A stretch of 64,000 bases of DNA from Neiella marina (GTDB taxonomy: Bacteria; Pseudomonadota; Gammaproteobacteria; Enterobacterales; Neiellaceae), in contig NZ_NGNS01000016.1 of NCBI RefSeq assembly GCF_002165625.1, positions 1 to 64,000 of the forward strand, read 5' to 3'. Under the pieces are notes generated by a model, which saw only the letters and a program-made list of their open reading frames with translations, did no database searches and had not been told where the DNA came from. The position numbers and the translations under genes were made by a program. Of the stretch, positions 1 through 64,000 are shown piece after piece (within the stretch, counting starts at the first letter, position 1; each line of letters opens with the position of its first letter).

Positions 1-5
1 CATAG

Positions 6-37
6 AGAAACGCCCTAGGCCGTCAAGGCCTAGGGCG
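6..37 (-). terminator. Rho-independent terminator downstream of tyrS
   Basis: A perfect 11-bp GC-rich stem (CGCCCTAGGCC at 11-21, GGCCTAGGGCG at 27-37) closes a 5-nt loop. Read on the minus strand it is followed by TTTCTC, a short U-tract. It lies about 100 bases past the tyrS stop and fits as that gene's terminator. Confidence 0.85.
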
Positions 38-141
38 GTGAAAATATCCAAGACCCGTTATCCGGTAAACCGCAATGCCGCCCCTCTTAAGTGAACAGCA
101 TTGCGCTCGAAGCGGGCTTTCTAAAATCGACAAGACTGCAA

Positions 142-1341
142 TTAAGCGACAGTCACCTTGGCGAAGCGGCGCTTGCCAACTTGGAATACCGCCGTTGTGC
201 CAGTCGCAACGGTTTGCTTGGCGTCAGCAACTTTCTCACCGTCTTGCTTCACCGCACCTTGTTTCACCATGCGCATAGCTTCAGAGGTCGAAGCCACCAA
301 ACCCGCATCTTTGAGCAAGTTTGCCATGCCGATTTCGCCGTCAACAGCATTCACTGTTACTTCAGCAATATCGTCTGGAATAGCGCCTTTTTGGAAGCGC
401 GCGATAAACGCCTGCTCAGCGCCATCTGCTGCGGCTTGATCGTGGAACCGAGCAATGATTTCCTTGGCCAACGCAATTTTGACGTCACGTGGGTTTTTAC
501 CTGCTTCAACATCGGCTTTAAGCTGTTCAATTTCAGCCAGCGGACGGTAGCTCAGCAGTTGGTAGTAACGCCACATCAAGTCATCTGAGATCGACATGAT
601 TTTGCCGAACATCTCATCAGCTGGTTCAGAAATACCAATGTAATTATTAGCTGACTTGGACATTTTCTTAACACCGTCCAAACCTTCCAACAGCGGCATT
701 GTCAGCACTACCTGAGGCTTTTGTCCGGCATCTTTTTGCAGTTCACGGCCCATCAGCAAGTTGAATTTCTGATCGGTACCACCAAGCTCAATGTCAGCAT
801 TTAGTGCCACGGAGTCATAACCTTGCAGCAACGGATACATGAATTCATGAATCGCAATCGGCTGGCCACCGGTGTAACGCTTTTTAAAGTCATCACGCTC
901 AAGCATACGGGCAACGGTTTGTTTCGCCGCCAATCGGATCATGCCTTCTGCACCCAGCTCAGCTAACCACTCAGAGTTGAATACAACGCGTGTTTTCTCA
1001 GGATCGAGAATTTTGAAAACCTGCTCTTTGTAGGTTTCAGCGTTAGCAAGTACTTGCTCTTTAGTCAGCGGTGGACGAGTAGAGTTTTTACCGGTTGGGT
1101 CACCGACCATGCCAGTGAAGTCACCAATCAGGAACACCACTTGATGACCGAGTTGTTGAAATTGGCGCAACTTGGTGAGGATGACAGTGTGACCTAAGTG
1201 GATATCTGGTGCGGTTGGATCGGCACCTAACTTGACGATCAATGGGCGATCTAATTTTAGTTTTTCAACCAGTTCGTCTTCGACCAGAATTTCCTCTGCA
1301 CCCCTTTTAATCTCAGCAAGTGCGGTTTGCAAGTCGGTCAT
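142..1341 (-). CDS. tyrS: Tyrosyl-tRNA synthetase
   Basis: Charges tRNA-Tyr with tyrosine in the cytoplasm using ATP. The 399-residue product has the class I signatures: HLGHTV (HIGH motif, near residue 48) and KMSKS (near residue 227). The C-terminal 60 or so residues look like an S4 RNA-binding domain ([13 protein letters not shown] region). Length fits the shorter bacterial TyrS subfamily (TyrZ-like) rather than the 420-residue E. coli type. An AGGGG Shine-Dalgarno lies upstream of the ATG. It diverges from the peptidase gene at 1538; in many gammaproteobacteria this tyrS-peptidase-anmK arrangement sits beside an rRNA operon, which is not visible inside this window. Confidence 0.97.
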
Positions 1342-1537
1342 GAATCGCCCCTTTTTTTAGATGAATACGTCAAAGCGGACGGATTGTACTTGAAAAATAC
1401 AGTCAATATAAGTATCAAGTAGCACTGTAGGCCAAGGGATTGTTGACCTTTGATGTGTATTTCTTGTTTCAATGAAGTCTTTATTTGAACAAGCAAGCGC
1501 TTATTTAAATCACATACAAACAAAGAGTAGTTGTACA

Positions 1538-2848
1538 ATGACGCGGGTATTGCACCGCATGCCAAACAGTCATCGTTGGCTGTTAGGGATGTGTGTATTT
1601 TTCATTTTGCTGGGATTAATTTGGCCTTCGGAACAGGCCAAAGCCACGCGCACCGCGGATGCGCCCTGGCAGCTAGAGCTTAACAAGCGCTATCCCCTTC
1701 CTCTCGATCTGCAAGCATCGCAAGCTGCTGCGCAAGCCGCCGAAGCAGCTGAACAACTCAACTGGCAAGTAGAAACGGTAAAATCAGGCGACAGCTTAGC
1801 GAAGTTATTTAGCCGCGCCGGACTGTCGGCCAAAACCCTTCACCAAATCATGCAACTCGGCAAACCTGTCGCCGCGTTGAAAAGAATTCACCCAGGCGAC
1901 CAAATTAGCTTTGCCAGAAATAGCGACGGTAATTTGCAGCAACTGGCTTATGCCATCAGCGAAGAAAAGACCCTGTATGTCGATGTGGTTGACGGCGGCT
2001 TTGACGCTCGTACGGTAGAAAAAGAATTCGAACTGCGCAGCGACTATGCTGGCGCCACCATTGAGAGTAACTTCTGGAATGCCGGTATTGAATCTGGCAT
2101 GACTCCCAATTTAATCATGGCGCTGGCCAATATCTTTGGCTGGGATATCGACTTTGCCCTTGATATTCGCAAAGGCGATAGCTTCACCGTCATCTACGAG
2201 ACTCGTTATCTTGATGGCGAGTTTGCCGGTTACGGCGATATTATCGGCGCCGAGTTTGTCAATCAGGGTGAGCGTCACCGAGCGATTCGCCACACCGATG
2301 GCAATTATTACTCGCTAGACGGTCATGCCATGCGCAAAGCGTTCTTGCGTGCCCCGGTTAACTTCAAATACATCAGTTCCAGCTTCAACCCCCGTCGCCT
2401 TCATCCTGTGACCGGTAAAGTCAGACCGCATCGCGGTATTGATTACGCCGCCAAGACAGGCACACCTGTGGTTGCCGCTGGTGATGGTAAAGTCATGAAG
2501 TCGGGTTACAGTCGCCTTAATGGTAACTATGTGTTTATTAAACACGGCGAAAAGTACGTCACCAAATATCTTCATTTGCACAAACGTTACGTCAAGACTG
2601 GCCAGCGAGTGCGTCAGGGCAAAACCATTGGTACCGTGGGTGCCACGGGTCGCGTCACCGGACCTCACTTGCACTATGAGTTCTTAGTCAATGGTGTGCA
2701 CCGCAACCCACGCACGGTGAAATTGCCGCAATCACAAGCCATTGCCAAAAAAGAACGTCAGTCGTTCTTGAACCTTGCGAAACAAATAGGTCATCAGCTA
2801 GATTCCAATCAACGCATTCTCCTGGCTATGAATGCCAGCAATGACTGA
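1538..2848 (+). CDS. Peptidoglycan DD-metalloendopeptidase, M23 family (OapA/LysM type)
   Basis: Predicted periplasmic, inner-membrane-anchored murein hydrolase that cuts peptide cross-links. Residues near 16-32 form one hydrophobic anchor (LGMCVFFILLGLIWP). A LysM-like/OapA region follows (VKSGDSLAKLF, LHQIMQLG). The C-terminal M23 domain carries the zinc-site motifs RPHRGIDY (HxxxD) and PHLHYEF (HxH), so catalysis looks intact. I chose the ATG at 1538 (436 aa) because its N-terminus matches family members; an in-frame ATG at 1472 would add 22 poorly conserved residues. The gene is followed after 8 bp by anmK, placing cell-wall cleavage and muropeptide recycling in one operon. Confidence 0.93.
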   Translation: MTRVLHRMPNSHRWLLGMCVFFILLGLIWPSEQAKATRTADAPWQLELNKRYPLPLDLQASQAAAQAAEAAEQLNWQVETVKSGDSLAKLFSRAGLSAKTLHQIMQLGKPVAALKRIHPGDQISFARNSDGNLQQLAYAISEEKTLYVDVVDGGFDARTVEKEFELRSDYAGATIESNFWNAGIESGMTPNLIMALANIFGWDIDFALDIRKGDSFTVIYETRYLDGEFAGYGDIIGAEFVNQGERHRAIRHTDGNYYSLDGHAMRKAFLRAPVNFKYISSSFNPRRLHPVTGKVRPHRGIDYAAKTGTPVVAAGDGKVMKSGYSRLNGNYVFIKHGEKYVTKYLHLHKRYVKTGQRVRQGKTIGTVGATGRVTGPHLHYEFLVNGVHRNPRTVKLPQSQAIAKKERQSFLNLAKQIGHQLDSNQRILLAMNASND

Positions 2849-2856
2849 TTGATGAA

Positions 2857-3966
2857 ATGAGCAATTACTATATCGGACTAATGACAGGGACCAGCATGGA
2901 TGGGCTGGACGTGGCATTAGTCCGTTTTGGTGACCACCAGCTCGAGCTGGTTGCCGCCCATACTTATTCCCTGCCTGATACCCTAAATACCCTTTGTCAG
3001 CGACTATGCGATCCGGGCTCTGATGATCTCGATTCTTACGGCCGTGCTCACCAATGGCTTGGTGAATGTAGCGCTGACGCGATCAATCAATTGCTTGATA
3101 AAGCAGGCATCGCAGCAAGCGAAGTGAGCGCCATTGGCAGTCATGGCCAAACTGTGCGCCATCGGCCCGATCTCGATCATCGATTTACCCTGCAACTTGG
3201 CGATGCGTCGATCATTGCCGAGAAGACCGGCATCGACACGGTGGCAGACTTCCGCAGCGCCGATATGGCAGCAGGCGGCCAAGGCGCGCCATTAGTGCCA
3301 GCATTTCACTCTTGGTTGCTAGGTAAACGAGAAGAGCCGACCATTATTGTTAATATTGGCGGCATCGCCAATCTGACTTATCTGCCAGCCAATAGCGATC
3401 ATATCTTTGGCTTTGATACCGGACCTGGCAATACATTGATTGATAGTTGGTGCCAACTTCATACCGGCCAATCTTATGACGACAATGGCGACTGGGGTGC
3501 CTCGGGCAATATTGATCAGGAATTGTTAGCCAACCTGATGACTGATGCCTACTTCCACCGCCCCGCCCCCAAAAGCACTGGTCGCGAGTATTTCAATGTC
3601 CATTGGTTAAAGGACTATATGGGCGATGCTAAGCCAATCGCATCAGCCGATGCCCAGGCAACATTACATGCCCTAACCGTTCATAGCATTGCCGATGCAA
3701 TCCGCCCTTTAGCAAGAGGCAAGTGCAATGTCTACATCTGTGGCGGTGGCGCCCATAACGGATTAATCATGCGTTCGCTGGCACAAGCCATGCCCTCCCA
3801 CACCGTTGACACCACCGCAGCTCTTGGACTCGATCCCGACTGGGTTGAAGCAGTTTGTTTTGCTTGGCTGGCCCATTGTTTTGAACAGCGCATCCCCGCC
3901 AACGTGCCAAAAGTAACAGGAGCTAAAGGACCACGGTTGTTGGGTTGCCTTTATCCAGCCAGCTAA
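2857..3966 (+). CDS. anmK: Anhydro-N-acetylmuramic acid kinase
   Basis: Phosphorylates and opens 1,6-anhydro-MurNAc to MurNAc-6-phosphate, a step in recycling of the cell wall. The 369-residue length matches the family. The N-terminal GLMTGTSMDGLD is the ATP-binding signature of AnmK; SHGQTVRH, ADFRSADMAAGGQGAPLVP and GFDTGPGN are further conserved blocks, and CGGGAHN near the C-terminus is the sugar-kinase fold phosphate loop. It starts 8 bp after the M23 endopeptidase stop and probably shares its transcript. It converges with the DUF2306 gene, 8 bp between stops, with no clear terminator. Confidence 0.96.
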   Translation: MSNYYIGLMTGTSMDGLDVALVRFGDHQLELVAAHTYSLPDTLNTLCQRLCDPGSDDLDSYGRAHQWLGECSADAINQLLDKAGIAASEVSAIGSHGQTVRHRPDLDHRFTLQLGDASIIAEKTGIDTVADFRSADMAAGGQGAPLVPAFHSWLLGKREEPTIIVNIGGIANLTYLPANSDHIFGFDTGPGNTLIDSWCQLHTGQSYDDNGDWGASGNIDQELLANLMTDAYFHRPAPKSTGREYFNVHWLKDYMGDAKPIASADAQATLHALTVHSIADAIRPLARGKCNVYICGGGAHNGLIMRSLAQAMPSHTVDTTAALGLDPDWVEAVCFAWLAHCFEQRIPANVPKVTGAKGPRLLGCLYPAS

Positions 3967-3974
3967 TATGCTTG

Positions 3975-4856
3975 CTAAATGGCGCCAAGTAGCTTGCCAA
4001 TTCTTGGTGCCCACATCAGCATGATTGCTGCACCCACGCCAATCAAAGTGATCACAGCGCCACCAGTCATCACCGCCGCACCGCTCCACACAGTGCTGCT
4101 TGAGCTCTGTTTTTTGGCCCAGAAATAAATCTCAACAATGGCCATGGGTAACAGATAGCAAGCGAATGACAGAAAGATATCCATCGGCCCATCGACATTT
4201 TGAGTGTTGCCATTTGGTCCCTGATTAACCAGATACCAGCCCATCAGGTACAAACGAAAACTCCAAACACCGTTAATCAGAATAAAGCTATGAATGGCCC
4301 ACCGCATGTGTAGGTCGAAGCGTTTGTTAACGGCGTGATACCAGGCAAAACCAACAGCCACCAGAATCAGCAAGCCATTTAAGGTGACCCCTTGGCTGAA
4401 GGTGAGCCCCTTGACCCACTGCAAATACAGCCCCGTCAATGCCCCCGACATGCCAAGCACAAGAAACAGCCGGCCGTTCCAGCTATGAAATCCTTTGAAT
4501 CGATTTCGGATACTCGGAACCAACTGGAAAATGCCAAACAACGACAAGTAAATCGACGGCAGGATATGAGCAAACAACACCAATCGATCAAAGCCCTCGG
4601 TATTTTTAACTCCCGGAGCCGGGCTAAACTCAGCAACGTCAAAGCCAAATACCATCGTCAAGGCGTATATGGCAAAGACATAAAATGCGAACGCCCATTG
4701 CCCTGCCAGGGCAATGGCAAACCAACTTTTGACACTTATATCTAAGGCCTTTTTGGCGTTGTGCAAAGTCGCACTAGGCAAGCCCAAAACAGATGTAAAC
4801 ACAGCAATCACTCCAATCAACTGAAAGTGAAAACTATGAGTAAAACGTCGCTCCAA
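3975..4856 (-). CDS. DUF2306-like multi-pass membrane protein
   Basis: A 293-residue integral membrane protein of unknown role. At least seven hydrophobic segments are visible, starting with residues 10-30 (LIGVIAVFTSVLG). The block FHSWNGRLFLVLGMSGALTG resembles the conserved His/Trp/Gly core of DUF2306 proteins (COG5395), and there is a second conserved His near DLHMRWAIHSFILI. The only workable start is TTG at 4856, preceded by GGTG; an in-frame stop lies just upstream. No neighbour suggests a job. Family assignment is from pattern recognition only. Confidence 0.7.
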   Translation of the reverse strand: MERRFTHSFHFQLIGVIAVFTSVLGLPSATLHNAKKALDISVKSWFAIALAGQWAFAFYVFAIYALTMVFGFDVAEFSPAPGVKNTEGFDRLVLFAHILPSIYLSLFGIFQLVPSIRNRFKGFHSWNGRLFLVLGMSGALTGLYLQWVKGLTFSQGVTLNGLLILVAVGFAWYHAVNKRFDLHMRWAIHSFILINGVWSFRLYLMGWYLVNQGPNGNTQNVDGPMDIFLSFACYLLPMAIVEIYFWAKKQSSSSTVWSGAAVMTGGAVITLIGVGAAIMLMWAPRIGKLLGAI

Positions 4857-4996
4857 TTCGCACCGAATTTAAAATTCGGCGCATAAAAATCGACGTATTT
4901 TCGCCACGCCGAAGTGTTTTGTTGCAAAGCTGAACTTGATTACCTCAGATAGCTGCTGCTAACTTCATAAACTCGATACCACAACGATGAACTGAC

Positions 4997-6112
4997 ATGC
5001 CAGAGCAACCGCTAATAGAGGCAATGACGCTGCAATACTTGGTACTTGCGACTGCTTTGGCATTACTGCTTGCTCAGGCTGTTGTCAGTCGTAAAACCAC
5101 CACTCACCTATTGTTTGCGGTGTTTTGTGGCTCAGTGGCGCTATCAAGCGCACAGAAACTCACTGGCGATAGCGTTGGCGCCTACCAATACCTTATTGGT
5201 ATGGGTGCCTGTGCGACCTGCAATATTTATTGGCTGCTCGCACGTTCCCTGTTCAGAACATCAACGCCGATTAAGTTGCATCATGTTGGCTTCGCTGTTG
5301 CTCTCGGGGCCTTGATGATGGCCAAGCAAGGCTATCTCTTTATCGATAGCTTCTGGCAATTTAGTCTGCGATTTGACGATGTCTTTAATGGCATTTTGCG
5401 AGAGCTCATCACACTGCTCTCTTCATTTGTGTTGATCATGGCGGTTTGGGAAGGAATACGAGGCTTTGATCGCAACAACCGAAAAGACTGTATACAGCGC
5501 CTGACTTTCCTCGTGAGCCTTGCCGCAGCCATTGCCATTACCAAAACAGTTGCGGTCACTCATGCCAACCAGCCCGACATAGTGCAAGCGGTGATTGCCG
5601 TGGTTACTGTGATGGTCATGCTATTGACGCAGATATTGATAACATGGCGAAGCAGCAACACCGGCCCAATCGTCAAACAGTGCTCTCATCGCTCCCCTGC
5701 ACCAGCAAGCAATGAAGCAAGTAGCGCTTGCCAAACTAGTATCACGACCACTGCGCTTGATATGGAGCTAGCCGAGCAAGTCAATCGCTGTATCCAGCGT
5801 CAGTATCGTCAATCGAATTTGAAAGTGGCAGATGTTGCCCGAGCCCTTGATGTTTCCGAATACCGGGTGAGCCGAATTCTGAAACAGCATTTTCAAGCCA
5901 AGAACTTCAATCATTTTGTCAATCAGCTGCGAGTCGAACACGCTCGCAGTTTACTAGCCGACCCTGCGACCAAAGACTGGCCTGTACTGATTGTTGGATT
6001 AGAGAGCGGCTTCGCTTCGGTTGGCCCATTCACTCGCGCATTTAAGCAGTTTACCGGGCTGACCCCAGGTCAATACCGAGCAACAAGCATGGCAAGCGCA
6101 CAATCAGCGTAA
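4997..6112 (+). CDS. Membrane-anchored AraC-family transcriptional regulator
   Basis: A 371-residue regulator with two parts. Residues about 10-220 hold roughly seven hydrophobic segments (for example YLVLATALALLLAQAVV and FVLIMAVWEGI). Residues about 255-365 form an AraC/XylS DNA-binding domain with two helix-turn-helix units: LKVADVARALDVSEYRVSRIL and the signature GFASVGPFTRAFKQFTGLTPGQYR. The membrane part may sense a ligand or membrane state, but this is inference. The next gene downstream on the same strand encodes a periplasmic sugar-type binding protein, so the pair could act together. An alternative start is the ATG at 5024. Confidence 0.85.
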   Translation: MPEQPLIEAMTLQYLVLATALALLLAQAVVSRKTTTHLLFAVFCGSVALSSAQKLTGDSVGAYQYLIGMGACATCNIYWLLARSLFRTSTPIKLHHVGFAVALGALMMAKQGYLFIDSFWQFSLRFDDVFNGILRELITLLSSFVLIMAVWEGIRGFDRNNRKDCIQRLTFLVSLAAAIAITKTVAVTHANQPDIVQAVIAVVTVMVMLLTQILITWRSSNTGPIVKQCSHRSPAPASNEASSACQTSITTTALDMELAEQVNRCIQRQYRQSNLKVADVARALDVSEYRVSRILKQHFQAKNFNHFVNQLRVEHARSLLADPATKDWPVLIVGLESGFASVGPFTRAFKQFTGLTPGQYRATSMASAQSA

Positions 6113-6226
6113 ACCGACAACGCCGCTGAGATATCAAACAAAATGGCAAATCAGCCGCTTGTTTCTTTACATTCAGGTGACTCTGCGACTAACTTGCAGT
6201 GTCGCCACAACCTTTTTTAATTCCAA

Positions 6227-7165
6227 TTGTTAGATAAACGGACGTTATCACCCCAGCTTTATTGCCTACTAGTAGCAATTACCATGCTTTTCAGTGCTTG
6301 CACTCAAGCGAATTGCTATGGCGTAGTAACCGCTGGCGGCGGAGCCCATTATTGGCATCAAGTAGTGAAAGGTGCGCAAGCCGCTGCCGACGAACTCGAT
6401 ATGACCATTGTTACCCGCGGCATCGCCGATGAGCGAAACGATAAAGCTCAAGTGCTGATCATGAAATCCATTCGCCAACAAGGCTGCTCAGGCTTTCTTC
6501 TTGCGCCCAGTTCTGACGCTTTACTCGACCTCGTCGCTGAGTTCGATGCAATCGGTATTCCGACGGTTTTTATCGACCGAGATATCGGTGGCGAACGGCG
6601 CGCAGTGTTGAAAACCAACAATCATCACGCTGGCAAATTAGTGGCGATGAAAATAGCCCAATTGACGCCACCGCAAGCAACTATCGGCGTGTTAAGAACT
6701 CATGAGTTAGATAAAGCAGTTACCGCCCGAGTTGATGGCTTCGTTGGCACCGCTGAAACCATGGACTTAGACATTGTATTCAACGAGCTAGTGGGCACTA
6801 AAGTGGGTGAATCTCGCAGCAAAATCACTGAGCTACTGCAGCAACATCCAGATATTGATGCCATCTTTAGTCCCAATGAAAACACCACAGTAGCAACCAT
6901 CGCCAGCTTGGACGCAATTGGCAACGAACAGCGGCCTGTGCATATTGGTTTCGATAGCAATAAATACATTGTTGACTCAATGGCCAACGGCAAGCTCGCT
7001 GGCTTTATGGTGCAAGATCCCTACTTGATGGGCTATCAAGCAACAAAAGCGCTCCATCGCATTCGTTTAGAAAAGCCAATCTCAGAAACCACCGACATTC
7101 CAGCGATATTTATCAACAGAGATAACTACCAGCACCCGGAAGTTTCGAGCAAACTAGTCAATTGA
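6227..7165 (+). CDS. Periplasmic substrate-binding protein, RbsB/LacI-like (orphan)
   Basis: A 312-residue type I periplasmic binding protein of the Peripla_BP_4 family, which binds sugars or autoinducer-like ligands. The N-terminus is hydrophobic (LLVAITMLFSAC) and could be a signal peptide or an atypical lipobox. Family features include GVVTAGGGAHYWHQVVKGA at the start of the fold, FLLAPSSDAL, PTVFIDRDI, DAIFSPNENTTVA and HIGFDSN. The start is TTG at 6227; the next ATG (6284) would destroy the signal sequence. No permease or ATPase gene is adjacent, so it may serve a sensor rather than a transporter. It converges with the CPBP protease gene. Confidence 0.85.
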   Translation: MLDKRTLSPQLYCLLVAITMLFSACTQANCYGVVTAGGGAHYWHQVVKGAQAAADELDMTIVTRGIADERNDKAQVLIMKSIRQQGCSGFLLAPSSDALLDLVAEFDAIGIPTVFIDRDIGGERRAVLKTNNHHAGKLVAMKIAQLTPPQATIGVLRTHELDKAVTARVDGFVGTAETMDLDIVFNELVGTKVGESRSKITELLQQHPDIDAIFSPNENTTVATIASLDAIGNEQRPVHIGFDSNKYIVDSMANGKLAGFMVQDPYLMGYQATKALHRIRLEKPISETTDIPAIFINRDNYQHPEVSSKLVN

Positions 7166-7188
7166 AAATCACTGCTATCATCTGACCA

Positions 7189-8031
7189 TTAGCGCATTGG
7201 CAACTGCTCGCTAAGAATCGATGTATAAGCAGGTTGTTGCGACAAAAACCGATACGCCCAAGCGAGCGCAATGACACCACATGTCACACCAATGTACCAC
7301 TCAGACTGAAAATCTTGCAGTGTATAGGGCTGGTCCAAATCGGACAGCACCATGGCACCGTAAGAGTAAAGCCAAGCCAATAAGTTATTGCACATGTGGC
7401 AAAAAATGGGGGCAAAAAGAGTACCGGTTTTGATATACAAGGCACACATACAAAGGCCAAACATTAGGCTACCAATGACATCGGTGTGTAATCCGGCAAA
7501 CAGAACTGATGAACCAATTGCCGCTCCCAATCCCCCCCATTTATCTGCCCATCGGTGCAGCAATAAAAATCGGAAAACAATCTCTTCGACAATAGGCGCA
7601 AGTACTACGATCGCAGCAAAACTAAGGGTATTTGGGACAAAGCTATCACCATCACGATAGTCATAAGTGATATCGGGGCCTTCAAGCAATTGATTCGAAA
7701 CCCAATCTGGCAACCAAAATGACAGCGGATAGTAAAATACGTAAACGGCAGCAATGCTAAATAGCACACTGAACAAAGAGAGCTTAAATCCAGCAATATA
7801 ATCGGTCCAAGACGGGTCTTGCATAGCCGCCATTAAAGGTATGCTGCGCCACACAATTAATGCGGCCAATAACATGCCTGCAACCAAATAAAACAACATG
7901 CCATCCGCTGCGCCTTGCCAATACAAATGCAAGTTCAAGCTGGCGGACAAGATAACAAAAATGATCGAGGCGAATAGCAACGCCAAAAACACGTAACGCG
8001 ATTTCAATGGGAAAGCGCAGTCATCTTCCAT
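7189..8031 (-). CDS. CPBP-family intramembrane metalloprotease
   Basis: A 280-residue multi-pass membrane protein of the CAAX protease/bacteriocin-processing (CPBP, Abi) family. Its conserved motifs are present: EEIVFRFLLLHRW (EExxxR), GLHTDV and FCHMCNN (third and fourth motifs, each with the active-site His or Asn). Substrates of bacterial members are mostly unknown. I set the start at 8031 because a strong AAGGAG (8041-8046) sits 9 nt upstream; a longer reading from 8067 would place this Shine-Dalgarno inside the gene. The sulfotransferase gene lies 50 bp upstream on the same strand. Confidence 0.88.
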   Translation of the reverse strand: MEDDCAFPLKSRYVFLALLFASIIFVILSASLNLHLYWQGAADGMLFYLVAGMLLAALIVWRSIPLMAAMQDPSWTDYIAGFKLSLFSVLFSIAAVYVFYYPLSFWLPDWVSNQLLEGPDITYDYRDGDSFVPNTLSFAAIVVLAPIVEEIVFRFLLLHRWADKWGGLGAAIGSSVLFAGLHTDVIGSLMFGLCMCALYIKTGTLFAPIFCHMCNNLLAWLYSYGAMVLSDLDQPYTLQDFQSEWYIGVTCGVIALAWAYRFLSQQPAYTSILSEQLPMR

Positions 8032-8081
8032 GATGTATATCTCCTTGCGATGGAACTCCAATTCCATCGGGTAGTTAAATA

Positions 8082-8876
8082 TTAATCCCGCCAGCTATCC
8101 AGTTGCCAACCGAGCAAGTTCTCTAACTTAGTTATCTCTGCAGCAAAAATCGAACGCAACTGCTGCTTTTCATCGGCGCTGATCTTGCTCACGTAAGGTC
8201 GGCTGTGAACATCTTTCTTCTCAGTATGCGGCAACTCTTCAATCGCCAAAAACCGATAGATCTGATTGACTGTGGTAGTTGGGTCCGTCAGCAGCTCATC
8301 GTGGCGTAGAAACAAGGTTTGCTGCTTTGGAAACAGCTGCCAGATGCGCTCAATTTGCTGGCTGTAGAAGCCCCGATCAACGTAAGAATACTTGCGTGAA
8401 CTGCCGCGACTGAGTTGAATACGCTCAGCTTCTTCGGCCATCGCCTGAACAAACGGTAGCTTTTCACGCCCCCGATGGCGCTCCATATTCCAATGCGAGT
8501 ATGCTCGCTCGATAGGATTGCGGAGCACCGCAATGACCTTGATGTCAGGGTTATAGCGATGGATCCGCGGCATACAGTCTGGCAGGTACATGTACGCCGG
8601 AGTGACATCGCCCATCAAACGACCCGCGCAATTGGAGGGGTAGAACGCATGATACTTGCGATAGTTTGGTTCACCGTTGGCAAACAAACGGCTGTTGTCG
8701 AAAAAGTGCACTTCTTTTTTGTCCGGCATCGCCAAGCCTTGATGACGACGCAAGTACTGATCCAGTGCGGTGGTTCCGCTCTTTTGTGCTCCAGCAACAA
8801 CAAAGGATACACGCTGCTGGGTCACTTGATTACTGGCTAAACGCCAGGCCACTTTCAGGCGAGTCGATAACGGCAT
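8082..8876 (-). CDS. PAPS-dependent sulfotransferase domain protein
   Basis: A 264-residue soluble enzyme predicted to transfer sulfate from 3'-phosphoadenylyl sulfate (PAPS) to an acceptor. The 5'-phosphosulfate loop is AGAQKSGTTAL (near residues 27-37) and the 3'-phosphate-binding block is VLRNPIERAYSHW (near residue 118). VTPAYMYLP and RHDELLTDP are typical of the heparan-sulfate-type Sulfotransfer_1 family. The acceptor cannot be read from sequence; in bacteria such enzymes modify glycans, lipids or capsules. No polysaccharide genes are adjacent. PAPS is made by the same assimilation pathway served by cysJIH at 45-50 kb. Confidence 0.85.
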   Translation of the reverse strand: MPLSTRLKVAWRLASNQVTQQRVSFVVAGAQKSGTTALDQYLRRHQGLAMPDKKEVHFFDNSRLFANGEPNYRKYHAFYPSNCAGRLMGDVTPAYMYLPDCMPRIHRYNPDIKVIAVLRNPIERAYSHWNMERHRGREKLPFVQAMAEEAERIQLSRGSSRKYSYVDRGFYSQQIERIWQLFPKQQTLFLRHDELLTDPTTTVNQIYRFLAIEELPHTEKKDVHSRPYVSKISADEKQQLRSIFAAEITKLENLLGWQLDSWRD

Positions 8877-8940
8877 AAGGCTTTCTCAGGGGCAATACAA
8901 TCGGCCCAAAATCTATCGGATTGATGCGCTGAAAGCAAAA

Positions 8941-9777
8941 TCATTCAGCAACAAGGGTTTGGCATCTGTAGTGCAGCGAATTATCGACTGACACCGCTTC
9001 GGCTAAACGCGGCAAAATAGCTTCCATAGTTGCCATCAACTTCCATGGTGGATTGACAACGTACATGCCTGATGAGGTCATGCCCTTTTCGTCAGAATCG
9101 GCCGAAACACCGAGCTCAAAACGTTGAATATTGCGAATGCCACTATCAATGAACTGTTGATCAAGTCGATCAATTCGTGCCCGTTCAACCACCGGATACC
9201 AAAGCGCATAAACGCCAGTGGCGAACTTTTTGTAGCCTTTGGCAATGGCATCAAACACTTGTTGGTACTCAGTTTTGATTTCATAGGAAGGGTCAATCAA
9301 CACTAAGGCGCGGCGGCTTTGTGGTGGTAACAAGCCCATCAGACGCTTGAGGCCGTCTTCCTGACTCACTCGAATCCGGCGATCGCTACCCATGTTATTC
9401 AACAAGTGCTGATAGTCTTTCGGGTGCAATTCGGTTAACCAGGACTTGTCATCCTGGCGGAGCATTTGTTTAGCCAACAACGGCGAGCCCGGATAAAAAC
9501 TAAGCTCACCACTTGGGTCACATTGCTGTACCAATTCAAAATAGCGACTCACTTCAGGGTAATCATTGGCATCTAGTTTGCCGATACCCCCTAAGTGTTC
9601 GCTGAGCTTGTTGGCAGTGTCAGCATTTAGGTTGTACAACCCAGCCCCTGAATGCGTATCAATGTAATCCAGCGGTTTTGGTTTTTGCTGCAAGTACTGA
9701 ATGATTTCAACCAATACGATGTGTTTGAGCACATCGGCAAAGTTGCCAGCATGAAAGGAGTGACGATAACTCAGCAT
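8941..9777 (-). CDS. rlmJ: 23S rRNA (adenine-2030-N6)-methyltransferase
   Basis: Methylates A2030 of 23S rRNA using S-adenosylmethionine. The 278-residue length and the N-terminus MLSYRHSFHAGNFADVLKH are diagnostic for RlmJ. LVLIDPSYE is the catalytic (D/N)PP(Y/F)-type motif and the SAM-site region DTHSGAGLY lies near residue 42. An AGGA Shine-Dalgarno overlaps the region 9779-9783. It appears to be a single-gene unit. Confidence 0.96.
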   Translation of the reverse strand: MLSYRHSFHAGNFADVLKHIVLVEIIQYLQQKPKPLDYIDTHSGAGLYNLNADTANKLSEHLGGIGKLDANDYPEVSRYFELVQQCDPSGELSFYPGSPLLAKQMLRQDDKSWLTELHPKDYQHLLNNMGSDRRIRVSQEDGLKRLMGLLPPQSRRALVLIDPSYEIKTEYQQVFDAIAKGYKKFATGVYALWYPVVERARIDRLDQQFIDSGIRNIQRFELGVSADSDEKGMTSSGMYVVNPPWKLMATMEAILPRLAEAVSVDNSLHYRCQTLVAE

Positions 9778-9842
9778 GAGGAGTCCTAAATGACCAAGAA
9801 GCGGGCTTATTTTATACCAATCCTACTTGGATTGGTGGTTAC

Positions 9843-9870
9843 AAAAAAAGAGGCGCCTGCGGGCGCCCCA
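9843..9870 (-). terminator. Terminator downstream of the RND pump gene
   Basis: On the minus strand a GGCGCC stem (9862-9867 with 9852-9857, extended by one outer pair) with a CGCA loop is followed by TTTTTTT (9849-9843). It lies about 85 bp past the pump stop codon. Confidence 0.85.
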
Positions 9871-9954
9871 AATATCGGTCTCGAGGGAGCAGGCCGATGC
9901 CTGCGCGACCAATTCAAGCCGAATACTGCGTCGCTTAAGCTTGAAATGATTTGA

Positions 9955-12900
9955 TTATGCTGCCGAGTGAATATCCTCTATCTCGGCGTTGGGTTTCTCC
10001 GGCTCAGCAACGCGACGACGGCGATTGAAGAACCCACTGACATTGGCGCCGATCATCAGCAGACACGGCGTCAAAACCAATGTCAGAACCGTCGCAAAGG
10101 CCAAGCCGCCAGCAACCGCGGTGGCCAGTTGCGACCACCACTGAGTAGACGGAGCGCCATGCTGGATGGTTCGAGCCATCAAATCGATGTTCACTTCCAA
10201 CACCATAGGTAGCAAACCTAGAATCGTCGTTACCGTGGTCATCAACACTGGCCTAAGACGCTGCGCACCAGTGCGCAGAATTGCTTCGCGAGCGCTCATG
10301 CCTTGGCGGCGCAACACGTTAAAGGTATCGATCAACACAATATTGTTGTTGACGACAATGCCTGCCAGCGCAATCACGCCAATGCCCGACATCACGATGC
10401 CAAAAGGTTTTTGGAATATCAGCAGACCGAGCAACACACCGACGGTAGAGAACACCACAGCACTGAGAATCAAAAACGCTTGATAGAAACTATTGAACTG
10501 GGTGACCAAAATAATGGCCATGACAAATAGCGCCACCATAAAGGCATTTTGCAAGAATGCCGATGACTCATCTTGCTCTTCATTCTGGCCCTTCACTTCA
10601 ATATGCACGCGAGGATCAATGCCAAGATTTGGCAGCTGCTCTTGCAGCTTCGGAAGCTCAAGATTGAGCAGCGCGCCGGGGATCAGGTCGGCACTAACTG
10701 TCACCACTCGCTTACCATCGACACGACGGATGGTATCGAGCTTCTTCTCCGGAGTACGTTGAACAAAGTTGGTGATCGGTACCTGACCGGCATAGGTCCG
10801 CACTCGAAGTTCATCCAACCGCCCTAAGTGACGTTTCTCTTCTGGGAAACGCACCCGAATGTCTAGTTCATCATCGACATCATCAGGGCGGTATTCGCCC
10901 AACTTGAGGCCATTGGTGACCATTTGCACCGTCGCACCGAGAGTGGTGACATCAGCACCAAAGCGCGCAGCATCGGAGCGATCAACTTTTAACTGCCACT
11001 CAATACCGGGTTTACTACCATCATCATCAATGTTGGTGAAGCTGCCATTCTCCGCTAACGCATGGCGCACCGTGCGTACGGCGTCATTGACTAAATCGGG
11101 GAATCGAGAACTGAGCTGCAAACGTAGATCTTTGCCGCCGCCGGGGCCGTTTTCATCCTTACGGATCTCGATTTCGACGCCTGCGATATCGGCGGTCGAG
11201 GCGCGAATTTCATCGATAATAGTGTTAGCTGTACGGCGCTGATCCCAGTCAATCAAATTAATCCGAAAATAACCTATTTCGCCATTGTTACCAGTCAGGG
11301 TATATAGGGTTTCGATCTCGCCCATATCAACCATGCGCTGTTCAATCTCGCGCATGATGGTGTCTTTTTCATAGACCGACAAATCACCATGGGAGCGGAT
11401 ATGAACATTGGCACCAGACGGTTCAACATCAGGAAAAAACTCAGCACCAAGATTAGACATGATGTAAGCAACGCCAACGCCGATGGCAAACAAGATAGAG
11501 CCAACTAGTACCCATACCGGCCGTTTGATGGCGCCCGACAGAGTACGTAAATAAGTGCCGGTAAAGCCTTTAATGGCCGACACATCGCCCTGTTCGGCCA
11601 GCATTAGTTGCTTTTTCGCCTCAGCACTTACTGGCCGGCTTTTGCCAATCATCGAGCCCAGCGCAGGGACGAAGATGAGCGCCATAAACAAGCTGGCAGA
11701 AAGCGTGGCGATAAGGGTGATAGGCAGATATTTCATGAATTCGCCCATCATTCCTGGCCAAAAGATTAGCGGAGCGAAGGCAGCGAGGGTCGTTGCGGTA
11801 GAAGCGGTAATCGGCCACGCCATACGCTTTGCTGCTTGCAGGTAAGCCTGCTTCCGCGGCAACCCTTCGCTCATGCAACGATCGGCATATTCGGTGACGA
11901 CAATGGCACCGTCCACCAACATACCAACGGCCATAATCAAGGCAAATAACACCACAATATTGACGGTAAAACCCATGATCGCCAGTACCAAAATACCAGT
12001 CAGAAATGAGCCGGGAATAGCGACGCCAACTAGACCTGCACTGCGCAATCCAAGCACCGCAACAATGACAATGACCACCAGCAAAATGGCCGAAAGAACA
12101 TTGTTTTGCAGATCATTGAGCATTTCTTTAACGTCTTCGGAACGGTCGCCGGTGTAAGCCACTTCAACATTTGCTGGCCAAATTTTCTGCTGTTCAGCGA
12201 TCAGTGCTTTAGTTTTATTGACGGTTTCAATGATGTTTTCGCCAGGCCGCTTGACCACTTCTAGTGATACCGTTGGCTGACCATTTAAGCGAGCAAAGGT
12301 GCTCGGATCTTTATAGGCCCGACGCACTGTCGCAACGTCGGCAAACGTAATGACCTTATCGCCATCGACCTTGATCGGCATTTCCATGACGTCGCGAACG
12401 CTTTCAAATACCGATGGCACCTTAACGGCAAAGCTACCCTTGCCAGTGTCCATGGTACCAGCAGCAACCAGACGGTTATTACGAGACACCAAGCTGGCAA
12501 TATCGCCTTGGTCAAGGTCGTAGCTTTCCATCAATAATGGATCGACGATGATTTCAACAATGTCTTCGCGATCGCCACCAATTTTCACTTCCAGAACTTC
12601 TGGCAAGCTTTCAAGTCGGTCTTGGACATCGCGAGCGAGCTGAATCAATGCGCGCTCTGGCACGGGGCCGGCAAGCATTATTGTGATAGCGGGGTTCTCT
12701 TCTGCCATTTTAACTTCGTGAACTGACGGTTCTTCAGTTTCACTTGGCAATTTAGCTTTCGCTAGCGTCACTTTATCGCGGACGTCGGCCAATGCTTCTT
12801 TGGGATCGGTACCGGCAAGAAATTCTAGCGTAACAGAGGCATGACCTTCGCCGGCTCGCGCAGTCATTTCCTTGACCCCTTCAATGGAACGCAGCTCGTT

Positions 12901-13107
12901 TTCCATTGGCCGCACCAGCATGCGTTCAGCATCCTCTGGGCTGATGCCGTCATGAGTCATCGACACATAAATGTAGGGAATCAGAATATCTGGGTTAGAT
13001 TCTTTCGGAATCGACACATAGGTCGAAATACCGGCGATCAGTACCAACACTAACACCATCATGACGGTGCGAGTGCGATTCAGTGAAGCTTCAATAAGTG
13101 CAAGCAT
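9955..13107 (-). CDS. RND-family efflux permease (HAE1-like)
   Basis: A 1050-residue inner-membrane proton-driven exporter subunit. It has the RND layout: one N-terminal helix (MVLVLVLIAGISTYVSIP), a periplasmic loop, six helices, and the same again. Conserved blocks are SNPDILIPY, GMLVDGAIVV in TM4, and VVNNNIVLIDTF in TM10. Compared with AcrB, the first Asp of the TM4 pair is kept (D399) but the second is Gly (G400), and the TM10 Lys is Asn (N920). The partner adaptor gene starts the operon, 9 bp upstream. No outer-membrane channel gene is present, so TolC is probably supplied elsewhere. The substrate cannot be inferred. Confidence 0.93.
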   Translation of the reverse strand: MLALIEASLNRTRTVMMVLVLVLIAGISTYVSIPKESNPDILIPYIYVSMTHDGISPEDAERMLVRPMENELRSIEGVKEMTARAGEGHASVTLEFLAGTDPKEALADVRDKVTLAKAKLPSETEEPSVHEVKMAEENPAITIMLAGPVPERALIQLARDVQDRLESLPEVLEVKIGGDREDIVEIIVDPLLMESYDLDQGDIASLVSRNNRLVAAGTMDTGKGSFAVKVPSVFESVRDVMEMPIKVDGDKVITFADVATVRRAYKDPSTFARLNGQPTVSLEVVKRPGENIIETVNKTKALIAEQQKIWPANVEVAYTGDRSEDVKEMLNDLQNNVLSAILLVVIVIVAVLGLRSAGLVGVAIPGSFLTGILVLAIMGFTVNIVVLFALIMAVGMLVDGAIVVTEYADRCMSEGLPRKQAYLQAAKRMAWPITASTATTLAAFAPLIFWPGMMGEFMKYLPITLIATLSASLFMALIFVPALGSMIGKSRPVSAEAKKQLMLAEQGDVSAIKGFTGTYLRTLSGAIKRPVWVLVGSILFAIGVGVAYIMSNLGAEFFPDVEPSGANVHIRSHGDLSVYEKDTIMREIEQRMVDMGEIETLYTLTGNNGEIGYFRINLIDWDQRRTANTIIDEIRASTADIAGVEIEIRKDENGPGGGKDLRLQLSSRFPDLVNDAVRTVRHALAENGSFTNIDDDGSKPGIEWQLKVDRSDAARFGADVTTLGATVQMVTNGLKLGEYRPDDVDDELDIRVRFPEEKRHLGRLDELRVRTYAGQVPITNFVQRTPEKKLDTIRRVDGKRVVTVSADLIPGALLNLELPKLQEQLPNLGIDPRVHIEVKGQNEEQDESSAFLQNAFMVALFVMAIILVTQFNSFYQAFLILSAVVFSTVGVLLGLLIFQKPFGIVMSGIGVIALAGIVVNNNIVLIDTFNVLRRQGMSAREAILRTGAQRLRPVLMTTVTTILGLLPMVLEVNIDLMARTIQHGAPSTQWWSQLATAVAGGLAFATVLTLVLTPCLLMIGANVSGFFNRRRRVAEPEKPNAEIEDIHSAA

Positions 13108-13116
13108 GGCTGTTCC

Positions 13117-14202
13117 TTATTTCGCTTCTTTGTAAACGGGGATGACTTGGTCACCGGGACGAACAAATCCCTGCCCCATAGTGATCACAGAGACCGAATC
13201 ACCAAAACCGGACAACCAAACACCGTCATTATCCGCTTTAACCAGCTCAATCGGAGTAAAACGCACCACATCGTCATCGACCGACTTGATACCTAGGTTG
13301 CCATCTTCATCCAAAGCCAACAAAGCCGGTGTCACTTGAATGGCATTGACAGTCGCCAGCGGTAATTCAAGCTCAGTGCTTAATCCTGCATACATTTTTG
13401 CATCGGCATTGTCCAACGTCAGCTCGACGCGGAATGTATTGGTAGCGGCATCGGCTACTTTCGATAAGTAGCGGATAGTGCCTTGCTGTAAATTACCGTT
13501 AACAAAACGAGCTTGACCATGTTGGCCAACTTGCAACTGAGAAATATCATGCTGACCAGCATCAGCTCGGATAATCAGCGGATCAATGTCATACACCATG
13601 GCAACGGGGTCGCCAACGCCCAAGTAATCGCCTACTTCCACCATCCGCTCATTCAAAATGCCATCAAACGGCGCGTTGATAATGGTGTGGTTAATTTCCA
13701 GCTGCAAACGAGCCACTGCGGCTTTGGCCTGCTCAAGCTGGGCTTGCGCCTCGGCCAACCGAGCACGGCCAGAGAATCCTTGCGAACTCAACTTTTTGGC
13801 GCCTTGATATTCAATCTGACGTTGAGCAAATTCCGCTTTGGCTTGGTTTAGGCGCTGCTCACGATCATTCATCGCTAAACGAACCAGCGGCTGGCCCGCT
13901 TTAACCGATGCACCACGGACGGCCAGAATTTCAACCACTCGGCCTTCGGTCTCTGCTCGCAAAGTAGCTTCACGATTCGGCTCGGTGCGGCCGTATAAGG
14001 TAATGGCTCGAGTTACGGGTGAGGTTTGCATCCGCTCCACTTGCACTTTAGGCAACAGGCTCGGCTGTTCAGTTTGAGCTTGTGGAGCCTCATTGTTGGC
14101 GGAGCCACTAGCCATCCAAGCCACCAGCAACACACTAATAGTGACGGCTAAGATCCATGGCTTGGCAGACAACACTTGTAGGCCTTGAGAGAGTTTCGAC
14201 AT
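13117..14202 (-). CDS. RND efflux periplasmic adaptor (membrane fusion protein)
   Basis: A 361-residue HlyD/AcrA-type adaptor joining the RND permease to an outer-membrane channel. Residues about 15-33 are a signal anchor (ILAVTISVLLVAWMA). A split lipoyl/barrel-sandwich domain is visible: LRAETEGRVVEILAVRGASV and then INAPFDGILNERMVEVGDYL, separated by an alpha-helical hairpin rich in Ala/Gln/Lys (FAQRQIEYQGAKKL, AQAQLEQAKAAVARLQLEI). A beta-barrel and membrane-proximal domain follow. It is the first gene of the two-gene efflux operon. Confidence 0.93.
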   Translation of the reverse strand: MSKLSQGLQVLSAKPWILAVTISVLLVAWMASGSANNEAPQAQTEQPSLLPKVQVERMQTSPVTRAITLYGRTEPNREATLRAETEGRVVEILAVRGASVKAGQPLVRLAMNDREQRLNQAKAEFAQRQIEYQGAKKLSSQGFSGRARLAEAQAQLEQAKAAVARLQLEINHTIINAPFDGILNERMVEVGDYLGVGDPVAMVYDIDPLIIRADAGQHDISQLQVGQHGQARFVNGNLQQGTIRYLSKVADAATNTFRVELTLDNADAKMYAGLSTELELPLATVNAIQVTPALLALDEDGNLGIKSVDDDVVRFTPIELVKADNDGVWLSGFGDSVSVITMGQGFVRPGDQVIPVYKEAK

Positions 14203-14409
14203 GACGCATTCCTTGTCCGGCCAAAACGAAGAAATGGGCCGGGATTTATTTCGACCTCGGTATCGTAAAAGACCTTAAAGTAAATGTGGATGTAAAAATG
14301 TTACGAGTTATGAAGGTTGAAACAAGGAATGAGGTGGGATGGACCTGCCACAACAAGTCAGCAGGTACGATGCAGATAGGGTTTGAGCTCTAGGGCAGCG
14401 CGTATGTCG

Positions 14410-14760
14410 TTATACCGAGAATGACGCACCGCAACCACAAGTGGTTGTTGCATTTGGGTTATTAACGAAAAAACGTGAACCCTCAAGGCCCTCGGTGTAA
14501 TCAACGATACCGCCAATAAGATACTGCAAGCTCATTGGATCAATCACTAGGGTGACGTCTTCTTTGTCGATAGTGGTATCGCCGTCATTAACCTTTTCGT
14601 CAAAAGTGAAGCCGTACTGGAAACCAGAACAACCGCCACCGGTGACGTAAACCCGCAGCTTGAGTTCAGGATTCTCTTCTTCGGCAATTAGCGTTTTCAC
14701 TTTTTGCGCGGCGGCATCAGAAAACTGAATCGGCAACGCTGCAACTTCAGGTTGGGACAT
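14410..14760 (-). CDS. erpA: Iron-sulfur cluster insertion protein ErpA
   Basis: A-type carrier that delivers Fe-S clusters to apo-proteins (for example IspG/IspH in E. coli). The 116-residue product carries the three cluster cysteines: one in [11 protein letters not shown] and two in TCGCGASF at the C-terminus. [10 protein letters not shown] is a family hallmark. I chose the start at 14760: GAGG lies 7 nt upstream and the N-terminus then lines up with E. coli ErpA; a start at 14775 would add five residues. A sigma70-like promoter overlapped by an IscR-type site lies immediately upstream. Confidence 0.97.
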
Positions 14761-14788
14761 ACAAACCTCACTCATACATTACCGCGCG

Positions 14789-14817
14789 ATTATCCAATAC
14801 CCGAGTATTTTATTCAA
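14789..14817 (-). promoter_or_regulatory. erpA promoter, sigma70 type
   Basis: On the minus strand the -35 box TTGAAT (14817-14812) and the -10 box GATAAT (14794-14789) are separated by exactly 17 bp. The predicted start of transcription is near 14782, giving a leader of about 20 nt to the erpA ATG. Confidence 0.75.
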
Positions 14818-14821
14818 GTAT
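14797..14821 (-). promoter_or_regulatory. Putative IscR type 1 binding site
   Basis: A 25-bp imperfect palindrome covers the -35 box and spacer of the erpA promoter. Its left half reads ATACTTGAAT and its right half ACTCGGGTAT on the minus strand. It matches 23 of 25 positions of the type 1 IscR consensus as I remember it (ATASYYGACT-RWWWY-AGTCRRSTAT). Overlap with the promoter predicts repression by cluster-loaded IscR. Confidence 0.7.
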
Positions 14822-14866
14822 TAACTTGCGCTCAGTCACACTTGTTGCGATGACAATACCTAGCGA

Positions 14867-15604
14867 TTAGTAATCCGCCTGAACGATATCGCGCCACTCA
14901 TAAGTCGCCGTCACCGTGCTCTTGCTGCGTGGCATACTGCTGAGCTTAGTTTGCAATTCAAGTTGTTCGGGAACAACATCATCTGGCACTTGAATAATGC
15001 CCTCTATGGTCGTCAGATATCTAAAACTAAATTGCAAGCTGGCCTTGTCAGGCGCTGAGACCAAGGCCCAAGTATCAAACTGCACCGGCTGCTCCGAGCG
15101 GATCCCCAACAACGACATCGACAACTCACCCTTAACTGGTCGATCGAAGCGACCCAATTGAATCAGCGTGATGCGAAAACGAAACACATTGGCGGCATTG
15201 GTGTTGAGCAATGTCACTGTGTCGATCGCCATCACATCATTAGAATCTCCATCGCGAAACACTTTGCGGTATAGGTTGAGCTCCTCAGTGAGCGCCAGCT
15301 TTTCATCGCCGAGTCGCTTGATCTCTTCTTGCAACCAAGTGAGCTCAGCATTGACCATTCTCAACGAGATGTCCTTACTAGAGGTAATCTTTTGATTTTC
15401 CTGAAGATGTAACTCTGCCAATTCGACTTGGCGCTCGGCTTCTTGGCGTTTTTGAATCTCTAGATCATGACCAAATCGACCCGCAACAAAACCGGCCATG
15501 ACGCAAAAGGCCATCACCAGCAACAAGGTTACGCGCCCGGTTCGGAAAACTTCCAGCGCCAATATTCTCTTAATCAAATGATGTAACTGCTTAAGAATCA
15601 ACAT
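14867..15604 (-). CDS. DUF6776-like membrane-anchored coiled-coil protein
   Basis: A 245-residue protein of unknown function. Residues about 20-42 are a single transmembrane helix (VTLLLVMAFCVMAGFVAG), followed by a charged helical region (about 50-110; EIQKRQEAERQVELAELHL and EEIKRLGDEKLALTEEL) likely to form a coiled coil, then a beta-rich periplasmic part. The layout and location between erpA and other housekeeping genes match what is annotated as DUF6776 in pseudomonads and relatives; that family name is a recollection. It diverges from the CLC gene with only about 50 bp between them. Confidence 0.7.
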   Translation of the reverse strand: MLILKQLHHLIKRILALEVFRTGRVTLLLVMAFCVMAGFVAGRFGHDLEIQKRQEAERQVELAELHLQENQKITSSKDISLRMVNAELTWLQEEIKRLGDEKLALTEELNLYRKVFRDGDSNDVMAIDTVTLLNTNAANVFRFRITLIQLGRFDRPVKGELSMSLLGIRSEQPVQFDTWALVSAPDKASLQFSFRYLTTIEGIIQVPDDVVPEQLELQTKLSSMPRSKSTVTATYEWRDIVQADY

Positions 15605-15654
15605 AGAATGTCTATCATATTCAATCCAAACGCGACTTGATAGCTGAAATCAGG

Positions 15655-17286
15655 ATGAACAAGCTACTGCACCTATTGCGATACCGCCTCGCTGTGCCAA
15701 GGGTAAGCTGGCAGCTGACGCTACTGGGCCTTATCGGCGGCTTTTGTGCATCCGTGCTAATTGTATTGTTTATCGGCTTTATTCGCTTTCTGAAAGAGCT
15801 ATTTGCTCAACTCACCGTCGAACTCCCGCCGCTAGAGCACGCCTTACCGCTCGTTGGCGTCGCTATTATTCTGTTGATAGCGATATCCCTAGGCTTGCAG
15901 TACTACCGTCTGGGTATTCCGTTCGTGATCTATCGAATCCGCACTCACAACGGCTCCATGCCGCTGAAGAACACCATCAACCAATTTATTGGTGCCAGCA
16001 TCGCGTTGGCGAGCGGCTTTGTTGTCGGCCGCGAGGGCCCAGCTGTTCACTTAGGCGCTGCCGGAAGTGGCTTAGTCGGGTGGTGGCTAAAGCTACCAAA
16101 CAACGCCACTCGAGTGCTATCCGCCAGCGGAATCGCTGCCGGCATTGCGGCGACCTTTAACACGCCATTGGCCGCCGTAGTCTTCGTAATGGAGGTGGTA
16201 TTAAAAGAGTACAAAATGCACATGGTGCTGCCAGTGCTGTTGGCGGCGGCTTGCGGCGCGATTGTGCATCACCAGCTCGATCTAGGTCATAGCTTAGACG
16301 TTACCCTAGAACAGTTCCCTGCGATGGATTGGAAAATCGCTGGAAGCTTGGTGTTGCTCGGTATTGTTCTTGGGCTATTGTCGGTGTTATTTGCCGCCAT
16401 GCTCGGTGGGGTAACTCAAGCCAGTTATCGACTGCCGCTAACCTACCGTCTGACAATTGCCGGTACCGTCACCTGCGCCATTGCTTGGTTCGTGCCAGAA
16501 CTAAACATGACTGAGTCAGAGGCAGTGATCCGGCAGCTCGATGGCAGTCTGACTTTTGAGCTGATTGCAGCATTGTTTGTTGGCAAGTTAGTGGCATGTT
16601 CGGTTGCTCTTGGGCTTGGTATTCCAGGCGGGATTATTGGTCCGTTATACGCTATGGGAGCCCTTGCAACAGGGTGTTTCCTAACGCTGTTGAGACCGTA
16701 CTTGGATTGGGACCCTGCCCTGACGCCGATGTTTATCATCATTGGTATGGGCAGCATGATGGCCGCTTCATTGCATGCGCCGATGGCAGCAATGGTGGCA
16801 ATCGCAGAGTTAACCAATAGTCCGGGCGTCGTCGTACCGGCCATGCTGGTGATGATTCCGGCACAATTGATGGTCGGTCAGATCTTCAATAAACCATCAA
16901 TGTTCGTCCAGCAAATGCAGATGCAGGGCATGACGTACGAACAATCGCCTGTGGTATTGAGCCTGCAAAAAACCGGGGCTCTGGCGATTATGGAAACAAA
17001 CTATCAATGGCTTAGTGACATTGATGACATGGGCTCGGTGAAAGGGCTTGTGTTAGCCAAGGAAAAAGGCGAAGCGCATGATCGACTATTCTATATTGAT
17101 CCAGACAATGGTGAACGACTCAGGATGGAAGGTATTGACCAGCAAGCGTCGTTAGCGATTGCCTATCAGCGTTTGCGACGGGTCCGCAAAGGCGCAGTGT
17201 ATGTCTATGGCGATCGCCGCGAGCAGCTACTGGGCATCATCACTTGGCCAATGCTTGCTGAATACATGCACAAAGAAGTGGCTTAA
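15655..17286 (+). CDS. CLC-family chloride channel/transporter
   Basis: A 543-residue anion-conducting membrane protein. The gating-glutamate motif GREGP is intact (16027-16041) and GGIIGP matches the GIFAP motif. The first filter motif, GSGIP in E. coli ClcA, reads RLGIP here, so the central serine is replaced by leucine; spacing between the two motifs (35 residues) is identical to ClcA as I remember it. The internal proton-transfer glutamate (E203 in ClcA, FIIEE) aligns with valine (FVMEV), as in animal ClC channels. A roughly 120-residue C-terminal cytoplasmic part may be CBS-like. An in-frame TTG at 15637 is an alternative start. Confidence 0.92.
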   Translation: MNKLLHLLRYRLAVPRVSWQLTLLGLIGGFCASVLIVLFIGFIRFLKELFAQLTVELPPLEHALPLVGVAIILLIAISLGLQYYRLGIPFVIYRIRTHNGSMPLKNTINQFIGASIALASGFVVGREGPAVHLGAAGSGLVGWWLKLPNNATRVLSASGIAAGIAATFNTPLAAVVFVMEVVLKEYKMHMVLPVLLAAACGAIVHHQLDLGHSLDVTLEQFPAMDWKIAGSLVLLGIVLGLLSVLFAAMLGGVTQASYRLPLTYRLTIAGTVTCAIAWFVPELNMTESEAVIRQLDGSLTFELIAALFVGKLVACSVALGLGIPGGIIGPLYAMGALATGCFLTLLRPYLDWDPALTPMFIIIGMGSMMAASLHAPMAAMVAIAELTNSPGVVVPAMLVMIPAQLMVGQIFNKPSMFVQQMQMQGMTYEQSPVVLSLQKTGALAIMETNYQWLSDIDDMGSVKGLVLAKEKGEAHDRLFYIDPDNGERLRMEGIDQQASLAIAYQRLRRVRKGAVYVYGDRREQLLGIITWPMLAEYMHKEVA

Positions 17287-17373
17287 CTGAACCTAAACTA
17301 ACTGAGTCATAATCAATCATTAGTTTTCACAGCAAAGGTAAACTTCAATCACATACGAAAATTAATAACTCGT

Positions 17374-17379
17374 TATAAT
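17374..17379 (+). promoter_or_regulatory. -10 box upstream of the diguanylate cyclase gene
   Basis: A perfect TATAAT lies 38 bp before the ATG at 17418. The -35 region (ACATAC at 17-bp spacing) is poor, so an activator may be needed. Confidence 0.45.
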
Positions 17380-17417
17380 CGGCTTATCATCGTAGTTCGA
17401 GCTTCACCCCAAGCAGT

Positions 17418-18713
17418 ATGAAATCTCTCCATTGGTATTTGCTCTCTCTTGTTGTCACCTCCAGCGCGCTCATCGTTAGTTACGATTTGTTGATGAATAA
17501 ACACTTGGTCATCGATATCAACAGCGGCCACCCCATGGCGGTAAGCTCAGATCAAAGCTATCTTGGTGGCGCATCAACTGCCTCGCTAGGTACTTCGAAT
17601 GGTATTTTGGAGCTTGATTGCGAGCTGGACAATTCTGCTTATGCTTGGCCTTACTGTCGAATGAGCTTCGACTTGAGTGTATCCAGCAACGGAGTTGACA
17701 TCGCCAGCTATGAAACCATTCGCTTCAAAGCCAGTATTGATGGCCCCAAGCCACAACTTCGTGCCTATCTGATATCATCAGTCAGTATGGACAAAACTGA
17801 ACTTGCTGACGATCACCGCAAGTACCACATGGTCACCTATGAACCGACACGCTACGACAACGACATAACGGTACCGCTGGAGTTGTTTCGCCCTGCTCCG
17901 TGGTGGCTAACCAAAAACAACAAAGGTTTGCTTGATTCAGTTGCCGAACTGGACAACGTACTGACACTGGAACTCGGTACCGGCAGCAATGCACCGCCAG
18001 GTCGCTATAAGATCAAGTTGGAGCGGATTGAATTGCAGGGTAAGTGGTTTCCACCTAGGCAGTTTTACTTGTTGATCATAGGTATGTGGATTTTGTTTGC
18101 CTGTATCCTCGGATGGAGCCATGTACGCACTACCAAACGGCAACTATCGGCGACTCTTGCCAAAACCAATCAACTACAGCAAATCAATGAAGCATTGCAC
18201 TTGCAGTCGAAAACTTATCAACAAGCTTCTCAACGCGACCCGCTGACCGGCCTTTATAATCGCGGAGTACTGCGAGAGCGCGTGCCGAATTGGGTAAACC
18301 GAGTCATTGACCACGACGATCGCTTATCACTGATCTTTTTTGACCTCGACCACTTTAAAGCGATAAACGATAGTCATAGTCACGATGTTGGCGATAACGT
18401 ATTGGTGCAACTGGCCAAACTTTGTCGAGAACAGATTCGCCACCAAGACTTATTGGTTCGATGGGGCGGTGAAGAATTTGCGATTTTCTGTCCGCAAACC
18501 GAACTGCAATCAGCTGAATTAATGGCGAACAAGATTCGCAATGCCATCCGCCTAACAGAGTGGCCAAATGGCTTGAAAGTTACGGCAAGCTTTGGTGTCA
18601 GCGAATACTATGCCGGCGAGCCGTTCACTGACTTTGTCAATCGAGCCGACAAGGCGCTCTATTTCTCAAAAGACCGCGGTCGTGACATGGTTTCAGTAAC
18701 GGGGTTGGATTAG
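17418..18713 (+). CDS. Membrane-bound diguanylate cyclase (GGDEF)
   Basis: Makes cyclic di-GMP from two GTP. The 431-residue protein has an N-terminal helix (about 5-25), a periplasmic domain of about 190 residues, a second helix (about 217-236, LLIIGMWILFACILGW), a coiled-coil linker and a GGDEF domain starting at DPLTGLYNRG. The active motif is GGEEF at residues 350-354. RHQD, five residues before it, is an intact RxxD inhibitory site, so product feedback is expected. The periplasmic sensor is not a family I recognise. It follows the CLC gene but has its own -10 box. Confidence 0.93.
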   Translation: MKSLHWYLLSLVVTSSALIVSYDLLMNKHLVIDINSGHPMAVSSDQSYLGGASTASLGTSNGILELDCELDNSAYAWPYCRMSFDLSVSSNGVDIASYETIRFKASIDGPKPQLRAYLISSVSMDKTELADDHRKYHMVTYEPTRYDNDITVPLELFRPAPWWLTKNNKGLLDSVAELDNVLTLELGTGSNAPPGRYKIKLERIELQGKWFPPRQFYLLIIGMWILFACILGWSHVRTTKRQLSATLAKTNQLQQINEALHLQSKTYQQASQRDPLTGLYNRGVLRERVPNWVNRVIDHDDRLSLIFFDLDHFKAINDSHSHDVGDNVLVQLAKLCREQIRHQDLLVRWGGEEFAIFCPQTELQSAELMANKIRNAIRLTEWPNGLKVTASFGVSEYYAGEPFTDFVNRADKALYFSKDRGRDMVSVTGLD

Positions 18714-18867
18714 CTTCAGTGCCTCAATACAGGCAAGCTTAGCGCTCGAATAAATCACTCATGCATTTTGCGTTTGGTTTGATATAGTGAGGCGCCAATA
18801 ACGGGGCCCTAGCAGATTCAAGCATACGCAGCCTCAGCAAATTATCATCATCTTCGGAGACCGCTTC

Positions 18868-20160
18868 ATGAGCCGTTCGCAACAACTCTATCAACAAGCT
18901 TGTCAGACTATACCCGGTGGCGTGAATTCGCCTGTGCGTGCCTTTAATGGCGTTGGTGGCACCCCGGTATTTATCGAGCGAGCGGATGGTGCTTACCTCT
19001 ATGATGTTGATGGCAACGACTATGTCGACTATGTCGGTTCATGGGGCCCAATGATCATGGGACACAACCATCCTGCTATTCGTCAGGCTGTGGTCGACGC
19101 CGTGCAGCAAGGACTTAGCTACGGTGCTCCTACGGCAGCTGAAGTCACCATGGCGGAGACCATTCAAAGCATCATGCCGGCGATGGAAAAAGTGCGCATG
19201 GTAAACTCCGGAACCGAAGCAACAATGAGTGCCATTCGACTGGCTCGTGGCTACACCGGACGCAATAAATTGCTTAAGTTTGAAGGGTGCTATCATGGCC
19301 ACTCCGATAGCCTGCTGGTGAAAGCTGGCTCTGGCATGTTAACCATGGGCGAACCAACATCGCCGGGCGTACCTGCCGACTTGGCAAAGCACACAGTAAC
19401 CGTCAGTTTTAACAATATTGACGAAGTAAAAGCAGTGTTTGCCGAATGTGGCGAAGATATCGCGGCAATCATTGTTGAACCAGTTGCTGGCAACATGAAC
19501 TGTATTCCGCCAGTTGATGGCTTCCTGCAGGGTTTGCGGGACATCTGTGACCAATTTGGCAGCGTACTGATTTTTGATGAAGTGATGACAGGTTTCCGCG
19601 TTGCTCTCGGCGGTGCTCAAGCGCTTTATGGTGTTACCCCTGATTTAACCACGCTCGGTAAAATTATTGGCGGCGGTATGCCCGTAGGGGCATTTGGTGG
19701 TAAGGCGGCAATCATGGATCATATTGCGCCAACCGGACCGGTCTACCAAGCCGGAACTTTGTCGGGTAACCCTGTAGCGATGGCCGCAGGCTTGGCAACC
19801 TTGACGCTTATTCAACCTGCTGAGATACATCAAACCATCGCCGAAAAAGCAGAGTACCTAATGGCGGGCTTCAGCTCAGCAGCCAAAGAGGCTGGCATAT
19901 CATTGGCAACAGTGACCGTTGGCGGCATGTTTGGTTACTTCTTCACAGAAGCAGAGCAAGTCACTAGCTTCGAGCAAGCGACTCAATGCGATGTCGAGCG
20001 CTTCAAGAAATTCTTCCACTTGATGCTGAACGAGGGTGTTTACTTGGCCCCATCCGCTTATGAAGCCGGTTTTGTTTCCTACGCTCATAGCCAGCAAGAC
20101 CTAGATAAAACCATTGCCGCTGCCGCCAAAGCATTTGCGACACTCGCAGCGCAAAGCTAA
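18868..20160 (+). CDS. hemL: Glutamate-1-semialdehyde 2,1-aminomutase
   Basis: PLP enzyme that converts glutamate-1-semialdehyde to 5-aminolevulinate, the haem and siroheme precursor. The 430-residue product has the cofactor lysine in [18 protein letters not shown] (K265, same number as in E. coli) and FDEVMTGFR with the PLP-binding Asp. [16 protein letters not shown] is the phosphate-binding block. A hairpin terminator follows at 20189. Siroheme made from this pathway feeds the CysI encoded at 46-48 kb. Confidence 0.97.
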
Positions 20161-20188
20161 TCCAGTCCATTAGCCAAACAAACGAAAC

Positions 20189-20219
20189 AACGGCGAGACT
20201 AAACTCTCGCCGTTTTTAT
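20189..20219 (+). terminator. hemL terminator
   Basis: A 10-bp stem AACGGCGAGA (20189-20198) pairs with TCTCGCCGTT (20205-20214) around a 6-nt loop and runs into TTTTTATT. It lies 29 bp past the hemL stop. Confidence 0.9.
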
Positions 20220-20242
20220 TCGTAGTTCAGAACTCGGTTGGT

Positions 20243-20812
20243 CTACCAGCCTGGCACTTGCATGAACATAGCATCGACGTATTCGTTGATCGTTTCGATG
20301 CGTTCATCCTGAGTGGTCGACCGCTTTAGCCGCTTGGTACCAATTCCTCGCCAAACCACATGATTGCTGGCTGGGTCGACTAAGTCGATGAGTAGCTGTC
20401 CTTCAGTGAACTGGCGGACATCAATGTCATTGCCCCAACCATAATCCCAAGCGCGGTTGTGATAGCTTCTGTGGTAGTTGTAGCGAGTGTTGTATGTGCG
20501 GATTTGAGTTTTGTCCTGACTCGTCACGTGGTAAGACACCAGAATATCAGCTTGCTCGGCCGGCACTTCGGTCATCCCTCGATTACCTAAGTTACGCTTG
20601 ATCGATTCTTCAATGCGTTGCTCGGTCAAACTGGCGCCAGGCTGACCAGCATATGTGCTGTTATTAATTGGCACTAAATGAAATGACTTCAGATGGGCGA
20701 AGTTAAAACCATCAGCATAGTCAGAATCGACTCTAGGGGTTGAAGCGCAGCCTGTGAGAATCAACATTAGGCTGGCCAGCATCACGGTCCAACAATGGGT
20801 CACGCGTTTCAT
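20243..20812 (-). CDS. DUF4136-type lipoprotein
   Basis: A 189-residue predicted lipoprotein of unknown role. The signal sequence ends in a good lipobox LTGC (CASTPRVDSDY follows). The body shows the DUF4136 pattern: short N-terminal strand DFN-like FAHLKSFHL, then ILVSYHV, an Arg/Tyr-rich loop (YNYHRSYHNRAWDYGWG) and LLIDLVDPASNHVVWRG. The start at 20812 is set by GGAGG 8 nt upstream; a longer reading from 20848 lacks this. It is followed by hemL on the opposite strand (convergent). Confidence 0.82.
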   Translation of the reverse strand: MKRVTHCWTVMLASLMLILTGCASTPRVDSDYADGFNFAHLKSFHLVPINNSTYAGQPGASLTEQRIEESIKRNLGNRGMTEVPAEQADILVSYHVTSQDKTQIRTYNTRYNYHRSYHNRAWDYGWGNDIDVRQFTEGQLLIDLVDPASNHVVWRGIGTKRLKRSTTQDERIETINEYVDAMFMQVPGW

Positions 20813-20927
20813 GCAAAAGGCCTCCACTGTAAATAATTTAGGTTTCAAACAGTAAGACTAGTCGCAGATGAAAATGTTCGTGGTTATTTATACACAAATG
20901 TTAGTGCTGTTAAGTCATTGTTCAGCT

Positions 20928-21653
20928 TCAGGTCATTGCAGCAAGCAACGCAGATCGTGATTGCAACAACCATTCGGGCGCCTGATAGCGACTTAAATCA
21001 ACAGCCAGTTGAGTACTAGCATGGCCTGACTGCCAATACTTGCGTTCAAACGGCGTCATCGGTTCAACTCCGTCGTCGTGTGGGTAGGGCTGCGCTTGAA
21101 CAGTGAGGCCGGCCAATGCCATTGCCTGAACCATCTCATCAACGTAGATGTGCCAATTACTTCGCACCGTCAATATGCCTCCAGCGGCCAAAATATAAGG
21201 GAACACACCGGCACCATGCCAACGTCGTCCCAAATGCTCGGCTTTGGGCCAGGGATTAGGGTAAAGGATGAATTGCCGGCTCAACGGCCAGTTAGCAGCC
21301 CAGATGAGTCGCCACAGATCATTTAAGTCAGCGCGCGCAAGCACATAGTGGCCACCACCTTCTTGCTGCAGCCCTTTACCAATCCGGCAAGCTGACTTGT
21401 CGATACCTACGACTAGACTGTCGGGGTATTGCGCAGCCAGCACCTTGGTGCTTTCACCAACGCCGCAACAAGCATCCAAGATCACCGATCCTGGCCATTG
21501 CTGAACTTGCTCATTCAGTTGTTGAAACACATCCAATGTGTGTTCTGCCACTGGTTTGCGAAAAGGATGCTTGAAATGGCGTTGCACCTTATCAGCCAAG
21601 TGTTCGTGGACGCCTGGCTGATTACTAACAATTAACTTTGAATTTCCAGCCAT
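20928..21653 (-). CDS. TrmB-like SAM-dependent methyltransferase
   Basis: A 241-residue class I methyltransferase resembling tRNA (guanine-46-N7)-methyltransferase. The SAM motif is LDACCGVGESTKVLA and the TrmB-type catalytic block is LYPNPWPKAEHLGRRW, which corresponds to PDPWPKKRH in TrmB. The N-terminal part (HKHPFRKPVAEHT) differs from classical TrmB, so this may be a paralogue with another RNA substrate. The ATG overlaps the stop of the ABC permease gene (TAATG at 21653), indicating translational coupling to the exporter genes. Its product could instead be the genome's only TrmB; that needs the rest of the genome. Confidence 0.78.
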   Translation of the reverse strand: MAGNSKLIVSNQPGVHEHLADKVQRHFKHPFRKPVAEHTLDVFQQLNEQVQQWPGSVILDACCGVGESTKVLAAQYPDSLVVGIDKSACRIGKGLQQEGGGHYVLARADLNDLWRLIWAANWPLSRQFILYPNPWPKAEHLGRRWHGAGVFPYILAAGGILTVRSNWHIYVDEMVQAMALAGLTVQAQPYPHDDGVEPMTPFERKYWQSGHASTQLAVDLSRYQAPEWLLQSRSALLAAMT

Positions 21654-22426
21654 TACGAGCGAATGCCAACGCCACGTTTGAGCATATTGAGAATCACCAA
21701 AAACAACGCTACCGTCATTACCAACAACATGATCACCGACGGCAATACAGGAATATCGCTAACCCCAAGAAACCCATAACGAAAGGTATTGACCATGTAA
21801 ACAACTGGGTTGAGTTTCGACACCCATTGCCAAAATTCAGGCAACATCGAGATCGAATAGAACACTCCGCCTAGATAGGTTAGTGGCGTCAATACAAAGG
21901 TGGGTATGATGCTGACATCATCAAAAGTTTTCGCGAATAGCGCATTAAACATTCCCCCCAAAGCAAACAACACGGCGGTAAGCAAAATCACCAGCACCAA
22001 AATACCGACATGGTGAAATTGCAGATCGGTAAACACCATGGCCACTAAGGTGACGATAGTCCCCACCAGTAAACCACGACAAACACCACCAGCAACATAC
22101 CCCATGATGATGATGTAGTTGGGTACCGGAGCCACCAGCAACTCTTCAATATTGCGCTGAAACTTCGCTGAAAAGAATGACGAGGCAACATTGGAGTAGG
22201 AGCTGGTAATGACACTCATCATAATCAGCCCAGGAACAATGTAGTCCATGTAGCTGAAGCCACCCATTTGCCCCACTCTGCTGCCAATTAAGCCACCGAA
22301 AATCACGAAATAGAGTGTCGTAGTGATCGCTGGCGGGACCAGCGTTTGCACCCAGATCCGCATAAACCGAGTGCATTCCTTACGCACAATGCTTTTCAGC
22401 GCGATGTAGTTGACCGCCGCACTCAT
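21653..22426 (-). CDS. ABC-2 type exporter permease (YadH-like)
   Basis: A 257-residue inner-membrane permease with six hydrophobic segments. The pattern WVQTLVPPAITTTLYFVIFG near the N-terminus and LTPLTYLGGVFYSISMLP in the fourth-fifth helix region are typical of the YadH group of ABC-2 permeases. Its start overlaps the ATPase gene stop by 4 bp (ATGA). The substrate is unknown. Confidence 0.92.
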   Translation of the reverse strand: MSAAVNYIALKSIVRKECTRFMRIWVQTLVPPAITTTLYFVIFGGLIGSRVGQMGGFSYMDYIVPGLIMMSVITSSYSNVASSFFSAKFQRNIEELLVAPVPNYIIIMGYVAGGVCRGLLVGTIVTLVAMVFTDLQFHHVGILVLVILLTAVLFALGGMFNALFAKTFDDVSIIPTFVLTPLTYLGGVFYSISMLPEFWQWVSKLNPVVYMVNTFRYGFLGVSDIPVLPSVIMLLVMTVALFLVILNMLKRGVGIRS

Positions 22427-23346
22427 GCTTTGTTCTCCTCTGTCGCGCCCATCATGGCAACAAATAACTCTTCCAATCGGTTTGCTTTGTTGCGCATGCT
22501 CAACACTTGAATACCTTGATTATCGAGCTGGGCAAAAACCGGGTTCATCCCTTTTTCTTTCGCAACATCGACTTCTATGGACGACTCATTGACGGTACGC
22601 CAGTCAAAGTCATTGAGAGTGACGGAATCTGCAGGGGCCGATAAATCAAGCACAAAGGTCTCAACGTTCAGTGTCGCTAGTAAATCTCGCATACTGGTGT
22701 TAGTGACAATTTGGCCCTTATTGATAATGCCGATGTTGCGACACAACAATTCAGCTTCTTCCAGATAGTGGGTGGTCAGAATAATGGTCTTGCCTTGTTT
22801 GTTTATGTCCCTGAGGAAATCCCACATACCGCGGCGAATTTCGATATCTACGCCGGCAGTTGGCTCATCAAGAATCAACATTTGCGGTTCATGCATCAAC
22901 GCCCGGGCGATCATCAAACGGCGTTTCATGCCACCAGAGAGTTCCCGAGCTCGGTGGTTGCGCTTTTCCCATAATTCTAATTGCGTCAGGTATTTTTCAG
23001 CCCGCTGCAGGGCATCTTTTCGTGGCACACCGTAATAGCCAGCCTGATTGACGACGATTTGCAGCAGGGTCTCAAACTGATTGAAATTGAATTCTTGCGG
23101 CACTAAACCGATGCAGCTTTTGGCTTTCTCTAACTCGCGATCAATACTGTGTCCAAACACTGTCACCGAACCGGAAGATTTAGTGACCAGCGAACTCAAT
23201 ATGCCGATTGTAGTGGACTTGCCGGCACCATTGGGCCCTAACAAGGCGTAGAAATCGCCCTGTTGAACCGTGAGATCAATGCCTTTAAGTGCTTCTACGC
23301 CATTGCTGTAGGTTTTAGTTAACCCTCTAATTTCGATTGCATTCAT
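22423..23346 (-). CDS. ABC exporter ATP-binding protein (YadG-like)
   Basis: A 307-residue ATPase with Walker A GPNGAGKST, signature LSGGMKRRLMIARAL, Walker B MLILDEPTAGVD and the switch His in LTTHYLEEAELLC. The C-terminal 80 residues beyond the ATPase core resemble the extension of YadG. It powers the permease encoded downstream; YadGH pairs have no agreed substrate. The gene starts 39 bp after hpt on the same strand, so the exporter may share the mpl-ubiX-hpt transcript. Confidence 0.93.
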   Translation of the reverse strand: MNAIEIRGLTKTYSNGVEALKGIDLTVQQGDFYALLGPNGAGKSTTIGILSSLVTKSSGSVTVFGHSIDRELEKAKSCIGLVPQEFNFNQFETLLQIVVNQAGYYGVPRKDALQRAEKYLTQLELWEKRNHRARELSGGMKRRLMIARALMHEPQMLILDEPTAGVDIEIRRGMWDFLRDINKQGKTIILTTHYLEEAELLCRNIGIINKGQIVTNTSMRDLLATLNVETFVLDLSAPADSVTLNDFDWRTVNESSIEVDVAKEKGMNPVFAQLDNQGIQVLSMRNKANRLEELFVAMMGATEENKA

Positions 23347-23385
23347 AGAACGACTACATCATCCGTTGGTATCTGGCAGGCAGTT

Positions 23386-23916
23386 TTAAACAGGCACGAC
23401 TTTGCCCAAGAAAGGTAAATTGCGATAGCGCTGGCTGTAATCAATACCGTAACCAACAACGAAGGTATCTGGTACCTCGAAGCCAATCCACTTGGCGGCA
23501 ACATCAACCTCACGACCAGATGGTTTGTCCAACAAGGTACAAATCTTCAGCGAGCGAGGGTTGCGTAATGCTAGCATCGCCAGGACTTTGCTTAGAGTGT
23601 GACCGGAATCGACGATATCTTCGATAATCAGCACATCCGCACCTTCGATGTCTTCGTCAAGGTCTTTCAATACTTTGACATCGCGAGTTGAACTCATGGC
23701 ATTGCCGTAGCTCGAAACGGTCATAAAATCGAGTGTTACAGGCTGGTCAATCGCGCGCGCCAAGTCGGCCATAAAAATTACTGAACCGCGCAATAATCCA
23801 ACTAAAATCAAATGCTCGCTACCGGCATAGTAAGTGCTGATCTCATCACCGAGCTCTTTCACTCGCTGTTGTAGTTCTTCGGCACTAATCATTTGCTCTA
23901 CTTTATGTTCAATCAT
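23386..23916 (-). CDS. hpt: Hypoxanthine phosphoribosyltransferase
   Basis: Purine salvage: converts hypoxanthine (and guanine) plus PRPP to IMP/GMP. The 176-residue length fits Hpt. The PRPP-binding loop [14 protein letters not shown] is intact, [14 protein letters not shown] is the first conserved block, and the purine-selectivity region is [19 protein letters not shown]. It lies 48 bp downstream of ubiX. Confidence 0.96.
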
Positions 23917-23964
23917 CTTATTTGCTCTTAAAAAACACTTGAATTTGAATGGCGTGCAGCCGTG

Positions 23965-24582
23965 TTAATCGTGTTGATAACCCCATCGCGGCATGAGCTC
24001 TTGTGGCACCTGTAAGTGATCCAGCAATCTTGCCACGATGAAATCGACCAAATCGTCAATGGACTTGGGGTTCTGATAGAACCCCGGAGCGGCGGGCATA
24101 ATGGTCACCCCAAGTTTAGCCAACGACAACATATGCTCCAGATGAATAGCGGAGAATGGCGTTTCGCGTGGCACCAGAATAAGCTGCCCGCGTTCTTTAA
24201 TCACCACATCGGCCGCACGTTCAATTAAGTTGTCACTCATACCAGTGGCGATCGCTGCTAACGATCCAGTTGAGCACGGGCATACCACCATTTGTTTTGG
24301 CGCAGCAGAACCTGAGGCAACCGGGGAAAACCACTGTTCCTTGCCAAATACTTGCAGCTGGCTGGGCTGGGCAGAAAAATAGTCGCTGAGAAATTGACTT
24401 GCTTGCTCTGGTGAAGCTGGAATTTTTAAGTCGTTTTCGGTTGCCAAAACGACCCGGGCAGCACTCGACATCAACACGAACACTTGTCGATTGGCAGCTA
24501 ATAAGCACTGCAATAAACGCAGCGCATAAGGTGCGCCCGATGCACCGGTCAGTGCTACGGTAATTTGACCGTCAAAACTCAT
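23965..24582 (-). CDS. ubiX: Flavin prenyltransferase UbiX
   Basis: Makes prenylated FMN, the cofactor of the UbiD decarboxylase in ubiquinone synthesis. The 205-residue protein begins with the flavin-binding [17 protein letters not shown] and has the family blocks [28 protein letters not shown] and [17 protein letters not shown]. Its start overlaps the mpl stop by 4 bp. Confidence 0.95.
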
Positions 24583-25937
24583 CCAAAACGCTCCTCAAGG
24601 GCCGTTAGCAATTTGCCATGAACACCGCCGAAACCGCCATTGCTCATTACCAGCAACTGATCGCCGGGCTCTGCCAATGCCACCAGTTGCGCCACTAACT
24701 CGTCCACATCCTCGGCAACTAAGCCTTGCTTTTGTTCTGCCAGCACGGCCTCGACCGACCATTCAATGCCGGGAGGCTGAAACAGTGCCACCACATCAGC
24801 TTGGTGCAAACTAGCCGCTAAAGTTTGTTGATGAATGCCCATTTTCATGGTGTTCGAGCGAGGCTCCAGCACTGCAATCAAACGGCCGCCCTCAATATGA
24901 TTAGCTAATCCCGCGACCGTTGTTTTGATGGCCGTTGGGTGATGAGCAAAGTCATCATAAACCTTGATACCTGCAACCTCTCCGCGCAGCTCCAAGCGCC
25001 GTTTTGTGTTTACATATTGTGCGAGTGCCGCCAGGCTCACTTCGGGCGTGACGCCAACATGACGAGCAGCAGCAATTGCCATCACCGCATTACTTACGTT
25101 GTGTTCGCCAAGTAGATCCCACTTCAATGCAGCAAACCAATGACCTTGATATGCGACGCTAAACTCAGAGCCGTCAGCCTGCTCAAGTCGGTACTGCCAA
25201 TCTTGTGACTCGCCAATCGTTTCGGTGTCGCTCCAGCAGCCTTGTGCTAGCACTCGTGCCAATGCTGGTTCACTGCTCGGATAGAGAATTCGCCCCTGAC
25301 CGGGAACAGTTCGAATCAAATGATGAAACTGCCGTTCAATGGCCGCTAAATCATCAAATATATCGGCATGATCAAACTCGAGATTATTGAGAATAAGCGT
25401 GCGCGGATGGTAATGAACAAACTTAGAGCGCTTATCAAAGAATGCTGAATCATATTCATCGGCCTCAACGACAAAGAACGGTGTGTCTCCTAGCCGAGCA
25501 GAAACACCGAAATTCTGTGGAATACCACCGATGAGGAAGCCTGGCGCCATGCCAGCGTGTTCTAAGATCCATGCCAGCATACTCGAAGTGGTGGTTTTTC
25601 CATGAGTACCTGATACCGCCAACACCCACCTGTCCTGCAGTAAATAGCGATGAAGCCACTCTGGGCCAGACATAAATGGAATCCCCTGTTCCAGTACCGC
25701 TTCAACCGCAGGGTTACCACGCGACATGGCATTACCAATGACCACCAGATCAGGTTTTGGCTCTAGTTGTTGAGGATTGTAGCCTTGAGTCAGTTCAATA
25801 CCGAGGGACTCGAGCTGAGTTGACATTGGCGGATAGACATTAGCATCGGAACCAGTGACTTTATGTCCCAACGCTTTAGCCAGTGCAGCAACGCCACCCA
25901 TAAAAGTGCCGCAAATACCAAGAATATGCAGGTGCAT
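24579..25937 (-). CDS. mpl: UDP-MurNAc:L-Ala-gamma-D-Glu-meso-Dap ligase
   Basis: Recycles the cell-wall tripeptide by joining it to UDP-MurNAc, complementing anmK at 3 kb. The 452-residue Mur-ligase-fold enzyme opens with [22 protein letters not shown], carries the ATP loop [14 protein letters not shown], the Mg site block [16 protein letters not shown], the Mur family motif [13 protein letters not shown], and [11 protein letters not shown] near the C-terminal domain. First gene of a possible long minus-strand transcript (mpl-ubiX-hpt-ABC-methyltransferase). It diverges from fbp. Confidence 0.97.
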
Positions 25938-26187
25938 CGTGAAGAAAACTCGCGAAATTGCAGCAAATCAACGCCGCAGCTAATGGATAGCCCTGTAGTT
26001 TATCAAAGCAGTGCAAACAACAACACCGAAACAGACAGGAGAACATTGGGCCGAAAAGGACCATTCGCTCAAATTCGAGCACGCGTACAATAAATCGCCT
26101 AGTTGTGTAATTTTTTTTCATTTTAACTGTAAAAAAAATTCAGCCTATGGCATGAATAACCTTTACACTAACAAGGAGATGTCAGCT

Positions 26188-27201
26188 ATGGCAGGCATGA
26201 CGACGCTGGGCGAGTTCATCGTACAGCAACAACACGCGTTCCCCCACGCAACCGGTGAGCTTTCTTCGCTTATCAGCGCCATTCGACTAGCAGCTAAAAT
26301 CGTGAACCGCGAAATCAATCGAGCAGGGTTATCGCCTGATATTATTGGTGCCGCAGGAATCGAAAATGTTCAGGGTGAAGCTCAGCAAAAGTTAGATGTA
26401 TTCGCCAATGACAAGTTTAAAGCAGCACTAAGTGCGCGAGGCGAGGTTTGCGGTATTGCCTCAGAAGAAGAAGACGAGTTTGTAATCTTTGATGATGAGC
26501 GCAGCAAAAATGCTAAGTATGTTGTGCTGATGGATCCTCTGGATGGCTCCTCAAACATCGACGTAAACGTTTCTGTTGGTACCATTTTCTCGATTTTCCG
26601 TCGAGTAACGCCAGCTGGCACACCAGTTACCGCAGCAGACTTCCTACAACCCGGCCACAATCAGGTTGCCGCAGGTTATGTCATCTACGGCTCTTCAACC
26701 ATGTTGGTGTACACCACAGGCAATGGCGTTAACGGTTTTACCTACGATCCGACGCTGGGTGTATTTGCTTTATCGCATCCAAATTTGAAAATGCCAGAAA
26801 CCGGTAACATCTATTCGATTAACGAAGGAAACTACATCAAATTCCCTAATGGTGTGAAAAAATACATTAAGTATTGCCAGGAACGCGATGATCAAACCAA
26901 CCGGCCATACACCTCTCGTTATATTGGTTCGTTGGTATCAGATTTTCATCGTAACCTGTTGAAAGGTGGTATCTATATCTATCCCACCACGGAGTCTGCA
27001 CCTCGCGGTAAACTGCGTTTGCTCTACGAGTGCAACCCAATAGCTTTCATCGCTGAGCAAGCCGGAGGCATTGCTTCTGATGGTGGCCGTCGGATCATGG
27101 ATATTGAGCCTACAGAGCTACACCAACGTGAGCCTTTCTTCGTTGGCTCGCCGGAAATGATCCATAAAGCAGAAGAGTTTATGCGCGAGTACGCAGATTA
27201 A
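26188..27201 (+). CDS. fbp: Fructose-1,6-bisphosphatase class I
   Basis: Gluconeogenic phosphatase, fructose-1,6-bisphosphate to fructose-6-phosphate. The 337-residue product is close to E. coli Fbp along its length: [20 protein letters not shown] at the N-terminus, metal-site blocks GIASEEEDE and [20 protein letters not shown], and [18 protein letters not shown] set the start at 26188, where AAGGAG (26173-26178) is 9 nt upstream and the N-terminus matches family members; the open frame runs upstream to 26011 but that segment is not family-like. Confidence 0.96.
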
Positions 27202-27248
27202 TCTGTTGCTTTTGGCATCACTTGGCTGGTATTCAGAGTCGTCGCGGC

Positions 27249-27254
27249 TATAAT
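27249..27254 (+). promoter_or_regulatory. -10 box of the ppa promoter
   Basis: A perfect TATAAT lies about 46 bp before the ppa start. The best -35 (TGGTAT, 16-bp spacing) is weak. Confidence 0.5.
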
Positions 27255-27299
27255 GCTGCGACGAAAACTGATCCAACTTTGACGTGAAGGAAGCCACAC

Positions 27300-27833
27300 A
27301 TGAGTCTGAATGACGTACCTGCTGGCAAAGAACTGCCTGATGACATCTATGTCATCATTGAGATTCCAGCCAACGCTGACCCAATCAAATATGAAGTAGA
27401 CAAAGATACTGGTGCTATTTTTGTTGACCGCCTAATGACAGCGCCTATGTTCTATCCTGCCAACTATGGCTACGTGAACAAAACTCTGTCTTTAGATGGT
27501 GATCCAGTTGATGTGTTGGTTCCTACACCACACCCATTGCTGCCAGGTTCAGTGATCCGCTGTCGTCCAGTTGGCGTGTTGAACATGACTGATGAGTCAG
27601 GTGAAGACGCTAAAATCATCGCAGTGCCTCATACCAAAATGAGCAAAGACTACGACGACATCAAAGACATCGACGATGTCTCTGAACTACTAAAGAACCA
27701 AATCCAGCACTTCTTTGAAAACTACAAAGCGCTGGAACCAGGCAAGTGGGTCAAAGTAGAAAACTGGGCTGATGCCGAAGCTGCTCGCCAAGAGATTTTG
27801 GAAAGCGCCAAGCGTTATCAAGCGGAAGCATAA
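27300..27833 (+). CDS. ppa: Inorganic pyrophosphatase, family I
   Basis: Hydrolyses pyrophosphate in the cytoplasm, pulling biosynthetic reactions forward. The 177-residue length fits the bacterial hexameric enzyme. The family signature DGDPVDVLV contains the metal-binding aspartates; [16 protein letters not shown] and [13 protein letters not shown] are further conserved blocks. GAAGGAAG provides a strong ribosome-binding site. A bidirectional hairpin terminator follows. Confidence 0.97.
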
Positions 27834-27860
27834 TCCTCTCTAGCTGCATCGCATGAACGA

Positions 27861-27888
27861 AAAAAGCCAACCTTCTGGTTGGCTTTTT
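27861..27888. terminator. Bidirectional terminator between ppa and the HD-GYP gene
   Basis: AAAAAGCCAACC (27861-27872) and GGTTGGCTTTTT (27877-27888) form a perfect 12-bp hairpin with a TTCT loop. A-tract and T-tract flank it, so it can serve ppa on the plus strand and the convergent HD-GYP gene on the minus strand. Confidence 0.92.
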
Positions 27889-27904
27889 TATGTCTCGCAT
27901 TTGC

Positions 27905-28984
27905 CTAGGAGTCTTCAGTAATCACCACTCGCTGCAATTGATCATCAATTGACTCCACCGTCTCAGCGTACTTCTCTTTGATCTCCAAAACCTTTGCCAG
28001 TTCCTGAACAAATATTTCGACCAAATCAGGATCAAAGTGGGACCCTGCATCTTGTTGAATAACGTCAATGGCCTTTTCAACGGTCCAAGCCTTTTTGTAT
28101 GGTCTTTCAGTGGTTAACGCATCAAACACATCGGCAATAGCCACGATTCTGGCTTCAATCGGAATATCCGTACCGGCGAGACCATTGGGGTAACCTGAGC
28201 CATCAAATTTCTCATGGTGGTTTTGGGCAATGATCTTTGCCATTTTGAGCAACTCAGAGTCATGGTCGCCGATAATCAATGCGCCGATTTCAGGGTGCTT
28301 GCGCATCGTCACCCATTCATCATCCGTCAGTCGCCCGGGCTTTAATAATATGCTGTCAGGAATACCAATTTTACCGATATCGTGCATTGGCGCGCTTTGC
28401 AGCAACAGGTCACAATAGTCCTCAGGCATTCCCATCGCTTCAGCGATGATACGTGAATAGTGACTCATTCGTACCACATGCATGCCAGTTTCATTGTCCT
28501 TGAACTCGGCTGCGCGGCCAAGGCGGCGGATAATCTGTAGCCGAGTTCCTTCAAGCGCCTTGGTTCGTTCAGCGACCAACGAATCGAGATAACGCTCTTG
28601 ATCATAAAGAGCAAGGTGAGTTTTCACTCGCGCTTGGACCAAAGGAGGGCTAACTGGCTTGGTAATATAATCGACCGCACCGAGCTCAAAGCCTCGCGTT
28701 TCATCAGCCACATCACCTTTGGCGGTGACAAAGATAACGGGGATGCGTGCCGTCCTTGGGTTTTTCTTCAACTCTTGGCAGACTTCATAGCCATCCATTT
28801 CAGGCATCATGATATCAAGCAAGATGATATCTGGAGGTGAAGCATTGTCCGCCAGCTTGAGCGCTTTCATTCCGTTAGTTGCAACACGAATTTTGTAATT
28901 TTTTTTCAGAATACCCGCAATAACATCAAGGTTTTCTGGGGTATCATCGACCACTAAAACGGTTTGTTTAGTGACTTCATTCAT
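27905..28984 (-). CDS. Response regulator with HD-GYP c-di-GMP phosphodiesterase domain
   Basis: A 359-residue two-domain regulator. The receiver domain (about 5-125) has the acidic pocket VLVVDD and the phospho-acceptor in DIILLDIMMPEMDG. The HD-GYP domain (about 145-340) has the catalytic MHDIGKIGIPD (His201-Asp202), HPEIGALII, NHHEKFDGSGYP and AIADVFDALTTERPYK, so c-di-GMP hydrolysis to pGpG/GMP is expected. AGGAG 6 nt before 28984 sets the start. It begins 35 bp after the stop of the giant hybrid kinase gene; the two very likely form one signalling pathway. Confidence 0.94.
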   Translation of the reverse strand: MNEVTKQTVLVVDDTPENLDVIAGILKKNYKIRVATNGMKALKLADNASPPDIILLDIMMPEMDGYEVCQELKKNPRTARIPVIFVTAKGDVADETRGFELGAVDYITKPVSPPLVQARVKTHLALYDQERYLDSLVAERTKALEGTRLQIIRRLGRAAEFKDNETGMHVVRMSHYSRIIAEAMGMPEDYCDLLLQSAPMHDIGKIGIPDSILLKPGRLTDDEWVTMRKHPEIGALIIGDHDSELLKMAKIIAQNHHEKFDGSGYPNGLAGTDIPIEARIVAIADVFDALTTERPYKKAWTVEKAIDVIQQDAGSHFDPDLVEIFVQELAKVLEIKEKYAETVESIDDQLQRVVITEDS

Positions 28985-29019
28985 GTCTATCTCCTGCCAT
29001 CTATCATTAGCAATCACAT

Positions 29020-32000
29020 TCAATCATTAACTGCTAACTGAAACGTGTCCTTTAACAGCTGTTCGGCTTCGTCAAAATCATAGCTATGAATGAGTTCAAT
29101 CAACCGATTCCAGCCTGGGTTTGGGTAGCGCTCAGCTAAGTTTTCGGCCAAATCCACTGCATCTGCATCACTATCAGCCAGCAATAAAAGCAACCGCTGA
29201 AGCTGCTGTTGCGGAGGCATGGCAGATTCCTTTGGCACATCTGGTGTTTTGAGCTCACCCTGCCAAGCCTCGATGGCCTGACAAATACTTCCTGTCAGCG
29301 CTGCTATTGGGGTGATCGCTGCCAGAGCCGATTGAGGATTATCGGAGACCATCTGTTCCAATTCAGCTGCTTGTTGCTGCAACAATTCACACCCAATACT
29401 GCCACTTAACCCTTTAAACGTATGCGACAGCCTTTCAGCTTCTTCAATTTGCTTGTTATTTATTAAGTTTATAAATTCAGTGCTGAAGCCAGCATGGTGT
29501 TCGACAAAGCGTAGCAGCAATTTACGATATATTTTGACGCTACCCTGTACTCGTTGCAGCGCGAGGTCGACATTTAATTCAGGATGCGACGGCCAACTAC
29601 TATGTTCAATAACCCGCGTGCTAGCGGCCCCCGATATATTCAGCCAGTGCAGCAAGGCTCGCTGTAACTGACTGACATCGATGGGCTTGGTAATATGGTC
29701 ATTCATACCGGCAGCCAGGCACTTCTCCCGGTCTCCGGCCATGGCATTTGCTGTCATAGCCAACACTGGTAATTGCTGCCACTGCTCCCTTTTGCGGATT
29801 TGCTGGGTTGCCTCATAACCATCCATTACCGGCATCTGGCAGTCCATCAGTACTAAGTCGAAATCGTTGTTATCCAATGCTTCAAGCGCCAGCAAACCAT
29901 TGTCGACGGCCCTGACATTGGTAAAGCCCAACTCCGCCATGATTTCCAATGCAACTTCTTGGTTCACTGGGTTGTCTTCAGCCAGCAATATCAATTTGCT
30001 TGCCAACACTTCAGGATCGACCTCAATATTGTCGAGGTCAGCCGATTGAGCCGGGTCATCCAAACGTTCACCGAATGCTTCCATAATGCCATCGAGCAAA
30101 GATGAAGGACTAATTGGCTTATGAAGCACTGTATGGAGGTTTAGCGCACGAAGTCGATCATCTAGTTCATCGTTGCCATAGGCTGTGATCATAATAATCC
30201 GCGCAGGCTCTTGCGCTTCCATCGCCAAAATTTGTTCGGCAACTTGCACCCCATCCATGCCCGGCATTTGCCAATCCAACAGCACCAGATCAATCTGATC
30301 GGGCTGGTATTTGTCGAGTGCTTCGTTGCCGTTGCTGGCACACGTCACTTGGAAACCAAAATTACGTAACAGCACTTCCAATACTTCCAAAGTATGAGCA
30401 TTGTCATCCACCAGCAGAATGCGCTTGTTTAACAGTTGCTGACTTGGTTGGCTGCGTTGAACAACGCCATCGGACTGGTCAAAATGAGCAGTGAAAATAA
30501 AATCACTACCCCGTCCCAACTGACTTTCCACCCATATCTCACCATCCATCAAATGGCATAGTCGCCGACAAATCGCCAAGCCGAGGCCGGTGCCGCCATA
30601 TTTGCGAGTGGTAGAGCTATCTGCCTGACTGAAGCTTTGAAACAGTTTACTGGTCTGCTCTGGCGACATACCAATGCCACTATCTCGCACCGTAAACTTA
30701 ACTTGGTGCTTACCATTTGCCGCTGCTAGGTAAGCGACTTTCAACATGATTTCACCGTGCTTGGTAAATTTGAGCGCATTGCTAAACAAGTTAGTGAGGA
30801 TTTGACCTAGCCGTAACGGATCGCCGCGCATCGCGCTCGGGACTTCCTTGGCCACTTCAAACATAATTTCGATGTTCTTATCTTGTGCTTGTGGGCCAAA
30901 CATATCGCTTAGGCGTTCCAACACATCCTCAAGCTTGAAGTCGATTATTTCCAATTCGAGTTTGCCCGCCTCAATTTTGGAAAAGTCGAGAATATCGTTG
31001 ATGATGTTCAGCAGCGCTGTCGCGGCATTGTCAATTTTGCGCACATAGTTGTGTTGTTTGGGATTCAAGGCGGTTTGCAAACACAGATGTGACATACCAA
31101 TAATGGCATTCATCGGCGTTCGAATTTCATGGCTCATATTCGCCAAAAATTCACTCTTCGCTTGATTTGCCGAGTGGGCTTCATCGGTCGCTTGCTTGAG
31201 TTGCTCAGCCAGAATTTTCTGTTCGGTGATGTCATCAACAGTCATCACTGCAACGGCATCACTCGCGTCTTCGGTTGGCAAAGTAGTCACGCTCATATCA
31301 CCCCAGCGCACATCATTGTCTAAGGTGACAAATTGCAATTGGGCATCGACACGTTCTCGCTCTCCAGCTAACAATGACTTGATTAAGCCGCTACATTCAC
31401 TGTGCTGTGACGGGTGAATCAACTCAAGCAAGTGCATTTGTTTGAGTTGTTCCGCGCTATAACCAGCAAATTCGCTGAAGCGCTCGTTACAATTGACCAG
31501 GTTGCCACGGCCATCCATGTTGGTCATGCCGATGCCTGCATTGCTAAACAATGCCTTGAAATGAGCCTCACTGCGTGCACGGTCTTCATCAGCTCGCACC
31601 CGATCATCAATGTTTTGGATATAGCCGTTCCACTCCGCCGCCTCACCATCACGGAAAATCGGCATCGCAGTCCATTCGACCCAAATCCGCTGACCATTTG
31701 GCGAAGTAACCTGAATCTTGAGCGAAATCGGACGACGGTAGCTCTTACTGTCTGCCAGCGACAGCTCTAAACTTGCTCGGTCATCACCAGTTAGCAGACT
31801 GGTGAAGGCATTGAAACCTTTCATTAACTGCTCTTGCGGCAGCCCCAAAGTGCTCAAACTACCGATGCTCACAAAAGTAAATGCGTACTTAGCCTCTGTC
31901 ACCTCGCGCAACTGAAAGACTGTGCCAGGCAGCGAGTTGGTGATGTTGGATAATAACTGCTGAGATTCTCTAAGCTCTTTTTGAGCTTGTTTTTGATCGG

Positions 32001-34257
32001 TGATTTCATTCATCGCACCGTCTAAGTAAAGCGGCGTATCGCCATCAAATACCGCTCGCCCTCTTTCATATAGCCAACGCTCCAGACCATTATTGTCAAT
32101 AATGCGATATTGAATGTTGTAAGGTTCTTTACGACTAATTTTGTCTTCCACTTCGAGTTCTACAAACGGGCTGTCATCCGGGTGGATAATGCTAGCGAAC
32201 GTGCGTTTTTCGTTGTTGATAAAATCGCTGGCTGGGTAGCCCGAAATGTCTTCGATATGATCACTGATGTACTCCATGGTCCAATGCTCATCCAATAGGC
32301 ATCGATAGATAACCCCTGGCACATTAGCCACCATGGTTCTGAATCGCTGTTCACTTTGCTCTAGCCGCTGCTTGGCATGACGCTTTTCGGTGACATCGCG
32401 CAAGATGGCAACAGCGACCCGCTCTTTTTTCTGAGTTAGCGGCAGCAAGCTTAGTTTGACCTCAACCGGAAACTCTTTACCAGACTTACAAACAGCGAAT
32501 AACTCCAACCCTTCGCCCATTTCTCGAGTCACCGGATGTTGGAAGAAACGACCGCGCTGACTCGGGTGATTGCTACGAAAACGCTCAGGTATCAGCAATT
32601 CGACTTTTTCGCCCACCAACTCGGCAGCGCGGTAGCCGAACAGATTGCAGCTTTGAGTGTTGGCATAGGTAATATGACCCTGCTCATTGACCAACAACAG
32701 CGCATCGGGCGAGGTTTCGATGACCGCTTGATACCATTCAGAAGTAGACAACTTTTCTGTCACATCGGTATACAACAATTCCACTGCAACAGCATTGTTG
32801 CTTTCATGGCAACCGTGCATCGAAACATCAAAGCGCACACTGTTGCCATTTCGGTGTTGCAGCGTTACCTGCTGTTCTGAAACATCTACGTGTTGCCCTT
32901 GCAGCAATAGTTGCAAGCTATCGATGTGGGGTTGATTGACCGGTTTGTCAGCTAAACGCTGACGTAAGTTGTTGCCAAATTCCGCCGCAGCTACGCCCAA
33001 AATCAATTCAACCGACTGGCTAACTTGAATCACTTTGCCATCTCGATCCAAGGCTACGTAAATGGCTCGGTAGCCCAACGAATCAATCAGTTCGGCAAAC
33101 CTTTCTGCGCGCTCGGTGCGAATGGTTTGATCCTTTAAGCGCAACGACTTCGCCATATTGCTGACACTGCGCACCACCGCTTTGATTTCTCGTGGCCCGG
33201 CAACATCAATAGCCGTCGTCAAATTGCCCGTGGCCACTTCATTGATGGTATCTTGCAGCTTGACCAACGGCCGCGTCAGGCGCCGACTGATCAACACCCC
33301 CAATACAATTGTCACTAAGCCGAGTAACAGCACTTCCAGCAAGTCTTGCCAAAGTCGCTGATTGGCAACGGCAAAGAACGCTTGCTCTGGCGTCGTCATT
33401 ACCACTAACCAATCAATGAACTCTACAGGTGCATAGGCCATCGAGTAGCCCTCACCATTGATCCGCACATGTTCAAAACCAGACTCGTGATTAAGCATGC
33501 CGTTGGCAATCGCGATAGCGGCACTATCGCGTTCCAACAATTGTGCTAACTGAGTACCATCAAACTCAACTGAATCGTCCTGATGAAAAATTTGTCCTTC
33601 GCGACTCACTATCAGTAGCTGCTCATGGTGCTGAGTCAAACGCGCGGATAGCGATTGAAGCGCAACGTCGGCAGTCACCACGCCTGCGACTTCCCCTTGC
33701 CAGTAAAACGGCGCACTGAAAGTGGTCATCACAACATTACCAGCACCTTCATCAAAATAAGGGCGAACCCAAATTTCACGCTCCATTTGTACCGGCAGCG
33801 TCCACCAATCATGGCTACCATCTTGATAGTCATAGCCATCAACGGCAATATCGATTCGCTTGGTGCGACCGTTATCTGCTCGATACACGTAAGGGCTGTA
33901 AAGGGTTCGACCGGGCAGCCGATTGGGAGCAAAAGCGATCGCCGACCCGTAAATCAAATCGTTGTGCTGAAGTTGCCAATACAACAACTGGTCGATGCGC
34001 TCTTCAGTCGTGTCCTGACCTTGAAGTTCAAGAAATCGCACCACTGCTTTGGTGGTTAATTTGGCCAGCCGGAATTGATCATTAAGCTGACTAGCAACAT
34101 CTTCGGTGATTGCTTCTAAATGACTTTGCTGCTGCTTATTGAGACGCTGATGCTCAAGGTATATTTCGATGCCATCAAGTATCACGACAATCAATAAAAT
34201 AGGAAAAGCGATCCAAAAAACGATGCGGCTTTGAAAAGAGTCCGTCGACAAACGCAT
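29020..34257 (-). CDS. Multi-PAS hybrid sensor histidine kinase with two receiver domains and Hpt
   Basis: A 1745-residue inner-membrane sensor. Order: TM1 (about 12-34), a Cache-like periplasmic domain, TM2 (about 312-330), HAMP, five PAS-like segments (about 380-1010), HisKA with phospho-His in [11 protein letters not shown] (H1043), HATPase (DSGIGM and GGTGLGLAI boxes), REC1 (D1328 in [11 protein letters not shown]), REC2 (D1472 in [11 protein letters not shown]) and a C-terminal Hpt (H1612 in [11 protein letters not shown]). This makes a complete His-Asp-His relay. I prefer the ATG at 34257; a TTG at 34302 is also in frame. The HD-GYP regulator 35 bp downstream is the obvious output. Confidence 0.93.
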
Positions 34258-34375
34258 GTAAGACACAGTCCTGTGAAAACCTACTGTCAACAGGTTAGGC
34301 AATAACTAAACATTTTTCATCTAACTAACCGAAAATAAAGATGAATTGTTTACCTAAACGCCACCGGTAAGTGGA

Positions 34376-34693
34376 TTACTTTTGGCTTTGTTGAGGTGGA
34401 TCGATTTGAATATAGAGTTGCTGTCCTTGATGAGAGTAAGGGCGCCAATACTGATTATTACAGGCGTAGTATTGATAGGGCCTCCGATACAATAAGCAGC
34501 CCGGCGGCATGGAGTAAACCCAATTGAGAATTTGCTGTTGGCGCAGCGCTTCATTCCAAGCATTTTGCTCAATCAACTCTTGTTTTAACGCCCACACATC
34601 AAATTCAGGATCGGAGCTTTTACGCACAACTATCTTGCCAGCAATAGCAGCAGTACAAAACAGCAAGCCCAACATTATTAGAAGGCAACGCAT
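34376..34693 (-). CDS. Small secreted protein of unknown function
   Basis: A 105-residue protein I do not recognise. It starts with a clear signal peptide (CLLIMLGLLFCTAAIAG) and continues with a charged segment and a C-terminal half rich in Tyr, Gln and Pro (YRRPYQYYACNNQYWRPY) with two cysteines that could pair. AAGGGG 6 nt upstream supports the ATG at 34693; the open frame extends to 34840 without family-like sequence. It diverges from the TIGR03899 gene. Confidence 0.6.
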   Translation of the reverse strand: MRCLLIMLGLLFCTAAIAGKIVVRKSSDPEFDVWALKQELIEQNAWNEALRQQQILNWVYSMPPGCLLYRRPYQYYACNNQYWRPYSHQGQQLYIQIDPPQQSQK

Positions 34694-34849
34694 CACATGC
34701 CCCTTGGTTTTCAACCCAACATTAACTTTAGTTCGCATCCGCTCAATGCGCCTCGCAATTTGAAGATGCCAGCAACTTACACCGTTGCCACCTGCGCCCT
34801 TTTCAATCATTCTTGATGCAGGTATCGAAACTAGCAGCAAAGGAACAGC

Positions 34850-35653
34850 ATGGCTTCAGAACCACAAAAAAATAGTGCAATAACTGGTGCCAGAGCCGCA
34901 CTGCAACAAACTGGAGTGACCCTATCAATCACTGGGACAACTTTGGAACAGCGGCTCGACAAACGCCTGCAACAACGCCAACTTCAGTATCAAAAAAACT
35001 TAGAAGCCATTCTATCCAAAGGCTTGCGCTTGATTGAGAAGGCTGCAACCGATCAACCGCTGGATTCAGATTGGCTCGACTGTTTTTTGTCGTTGGCAGA
35101 GAAAAGTTCCAACAGTGATATGCAGGCTCTTTGGGCCAGCATCTTCGCTAAAGAGTCATGCCACGCAGGCAGTTTCAGTATCCGCAGCTTACGGACATTA
35201 AGCGAAATGACACGCAAAGATGCGCAGTTGTTTCAGCAAGCGGTCGCCTTACATAGCCGTACTCCAGGGGATCGCTCTTGTAAGATTATCATAGGCTATC
35301 ACTATGAAACTTGGGGATTTTTCTCAGACAACCATTCGGAAGCGCTAAGCCTCAATCAATTTGGCTTACCCTATTCTGGAATTCTTTGGCTGATGGAGCA
35401 TGGCCTGCTGTTCAATAGCGATCTCGAAACTAGTCCATTATCGCCCAAGCAAGAATATCAAATTAGACTTACAGGGCAGCTACATAGCTTTACCCCAACG
35501 GTCAACAAGCTAAAACTACGCTATTACCGATTTACCCCTGTTGGTGATGAATTGGCCCCATTGATCGGCAACATCAAACACGAAGCTTACCATCAAGCAC
35601 TGCTCACTATGTTTGCCAAAGTAATGAAACCAACCGCAGCAAAAACAAATTAG
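34850..35653 (+). CDS. TIGR03899-like protein
   Basis: A 267-residue cytoplasmic protein of unknown function. The mix of an N-terminal Gln/Arg-rich helix (LEQRLDKRLQQRQLQYQKN), the middle block DSDWLDCFLSLAEKSS, and MQALWASIFAKE resembles the TIGR03899 family seen in Vibrio, Shewanella and relatives, which shares features with DUF2806. That match is from memory. No catalytic motif is visible. AAGGA precedes the ATG. Confidence 0.65.
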   Translation: MASEPQKNSAITGARAALQQTGVTLSITGTTLEQRLDKRLQQRQLQYQKNLEAILSKGLRLIEKAATDQPLDSDWLDCFLSLAEKSSNSDMQALWASIFAKESCHAGSFSIRSLRTLSEMTRKDAQLFQQAVALHSRTPGDRSCKIIIGYHYETWGFFSDNHSEALSLNQFGLPYSGILWLMEHGLLFNSDLETSPLSPKQEYQIRLTGQLHSFTPTVNKLKLRYYRFTPVGDELAPLIGNIKHEAYHQALLTMFAKVMKPTAAKTN

Positions 35654-35728
35654 CAGCAATGTTTTGCGCCAACAATCGACAATAGAGCTAGTCTGATAGA
35701 TACAGTTGTTAAATGAATGGAGTTATAA

Positions 35729-36349
35729 ATGAAGCTCATTGGTATGCTTGATTCGCCATACGTTCGCCGTGTCGCGATTTCAATGCAATTACTGAACATC
35801 GAGTTCGAACATCAATCACTGTCAGTATTCCGAGACTTTGACGAGTTTCAGCGGATCAGCCCTACCGTAAAAGCGCCAACATTGGTTTGCAATAACGGCC
35901 GTTTACTCACGGATTCTAACTTGATTTTGAGCTATCTCGAGGCAATTGCTGGCAATAGCAGGACATTGATGCCACAAGGTATTTCAGAATACCAGCTAGC
36001 ACTTCACATCGTTGGCCTTGCTCTTACCGCATGTGAGAAAAGTGTCCAAATAGTCTATGAGCAACAATTAAGACCTGATGATAAGCAGCATCAGCCTTGG
36101 ATTGATCGTGTCCAAGGCCAATTATTGCATTGCTATCAACTATTAGAGCAGGAACTGTCAAAGAGTAATCTGGCAAAACGCAGTGATGATATTCGCCAGA
36201 CCGGTATCACCGTAGCCTGCGCTTGGTACTTCACTCAACATATGATCCCTGGGGTCATCGACCCAGAGCAATTCCCTTTGCTCTCTCGCTACTCCGCCAC
36301 GGTTGAACAATTGCCGGAGTTTCAAGCTGCGTCATATCATAAAGTTTGA
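35729..36349 (+). CDS. Glutathione S-transferase family protein
   Basis: A 206-residue protein with the N-terminal thioredoxin-fold GST domain (MKLIGMLDSPYVRRVAISM; the SPYVRR block carries the likely active Ser) and the glutathione-binding LLTDSNLILSYLE. The C-terminal helical domain is less conserved. GGAG lies upstream of the ATG. Substrate unknown. A strong shared terminator follows. Confidence 0.85.
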   Translation: MKLIGMLDSPYVRRVAISMQLLNIEFEHQSLSVFRDFDEFQRISPTVKAPTLVCNNGRLLTDSNLILSYLEAIAGNSRTLMPQGISEYQLALHIVGLALTACEKSVQIVYEQQLRPDDKQHQPWIDRVQGQLLHCYQLLEQELSKSNLAKRSDDIRQTGITVACAWYFTQHMIPGVIDPEQFPLLSRYSATVEQLPEFQAASYHKV

Positions 36350-36371
36350 TAGCGGCCGCGGCTTTGCCATA

Positions 36372-36402
36372 AAAAAACACCGCCGATTGGCGGTGTTTTT
36401 TT
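36372..36402. terminator. Bidirectional terminator between GST and rplI
   Basis: AACACCGCC and GGCGGTGTT arms (within 36372-36384 and 36389-36402) form a hairpin with a GATT loop flanked by A7 and T7 tracts. It can end the GST transcript and the ribosomal protein operon, which converge here. Confidence 0.93.
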
Positions 36403-36437
36403 ACGCTCGAGCTCCAGTGAAGGAGCGAAGCAGAAGA

Positions 36438-36890
36438 TTACTCTTCAGCTTCAATTACTACTTTAACAGTTGCAGTAACGTCTGAGTGTACTTGTACGTC
36501 GATGTCGTACTCACCCAGGTTACGTAGCGTGCCCAGTGGCAAACGTACTTCAGATTTAGCAACTTCAACGCCAGCAGCGGTGATAGCTTCAGCCAAATCA
36601 CGAGTACCGATAGAACCGAACAGCTTACCTTCATCACCTGCTTTAGAGGCGATGACAACGCTTTCGAGTTCAGCCAGTTTGGCAGCGCGTGCTTCGGCAG
36701 CAGCTAGCTCGTCAGCCAGTTTTGCTTCCAGTTCTGCACGACGTCCTTCAAACAAAGCAACGTTTTCTTTGTTAGCAACTACTGCTTTGCCTTGAGGCAG
36801 CAGAAAGTTACGAGCGTAACCAGCTTTAACGGTTACTTCATCACCCAGGCTGCCCAGGTTAGCGATTTTATCAAGTAGGATAACTTGCAT
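36438..36890 (-). CDS. rplI: Ribosomal protein bL9
   Basis: 150-residue large-subunit protein. [19 protein letters not shown] and [16 protein letters not shown] are the L9 N-terminal signature, followed by the long connecting helix (Ala/Glu/Lys-rich, about 45-75) and the C-terminal 23S rRNA-binding domain. Last gene of the rpsF-priB-rpsR-rplI operon. Confidence 0.98.
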
Positions 36891-36915
36891 TTTAATCTCT
36901 CCTATTTAGCAGGGC

Positions 36916-37143
36916 TTACTTGTGGCCATCAGTGTATGGCAACAGTGCCAGGTAGCGAGCGCGCTTGATAGCACGAGCCAGCTGACGCTGATACTTAGCA
37001 CTGGTACCAGTGATACGGCTTGGTACGATTTTGCCACTTTCAGTGATGTAGCTTTTCAAAGTAGCAATATCTTTGTAATCGATCTCGGTTACGCCATCCG
37101 CTGTGAAGCGGCAAAATTTACGACGACGGAAAAAACGAGCCAT
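36916..37143 (-). CDS. rpsR: Ribosomal protein bS18
   Basis: 75-residue small-subunit protein; [14 protein letters not shown] and [31 protein letters not shown] (read in pieces) are diagnostic of S18. It binds S6 both in the ribosome and on the operon leader. It starts 11 bp after priB. Confidence 0.98.
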
Positions 37144-37154
37144 GAGGCTATCTC

Positions 37155-37463
37155 CTAGTTAATCTGTTCAATGCTTCTGGCATGCAACACCAAGCGGGTT
37201 AAGCCGTTGGCGGTTTTTTGCTGGCTAATAAAGCCGCTTACTCTTACTTGCATTGCCGTTGTCAAAGACGCTGTTTGCGTCTGCAGCTCTTCGCCACTTG
37301 CCACCACTTGAATCCGACACCACGCTCGGCGCGGTCTGTTGGCTTCTTGCTGCTCCGACTCATGGTCGAGCGAAAAGTGGCAATGGTGAATCCCTGCGGG
37401 GCTTACACTGTGCTGCGGTGCTCGGCTAATAACGCCGCTCAACACCAGCCAGTTATCGGCCAT
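37155..37463 (-). CDS. priB: Primosomal replication protein N (PriB)
   Basis: 102-residue single-OB-fold, SSB-like DNA-binding protein used in PriA-dependent replication restart. [22 protein letters not shown] is the typical start region, and [10 protein letters not shown] and [14 protein letters not shown] are family blocks. Its ATG overlaps the rpsF stop (TAATG), so it is translationally coupled between ribosomal protein genes, the usual gammaproteobacterial position. Confidence 0.95.
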
Positions 37464-37876
37464 TACTCTTCAGCGCTAGCTTCTGCAGCTGGTGCTTCTT
37501 CAGTTTTCGCAGGACGCTCTTCACGAGGAGCACGCTCTTCACGAGACGCACGCTCTTCTTTTGCTTTCGCCATTGGCGAAGGCTCAGTCACAGCATCTTT
37601 GGTACGCATGATCACATTGCGGATCACAGCATCGTTGTAGCGGAAACCAGTTTCCAGCTCATCGATTACAGCTTGGTTAGCTTCAACGTTCAGCAACACA
37701 TAGTGAGCTTTGTGCAGCTTGTTGATTGGGTAAGCCAGTTGACGGCGGCCCCAGTCTTCTAGACGGTGAACTTTACCACCATCAGCTTCGATCAGGCCGG
37801 TATAACGTTCAACCATACCAGGAACCTGTTCGCTTTGGTCTGGATGGACCATAAATACGATTTCGTAATGACGCAT
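37463..37876 (-). CDS. rpsF: Ribosomal protein bS6
   Basis: 137-residue small-subunit protein. [18 protein letters not shown] and [15 protein letters not shown] are S6 hallmarks. The last 30 residues are an acidic/basic low-complexity tail with a short repeat ([12 protein letters not shown]) and an Ala/Glu end, the type of tail that RimK extends with glutamates in E. coli. First gene of the operon, preceded by a structured leader. Confidence 0.98.
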
Positions 37877-37881
37877 GTTTG

Positions 37882-37937
37882 CTCCTTACGGATTATTAGC
37901 TTCGTTAGGCTCAGTCACACCACATAGAAGCAAGGAA
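37882..37937 (-). ncRNA. S6:S18-binding autoregulatory leader of the rpsF operon
   Basis: The rpsF leader can fold so that UUCCUU (37937-37932) pairs with the Shine-Dalgarno AAGGAG (37887-37882), stacked directly on an inner stem GCUUC (37931-37927) with GAAGC (37903-37899). The 3' strand alone carries an 11-nt bulge (37898-37888) containing CCG (37891-37889). Two helices flanking a CCG bulge near the rpsF ribosome-binding site is the known S6:S18 motif, so repression by excess S6:S18 is predicted. Confidence 0.7.
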
Positions 37938-37969
37938 CTAAAGTTAGTTTGACTGATTTAAGGGCGCGT

Positions 37970-37998
37970 AGTGTACAGAAAGCAAACACCAACCGCAA
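37970..37998 (-). promoter_or_regulatory. rpsF operon promoter with GC-rich discriminator
   Basis: On the minus strand TTGCGG (37998-37993) and TACACT (37975-37970) are spaced by 17 bp. The stretch just after the -10 box, ACGCGCCC, is GC-rich, as in promoters under stringent (ppGpp/DksA) control. Confidence 0.65.
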
Positions 37999-38085
37999 CT
38001 GCTCTGATGGAATATTGCAACTCCCGAATTTGGCTCAAATTTGTTAACCTAGCGCGACTTTTTTCAGAAGGTGTTATTCGTCTCA

Positions 38086-39342
38086 ATGATGTTGCGTAGC
38101 CGAATGGTTCGATCGTGGGTTTTATTAGTACTGCTGGCACTGCCATCAGTAGCTCTCGCTGCAAACAAAACAGCGCAGTCGGTAGAGCAATTGTTGCAGC
38201 AGTTTGATGACTACTTTCTCACCCAAATGAAAAAACACAAAGTGCCCGGTGGCGCTTATGCCATTGTTTATGGTGATCAAGTGCTTCGCCTGCGACCTTA
38301 CGGAGTAAGGAAGCAGCGCAGCTCCGCAGCAGTCGATATTCATACCACCTTTCGCCTTGCTTCAGTGTCGAAGACCTTTGCTGCCACATTGGCCGCCAAG
38401 CAAGCTCATAGCGGTGCGTTTAAATGGTCTGATCCGGTATTGGACTATGTGCCGGAGCTGCAATTTAAAACCCAGGGGCATGCAGAAAAACTAGAGGTGA
38501 AAAACCTCCTCAGTCACACCAGTGGTCTGGTTCCCAATGCTTATGACAACCTCATTGAAGCAGGCCAGTCGCTGCCAAAAATCTTGCCTCAGTTCAAAAA
38601 GCTCAAACCTCTTTGTAAGCCCGGCCAGTGCTATGGTTATCAAAACGTGCTGTACAGCATGATTGAACAAGTCATTGAGCAGACTAATCCGCTTTCTTAT
38701 GAGGACTTGATGCAACGCGACATCTTCAATCCTCTAGGAATGAAGCATGCCAGCCTTGGCCGCGATGCTTTTATCAACAATCCCAACCATGCCACCGGTC
38801 ATCTCAAATTAAAGCGTGGCTGGTACCCAAAGAGCCCAAAACGCGACTATTACAACTTCCCCGCTGCTGCCGGCGTTAATGCCAGCATTCTCGACATGAG
38901 TAAGTGGCTAGTGGCGCAGCTGGGGCACCGTCCTGATGTGCTATCTCACGATGTATTGTTGGATATGCAGCAAGCCAATATCACTACCAGAAGAGACTTA
39001 AAACGACGCCAGTGGCGCAATTACCTGAAACGAGCTGAATATGGTTTAGGCTGGCGATTGTACGACTTTGCAGGCACGGATTTGGTATACCATGGCGGCT
39101 GGGTTGCCGGTTTTCGCGCCGACTTGGCTTACGCTCCCGAACTCGATATTGGTGTTGTCGTGTTGCTGAATGCCGAGTCTCACGCCATTAATTTTGTTAC
39201 CACCCGGTTTTGGGACATGATGACCCAGCCAAATTCACTCAGCTTGTTGGCAGAACACAAACCGGCCCCTGAGCGGCGTCAGCAATCAACGTTATTGTTG
39301 CGCAATGCTCATATTCAGCCCTATCGCAGTCACGAACTTTAG
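38086..39342 (+). CDS. Class C beta-lactamase-fold serine hydrolase
   Basis: A 418-residue exported serine hydrolase. A signal peptide (VLLVLLALPSVALA) precedes the domain. The catalytic signatures are SVSK (SxxK), YQN (YxN, in CYGYQNVLYS) and HGG in YHGGWVAGF. These are shared by class C beta-lactamases, DD-peptidases and esterases, so a resistance role cannot be claimed. I chose ATG 38086; in-frame GTG 38071 and ATG 38104 are possible starts. It diverges from the rpsF operon. Confidence 0.85.
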   Translation: MMLRSRMVRSWVLLVLLALPSVALAANKTAQSVEQLLQQFDDYFLTQMKKHKVPGGAYAIVYGDQVLRLRPYGVRKQRSSAAVDIHTTFRLASVSKTFAATLAAKQAHSGAFKWSDPVLDYVPELQFKTQGHAEKLEVKNLLSHTSGLVPNAYDNLIEAGQSLPKILPQFKKLKPLCKPGQCYGYQNVLYSMIEQVIEQTNPLSYEDLMQRDIFNPLGMKHASLGRDAFINNPNHATGHLKLKRGWYPKSPKRDYYNFPAAAGVNASILDMSKWLVAQLGHRPDVLSHDVLLDMQQANITTRRDLKRRQWRNYLKRAEYGLGWRLYDFAGTDLVYHGGWVAGFRADLAYAPELDIGVVVLLNAESHAINFVTTRFWDMMTQPNSLSLLAEHKPAPERRQQSTLLLRNAHIQPYRSHEL

Positions 39343-39430
39343 CTGCCATGCTGGACGCCAAAACCATCTCCCTCTAGACTCCTGTATGACGCATCACGGA
39401 CGGTGCCAACAGACAAAAAGGATTTTGTTC

Positions 39431-40339
39431 ATGAAATACCCACTTCTATTCGTGGCATTGCTGCTATCAACAGTGAGCTTGCCATCGACGGCTTTGGTCT
39501 CAGAATGGGCCGAGTTTGAGATCCACAATGGCCATATTGTTATCCCAGTAGAAATTCAAGGCGTGAATGGTCATGCCGTTCTTGATTCAGGCGCCAATAT
39601 TAATGCCATCAATGAATTGTTCATCAACAGCAAAGAGTTAGATGTTGATCGCGGACGAAAGATACGCATCTCTGGTGTATTCGGTACCGAAACCAAATCC
39701 ATGATTAACAATGTCAATATCAACTTATTTGGTGTCGATAAAGAGTTCGACAGCATGGTTGAAATGACTCTTCCAGGCAGCTACGCAAATATCTTGCTAG
39801 GAAAACCTTTTCTCGATCACTTCGTGATTCAGATTGACTACCCTGGCGAGCGACTACGGTTGATCACCCGCGATAGTATCGATTTGAAAAAGCATCAAAA
39901 TGTCACCGCGGACATTGACCCGGTTTCGGGGTTGCCGCTGATTCAAGCTCAACTGAATGGCGAAGAAGAAGCCTGGCTACTATTGGATACCGGCAATAAT
40001 TCAGGCATTTTGCTGAGACGCTCGGTGGCCACTCGCCATAGCTGGTTGGAGAAATTCCCATCGGATTTGGCCTTGTCGTCTGGCATCAATAAGACAGCGA
40101 TTATGGAGGGCTTTAGTATTCCGTCTTTGCAACTCGGTCCATTTGAGCTCGAAAATGTGCTGATTACTGTGCCATCTGCTGGCCATGCGTTTCCTGTTCC
40201 AAAGTCAATCAATTCCCATGGTAGCAGAGCGCTAAAAAGCAAAACCTATGAAGGCATCTTGGGGTTTGATGTGTTACGCCATTTTATTCTGACGTTGGAT
40301 CTAAAGAAGGGCTACGCCCACTTCGCACTCCCTGAGTGA
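39431..40339 (+). CDS. Secreted retropepsin-like aspartic protease, two tandem motifs
   Basis: A 302-residue protein with a signal peptide (LLFVALLLSTVSLPSTA). Two aspartyl protease motifs are visible in one chain: AVLDSGANINAI (D52) and WLLLDTGNNSGIL (D186), each followed by a retropepsin-like repeat ending in a hydrophobic-Gly element (ANILLGKPFLDHFV and YEGILGFDVLRHFILTLD). This suggests a single-chain, two-lobed enzyme like a fused retropepsin dimer. An AAGGA lies upstream of the ATG at 39431; the frame is open from 39305. It follows the serine hydrolase gene by 88 bp. Confidence 0.8.
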   Translation: MKYPLLFVALLLSTVSLPSTALVSEWAEFEIHNGHIVIPVEIQGVNGHAVLDSGANINAINELFINSKELDVDRGRKIRISGVFGTETKSMINNVNINLFGVDKEFDSMVEMTLPGSYANILLGKPFLDHFVIQIDYPGERLRLITRDSIDLKKHQNVTADIDPVSGLPLIQAQLNGEEEAWLLLDTGNNSGILLRRSVATRHSWLEKFPSDLALSSGINKTAIMEGFSIPSLQLGPFELENVLITVPSAGHAFPVPKSINSHGSRALKSKTYEGILGFDVLRHFILTLDLKKGYAHFALPE

Positions 40340-40355
40340 AGGCTAAGCAAACGAC

Positions 40356-40384
40356 AAAGGGCCCCATTAGAGGGCCCTTTTTCG
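40356..40384 (+). terminator. Terminator after the aspartic protease gene
   Basis: AAAGGGCCC (40356-40364) pairs with GGGCCCTTT (40372-40380) around a 7-nt loop, followed by TTC. The arms also allow use on the minus strand by the DUF2750 gene that converges here. Confidence 0.85.
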
Positions 40385-40398
40385 TGATTCACTAATAT

Positions 40399-40794
40399 CT
40401 ATGCGATTGGTGCTTTTTTCTTCTGCAGTTTCAAGTGAACCGCCAACTCTTCTGCCGCAATCACTTCACTGCTACCTTCAAGATCTGGGAATACAGCGAC
40501 ATCGATGACATCATTTTCCATTCCCGGCAACCACTTCTGTTCCCAATCTTCCAGCGAAATAGCCAGTGGCTCCAAACCTTGCCACTCTTCAACGGAAGCA
40601 GCTTTAGCAAAGACTTCCAGCGGCCACACTGGCAGTAGCTGTTCGCCGTCACTGTCCACTATCAAACAACCTTGATCATCGGAGAGTGCCCAAACTTGTT
40701 TGTGCTTAACGGCTAATCCAAGGAACAAATCAAAACGCTGTTCTTCATTTTGTTGTCCCCATTCTGTAATTTGTTGTTCTGAGTATTCACTCAT
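40399..40794 (-). CDS. DUF2750 domain protein
   Basis: A 131-residue acidic cytoplasmic protein. RFDLFLGLAVKHKQVWALSD followed by LLPVWPLEVFAKAA, and the C-terminal DVAVFPDLEG, fit DUF2750, a small family of unknown function. It lies 2 bp after rlmB and is the last gene of the rnr-rlmB-DUF2750 operon. Confidence 0.75.
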   Translation of the reverse strand: MSEYSEQQITEWGQQNEEQRFDLFLGLAVKHKQVWALSDDQGCLIVDSDGEQLLPVWPLEVFAKAASVEEWQGLEPLAISLEDWEQKWLPGMENDVIDVAVFPDLEGSSEVIAAEELAVHLKLQKKKAPIA

Positions 40795-40796
40795 GC

Positions 40797-41540
40797 TTAT
40801 GCTCCTAGCCGTTGACGCACGACTTCATACAAACAAATGCCGGTAGCCACCGACACATTTAAACTACTAACAGCTCCAGCCATCGGCAGCTTCACTAACT
40901 CGTCACAGTTTTCCCGAGTGAGTCGGCGCATGCCCTTGCCTTCGGCTCCCATAACCAAGCCCATTGGCCCTCGCAACTTGCAGTCAAATAGGCTTTGCTC
41001 GGCCTCACCCGCAGTACCAACTAACCAGATCCCCTGCTCCTGCAAAAAGCGCATGGTGCGAGCTAAATTTGTGACTTGCACTAAGGGTACGGTTTCTGCC
41101 GCGCCACAGGCCACTTTTCTCACCGTTGGGTTTAAACTGGCAGACTTATCTTTTGGCACGATCACAGCATCAACACCAGCGGCATCGGCCGTTCGTAAAC
41201 ATGCACCTAAGTTATGCGGATCGGTGACACCATCAAGCAGCAATAACAACGGTTGATCGTTGGTTGCTAAAATGGCATCGAGATCGGCTTCATTCGCGAT
41301 CTTGGCGGGTTTGATGCGTGCCAGTACCCCTTGGTGGTTTTCACCTTTGGCACGATCATCGAGGGTCCTACGGGGTACAAACTGGATGCTAACACCATGC
41401 TGCCGAGCTAGCCCAACCATGGCTTGGAAAGCATCGTCATCACGACCTTTCAGACACCACAGTTCAACCACTCGCAGCGGTGCTGCATCTAAAATAGCGC
41501 GCACGGCGTGAATGCCGAACACTGATTCAAGTTGACTCAT
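40797..41540 (-). CDS. rlmB: 23S rRNA (guanosine-2251-2'-O)-methyltransferase
   Basis: SpoU/TrmH-family knotted methyltransferase modifying G2251 in the 23S rRNA peptidyl-transferase centre. The 247-residue product has the SPOUT motifs [31 protein letters not shown] and [22 protein letters not shown], and the N-terminal substrate-binding domain ([12 protein letters not shown]). It starts 3 bp after the rnr stop, the conserved rnr-rlmB pairing. Confidence 0.97.
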
Positions 41541-41543
41541 GTA

Positions 41544-43997
41544 TTACTTTTTCTTGCGTTTTTTGGCGGCGCTTGCGCCTTTGCCTTTTGCTTTTGACTT
41601 GCCTTTCGGCCCTTTAGACTTCTTACTTTTTGCCAATGCTGCACCGGCAGCCGCCACCGCAGCTCTGGCAGAGCCCGGTTTTGGCTTGGCGATGCCTGTA
41701 TCGTTCCATACGCCCTTATTGGCACTTGCTTTCTTCGCGCCGCCTTTGGCTTTTGATTTACTTTTCGATTTCGTTCCTTTGCGGCTTGCCGATTGACCGG
41801 CGAGTACAAAGTCGATCATTTTGTCATCGAGATTGACCGCTGCAACCTGAACTTCAACAACATCGCCGATGCGATAGCTTTTGCCCGAGGCGTTGCCAAC
41901 GAGTCGCTGACGGGCACCATCAAAATTGTAGTAGTCATTTTGTAGGCTGGAGATATGGACTAAACCATCGATGTGTAGCTCATCCAAACGGACAAAGAAG
42001 CCAAAGCTCGTAACAGAGGCAATCACGCCAGTGAATTCATCACCAACATGGTCTTGCATGTACTCGCATTTAAGCCAGCTATCGACGTCTCGAGTGGCCT
42101 CATCGGCTCGACGTTCTGCCATCGAACAGTGAGGACCAAAATAGTCCATGTCTTCATCAAAATAGTGGTAACCGCCAATGGGCGTCCAACGATCAGGCAC
42201 TTCACCGTGCTCTTTGGCAATCAAGTATTTGATCGTCCGGTGTAGCAACAAATCCGGATAACGCCGGATTGGCGAAGTGAAGTGAGCATAGGATTTCAGT
42301 GCTAAACCGAAGTGGCCAATATTCTCGGCATCGTAAACCGCCTGCCGCATGGAGCGAAGCAGCATGGTTTGAATCAGCTCTGCGTCCGGCCGATCAGCAG
42401 CTCGTTCCAGCAAATCGGCATAGTGCTTGGGCGTGGGTTCCATTTCACCGCCAAGGTGCAACCCTAGTTCACCAAGGAAATTTCGGAAGTTGGTTAAACG
42501 TTCTTCACCCGGCGAATCATGGACCCGGAACAGCGAAGCAGCTTTGTGCTTCTCAACATATTTTGCAGCCGAGACATTGGCTAAGATCATACACTCTTCG
42601 ATGATCTTATGAGCATCATTGCGAACAACTGGAACAATGTGGTCAATCTTACGGAAGGCGTTGAAGATGAACTTAGTTTCAACTGTTTCAAGACCCAATG
42701 CGCCGCGCTCAACACGAGCAGCATGCAAGGCCTGATAGAGATGATGAAGTTGAGTAATATGCCCCACCAATGGCTGATAGCGCTCAATTAATTCGGCATC
42801 ACCATCTAAAATCGCCGCCACTTTGGTGTAGGTCAGGCGAGCTTTGGACTCCATCACCGCCGGATAAAACTTATAACCAGACAGCGCCCCGCGCTCGCTA
42901 ACGGTCATTTCGCAAACCATACACAAGCGGTCCACTTCTGGATTCAGTGAGCACAAGCCATTAGAGAGCTGTTCTGGCAACATTGGGATCACTTGCTGCG
43001 GGAAATAGACCGAGGTTGCCCGATTGACGGCTTCGTCATCGAGAGCATTGCCGGGCCGGACGTAATAGCTGACATCGGCAATTGCTACCCACAAGCGCCA
43101 GCCACCACTGCGCTTGCGTTCACAATAAACGGCATCATCAAAGTCACGGGCATCTTCACCATCAATGGTGACCAAAGGTAAATGGCGCAAGTCAATTCGG
43201 CCATTGCCGTACTTATCTTTTTCCGGCACCGCTTCAGGGATGCCCTTGACCGCACGGGTGACCGCTTTAGGCCATTTATGTGGAATTTCGTGACGCCGAA
43301 TAGCGGTTTCGATTTCCATCCCAGGCGCCATGTGTTCACCAAGAATTTCGGTGACTTTGCCGATGGCATGCTGGCGCTGATTAGGCCGTTGCACTAATTC
43401 AACGACGACGACATGACCTTGGCGAGCGCCCTTGCTATCGTCTTTGGGAATAACAATGTCTTGATTAAGGCGATTATCATCCGGCACCACAAAACCAGTG
43501 CCCTTTTCAACAAAGTAGCGCCCCACAATGCTGCGTTTAGCATCTTCCAACAAGCGAACAATGCGGCATTCCATCCGGCCTTTTCGGTCGTGCTTGGTCG
43601 GCAAGATCAGCACTTTATCACCATGCAACACAGCCAACATTTGCCGCGGCGGAATAAAGTAATCGGAGCCACCCTCATCAGGGCGAGCAAAGCCATGGCC
43701 ATCGCGATGGCCAATCACAGTTGCGTTAATAACGCCCATCTTTTCAGGTAAGGCGTAGCATTTACTGCGTGTAAACACTAACTGACCATCACGTTCCATA
43801 GCCCGCAGGCGACGCCGCAACGCTTCTTGCTGCTCTTCATCTGCAAGCTTAAGATGCTTTTCAATTTGGGAACGATTGAGTGGCTCGGGTTGGTCCTGCA
43901 ATAGCTGCAGAATCAGTTCCCGCGAAGCGATAGGTCGGTCGTATTTTTTAGCTTCTCGATCCTGATGCGGATCTTGATAGTGTTTGGATTTACTCAC
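41544..43997 (-). CDS. rnr: Ribonuclease R
   Basis: Processive 3'-5' exoribonuclease of the RNB family that degrades structured RNA. The 817-residue protein has an N-terminal winged-helix segment ([21 protein letters not shown]), cold-shock domains, the RNB catalytic core with [15 protein letters not shown] (metal-binding aspartates), an S1 domain ([19 protein letters not shown]), and a 90-residue Lys/Ala/Gly/Ser-rich tail. The tail is longer and more repetitive than the core of the family needs and is encoded by low-complexity DNA (41544-41800). First gene of the operon with rlmB. Confidence 0.97.
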
Positions 43998-44074
43998 GCT
44001 GGCTCGTCAATTAGGCCTGATAGCGCTGAGTATACCTTATGGAGTCAATTAGCAACGAAGAAAATGCACGCAAA

Positions 44075-44728
44075 TTAACGCTCTAGCGGTCCTTGCGCTT
44101 GTTTGACCAATTCCTCTGGCATTTTATTGGCTAATTGAGCCAGTAACTCACCTGCTCGCTGTTGCTGCGCCCGGTCAGCAATCACTGCGTTGTGCAACCA
44201 ATGATAGACATCATAATAAGCGGATGGGTCGCCATACCCTTCTAAGTACAATTCAACCAATTGCATTTGTGCCTTGATATGGCCGGTCGATGATGCGGTG
44301 TAGAGATATTCAGCCGCGCGGGTTTTATTGGGGCGAACAAACTTACCTTGGGCATAGTACCTGCCTAATTGCTCTAAGCCCGCAGGCAAACCTTGTTTAG
44401 CAGCCATCTCAACGTACAGCATGCCTAACTCGGCGTCGCGCTCAATACATACGCCGTACAGCAGCATGTCACCGTAGAGAAACTGATAAGCCGGTACTTT
44501 CATCTTTTCTGCACGCGCTTTGATGTCCTCCACCAGCTGGCAGTCATCGTCGCGCACGCGTTTGAGGTGTTCATTGTCGTTGATGAGCTCCAACAACTCA
44601 TCTTGCGAATAGATTTGCACCGCAGACAAAATTGAATCAGCTTGAACCGACGAGCAGGCCATTGCCACAGTCAATGTGACTGCCTTTAGAAGATTGAGAA
44701 CTGACCTTGCCATAGCGAAAGAAACCAT
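44075..44728 (-). CDS. motX: Sodium-driven flagellar motor protein MotX
   Basis: Periplasmic T-ring component of the sodium-driven polar flagellar stator in Vibrio and relatives, where MotX with MotY holds PomAB. The 217-residue protein has a signal peptide (AVTLTVAMACSSVQA) and Sel1-like repeats. Blocks such as VQIYSQDELLELI, DDCQLVEDI, AYQFLYGDMLLYGVCIE and GLEQLGRYYAQG match what I know of Vibrio MotX, including its conserved cysteine pair. The start may be 44728 or 44713 (MARSVLNLL). No other flagellar gene is nearby; the same rnr-side location is known in related genomes. A FliA-type promoter lies upstream. Confidence 0.85.
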   Translation of the reverse strand: MVSFAMARSVLNLLKAVTLTVAMACSSVQADSILSAVQIYSQDELLELINDNEHLKRVRDDDCQLVEDIKARAEKMKVPAYQFLYGDMLLYGVCIERDAELGMLYVEMAAKQGLPAGLEQLGRYYAQGKFVRPNKTRAAEYLYTASSTGHIKAQMQLVELYLEGYGDPSAYYDVYHWLHNAVIADRAQQQRAGELLAQLANKMPEELVKQAQGPLER

Positions 44729-44760
44729 CCGAGCAAACGATAAAACTACTTATAACGTTT

Positions 44761-44787
44761 GTATCGACAATTACCAATTTTTCTTGA
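44761..44787 (-). promoter_or_regulatory. Putative sigma28 (FliA) promoter of motX
   Basis: On the minus strand TCAA (44787-44784), 15 bp, then GTCGATAC (44768-44761). The FliA consensus is TAAA-N15-GCCGATAA, so 9 of 12 positions match with exact spacing. The predicted start of transcription falls a few tens of bases before the motX ATG. Confidence 0.6.
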
Positions 44788-44835
44788 GGCCAGCTCTCAC
44801 ACAATCATGAAATGAAGCAAACAATCACGACTAAT

Positions 44836-45633
44836 CTAGGCAACATCCTCTGCCGCTAGCGGTTGCTGTAGTCGCATCGCAACCACATCGCCAATCACCA
44901 GTAGCGCCGGCGATTGAATTGATTGTTCAGCAATGGTGTCAGCTAGGTTGTTCAGTTGGCACTCAACCACCCGCTGCGCAGGCGTACAGCCTTTTTCAAT
45001 AATGGCAACTGGGGTGCCGGCGGCACGACCATGCTTGATCAGCTCGGCAGCGATTTTGGCGGCTTTAAACAGACCCATATAAACCACCACAGTGCTATTG
45101 GTAACAGCCATTTGTGCCCAATCAGGGGATTTACCTGCAGCTTTGCAGTAGCCAGTGACTACGGTAGCACTTTGGGCAACATCTCGGTGCGTCAGTGGAA
45201 TACCGGCATAAGCCGCACAGCCAGAGGCTGCGGTAATCCCCGGAATCACCTCAACGTGATGACCGCTATCGAGCAACACCTGCATTTCTTCAGCGCCACG
45301 GCCGAAGATAAACGGATCGCCACCTTTGAGGCGCACTACCCGTTGTCCGGTCGCTGCAACTTTCAATAGCAACTGATTAATCGCATCTTGGGTCATGCTG
45401 TGCTGACCTGCGCGTTTGCCAACGCAATAGCGCTGGCAACTGGCAGGCAACAGCGACAAGATCTGCTCTGATACCAAATAGTCATACAGCACGATTTCCG
45501 CTTGTTGGATGCGAAGTAGTGCGTTGATGGTCAACAAGCCAACATCACCCGGGCCAGCACCGACCAATGATATCGCTGCCGTTGGCGGCGACAGCAACTG
45601 GCCGGGGATCTGCAATAACTGGGAATGGACCAT
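44836..45633 (-). CDS. cobA: Uroporphyrinogen-III C-methyltransferase (SUMT)
   Basis: Methylates uroporphyrinogen III twice to precorrin-2, the first committed step to siroheme. The 265-residue product has SUMT motifs: SLVGAGPGDVGLLTINAL, VRLKGGDPFIFGRGAEEM, and VIPGITAASGCAAYAGIPLTHRD. It lacks the CysG dehydrogenase/ferrochelatase part, which must be elsewhere. The start overlaps the cysH stop (TAATG at 45633). Siroheme is the cofactor of CysI, so operon membership makes sense. The name cysG (C-terminal half) is equally used. Confidence 0.93.
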   Translation of the reverse strand: MVHSQLLQIPGQLLSPPTAAISLVGAGPGDVGLLTINALLRIQQAEIVLYDYLVSEQILSLLPASCQRYCVGKRAGQHSMTQDAINQLLLKVAATGQRVVRLKGGDPFIFGRGAEEMQVLLDSGHHVEVIPGITAASGCAAYAGIPLTHRDVAQSATVVTGYCKAAGKSPDWAQMAVTNSTVVVYMGLFKAAKIAAELIKHGRAAGTPVAIIEKGCTPAQRVVECQLNNLADTIAEQSIQSPALLVIGDVVAMRLQQPLAAEDVA

Positions 45634-46394
45634 TAGATACCGTCCCCGTCGACATTCGATTCGTGTAGACCACACTCGCGCTTGAGGCCAAAGAAACGCG
45701 TTTCTTCTTCCGTCATTCCGACTTCTAGCGGGCGGCTGGTATGAGCATCACCAACCGAGACATAACCTTTGTCCCACAATGGGTGGTACGGTAAGCCATA
45801 CTCTTTCAAGTAGTAATGCACGTCTTTGTTGCTCCAATCGATGATCGGTAGCATCTTGAAGCGACCTTTGACGGTATCCACCACTGGCAGTTCGCTGCGC
45901 GTACTGGACTGACTGCGACGCAATCCTGAATACCAAGTGCCGACGTTGAGCTCTTCAAGAGCGCGCTGCATCGGTTCAACCTTATTCATGCGGTTGTATT
46001 TGTCGATGCCTTCAACGCCTTCTTCCCATAAACGGCCATAACGGGCTTCTTGCCATACCGGGCTGATCGGGTTGCGATAGATCTTAAGATTCAAATTAAG
46101 ACGTTGCTGCAACTGATCAATAAACTGATAGGTTTCAGTGAACAAATAGCCGGTATCGACCAATATCACCGGAATATCAGGCTGCTGCTCCACCAGCATG
46201 TGCAACAACACCGCCGACTGGATACCAAAACTGGACGACAGGACTTGGGTACCAGGCAAATGCTCCAAGCCCCAAGCCACGCGCTCCTGCGCACTCAGCG
46301 ATTCTAAGTGGCCGTTAATGGCGGCCAACTCAGAACGCTGTGCTGCTGGAGACAGCGTTGATAAGGATTTAAGCTGGGATTGCGCCAACATCAT
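45633..46394 (-). CDS. cysH: Phosphoadenylyl-sulfate (PAPS) reductase
   Basis: Reduces PAPS to sulfite with thioredoxin or glutaredoxin. The 253-residue product has the PP-loop-like [30 protein letters not shown] and the C-terminal catalytic ECGLHESN (active-site cysteine). The single-Cys tail without the CC-CxxC cluster points to PAPS rather than APS as substrate. The ATG at 46394 (or 46391), preceded by AAAGGA, lies inside the end of cysI, a 26-bp overlap; the frame is open further upstream but would lie wholly inside cysI. Confidence 0.95.
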
Positions 46395-48099
46395 GGAAGT
46401 CCTTTGCTGAGTCGACCACAGGGGCGATAATGCCGCTGCGAACAACGAAATCACCAAAGCGTTCTGCTCCGTCGCGCTCCTGCAACCAACGACCCACTAA
46501 CTCATCGATAATGCTGAGAATTTCGCTGTCGCTGATGTTTTCTTTGTGCAGACGTGGAATACGCTCGCCGTTGTGAGTGCCGCCGAGATACAGGTTGTAT
46601 TTACCCGGACCTTTACCCACCAGACCAATTTCCGCCAACATGGCGCGGCCACAGCCGTTTGGACAGCCGGTGACACGGGTGATGATGGACTCTTCTGGAG
46701 CGCCATGTTTGGCCAAAATACCTTCAATATCAGTAACAAAGCTTGGCAACATGCGTTCCGCTTCAGCCATCGCCAGCGGGCAGGTTGGAAACGCCACACA
46801 AGCCATCGAACTCTTGCGCTGATTACTGGTATCGTCGTCCAACAAGCCGTGCTCGCGAGCCAGTTGCTCAATCACATCTTTTTGTTCAGCAGGCACACCT
46901 GCAATGACCAAGTTTTGGTTGGCGGTCATGCGGAAATCACCTTGATGAATTTCAGCAATCTTGCGCATACCGGTTTTCAGTGGCTTGTTTGGAAAGTCGA
47001 GAATTCGGCCATTTTCAATGAATAAAGTCAGGTGATGCTTGCCATCGATGCCTTCAACCCAGCCAAAGCGGTCGCCGCGCTCAGTAAATTCGTACGGACG
47101 ACTGTCTTCGAACTTAATGCTGGCACGAGATTCAACTTCCGCTTTGAATACGTCAGCGCCAACACGCTCGAGGGTGTACTTGGTTTTGGCATTCTTGCGG
47201 TTGACTCGGTTGCCCAAATCGCGCTGCGTGGTAACAACCGCAGCGGCAACATCCAAGGTTGCTTCGAGTGGAATAAAGCCAAAATCAGTCGCTTTGCGCG
47301 GATAAGTTGCCGTGTCACCATGGGTCATCGCCAAACCGCCACCAACCAGAACATTGAAGCCGATGAGCTTGCCGCCTTCAGCGATGGCAATAAAGTTCAA
47401 ATCATTGGCGTGAACATCAACGTCATTTAGCGGTGGAATAGCAACTGTGGTTTTGAACTTACGTGGTAAGTAAGTTGAACCCAAAATCGGCTCTTCGGTT
47501 GTGACTGCTTTTTCGCCGTTCAACCAAATCTCGGCGTAGGCATTGGTTTTTGGCAACAAATGCTTAGAGATTTTGGTAGCCCACTGATAAGCCTCGGCAT
47601 GTACTTCAGACTCAATCGGGTTCGAGGTACACAACACATTACGGTTGACGTCACCTGCGGTAGCAATGGAGTCAATACCCATGTCGTTTAGTGTTTGATG
47701 CATCAACTTCATGTTGCGCTTCAATACACCGTGAAACTGAAAGGTCTGCCGTGTCGTCAGGCGGATGCTGCCATAAATGGTCTTGTCTTCAGCAAACTGA
47801 TCGATACCCAACCACTGCTTCGGCTGGATAATACCGCCCGGCAAACGAGCGCGAAGCATTACCGTATGCAACGGCTCTAATTTTTGTTTGGCGCGCTCGG
47901 CACGAATGTCGCGATCGTCCTGCTGATACATGCCATGAAAGCGGATCAGCTGAAAGTTATCGGCGCTGAAACCACCGGTAATTTGATCATTCAGTTCTTC
48001 GGCAATGGTACCGCGCAAAAAATTACTTTCTCGCTTCAGGCGCTCGTTGTCAGCCAGCTTGCCCTGAACTTGTAAGTCTTCGATGTTAATGTCGCTCAT
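46369..48099 (-). CDS. cysI: Sulfite reductase (NADPH) hemoprotein beta subunit
   Basis: Reduces sulfite to sulfide on a siroheme coupled to a 4Fe-4S cluster. The 576-residue protein has the two cluster-binding cysteine pairs: [10 protein letters not shown] and [10 protein letters not shown] (the latter also ligates siroheme), and [18 protein letters not shown] at the N-terminus. [18 protein letters not shown] is the substrate-channel block. It overlaps cysJ by 1 bp and cysH by about 26 bp. Confidence 0.97.
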
Positions 48100-49877
48100 T
48101 AGTACACATCCCGTTGATAACGCTTGGCTTTACGCAGATCAGTGAGATATTGCTGCGCGTCTTCTTCTGATTTACCGCCATGCTGTTGGATGACAGTTTG
48201 CAAGGCCTGATGGACATCTTTAGCCATATGATTGGCGTCGCCACAGACATAAACGTGAGCGCCTTTTTCTAGCCACTGATATAGCTCGGCACCTTGCTCA
48301 ACAATGCGGTGTTGGACATAGACTTTTTCGGCTTGATCGCGTGACCATGCAACGTCCATACGACCTAACACGCCGGACTTGAGATAAGACTGCCATTCCA
48401 CCTGATAGAGGAAGTCCTGGGTAAAGTGTGGATTGCCAAAGAACATCCAGCTGTTGCCTTCAATGCCGTCCGCTTCACGCTGCTGCATAAAGGCACGGAA
48501 TGGCGCAACACCTGTACCTGGGCCAATCATCACAATCGGTGTTTCTGGGTTTTCCGGTAAACGGAAATTGTTGTTGTGTTCGATGAAGACTTTGACATCA
48601 CCGCCTTCTTCCAATCGTTCAGACAGGAAACCAGACGCGCCGCCCATGTGTTCTTGGCCGTGGGCATCGTAACGAACCACGCCAACGGTGAGGTGAACTT
48701 CTTCGTCAACTTCCGCTTGGCTCGAAGCAATAGAGTAAAGTCGCGGCGCCATCTTGCGAAGCGCACCGGTAAGTTGCTCAACGGTCAACTCCAGCGGGTA
48801 ATCACGAACGATATCAATGATCTGACGATCGGCAATGTAGTCACGCAACTTGCCAGCATCGGCAGCTAACTCAGCTAAGCCTTTTTCGCCGGTCGCTTCA
48901 GCAACAGCTTTGATAAAGCCGGGGTAGCTTAGGGTCAGCTCATAATCTTCAATCAGCGCTTGGCGTAGCGACTTGCCATCAACGTCTGTACCACCGTCGG
49001 CTTTGACCAAAGAGAGCAGTTCGTCAACTAAGGCTTCATCATTCTGGAACCAGACACCGAGCGCATCGCCAGGTTGGTATTGCAAACCCGATCCTTCCAG
49101 ATCGATTTCGATATGGCGAATATCCTTGATCGAATCACGACCCGTAATCTTTTGGTTGGTGAGCAAGCTTGCGTTGTATGGGTTCTTTTTGTTGAACTGG
49201 CTCGCGGCTGGCGCTGCAGCAGTTGCTGCTGCCACAGGCGTCGCAGCAACACTCGTCAGCGACTTAGCTTCAGCGACAACCTTATCGATCCACTCCGCAA
49301 CTGCATCATCGTAATCAACATCGCAATCGACCCGTGGTACGAACGACTCAGCACCGAGTTTGCCCAAGCGCTCATCAAAGTCCTTACCGGTTTGGCAGAA
49401 GAACTCATAGCTTGAATCACCCAAACCCAACACAGAATAACGAGCGCCATCAAGTTTCGGTGCTTTCTTGCCAACTAAGAAACCGTGCAGCTCCTCGGCA
49501 TCATCGGGCGGCTCACCCTCACCGTGGGTCGACGCAACGATGGCAAGCAGCTTCTCGTTTTTCAGTTTATTTGGTTTGTAATCGCCCATGCTAAAGACGT
49601 CAGCGGCCACTCCAGCGGCATCCGCTTTTTCTTTAAGCTGTTTGGCAACACCTTCGGCATTACCAGTTTGCGATCCGTACAGAATGGTGAGCTTGGCGCT
49701 ATCTGCCGCTGGCGCAGCAGCAACTGGCGCCTCACCTGTGCTGACACCGGTTTGGCTTAACGCAGCCAAGTAGCCACTGACCCAGCTTATTTGCAGAGGT
49801 GACATCCCAGCCAGAGCCTGTTGCAGCAGGCTTAATTGTTGGTCCGTTAAAGGACTGGTGAGTCCGTTTAATTGCAT
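48099..49877 (-). CDS. cysJ: Sulfite reductase (NADPH) flavoprotein alpha subunit
   Basis: Passes electrons from NADPH through FAD and FMN to CysI. The 592-residue protein has a flavodoxin domain ([41 protein letters not shown]), a linker, an FAD-binding domain ([17 protein letters not shown]) and an NADPH domain ([30 protein letters not shown]), ending in the expected YQRDVY. First gene of cysJ-cysI-cysH-cobA, all coupled by stop/start overlaps. Confidence 0.97.
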
Positions 49878-49985
49878 GGCGGTTACTAACCTTACTTTTT
49901 CAGAGGTGATAAAGACTAAACAAGTTAAGAAATAACGTAAAAGAATTGATTTTGCTTTTTATATTCCAAAAAGAGATAAACAGAT
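49878..49985 (-). promoter_or_regulatory. AT-rich region upstream of the cysJIH-cobA operon
   Basis: About 110 bp, strongly AT-rich, between the DUF2333 terminator and the cysJ start, and the only place for the operon promoter. I see A/T tracts (including GGAATATAAAAAG near 49970 on the minus strand) but no clear -35/-10 pair. CysB control is expected for this operon by family knowledge; I cannot place a site with confidence. Confidence 0.4.
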
Positions 49986-50023
49986 AAAAACAACAAGGGC
50001 AGCCCGAGGGCCGCCCTTTGTTG
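49986..50023 (-). terminator. Terminator of the DUF2333 gene
   Basis: On the minus strand CAACAAAGGGCGGCCC (50023-50008) pairs imperfectly with GGGCTGCCCTTGTTG (50005-49991), followed by TTTTTA. It lies 14 bp past the DUF2333 stop and separates it from the cys operon. Confidence 0.85.
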
Positions 50024-50037
50024 AAATTTGCAATGAC

Positions 50038-51027
50038 CTAGCCTTGATTGAGCAACTCTCGCAAATCAATCACCGCGGCATTCGCTCTGGAAATGTAGTT
50101 GGCCATCACCAGGCTGTGATTGGCAAGCATGCCGAAACCGGAGCCATTGAGCACCATGGGGCTCCACAGTGCTTCCTGAGTCGCTTCTAATTCGCGGATA
50201 ATTTGCTGCAAACCGACGGTGGCATTCTTCTTCTCCAAGACGTCAGCAAAGTCGACTTCGACAGCTTTGAACATGACTAACAAGGCCCAGCTGGTGCCAC
50301 GAGCATGATAGAACACATCATCAATTTTCCACCACGACGTCTGATTGAACTGCAGCTCTGCGATGGCAGTTGATGGATCTTCGTAGCGCTCACTCAACAT
50401 ATCAATGTTGATGCGATCGCGCCCAACACTAGCACTCAAAGCTTGTGAGACCGAGCCCAAACGCTTTTCAACAAAGCGCAACCATTCGTTGAGGTTATCG
50501 GCACGAGTGTAAAATTGGGCAGAAAAATCAGCCGGATCAGCAAGTCGCGAGCGGTAGGCCAACAAGGATTTTCTGGCTTTGTCATATTCATCTTCAGCTG
50601 CAGGAAACATCCAGCTGGTGTGAGAAATATTCAACGCCGGGTGAGCTGCAGTTAAATCTGAGTCTTCGGTTGATTGCGATTGGCTACGGGCAAAGTCACG
50701 GCGCATTGCCAATGCAGTATCTCGGGCGATCTCAAGCACCCCAAATTCCCAGTTCGGCATGTTGTCCATGAAAATACCCGGCGGCGTGACATCATTACTC
50801 AAATAACCACCCGGCTTATCGAGCAAATGCTCAATCAACAAAACCAATGCAGTTGTGGAGGTATAACCCGGCACCATCACCACTTGATCTTGTTGCGCTT
50901 GCTGCTTCGCAACCGACTCAACATTCGGCACATCTGGTTCGCCACTCCACCATACCGCGATGAAATAGAATACAACGAACAAAAAACCGATTAGAAGGGC
51001 AGCACTTTTCCAATATCGTTTGTACAC
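50038..51027 (-). CDS. DUF2333 family membrane-anchored protein
   Basis: A 329-residue protein with a single N-terminal helix (about 11-28, LLIGFLFVVFYFIAVWW) and a large, probably periplasmic domain. GGYLSNDVTPPGIFMDNMPN and the following GVLEIARDTALAMRRDFARS fit DUF2333, a proteobacterial family of unknown function. It begins 21 bp after the stop of the copper chaperone gene, so the two may be co-transcribed. Confidence 0.82.
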   Translation of the reverse strand: MYKRYWKSAALLIGFLFVVFYFIAVWWSGEPDVPNVESVAKQQAQQDQVVMVPGYTSTTALVLLIEHLLDKPGGYLSNDVTPPGIFMDNMPNWEFGVLEIARDTALAMRRDFARSQSQSTEDSDLTAAHPALNISHTSWMFPAAEDEYDKARKSLLAYRSRLADPADFSAQFYTRADNLNEWLRFVEKRLGSVSQALSASVGRDRINIDMLSERYEDPSTAIAELQFNQTSWWKIDDVFYHARGTSWALLVMFKAVEVDFADVLEKKNATVGLQQIIRELEATQEALWSPMVLNGSGFGMLANHSLVMANYISRANAAVIDLRELLNQG

Positions 51028-51048
51028 ACAGGCCTCACTTAACAGACT

Positions 51049-51492
51049 TTAGTGATGGTGATGATGGGAGGATTTCAGGTCTTTGAGCGGCGCATCAATG
51101 GACAACTGCTGACCATTACTGAAGGTTAGCAAAATTGGAATAGATGTCTTGTCATTAATCGCGGAGTCAATCCCCATCATCATCAAATGGTAGCCGCCCG
51201 GCTTTAACTGAACAGCGCCATTTGCAGGAACAACAATGGCATCGACTTGGCGCATTTTCATCATGCCATCTTGATGAACATGCGTATGGAGTTCGAGGCG
51301 GTTAGCTAGCTCTGTTTGTCCGCCAACTAGAGAAACAGGCTCTTGACAGGCACTAACGATCGACAAAAATGCAGCAGTATTGGGGACGCCAGGAATGGCG
51401 GCACGAACATAAGCATCTTCCACTTTAATCTCACATGCTGAAGCCCAAGTCGCCATCGACGACATCAATAACAATGCGGCCCGTTTAATCAC
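51049..51492 (-). CDS. Periplasmic copper chaperone, PCu(A)C family
   Basis: A 147-residue exported protein that delivers Cu(I), in known members to cytochrome oxidase assembly. After a signal peptide (LLLMSSMATWASA) come VEDAYVRAAIPGVPNTAAFL and the Cu(I) site LELHTHVHQDGMMKMR plus GGYHLMMMG (His/Met ligands). The protein ends in five consecutive histidines. The start is GTG at 51492 with AGGTGA upstream; a longer reading from 51540 is not family-like. No oxidase or Sco gene is adjacent. Confidence 0.92.
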   Translation of the reverse strand: MIKRAALLLMSSMATWASACEIKVEDAYVRAAIPGVPNTAAFLSIVSACQEPVSLVGGQTELANRLELHTHVHQDGMMKMRQVDAIVVPANGAVQLKPGGYHLMMMGIDSAINDKTSIPILLTFSNGQQLSIDAPLKDLKSSHHHHH

Positions 51493-51651
51493 TAATTCAC
51501 CTACTCGATTGTTTTGCCAGTATGCCGAGCAACTGAACAACCCGACAAAGGGCCTGTCACAATCGTCGACGCATGATTCGATGTAACCAGCATATCAAGT
51601 CAGCGTGAAAACTCTAATAATCAGACAAATATAATGACCTTACGCAAACAA

Positions 51652-51674
51652 AAGGCGAGATCTTCTCTCGCCTT
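51652..51674 (-). terminator. Terminator after the pspC-like gene
   Basis: AAGGCGAGA (51652-51660) and TCTCGCCTT (51666-51674) form a 9-bp hairpin with a 5-nt loop. On the minus strand it continues into TTTGTTTG. It lies just past the PspC-like stop. Confidence 0.85.
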
Positions 51675-51680
51675 AAATGA

Positions 51681-51887
51681 CTATCTGAGTCTCGATTGAG
51701 GCGTAGGCATTAGTACCGCAGCTAGCAAGTAACCGGGAATCATCACCATCGGCATGCTAAAAAGCATCACTAACGCGACAATACGTAACCAAAATCGACT
51801 CAATCCCCAGTGGTTCGCAAAACCAGCAATCACGCCAGCTAATTTGCCCTGCACCGGATCACGATATAGTTGCTGATAAGTGTTCAT
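51681..51887 (-). CDS. PspC-domain membrane protein
   Basis: A 68-residue protein made of little more than a PspC domain: KLAGVIAGFANHWGLSRFWLRI followed by one long hydrophobic segment (ALVMLFSMPMVMIPGYLLAAVLMP). PspC proteins act in the phage-shock response to envelope stress. It lacks the coiled-coil tail of E. coli PspC (about 119 residues). The stop of the preceding 42-residue gene is 6 bp upstream, and GAGG overlapping that stop is the ribosome-binding site. No pspA, pspB or pspF is in the window. Confidence 0.85.
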   Translation of the reverse strand: MNTYQQLYRDPVQGKLAGVIAGFANHWGLSRFWLRIVALVMLFSMPMVMIPGYLLAAVLMPTPQSRLR

Positions 51888-51893
51888 TTCGCC

Positions 51894-52022
51894 TCAAACT
51901 CCTGCTCGTTTGGCATAGTTGCCCCGAGCCCAAATAGATAAAATGTGAAGACCGAACCAAGTCACCAACCACCCTGCTAATGGCAAGCTCCACCACATCA
52001 TTAATTCAGTTGGTGACAACAT
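51894..52022 (-). CDS. 42-residue membrane microprotein in the pspC operon
   Basis: A very short open frame between two genes of the same strand. It encodes a 42-residue peptide: MLSPTELMMWW, one hydrophobic helix (about 11-31, LPLAGWLVTWFGLHILSIW) and a positively charged end RGNYAKRAGV. It starts 5 bp after the stop of the 73-residue gene and stops 6 bp before the PspC-like gene, so all three should be translated from one mRNA. It is too small for a family call; topology and position loosely recall PspB, which is larger. Confidence 0.65.
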   Translation of the reverse strand: MLSPTELMMWWSLPLAGWLVTWFGLHILSIWARGNYAKRAGV

Positions 52023-52027
52023 GGCCG

Positions 52028-52249
52028 TTACTCGCTTTTAGCAGTGTCAACAATGACGCTTTGCAAATTCGCCCAAACTTGCTCCAACTGACGAACCGAG
52101 CTTTCTCTGATATCGGCTGCTACTTGTTCTGCAACGTCCATTGCCACTTCACTTACGACTCCGGTCAGCTCATCTGCCGAGGCGGCAGGTGCAACAACGC
52201 TGGTAGCCAAAGTTAAACCAGAAATAAGTGCGATTTGAATGCGTTTCAT
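52028..52249 (-). CDS. Small exported protein, first gene of the pspC micro-operon
   Basis: A 73-residue protein of unknown function. The signal peptide (KRIQIALISGLTLATSVVAPAASA) is clear; the mature part of about 48 residues is an amphipathic, acidic helix (ELTGVVSEVAMDVAEQVAADI, then RESSVRQLEQVWANLQSVIVD). GGAGAG 6 nt upstream of the ATG at 52249 sets the start; the open frame extends to 52303. It is followed at 5 bp by the 42-residue gene. Confidence 0.72.
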   Translation of the reverse strand: MKRIQIALISGLTLATSVVAPAASADELTGVVSEVAMDVAEQVAADIRESSVRQLEQVWANLQSVIVDTAKSE

Positions 52250-52348
52250 GATGTTCTCTCCAATTCCTTTCCTGTCTATTGCAGGACTAAGGGTTAAGTT
52301 CAATGTCCAGTGACACTGCGGCGCTTCACTGCGTTACGAAGAGACTAT

Positions 52349-52365
52349 TTCAAGGCTTGTGCCAG
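52349..52365 (-). promoter_or_regulatory. Sigma54-like promoter upstream of the pspC micro-operon
   Basis: On the minus strand CTGGCACAAGCCTTGAA. The -24 element TGGCAC is perfect and the spacing to TTG is the required 5 bp; the -12 element reads TTGAA rather than TTGCA/T. 15 of 17 positions match YTGGCACGRNNNTTGCW. The first gene starts about 100 bp downstream. psp operons in enterobacteria use sigma54. Confidence 0.5.
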
Positions 52366-52454
52366 AATTGAAAATTATTTTTATCTTGTTGTTATTACTT
52401 GATTAAATGAAAAAATTAGCAGTTCTGACAGGACGTTGAGAAAAGGAAGGGTTA

Positions 52455-52486
52455 GTGAAATTAACTAGTCCATTAGTCAATTTCAC
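52455..52486. repeat. 13-bp near-perfect AT-rich inverted repeat
   Basis: Arms GTGAAATTAACTA (52455-52467) and TAGTCAATTTCAC (52474-52486) with a 6-bp centre; 12 of 13 pairs match and the other can be G-U on the minus-strand RNA. It lies about 90 bp upstream of the sigma54-like site and just after dusA. It could be an activator dyad, or a weak terminator of dusA, though no U-tract follows. Confidence 0.6.
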
Positions 52487-52512
52487 AATTTAAGAAGACG
52501 TGAAAAGTGGCA

Positions 52513-53523
52513 TCAATCGTAAACCAGTGCCATGGCCTGCTGTAGTACTTCGACACCTTTGTCGTCTCCGCGACCGTTCTCACTAAGATATCGGCGCCAA
52601 GCGCGAGCCCCAGGAACAGCCTGATAGAGCCCTAACATGTGTCGAACAATGTTGTTTAAACGGGCTCCTTGGGCGATTTGCTGCTCGATATACGGCAACA
52701 TGGCTTCAACCACATCTGCGCGGCCGATGGTTTCACCGCCCTCTCGATCAAACATCAACTCTCCGGCTTCAGCCAGCAAATAGGGATTTTGGTAGGCTGC
52801 CCGCCCTATCATGACACCATCAAGGTGTTGCAACTGCTCGCGCGCTTGCGCCAGCGTCATAATGCCGCCATTAATCGAGATGTGGCAGGCCGGAAAGTCC
52901 TGTTTAAGCTGGTATACGCGGGGATAATCGAGCGGTGGGATCTCGCGATTTTCTTTAGGGCTTAACCCTTGCAGCCAAGCCTTACGGGCGTGAACAATAA
53001 ACACATCACAACCGGCGTGATTCACGGTACCGACAAAATCGCGGACAAATTGGTAGCTGTCTTGCTCGTCAACGCCAATCCGGTGTTTCACCGTAACCGG
53101 CACATCAACCACTTGCTTCATGGCATCGACGCACTGGGCAACTAATTCAGGCTCGGTCATCAACACCGCACCAAAGCGACCTTTTTGCACTCGATCCGAT
53201 GGGCAGCCAACATTCAGGTTAATTTCCGAGTAACCGCGCTCGGCGCCAATTTTGGCCGCTTTCGCCAAATCCTCCGGATCGCTGCCGCCCAATTGCAAGG
53301 CAACCGGCTGCTCAAGTTCATTGAATGCCAAATAATCACCTTTGCCGTACAGAATGGCACCCGTGGTCACCATTTCGGTATACAACAGCGCATCGGCACT
53401 GAGCTGACGGTGGAAATAACGGCAATGGCGGTCCGTCCAATCGAGCATCGGGGCAATGGAAAGGCGGCGGTTAAAAGCAAGAGGATCGTTGCTCACAAAC
53501 AAACTCGGAAAGGTATGAATCAA
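52513..53523 (-). CDS. dusA: tRNA-dihydrouridine(20/20a) synthase DusA
   Basis: FMN enzyme that reduces uridine to dihydrouridine at tRNA positions 20/20a. The 336-residue protein has [18 protein letters not shown] at the N-terminus, the catalytic cysteine block [18 protein letters not shown] (DusA-type), VKHRIGVDE, and [19 protein letters not shown], which is specific to DusA. Confidence 0.96.
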
Positions 53524-53584
53524 GGTTGTGCGAAGTTTATCACAGCCATTGGAGTATGACCGCTAAAGTAACGATCAACAGACC

Positions 53585-53899
53585 TTAGTTCTGTGCTTTG
53601 AATTCTTCCGCTAGTTGCTCTGCGACTCGGCCCGGATGCACATCATTGTAGTTTTCCCGAGCTTGCCAAGCTTCCTTGTCGAAATAGTGTTCGACAAAAT
53701 ACTCTGGTACACCAAGTGCTGCAGCACAATGAGTAATTTGATCGGCTTTTTGTTCACGAATACGCTGTAAGTTACGGCTGCGCACCCTACCAAGCAACCA
53801 AATGCCTGTGAGCAAAGCAGGCCAGACCAGCGACCATTGCAGGTAATAGCTGACGAACCAAAAGCCTGCTAACAGCAGTACAAATACAACATGACTCAC
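53585..53899 (-). CDS. Small membrane protein of unknown function
   Basis: A 104-residue protein with an N-terminal hydrophobic region holding one or two helices (VVFVLLLAGFWFVSYYL and LVWPALLTGIWLLG), a basic stretch (RVRSRNLQRIREQK) and an acidic, soluble C-terminal half (HYFDKEAWQARENYND). I do not recognise the family. Its strand and length, and a normal initiation ATG, support a real gene. It is followed by dusA on the same strand. Confidence 0.6.
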   Translation of the reverse strand: MSHVVFVLLLAGFWFVSYYLQWSLVWPALLTGIWLLGRVRSRNLQRIREQKADQITHCAAALGVPEYFVEHYFDKEAWQARENYNDVHPGRVAEQLAEEFKAQN

Positions 53900-54100
53900 A
53901 GAATGACCCTCAACGATGTTAAAAAAAACGCCAACGTTAGCCCTCAGGCCAACTCAATACTGTTAGTTAGATCAAAAACTTACAGACTCGTTTAAAGACG
54001 AGCCAGATACACCTTGTGCACACTACCAGCATTGCCTCTCAAAGTATCCGAATCTTTACCATACTAGTCACAGACAATTTCGACTCGTTCGAGGTGGCAA

Positions 54101-57100
54101 GTGGCGTGCCCACAATTAATTTTAGGATTGATTCAACGGAAAAGCAGGCTTCAGATAAAAGCGTTGGCAGTTGCATTGCTGATTTACTGCATCATAACGC
54201 CGCTAGTAGCAGCCGATGAGCAGCCCGTAGCGACCGATTTGCCAAAAGAAGCTACCAAACCCAATAGTTTGACAATCGGCTTACCGTCATTCTCTGCAAT
54301 TGAAAAAGACTGGTATGGTGATTTTCCCAAGTTAGCGTCGTTCCTTGAGCAGTTTTGGCTTGATATCGGTAAAAAGTACGACATCAGGATCCAATTCAAA
54401 GCTACCAGCTTTGCCACTTACCTCGAGGTACTTGAATCTGGCGAAGTCGATGTCATCGCCATCGCTCCCTACGCCGATTCATTGTTTCAAAAAGCGTATT
54501 TCACCATCCCATATTTATCGATGAAGCCGGCGGTATACGTCCGCTCAAATCCATCTCGGCATCATAAGGCATCGGCTATTCATGTCCCCGACTTTGCCAA
54601 CTTCAGCCTGCCGAGTGCCGGTTCGATGCATCGCGTTTTTGGCGACGACTTGGATGACATGCTGTCGCGCCGTAACGATTACTACCTGATCTATTCTTGG
54701 ATTCCTTGGGTTGCGGAATCGGTGCTAACCCGCCGAGACATGCGGCAAGACTTCAAGCCGCAAAACCAGACTGCACCACCTATTTTCGCTCGCGCAATGA
54801 TGCTCCGAGATCGCAAACCAGAAGTGGAATTCCTCAATAAAGTGTTTCGTACTATCAACACTGAGGATGCAGCCGCTCTGTGGCAACAAAACATGGGGAG
54901 CCAAGAGTCAATATTTCAACTGACCTTGCTTCAGTTAGAAGGCGGCGTAAACCAACAGCTATCGGAATACTTACTTGAAAACCCAGTTACTTACTATGCG
55001 GCGATGGAAAGTGGTTATCCTCCTTACGTTGTGCCCGATACTGCAGGGGTTGGAGGCTTGGCAATAGACGTTTTGTCATCCATTGGCAATCGCATGGGCA
55101 TTGAGTTTCAACCCATTCGAGTCTCCAATGCACGGTTAGCCCTAAAAGCGCTCGATAAGGGTGATATCCAGCTAATGCCAAACGTCTACAAAACGCCGCA
55201 ACGAGAGGGGCGGTGGCATTTTTCGATTCCGTTTGGCCAATCATCACCGGCGTTTTTGAGTCGGGCGAAAGATAACTTTTCGTCTTTCGAACAACTTTCT
55301 GATGCCCGAATCGCGTCTATCAAGGATTACTACGAAAGCCACTTAATGAGCACTCGATTGCCAAACAATGAGTTTCTCCATGTCGACAGTGCCACAGAAG
55401 CAACTCAAGCTATTGAAGATAATCGCGCCGATGTTTTGCTAGATGATGAATTAGCAATGATTTATCGCTCCAAGCAAGGTAACTTCGGCGACTTGGTGGT
55501 AAACGAAGTCACCGACATTAACGAAGACTTAGCCTTTCGAATGGCCGTTAACCTAAAACACTGGCCTTTAGTCGAATTGGTCGATATTGGTTTGGCAACC
55601 TTCTCACCACTGGAGATGGATGAATTACGCCGCAAGTGGGGCAAAACCAGTACCGCTGTCCCCGATGTCAGCATTTTCGACCACAAATATTTTTACAACA
55701 TCGCCTTTGCCGTTGCATTTATTACCTTTGGCGTATTCCTGCTACAGCGTTTACAAATTCGCCAACGAAAACAAGCTCATCGCGAAGTTGAACAAGCACT
55801 CCAGCAAACCCAGCAAGCGCGCCAAGATGCCGAACGCGCGGCTCGTTCACAGAGTGACTTTCTTGCCCGAATGAGTCATGAAATACGAACCCCCATGAAC
55901 GGTGTACTGGGCATGGCTGAAGCCCTGTCATTTACCTCGCTGAATAAAGAGCAAACAGAGTTATTGACCGTGCTGAATGGCTCAGCCAGAAACCTGATGG
56001 CATTGCTTAATGACGTGCTGGATTATTCAAAAATTGATGCAGGAAAACTCACCTTTGAAAAAGCTCCCGTGCAACTAGAAAACCTGCTCAATAGTGTCGT
56101 CGACAATTTCAAACACAAAACTCTGTCGAGTGAGCTCGACTTATATTGCAAACTCGATCCGGCACTGAACAAGGTCTACCTTACTGACCCAACCCGCTTG
56201 ATGCAGGTGTTGAACAATTTGGTTTCCAATGCCATCAAATTCACCCATAAGGGCTTTGTCGAGCTCAACGCACAATTGATTGACGATGCCGCCTCGCAAT
56301 CAGCGTCGCAAACCGGTTATCACCTTGTCAGGTTCAATATTCGCGATAGCGGTATCGGCATCTCTGCCGCGAAGCAAAATGAATTGTTCAAACCATTCGT
56401 TCAAGCCGATATCGACACCACGCGAAAATACGGCGGATCTGGCTTAGGACTTAGCATTTGTAAAGAAATCACCGAAGGCATGGGTGGTCGAATAAGTTTG
56501 TCCTCGCTCGAAGGCGTTGGCACCTTGTTTACCGTAGAATTGCAATTAGAGCCTATCAAGATTGAACAAGAAGCGAAGTCGGTAATAGCAGATGAGCTGA
56601 GCATCGACCTCGAACCAGCTCCGCAACTCGCTCAACTAAACGTCCTTGTCGCCGAGGATAATCAAGTCAATATCAAAGTGCTAACCAGCCAATTAGCCTG
56701 CCTTGGCATCAAGCCAGTCGTTGCGTTAAACGGTCAAGAAGCCTACGAAAAATGGCAGAACGGCGATTTTGATGTCGTTCTGTCAGATTGCCACATGCCA
56801 AAAATGGACGGTTTTACCCTAGCTCGAAAAATCTCAGCAGAACGAGACAATCAACACCCTAGGTTAATCGCGACGACCGCTGATGCCCTGAGTGATTCAA
56901 TACAGCGCTGCCAGCAAGCCGGTTTCGATGACTACCTGTCAAAGCCATTCACCCTCGACACCCTGAGACAGAAGTTACTTTGTTTGCCGCAGGCTACAAC
57001 GGCTCCCCCTTCATTGGCTAAGGAATCTTCCGACTCCGGCATCCTCAACCGAGCGCATGTCACGGGGTTAATCGGGGACGATAACGAAGTCATTCAGCAA

Positions 57101-57409
57101 GTACTTCAGGCATTTCTCGAAGAGCAGCATCTAATCGCCGATATGGAGCAAGCATTGGTATCTGATGGCTATTCCAAGCTATCCGAGTTAGCCCATAAAA
57201 TGGGCGGAGGGCTGCGCTACTTAGGCGCCCAAAGAGCTGTGTCGACATGCAAAGCAATTGAAAATGATGCCAAACAGCAGCGGCCATCGGATTACCACAA
57301 CATGCTCAATCAATTAGCTGCCGATTTAGAGCAATTGGAAGGAGAGGTAGAACGCTGGCTTACAGATCTGAGCGCCAATCGACCATCATCAGAAGATAAA
57401 CCGACATGA
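54101..57409 (+). CDS. BvgS-like hybrid sensor kinase with tandem periplasmic binding domains
   Basis: A 1102-residue inner-membrane sensor. Order: signal sequence (LAVALLIYCIITPLVAA), two type-3 solute-binding (Venus flytrap) domains (about 50-280 and 290-515), TM (about 531-551), coiled coil, HisKA with H593 in [11 protein letters not shown], HATPase (DSGIGI, GGSGLGLSI), receiver with D896 in LSDCHMPKMDG, and Hpt with H1032 in LAHKMGGG. There is no PAS between TM and HisKA, unlike BvgS itself. The start is GTG at 54101 with GAGG 6 nt upstream. Its stop overlaps the next start (ATGA). No DNA-binding regulator is adjacent. Confidence 0.92.
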   Translation: MACPQLILGLIQRKSRLQIKALAVALLIYCIITPLVAADEQPVATDLPKEATKPNSLTIGLPSFSAIEKDWYGDFPKLASFLEQFWLDIGKKYDIRIQFKATSFATYLEVLESGEVDVIAIAPYADSLFQKAYFTIPYLSMKPAVYVRSNPSRHHKASAIHVPDFANFSLPSAGSMHRVFGDDLDDMLSRRNDYYLIYSWIPWVAESVLTRRDMRQDFKPQNQTAPPIFARAMMLRDRKPEVEFLNKVFRTINTEDAAALWQQNMGSQESIFQLTLLQLEGGVNQQLSEYLLENPVTYYAAMESGYPPYVVPDTAGVGGLAIDVLSSIGNRMGIEFQPIRVSNARLALKALDKGDIQLMPNVYKTPQREGRWHFSIPFGQSSPAFLSRAKDNFSSFEQLSDARIASIKDYYESHLMSTRLPNNEFLHVDSATEATQAIEDNRADVLLDDELAMIYRSKQGNFGDLVVNEVTDINEDLAFRMAVNLKHWPLVELVDIGLATFSPLEMDELRRKWGKTSTAVPDVSIFDHKYFYNIAFAVAFITFGVFLLQRLQIRQRKQAHREVEQALQQTQQARQDAERAARSQSDFLARMSHEIRTPMNGVLGMAEALSFTSLNKEQTELLTVLNGSARNLMALLNDVLDYSKIDAGKLTFEKAPVQLENLLNSVVDNFKHKTLSSELDLYCKLDPALNKVYLTDPTRLMQVLNNLVSNAIKFTHKGFVELNAQLIDDAASQSASQTGYHLVRFNIRDSGIGISAAKQNELFKPFVQADIDTTRKYGGSGLGLSICKEITEGMGGRISLSSLEGVGTLFTVELQLEPIKIEQEAKSVIADELSIDLEPAPQLAQLNVLVAEDNQVNIKVLTSQLACLGIKPVVALNGQEAYEKWQNGDFDVVLSDCHMPKMDGFTLARKISAERDNQHPRLIATTADALSDSIQRCQQAGFDDYLSKPFTLDTLRQKLLCLPQATTAPPSLAKESSDSGILNRAHVTGLIGDDNEVIQQVLQAFLEEQHLIADMEQALVSDGYSKLSELAHKMGGGLRYLGAQRAVSTCKAIENDAKQQRPSDYHNMLNQLAADLEQLEGEVERWLTDLSANRPSSEDKPT

Positions 57410-58824
57410 TTACTCGCGAAAGCAAGTTAGCGTCACTTCTAGGCTGGTTTGTGTTGGTGCTTCTGCTTGCTTTTGCACTGCTGGAGTTTGGTGCCAATGT
57501 CTGGATTAATAAGCACCGCGAAGGTATTCGCATTAACCGCGCCATTGATAACTATGGCCAAGTTGCGACCAAAGAAATAGCCAGCCAGATCGATCTTCTG
57601 CAATTTCTCGCTGACAACTTAGGGCTACACCGTGAAACCATTGATTACCTTCAGAATCGAAGTGGTCATTTTATTGAGCGTTGGCTAAATCCAGCAACAC
57701 TTGATGCCATGAATGTCGAAGCTATCTTAATTCGAGATGAGCAATCAGCTGAAGTCGCTTATGTCACATCATTAGCCAATAAACACAACCAGGACATCGG
57801 CAACCTACTAACCAATCGCCGGTTTTCTATTGCTCGAACAGCTGACGATCAGGGCTTTATTTTCATCGAAGATATGCTCTATATGTATGCCACTTCACCA
57901 ATCTTTGCCGAGCAGAATGTTGCATCAGCGCCCCGCTCCCATTCGGTGATTCCTGAGCAGACTCCGACGGGTCCTCTTGTTGGCTTTTTTACCGTGTTAA
58001 GAGAGTTAGATGACGAGTTACTATCAGAACTCGGCGACAGCTTAGGTATCTACTTAGACGTATCGACCCTGATTCGTCCAAACAATCCAGTTTTGGTGGC
58101 GACCAATGAAATCACCGAACTCAAAGTGACTTCGTTTTGGCGCAGTGATAAGGCAATTGGCGCCAGCTTTAGTTCCGAAACACAAAATGGCGAGACTATT
58201 CCCATTATTATCGAGACACGGTTCGAACTCCCTCAGGGCAACCTGATGGTCGAAACAGTCACCATGGTGGTCAATGTGGTGGTCTTTGTTATCGTCGCGA
58301 TGCTAATTCTGATGGCCAATAATCGTTTGATCATTCGACCAATTACCTTGCTATCGGCCAAGCTCCACCAAATGAAAGGGTTTGGCGCCATCGCAGATCT
58401 GTCACTGAGCCATAGAAAGGATGAAATAGGCTCGCTGACGCGCTCCATCGACAGCCTGTTGCTGCGTTTATCTCGGCAGCACCGTTACAACCAATTAATA
58501 CTTGGATCCATTTCCGATGCCCTTTTTGTTGTATCTCCCAACGGTGCCATCAGTTTCGCCAATACCGCCTCTCTAAAGTGGCTGCGACTCAACGAAAAAC
58601 AGCTCATCGGCCAGCCTATTGACTACTTAATTGAAAGTACCGAACCGGACGCATCAATTGCGCATTTGCTTACCCTTGCCCATCACCAAGACATTAGTCG
58701 CTCACTCACAGTGCGCTTAGTTTCAATGCCTGAGACTGTTGATGATATCCATATTCAACTGAGAGCGCTCAGCAGCGAAAGCAGCAACCAAGACATCGTA
58801 ATCATCGTCAGGAGAGAAGGGTGA
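57406..58824 (+). CDS. Membrane receptor with CHASE4-like, HAMP and PAS domains, no effector
   Basis: A 472-residue protein: TM1 (about 10-32), a periplasmic domain of about 240 residues with CHASE4-like traits (VEAILIRDEQSAEVAY, GFFTVLRELDDELLSELG), TM2 (about 287-310), HAMP (RPITLLSAKLHQM, KDEIGSLTRSIDSL) and a PAS domain (ILGSISDALFVVSPNGAISFANTA), then it stops. No kinase, GGDEF, EAL or methyl-accepting domain follows, and the stop is clean. Start and stop overlap both neighbours by 4 bp, so it is co-translated with the BvgS-like kinase and the next receptor. It may modulate the kinase by contact; that is inference. Confidence 0.8.
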   Translation: MITRESKLASLLGWFVLVLLLAFALLEFGANVWINKHREGIRINRAIDNYGQVATKEIASQIDLLQFLADNLGLHRETIDYLQNRSGHFIERWLNPATLDAMNVEAILIRDEQSAEVAYVTSLANKHNQDIGNLLTNRRFSIARTADDQGFIFIEDMLYMYATSPIFAEQNVASAPRSHSVIPEQTPTGPLVGFFTVLRELDDELLSELGDSLGIYLDVSTLIRPNNPVLVATNEITELKVTSFWRSDKAIGASFSSETQNGETIPIIIETRFELPQGNLMVETVTMVVNVVVFVIVAMLILMANNRLIIRPITLLSAKLHQMKGFGAIADLSLSHRKDEIGSLTRSIDSLLLRLSRQHRYNQLILGSISDALFVVSPNGAISFANTASLKWLRLNEKQLIGQPIDYLIESTEPDASIAHLLTLAHHQDISRSLTVRLVSMPETVDDIHIQLRALSSESSNQDIVIIVRREG

Positions 58825-60200
58825 TGATGTCGCAATCAATGGAAAGCAAGATTGGTTGGCATCTGCTTAGTTTTGCTGCCGTTACCATCGCCATAGCAGT
58901 GACCGTCATCAGCGTCACCATTTGGTTTGATAACCGCGAGCGTGAGGAGTTATTTGCCCATCAGTTTAGTGACATTCTCAAAAACCTAGTGGATAACAAC
59001 TTTTTCCAGTTACAACTGCTAACCAATGACTTTGCATACTGGGATGATATGTACCAATTTGTTGAGCAGCAAAACGCCAAATTCATCGCATCAAATTTCT
59101 CTGATGCCAGTCTTGAATCGTCCCTGATCCATGGCGTCATTATCCAATCAGATAGCGGCAGCATTTTGTTCTTTAAAGCCTTACTTAACGAGCACTCACC
59201 TGTCCAAACGTTAAATTTGTTTCGCTCGACTCCCCCATCAGAAACCGACTTTGGCTTGCTGATTTCCGGAGGCCAAATCTTCATCTACACCTCGCAACTG
59301 ATTTCAAATAGCAATAGAACCCAAGAAACAAATGGCAAGCTCGTTTTACTCCGAAGAGCGGTACCAGAACTCAGTCAGCAAATCGCAAAAAGCTTGGGCG
59401 TGGAGGTTCGAGTGCAATTAACCGTGCCATCTTTTGTCACGGCTCGATATTCGTTTTCGGATGGTTACTACATCGCTTTACAACAAATAACCAGCATGGA
59501 AGGCGTATCAGAAGCGGTCATCGTCAGCTATATGAACAACGGCACCATGATTCCAGCCAAAGTGACCTTGCTATTGCCGAAATACAGCGCCGCTATTTGG
59601 GAGCCAATTTTGCTCATCGCCGTGATTATTATTGGTGTGCTGGCAATGTCACTTCTCACTTGGCTATTGATGCGCAAACAAATCATCAAGCCACTAAAAT
59701 TACTATTGCACTACTTAACCACTTCAGCTTCTCAAACACAGGCTCCCAAGGCCTTAGGGCAACTGCAAGAACTCGGGCAAGTATTGGCTGAGTTTAAAGC
59801 GATTCAAACCTCATTACAGCGGCAAAACCAACACCATCAGGAGCTGCTCAACTCGATTACCGATATTGTCGTTACCGTCAATCAGCATGGTCATATTCAG
59901 TTTGCCAACAAGCAAGCAGTGGAGTGGCTGGCGATTGACTTACAACAGTTATCAGCCGTCAGCTTGGATTACTTGATTGAATGCACAGACCCAAACCAAA
60001 AACCGGTTGCGGCGTGGTTACACACGCTATTGCGGCAACGGCAACAAATCAGCACAAAAACCCATATTCGGCTTTATGCGCGCCCCCAACAACACTATTT
60101 GGTTGCCGTCACCGGCTACCCTCCAAATCAAGGGACAGATGAGGATTCTGATCGAGATGAACAGTTGGCTGCGGTAATTATCATTAGCCTATTGGATTAG
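58821..60200 (+). CDS. Membrane receptor with CHASE4 and PAS domains, no effector
   Basis: A 459-residue protein built like its upstream neighbour: TM1 (about 12-32), a periplasmic CHASE4 domain with the typical NDFAYWDDMYQFVE, TM2 (about 258-283), a degenerate HAMP-like linker (KPLKLLLHYLTTSA, LGQVLAEFKAIQ) and a C-terminal PAS (SITDIVVTVNQHGHIQFANKQ). It ends with no output domain. The two PAS domains share the pattern W-L...LDYLIE(S/C)T, so the genes look like diverged duplicates. Its 3' end overlaps the convergent REC-EAL gene by 17 bp. Confidence 0.8.
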   Translation: MMMSQSMESKIGWHLLSFAAVTIAIAVTVISVTIWFDNREREELFAHQFSDILKNLVDNNFFQLQLLTNDFAYWDDMYQFVEQQNAKFIASNFSDASLESSLIHGVIIQSDSGSILFFKALLNEHSPVQTLNLFRSTPPSETDFGLLISGGQIFIYTSQLISNSNRTQETNGKLVLLRRAVPELSQQIAKSLGVEVRVQLTVPSFVTARYSFSDGYYIALQQITSMEGVSEAVIVSYMNNGTMIPAKVTLLLPKYSAAIWEPILLIAVIIIGVLAMSLLTWLLMRKQIIKPLKLLLHYLTTSASQTQAPKALGQLQELGQVLAEFKAIQTSLQRQNQHHQELLNSITDIVVTVNQHGHIQFANKQAVEWLAIDLQQLSAVSLDYLIECTDPNQKPVAAWLHTLLRQRQQISTKTHIRLYARPQQHYLVAVTGYPPNQGTDEDSDRDEQLAAVIIISLLD

Positions 60201-61407
60201 CTTTATACCATTCGATGAACTGGTCACCTTGTAACGCTGGTGAGTAAACATAGCCCTGCAAAATATCACAGCCCAAGTCTGCTAGTTTGTTGGCCTGTTC
60301 TTGTGTTTCTACCCCTTCAGCGACTGTTTTCAATCCCAGTTGTTTGGCCAGTACTAAGGATGCCGAAACCGTTGCTTGATGCTTGTCGCTGGTTAACATG
60401 TGACGGACAAATGCCATGTCCACTTTCAATTCATTAAATGGGCTGGTAATCAACTGATGTAAAGATGAATGGCCAGTGCCAAAATCATCAATGGACAGAT
60501 TGATCTTGTTAATCCGAAGCCGACTCATGGTATCGAGTGACTTGGCTAAATGAGGCGATATTTCGGTTTCAGTCAACTCCAACGTCAAATATTGCGCAGG
60601 CAATTGATGTTCGTTCAGAATGGCCAAGACGCTATCGACAAACGCCAACTCCACCATATCCGAAGCAGAAACATTAATCGAAATGTGCAACGGCATACCA
60701 AGCTGATGCCAGCGCGCGCAGTCGGCGATACCTTGTTGCAACACTTTTAGCGTCAATTGATGACTCAAGCCCAATTGCTCTATTTGCTGCAAAAAGTGAT
60801 TGGGCGTCAGCGTACCGTGCTCGGGATGCTGCCACCGAATAAGCGCTTCGGCACCTACAATTTCTCGACTTTTAGCCGCAACATGAGGTTGATAAAAAGG
60901 CACCATCTGAGAGGCAACCGCTTCGATAATATCGTCATCACTAAAAGCGTACTGAGGCCAAGATTTCGACTCAGCTTCCTCCACTTGTTGAGCTTGTTTT
61001 AACAACCGAAGAATCGCTTGCTGCTGGATTGGTTTTTCAACTTTCGATACATTGTTGATGCCATACCAGCGGGCCATTTGCAGCACGGAGTCGATGATGT
61101 TGCTATCAATGGCACTGGTGAGCGCAACAGAGCACTGGTGACTCAAGCCAGCCAAAGCTCGCAAAAACTCAATGCCATCCATTTCAGGCATTTGAATATC
61201 GCACAAGATCAAATGGGGCAATGGCTCCGCCTTCAAGTGTTCCAACGCCTCGTGACCATTGGCCGCGATCGCAACATGGCCCGAGGTCAAGCCTTTCACC
61301 ATGCTCTCCATAAGCCGACTTTGAAAACGATCGTCCTCTAAAATCAATACATTGGCAGTGATCATCGCTTCGATTCCTTTCGTCGCTGATACAACAGGTT
61401 CGCTCAT
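60184..61407 (-). CDS. Response regulator with EAL c-di-GMP phosphodiesterase domain
   Basis: A 407-residue regulator. An N-terminal receiver domain (VLILEDD pocket, phospho-acceptor in LILCDIQMPEMDG) is followed by an EAL domain with GAEALIRWQHP (EAL motif), HISINVSASDM, LELTETEI, IDDFGTGHSSL and VAEGVETQEQ; the metal and catalytic residues look intact, so c-di-GMP cleavage to pGpG is expected. GGGAGG 4 nt before the ATG at 61407 sets the start; a TTG at 61419 overlaps this ribosome-binding site. It faces the receptor operon and is the nearest candidate output for the BvgS-like kinase. Confidence 0.93.
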   Translation of the reverse strand: MSEPVVSATKGIEAMITANVLILEDDRFQSRLMESMVKGLTSGHVAIAANGHEALEHLKAEPLPHLILCDIQMPEMDGIEFLRALAGLSHQCSVALTSAIDSNIIDSVLQMARWYGINNVSKVEKPIQQQAILRLLKQAQQVEEAESKSWPQYAFSDDDIIEAVASQMVPFYQPHVAAKSREIVGAEALIRWQHPEHGTLTPNHFLQQIEQLGLSHQLTLKVLQQGIADCARWHQLGMPLHISINVSASDMVELAFVDSVLAILNEHQLPAQYLTLELTETEISPHLAKSLDTMSRLRINKINLSIDDFGTGHSSLHQLITSPFNELKVDMAFVRHMLTSDKHQATVSASLVLAKQLGLKTVAEGVETQEQANKLADLGCDILQGYVYSPALQGDQFIEWYKANPIG

Positions 61408-61551
61408 TTGGCCTCCCAAAAGTTAGGCTGTCGCTACCAGTGGAGGCGCGTGTGCAATACAAGACGAGTCGACTTGAACAGCTATTAAGCATAGATGTTC
61501 CGTACCTATTGGATAAATTTAGTTCATCACGGCAAGTTGGGGAGTCAAACA

Positions 61552-61581
61552 AAAAAGCTCGATCGGATGATCGAGCTTTTT
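61552..61581 (-). terminator. Terminator of the uca-atzF operon
   Basis: AAAAAGCTCGATC (61552-61564) and GATCGAGCTTTTT (61569-61581) form a 13-bp hairpin with a GGAT loop. On the minus strand it ends in TTTTTTG and lies 20 bp past the atzF stop. Confidence 0.92.
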
Positions 61582-61600
61582 GATGAAATTAGACTATCGA

Positions 61601-63412
61601 CTAGTTCGCTTGTTTTTCCAGGTAACGACGCCAACAGCCAAAGTGGGTTATCTCAGTTGCGGACTCAATGGCATAGCTTTCACAAATAAAGCTGACACAC
61701 CAACGACCGTCGGCCAGCTCTACTTTTCCTAAACCCAGTGGCTGTGGAATACCTGCGAGGAAACTGCCCAAATGCGCCAGCGGCATTTGCCAGACTTCCA
61801 CGGCAATCGCGGCACCGTTTGCTTCATCTCGAATCAAACCAGGACGAAATGGCGGTCCACCGGCCAACGCATAGAAACGGTAATTGGCAGAGGTGGCGGT
61901 TTGCTCCAGTAGGGTGGCACCTCGGTCCAGCAATTGGTGATTGAGCGGTAAACCTTGCAAGTGAGCACCACAGACCACCAGCTCAACCATTTCTGCAGTA
62001 GCTTCAGCTTGCTCAGCTAACGGCGGCAAGGCCATCTCGGTTGCGCCCAAATTGAAGCCATAGGCTTGCTGTAACTGCCCCGCCATACTCAGCAGCGCGC
62101 CATCCTGCCAAGCATCAGCAAACAATGTGATGCCAAACGGCAACCCCGTCGTTTGAAATCCAGCAGGCACGGCAACCGCAGCATAGTCGAGGAGGTTCAT
62201 GAAGTTGGTGTAGTAGCCGATATTCGAGTTCAACGTAATGGGGTCGGCGTTGACCTCGTCAATCGTGTAGATAGTGCCGGCAGTGGGGGTGACGATGGCG
62301 TCGAATTTAGCCAAGATGGCATCGCATTGCACCTTATAGGCTTGCAATTTATACATAGCGTTAAATGCATCAACCGCGGTTTTGCCTTGCGCACCACCGA
62401 TGATGGTTTCGATCACTGGTAGGCAACGGCTGCTGTCTGCTTCAAAAAACGACTGGATAGCAGCATAGCGCTCAGCCACCCATGGCCCTTCATACAGCAG
62501 TTTGGCCGCTTGTAAAAATGGTTCAAAGTCGATCTCGACCAAGGTTGCACCTTGCTGACTCAACTGTTGCAACGATTCGGCGAACAGCTCAGATGCCGAC
62601 TCATTACCAAAGAACGCCAACTGACTGGCCTTAGGTACCCCGAGAGTCTTACCAGCTAAGCCTTGTTGCGGCAGATAGCTCTCGCTCGTTGATGGCAGTG
62701 GTCTGGCGTAGCAGTCATTGCCGTCATACGCACCAGCAATGGCCAGCAATCGTTCAATGTCATCGGTGGTGTGGGCAAATAGCGTCACACAGTCGAGGCT
62801 CTTACAAGCGGGCACCACGCCCGAGCAACTCAAGCGGCCCTTGCTCGCTTTCATGCCAACAATGTTGTTAAAAGCGGCGGGAACTCGCCCAGAGCCCGCG
62901 GTGTCGGTCCCCAACGAGAAACACACCTGACCGGTGGCAACACTCACGGCGCTGCCTGAGCTGGAGCCACCTGAGATATAACTGGCATCAAAACTATTGC
63001 TGACCGCGCCCCAAGGTGAACGTGTTCCGACCAAGCCAGTAGCAAATTGATCAAGATTAGTTTTACCCAATGGCACCGCGCCTGCAGCAATTAATTGCGC
63101 CACAACAAACGCCGATTCGGTCGGTTGATAGCTGTATTCTTTGCAGCCGGCAGTCGTTGGCAGATCAGCTAAATCAATGTTGTCTTTAATGGCAAATGGC
63201 ACACCATAGAGAGGCAGATCAGCGGCCGATTTATCCTCCAAGGCTGCAACGTAGGCCGATAACTGCTCGTCACTGAGCAGACTGAGCCAGCAATTATTAT
63301 TATCTGCGCGAGCATCATCGAGCTTTTGCTGCAAAAACGTCGCAGGCTTAATCTTGCCCTCGGCATAAGCGGCAAGTACACCACTGACAGTGGCCAGATT
63401 CAGTTCACTCAT
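61601..63412 (-). CDS. atzF: Allophanate hydrolase
   Basis: Second step of ATP-dependent urea breakdown: allophanate to ammonia and CO2. The 603-residue enzyme has an amidase-signature domain (about 1-440) with the Ser-cisSer-Lys triad: Lys in PFAIKDNIDL, Ser in ISGGSSSGSAVSVATG, and Ser in SLGTDTAGSGRVPAAFN. A C-terminal domain of about 160 residues, as in full-length AtzF/DUR1, follows (NYRFYALAGGPPFRPGLIRD). The start overlaps the urea carboxylase stop by 4 bp (ATGA). Confidence 0.95.
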   Translation of the reverse strand: MSELNLATVSGVLAAYAEGKIKPATFLQQKLDDARADNNNCWLSLLSDEQLSAYVAALEDKSAADLPLYGVPFAIKDNIDLADLPTTAGCKEYSYQPTESAFVVAQLIAAGAVPLGKTNLDQFATGLVGTRSPWGAVSNSFDASYISGGSSSGSAVSVATGQVCFSLGTDTAGSGRVPAAFNNIVGMKASKGRLSCSGVVPACKSLDCVTLFAHTTDDIERLLAIAGAYDGNDCYARPLPSTSESYLPQQGLAGKTLGVPKASQLAFFGNESASELFAESLQQLSQQGATLVEIDFEPFLQAAKLLYEGPWVAERYAAIQSFFEADSSRCLPVIETIIGGAQGKTAVDAFNAMYKLQAYKVQCDAILAKFDAIVTPTAGTIYTIDEVNADPITLNSNIGYYTNFMNLLDYAAVAVPAGFQTTGLPFGITLFADAWQDGALLSMAGQLQQAYGFNLGATEMALPPLAEQAEATAEMVELVVCGAHLQGLPLNHQLLDRGATLLEQTATSANYRFYALAGGPPFRPGLIRDEANGAAIAVEVWQMPLAHLGSFLAGIPQPLGLGKVELADGRWCVSFICESYAIESATEITHFGCWRRYLEKQAN

Positions 63413-64000
63413 TGTCCAACCTCCGTTGCAACAGTCTGCTCAGTTTCAGATATCACCAGCAAACGCTGACCGGCGTGGACTTGCGCGCCAGCTTGTTGTG
63501 TCAGATTGACGACGACACCATCGCTCGGCGCCGTTACTTCCAATTCCATCTTCATCGCTTCTAAAATCATCAATACTTGTCCTGCTTTAACCACATCACC
63601 GGGCTTCACCAACACTTGCCAGATATTGCCTGCCACATGACTTTCAACGGCTTGTTCGCCGTCGTTAAGTTGATCGTCGCTGGCTTCAGTTTGGCCAATT
63701 GTCTCGGCCTCAAAATTGGCGTCACCACTGTCAATCCAACGCTGCCGCTCCGCTTCAAACGCTTGTTGCTGTTTGGTTTTAAACTGCTGAATTTGTGGCT
63801 GATTGGCATCGAGCATGGCCTGATAATCGGCCAGCGAAAACTCGGTCTGTTCAATTTTCACCGGATGCTGACCACGCGGATGCTGCTGGCGGATGGTCAA
63901 TAGCTCATCGGCACTGACTTCATAGAATTTGATTTGATCGAAAAATCGCAGTAGCCAAGGTTTACTGAATGCTTCGGTAGTCCGGTAGCGATTCCACATT
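63409..64000 (-). CDS. uca: Urea carboxylase, C-terminal part (cut by window edge)
   Basis: The visible 196 or so residues are the C-terminus of urea carboxylase, the biotin enzyme that makes allophanate from urea, ATP and bicarbonate. RTTEAFSKPWLLRFFDQIKFYEVSADEL is typical of the end of the carboxyltransferase part (RFFDQIKFYEVS), and the biotinyl domain carries LEAMKMELEV with the biotin-lysine. The open frame runs off the window end, so the true start lies beyond 64000. The ATG at 63999 is probably internal. It precedes atzF in the operon. Confidence 0.93.
   Translation of the reverse strand, partial: MWNRYRTTEAFSKPWLLRFFDQIKFYEVSADELLTIRQQHPRGQHPVKIEQTEFSLADYQAMLDANQPQIQQFKTKQQQAFEAERQRWIDSGDANFEAETIGQTEASDDQLNDGEQAVESHVAGNIWQVLVKPGDVVKAGQVLMILEAMKMELEVTAPSDGVVVNLTQQAGAQVHAGQRLLVISETEQTVATEVGQ

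Follow-up and report, generated by a model that had tools for sequence, protein, structure and literature searches.

A candidate type 1 IscR operator at the erpA promoter of Neiella marina and its characteristic position 9 letter

Here we report a 25-bp type 1 IscR-like operator at the predicted erpA promoter of Neiella marina, in a window of 64,000 nucleotides (the whole stretch analysed, positions 1 to 64,000 of contig NZ_NGNS01000016.1). With binding, repression and cluster response taken over from E. coli, we put a probability of about 93% on the reading that holo-IscR represses erpA from this site by covering the −35 hexamer and the spacer; by the same analogy, erpA would very probably be switched on when Fe-S clusters run short. 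The site is of a known kind, E. coli erpA already having one, and we regard it as an ordinary but sound find.

The operator lies at 14797–14821 on the minus strand (ATACTTGAATAAAATACTCGGGTAT) and matches 23 of the 25 positions of the type 1 IscR consensus, which we take to be ATASYYGACTRWWWYAGTCRRSTAT and which is borne out by the K-12 record, where the two iscR sites have 1 and 3 mismatches and the nfuA site 2. It has A in place of C at position 9 and C in place of G at position 17. An earlier sequence-only reading had the sequence, the coordinates and the 23 matching positions correct, and described the site as a palindrome covering the promoter. The palindrome is there in imperfect form, with 8 of 12 pairs complementary, and the covering holds for the −35 hexamer and the spacer but not for the −10 hexamer, which begins 2 bp downstream of the operator. 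The promoter itself, TTGAAT-17-GATAAT, was recovered as proposed by a promoter scan of the minus strand, running from 14817 down to 14789, with TTGAAT (14812–14817) within the operator's upstream half and GATAAT at 14789–14794. Only one promoter-like match was observed in 1.3 kb, against a shuffle mean of 1.6, and since this count is not above that of the shuffles the promoter match alone proves nothing.

The downstream gene had been named as erpA, and an equivalog model agrees (196.6 bits against a cut-off of 117). The coding sequence of 116 aa spans 14410–14760 on the minus strand, and its start is likely the ATG at 14760, which has a GAGG at a fitting distance before it and lies 36 bp from the operator's downstream end. 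Transcription is predicted to start at 14781 on the minus strand, as placed by register with positions −19 to −21 of the E. coli site (partial text of PMC5040110), and an alternative longer open reading frame starting at 14775 would be left with almost no leader.

The operator match is not a product of chance, because it is the sole match with three or fewer mismatches in the window, a level reached by none of 100 window shuffles, and one of only two such places in the whole genome of 4,247,794 bases (4.25 Mb), the other being the iscR promoter. No match to the reversed consensus pattern was found anywhere in the genome at the same threshold. Scoring with an IscR weight matrix, suggested as a check alongside the sequence-only reading, placed the site above all controls: a matrix derived from the iscR promoters of other genomes (26 sites, none of them from erpA) gave the operator 31.8 bits, while the best unrelated position elsewhere in the window reached 13.9 bits and 10 shuffled windows peaked at 5.3–14.6 bits. 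The genome's own iscR site scored 30.9 bits.

The interpretation hinges on an iscR gene, and the genome has one. IscR is encoded at G000:C12:304846, directly before iscS, scores above the curated model cut-off, shares 106 identical residues with the 162-residue E. coli protein and retains the ligands C92, C98, C104 and H107 together with E43. Its own promoter carries two abutting 25-bp sites with 2 and 5 mismatches; the E. coli iscR promoter likewise has two abutting 25-bp sites, and in both genomes the motif is the same as that of erpA. The type 1 set of E. coli consists of isc, erpA and nfuA (partial texts of PMC5040110 and PMC8593673), and this set recurs here, with less certainty for nfuA. 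A candidate site upstream of nfuA (L090 997–1021, on G000:C22) is weak, with 4 mismatches where E. coli has 2, lies only 15 bp before the start codon and scores best in the reverse direction.

That erpA is a known IscR target in E. coli, as had been stated, accords with published work in which holo-IscR represses the gene and altering three letters of the site, at −19 to −21, largely abolishes repression (PMC5040110, in the text available); the corresponding letters are retained here as GGG at 14800–14802. The E. coli K-12 promoter, ATACTTGAACGAAATACCAGGGTAT-TA-GATAAT, has the same arrangement, with a 25-bp site over the −35 hexamer and spacer, a 2-bp gap to GATAAT and an A at position 9. In gel shifts from a 2025 paper the E. 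coli erpA fragment is treated as type 1 DNA, and oxidation of the cluster is reported to weaken IscR binding as well (partial text of PMC12594620). By analogy, abundant [2Fe-2S]-IscR would occupy the operator and block RNA polymerase; when clusters became scarce, or were oxidised as the E. coli work indicates, IscR would leave the site and erpA would be transcribed together with isc. The earlier prediction that erpA is released when Fe-S clusters are scarce is thus probably right but may be incomplete, in that oxidation may have the same effect (PMC12594620, in part). In a Yersinia ChIP-seq study the predicted type I sites lacked significant peaks, and the authors partly blame this on the method (partial text of PMC8262890); this result leaves in vivo type I occupancy in other organisms less firmly shown. 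A Shewanella regulon paper places IscR under Fe-S cluster assembly, and the available portion of its main text makes no mention of erpA (PMC3223726). A literature search pairing IscR with Neiella found no paper.

Fifty-nine genomes were searched for conservation, and in 53 of them a full-length ErpA was recovered along with the DNA upstream of its gene. In 32 of the 53 the best upstream site scored above the maximum of 1060 shuffled regions (12.5 bits), and in 29 it exceeded 20 bits by the weight matrix; all six members of the window's own family with an intact erpA were above the shuffle maximum. The operator is identical at 22 of 25 positions in each of two relatives, G001 and G004, and the 59 bp upstream of it are identical at 12 and 15 positions, respectively; unlike the operator, this flanking DNA is not conserved. 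With a limit of five mismatches, sites precede erpA in 31 of 53 genomes and iscR in 50 of 52, and in 28 of the 31 erpA sites the −10 hexamer stands at the same 2-bp distance. The remaining 21 of 53 genomes fell below the shuffle maximum upstream of erpA, most of them nonetheless encoding IscR (G029, G047 and G050, among these 21, gave no IscR match), so the link between IscR and erpA is not universal, and control of erpA by IscR appears to be common among these genomes. The consensus match, a cognate IscR with its ligands, the overlap with a predicted promoter and the conservation at orthologous promoters together point to a type 1 site.

Could the window simply hold a bare sigma-70 promoter, whose likeness to an IscR site comes only from the −35-like and spacer-like letters within the motif? 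The −35 hexamer does lie inside the motif, and promoter-like matches are common, one having been found where 1.6 were expected. Against this, the genome has only one other match at three or fewer mismatches, that at iscR, and conservation across families extends beyond the hexamers to the opening ATAC and the closing GGGTAT; on account of these outer letters we reject promoter letters alone as a simpler cause and consider the bare promoter very improbable. We give an equally small chance to binding by another member of the Rrf2 family. A second such protein is encoded at G000:C51:213-602 and scores 50 bits against the IscR model, below the cut-off; it may be NsrR-like, and the known motif of NsrR differs from the type 1 motif of IscR. 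In addition, 50 of 52 genomes have the motif upstream of iscR itself, which points to autoregulation by IscR.

Least probable of all is type 2 behaviour, in which apo-IscR would also bind the site, possibly as an activator. IscR does act in both ways in E. coli (PMC5040110, in part), but the type 1 score of the erpA operator is as high as that of the genome's own iscR site, and no SufB was found in this genome (98.2% complete), the operon that encodes it being a standard type 2 target. Repression by holo-IscR from a type 1 operator remains our preferred reading. A SufB match was obtained in five of the 59 genomes and in none of the other 54, and most of the set seem to be without a SUF system for apo-IscR to switch on.

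Of the two departures from consensus, the one at position 9 is not noise: an A there typifies erpA operators. Among sites with five or fewer mismatches, A occupies this position in 22 of 31 erpA sites and in none of 50 iscR sites (Fisher p = 5e-13, uncorrected for kinship), and it is on this difference that we regard the apparent mismatch as characteristic of erpA operators. The pattern persists when sites are chosen blind to position 9, with four or fewer mismatches elsewhere (A in 22 of 31 erpA and 0 of 46 iscR sites), and when families are counted by their commonest letter (A in 9 of 14 for erpA, C in 18 of 23 for iscR). E. coli itself has A in the erpA site and C in the iscR and nfuA sites. 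There are exceptions at erpA, families f2 and f17 having C in all five of their genomes and f7, f15 and f23 having T. The two promoters also differ in their hexamers. Out of six letters, the −35 hexamer has 4 matching in 25 of 31 erpA promoters and 5 matching in 44 of 50 iscR promoters; the −10 hexamer has 5 matching in 28 of 31 erpA promoters and 5 or 6 matching in only 12 of 50 iscR promoters. In the sampled genomes, then, iscR sites are unlike erpA sites in having C as the dominant letter at position 9, a stronger −35 and a weaker −10.

A possible, if rather doubtful, reading is that the A is a conserved tuning letter that weakens IscR binding and the −35 hexamer together, with the near-consensus −10 hexamer compensating, so that the cluster threshold or range of erpA would differ from that of iscR under a shared repressor. 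The effect on IscR affinity is what we infer here, and an effect on the promoter alone is equally possible. The position 9 pattern did not turn up in the available portions of PMC5040110, PMC12594620, PMC8262890, PMC3223726 or PMC8593673; our literature searches were not aimed at it. The pattern makes it possible to ask, through a single letter, how the same repressor might set different thresholds for the making and the delivery of clusters.

In E. coli the erpA mRNA is also controlled by RyhB (partial text of PMC5040110), which was not found in this genome, although the RNA model used may miss a distant RyhB. The model matched 15 of 59 genomes and none of the seven members of the window's family. 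An E. coli-type incoherent circuit of IscR and RyhB on erpA has no counterpart here in terms of a detected RyhB RNA, and the circuit seems to consist of type 1 repression and nothing else. These observations carry the type 1 set known from E. coli (isc, erpA and, probably, nfuA) over to a marine lineage where neither SufB nor RyhB was found, and where the holo-IscR arm of the circuit seems to be the only one present. If the tuning reading were true, it would be chiefly the position 9 A that distinguishes erpA from isc in Neiella.

The surroundings of erpA deserve brief description. Downstream on the same strand lie the gene for an RND adaptor (13117–14202, minus strand), at a gap of about 207 bp, and a large open reading frame (9955–13107, minus strand) that is RND-pump-like by its sequence. 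Neither a terminator-like nor a promoter-like match turned up in the gap between erpA and the adaptor gene, and read-through from erpA into the RND genes is possible. Upstream of erpA, where E. coli has clcA on the same strand, the window has an unnamed open reading frame of 245 aa (14867–15604, minus strand), which directly precedes erpA on the same strand and has no NCBIfam match. In a search of the genome collection that detects close relatives only, the sole relative of this protein was from Neiella litorisoli, at 91% identity.
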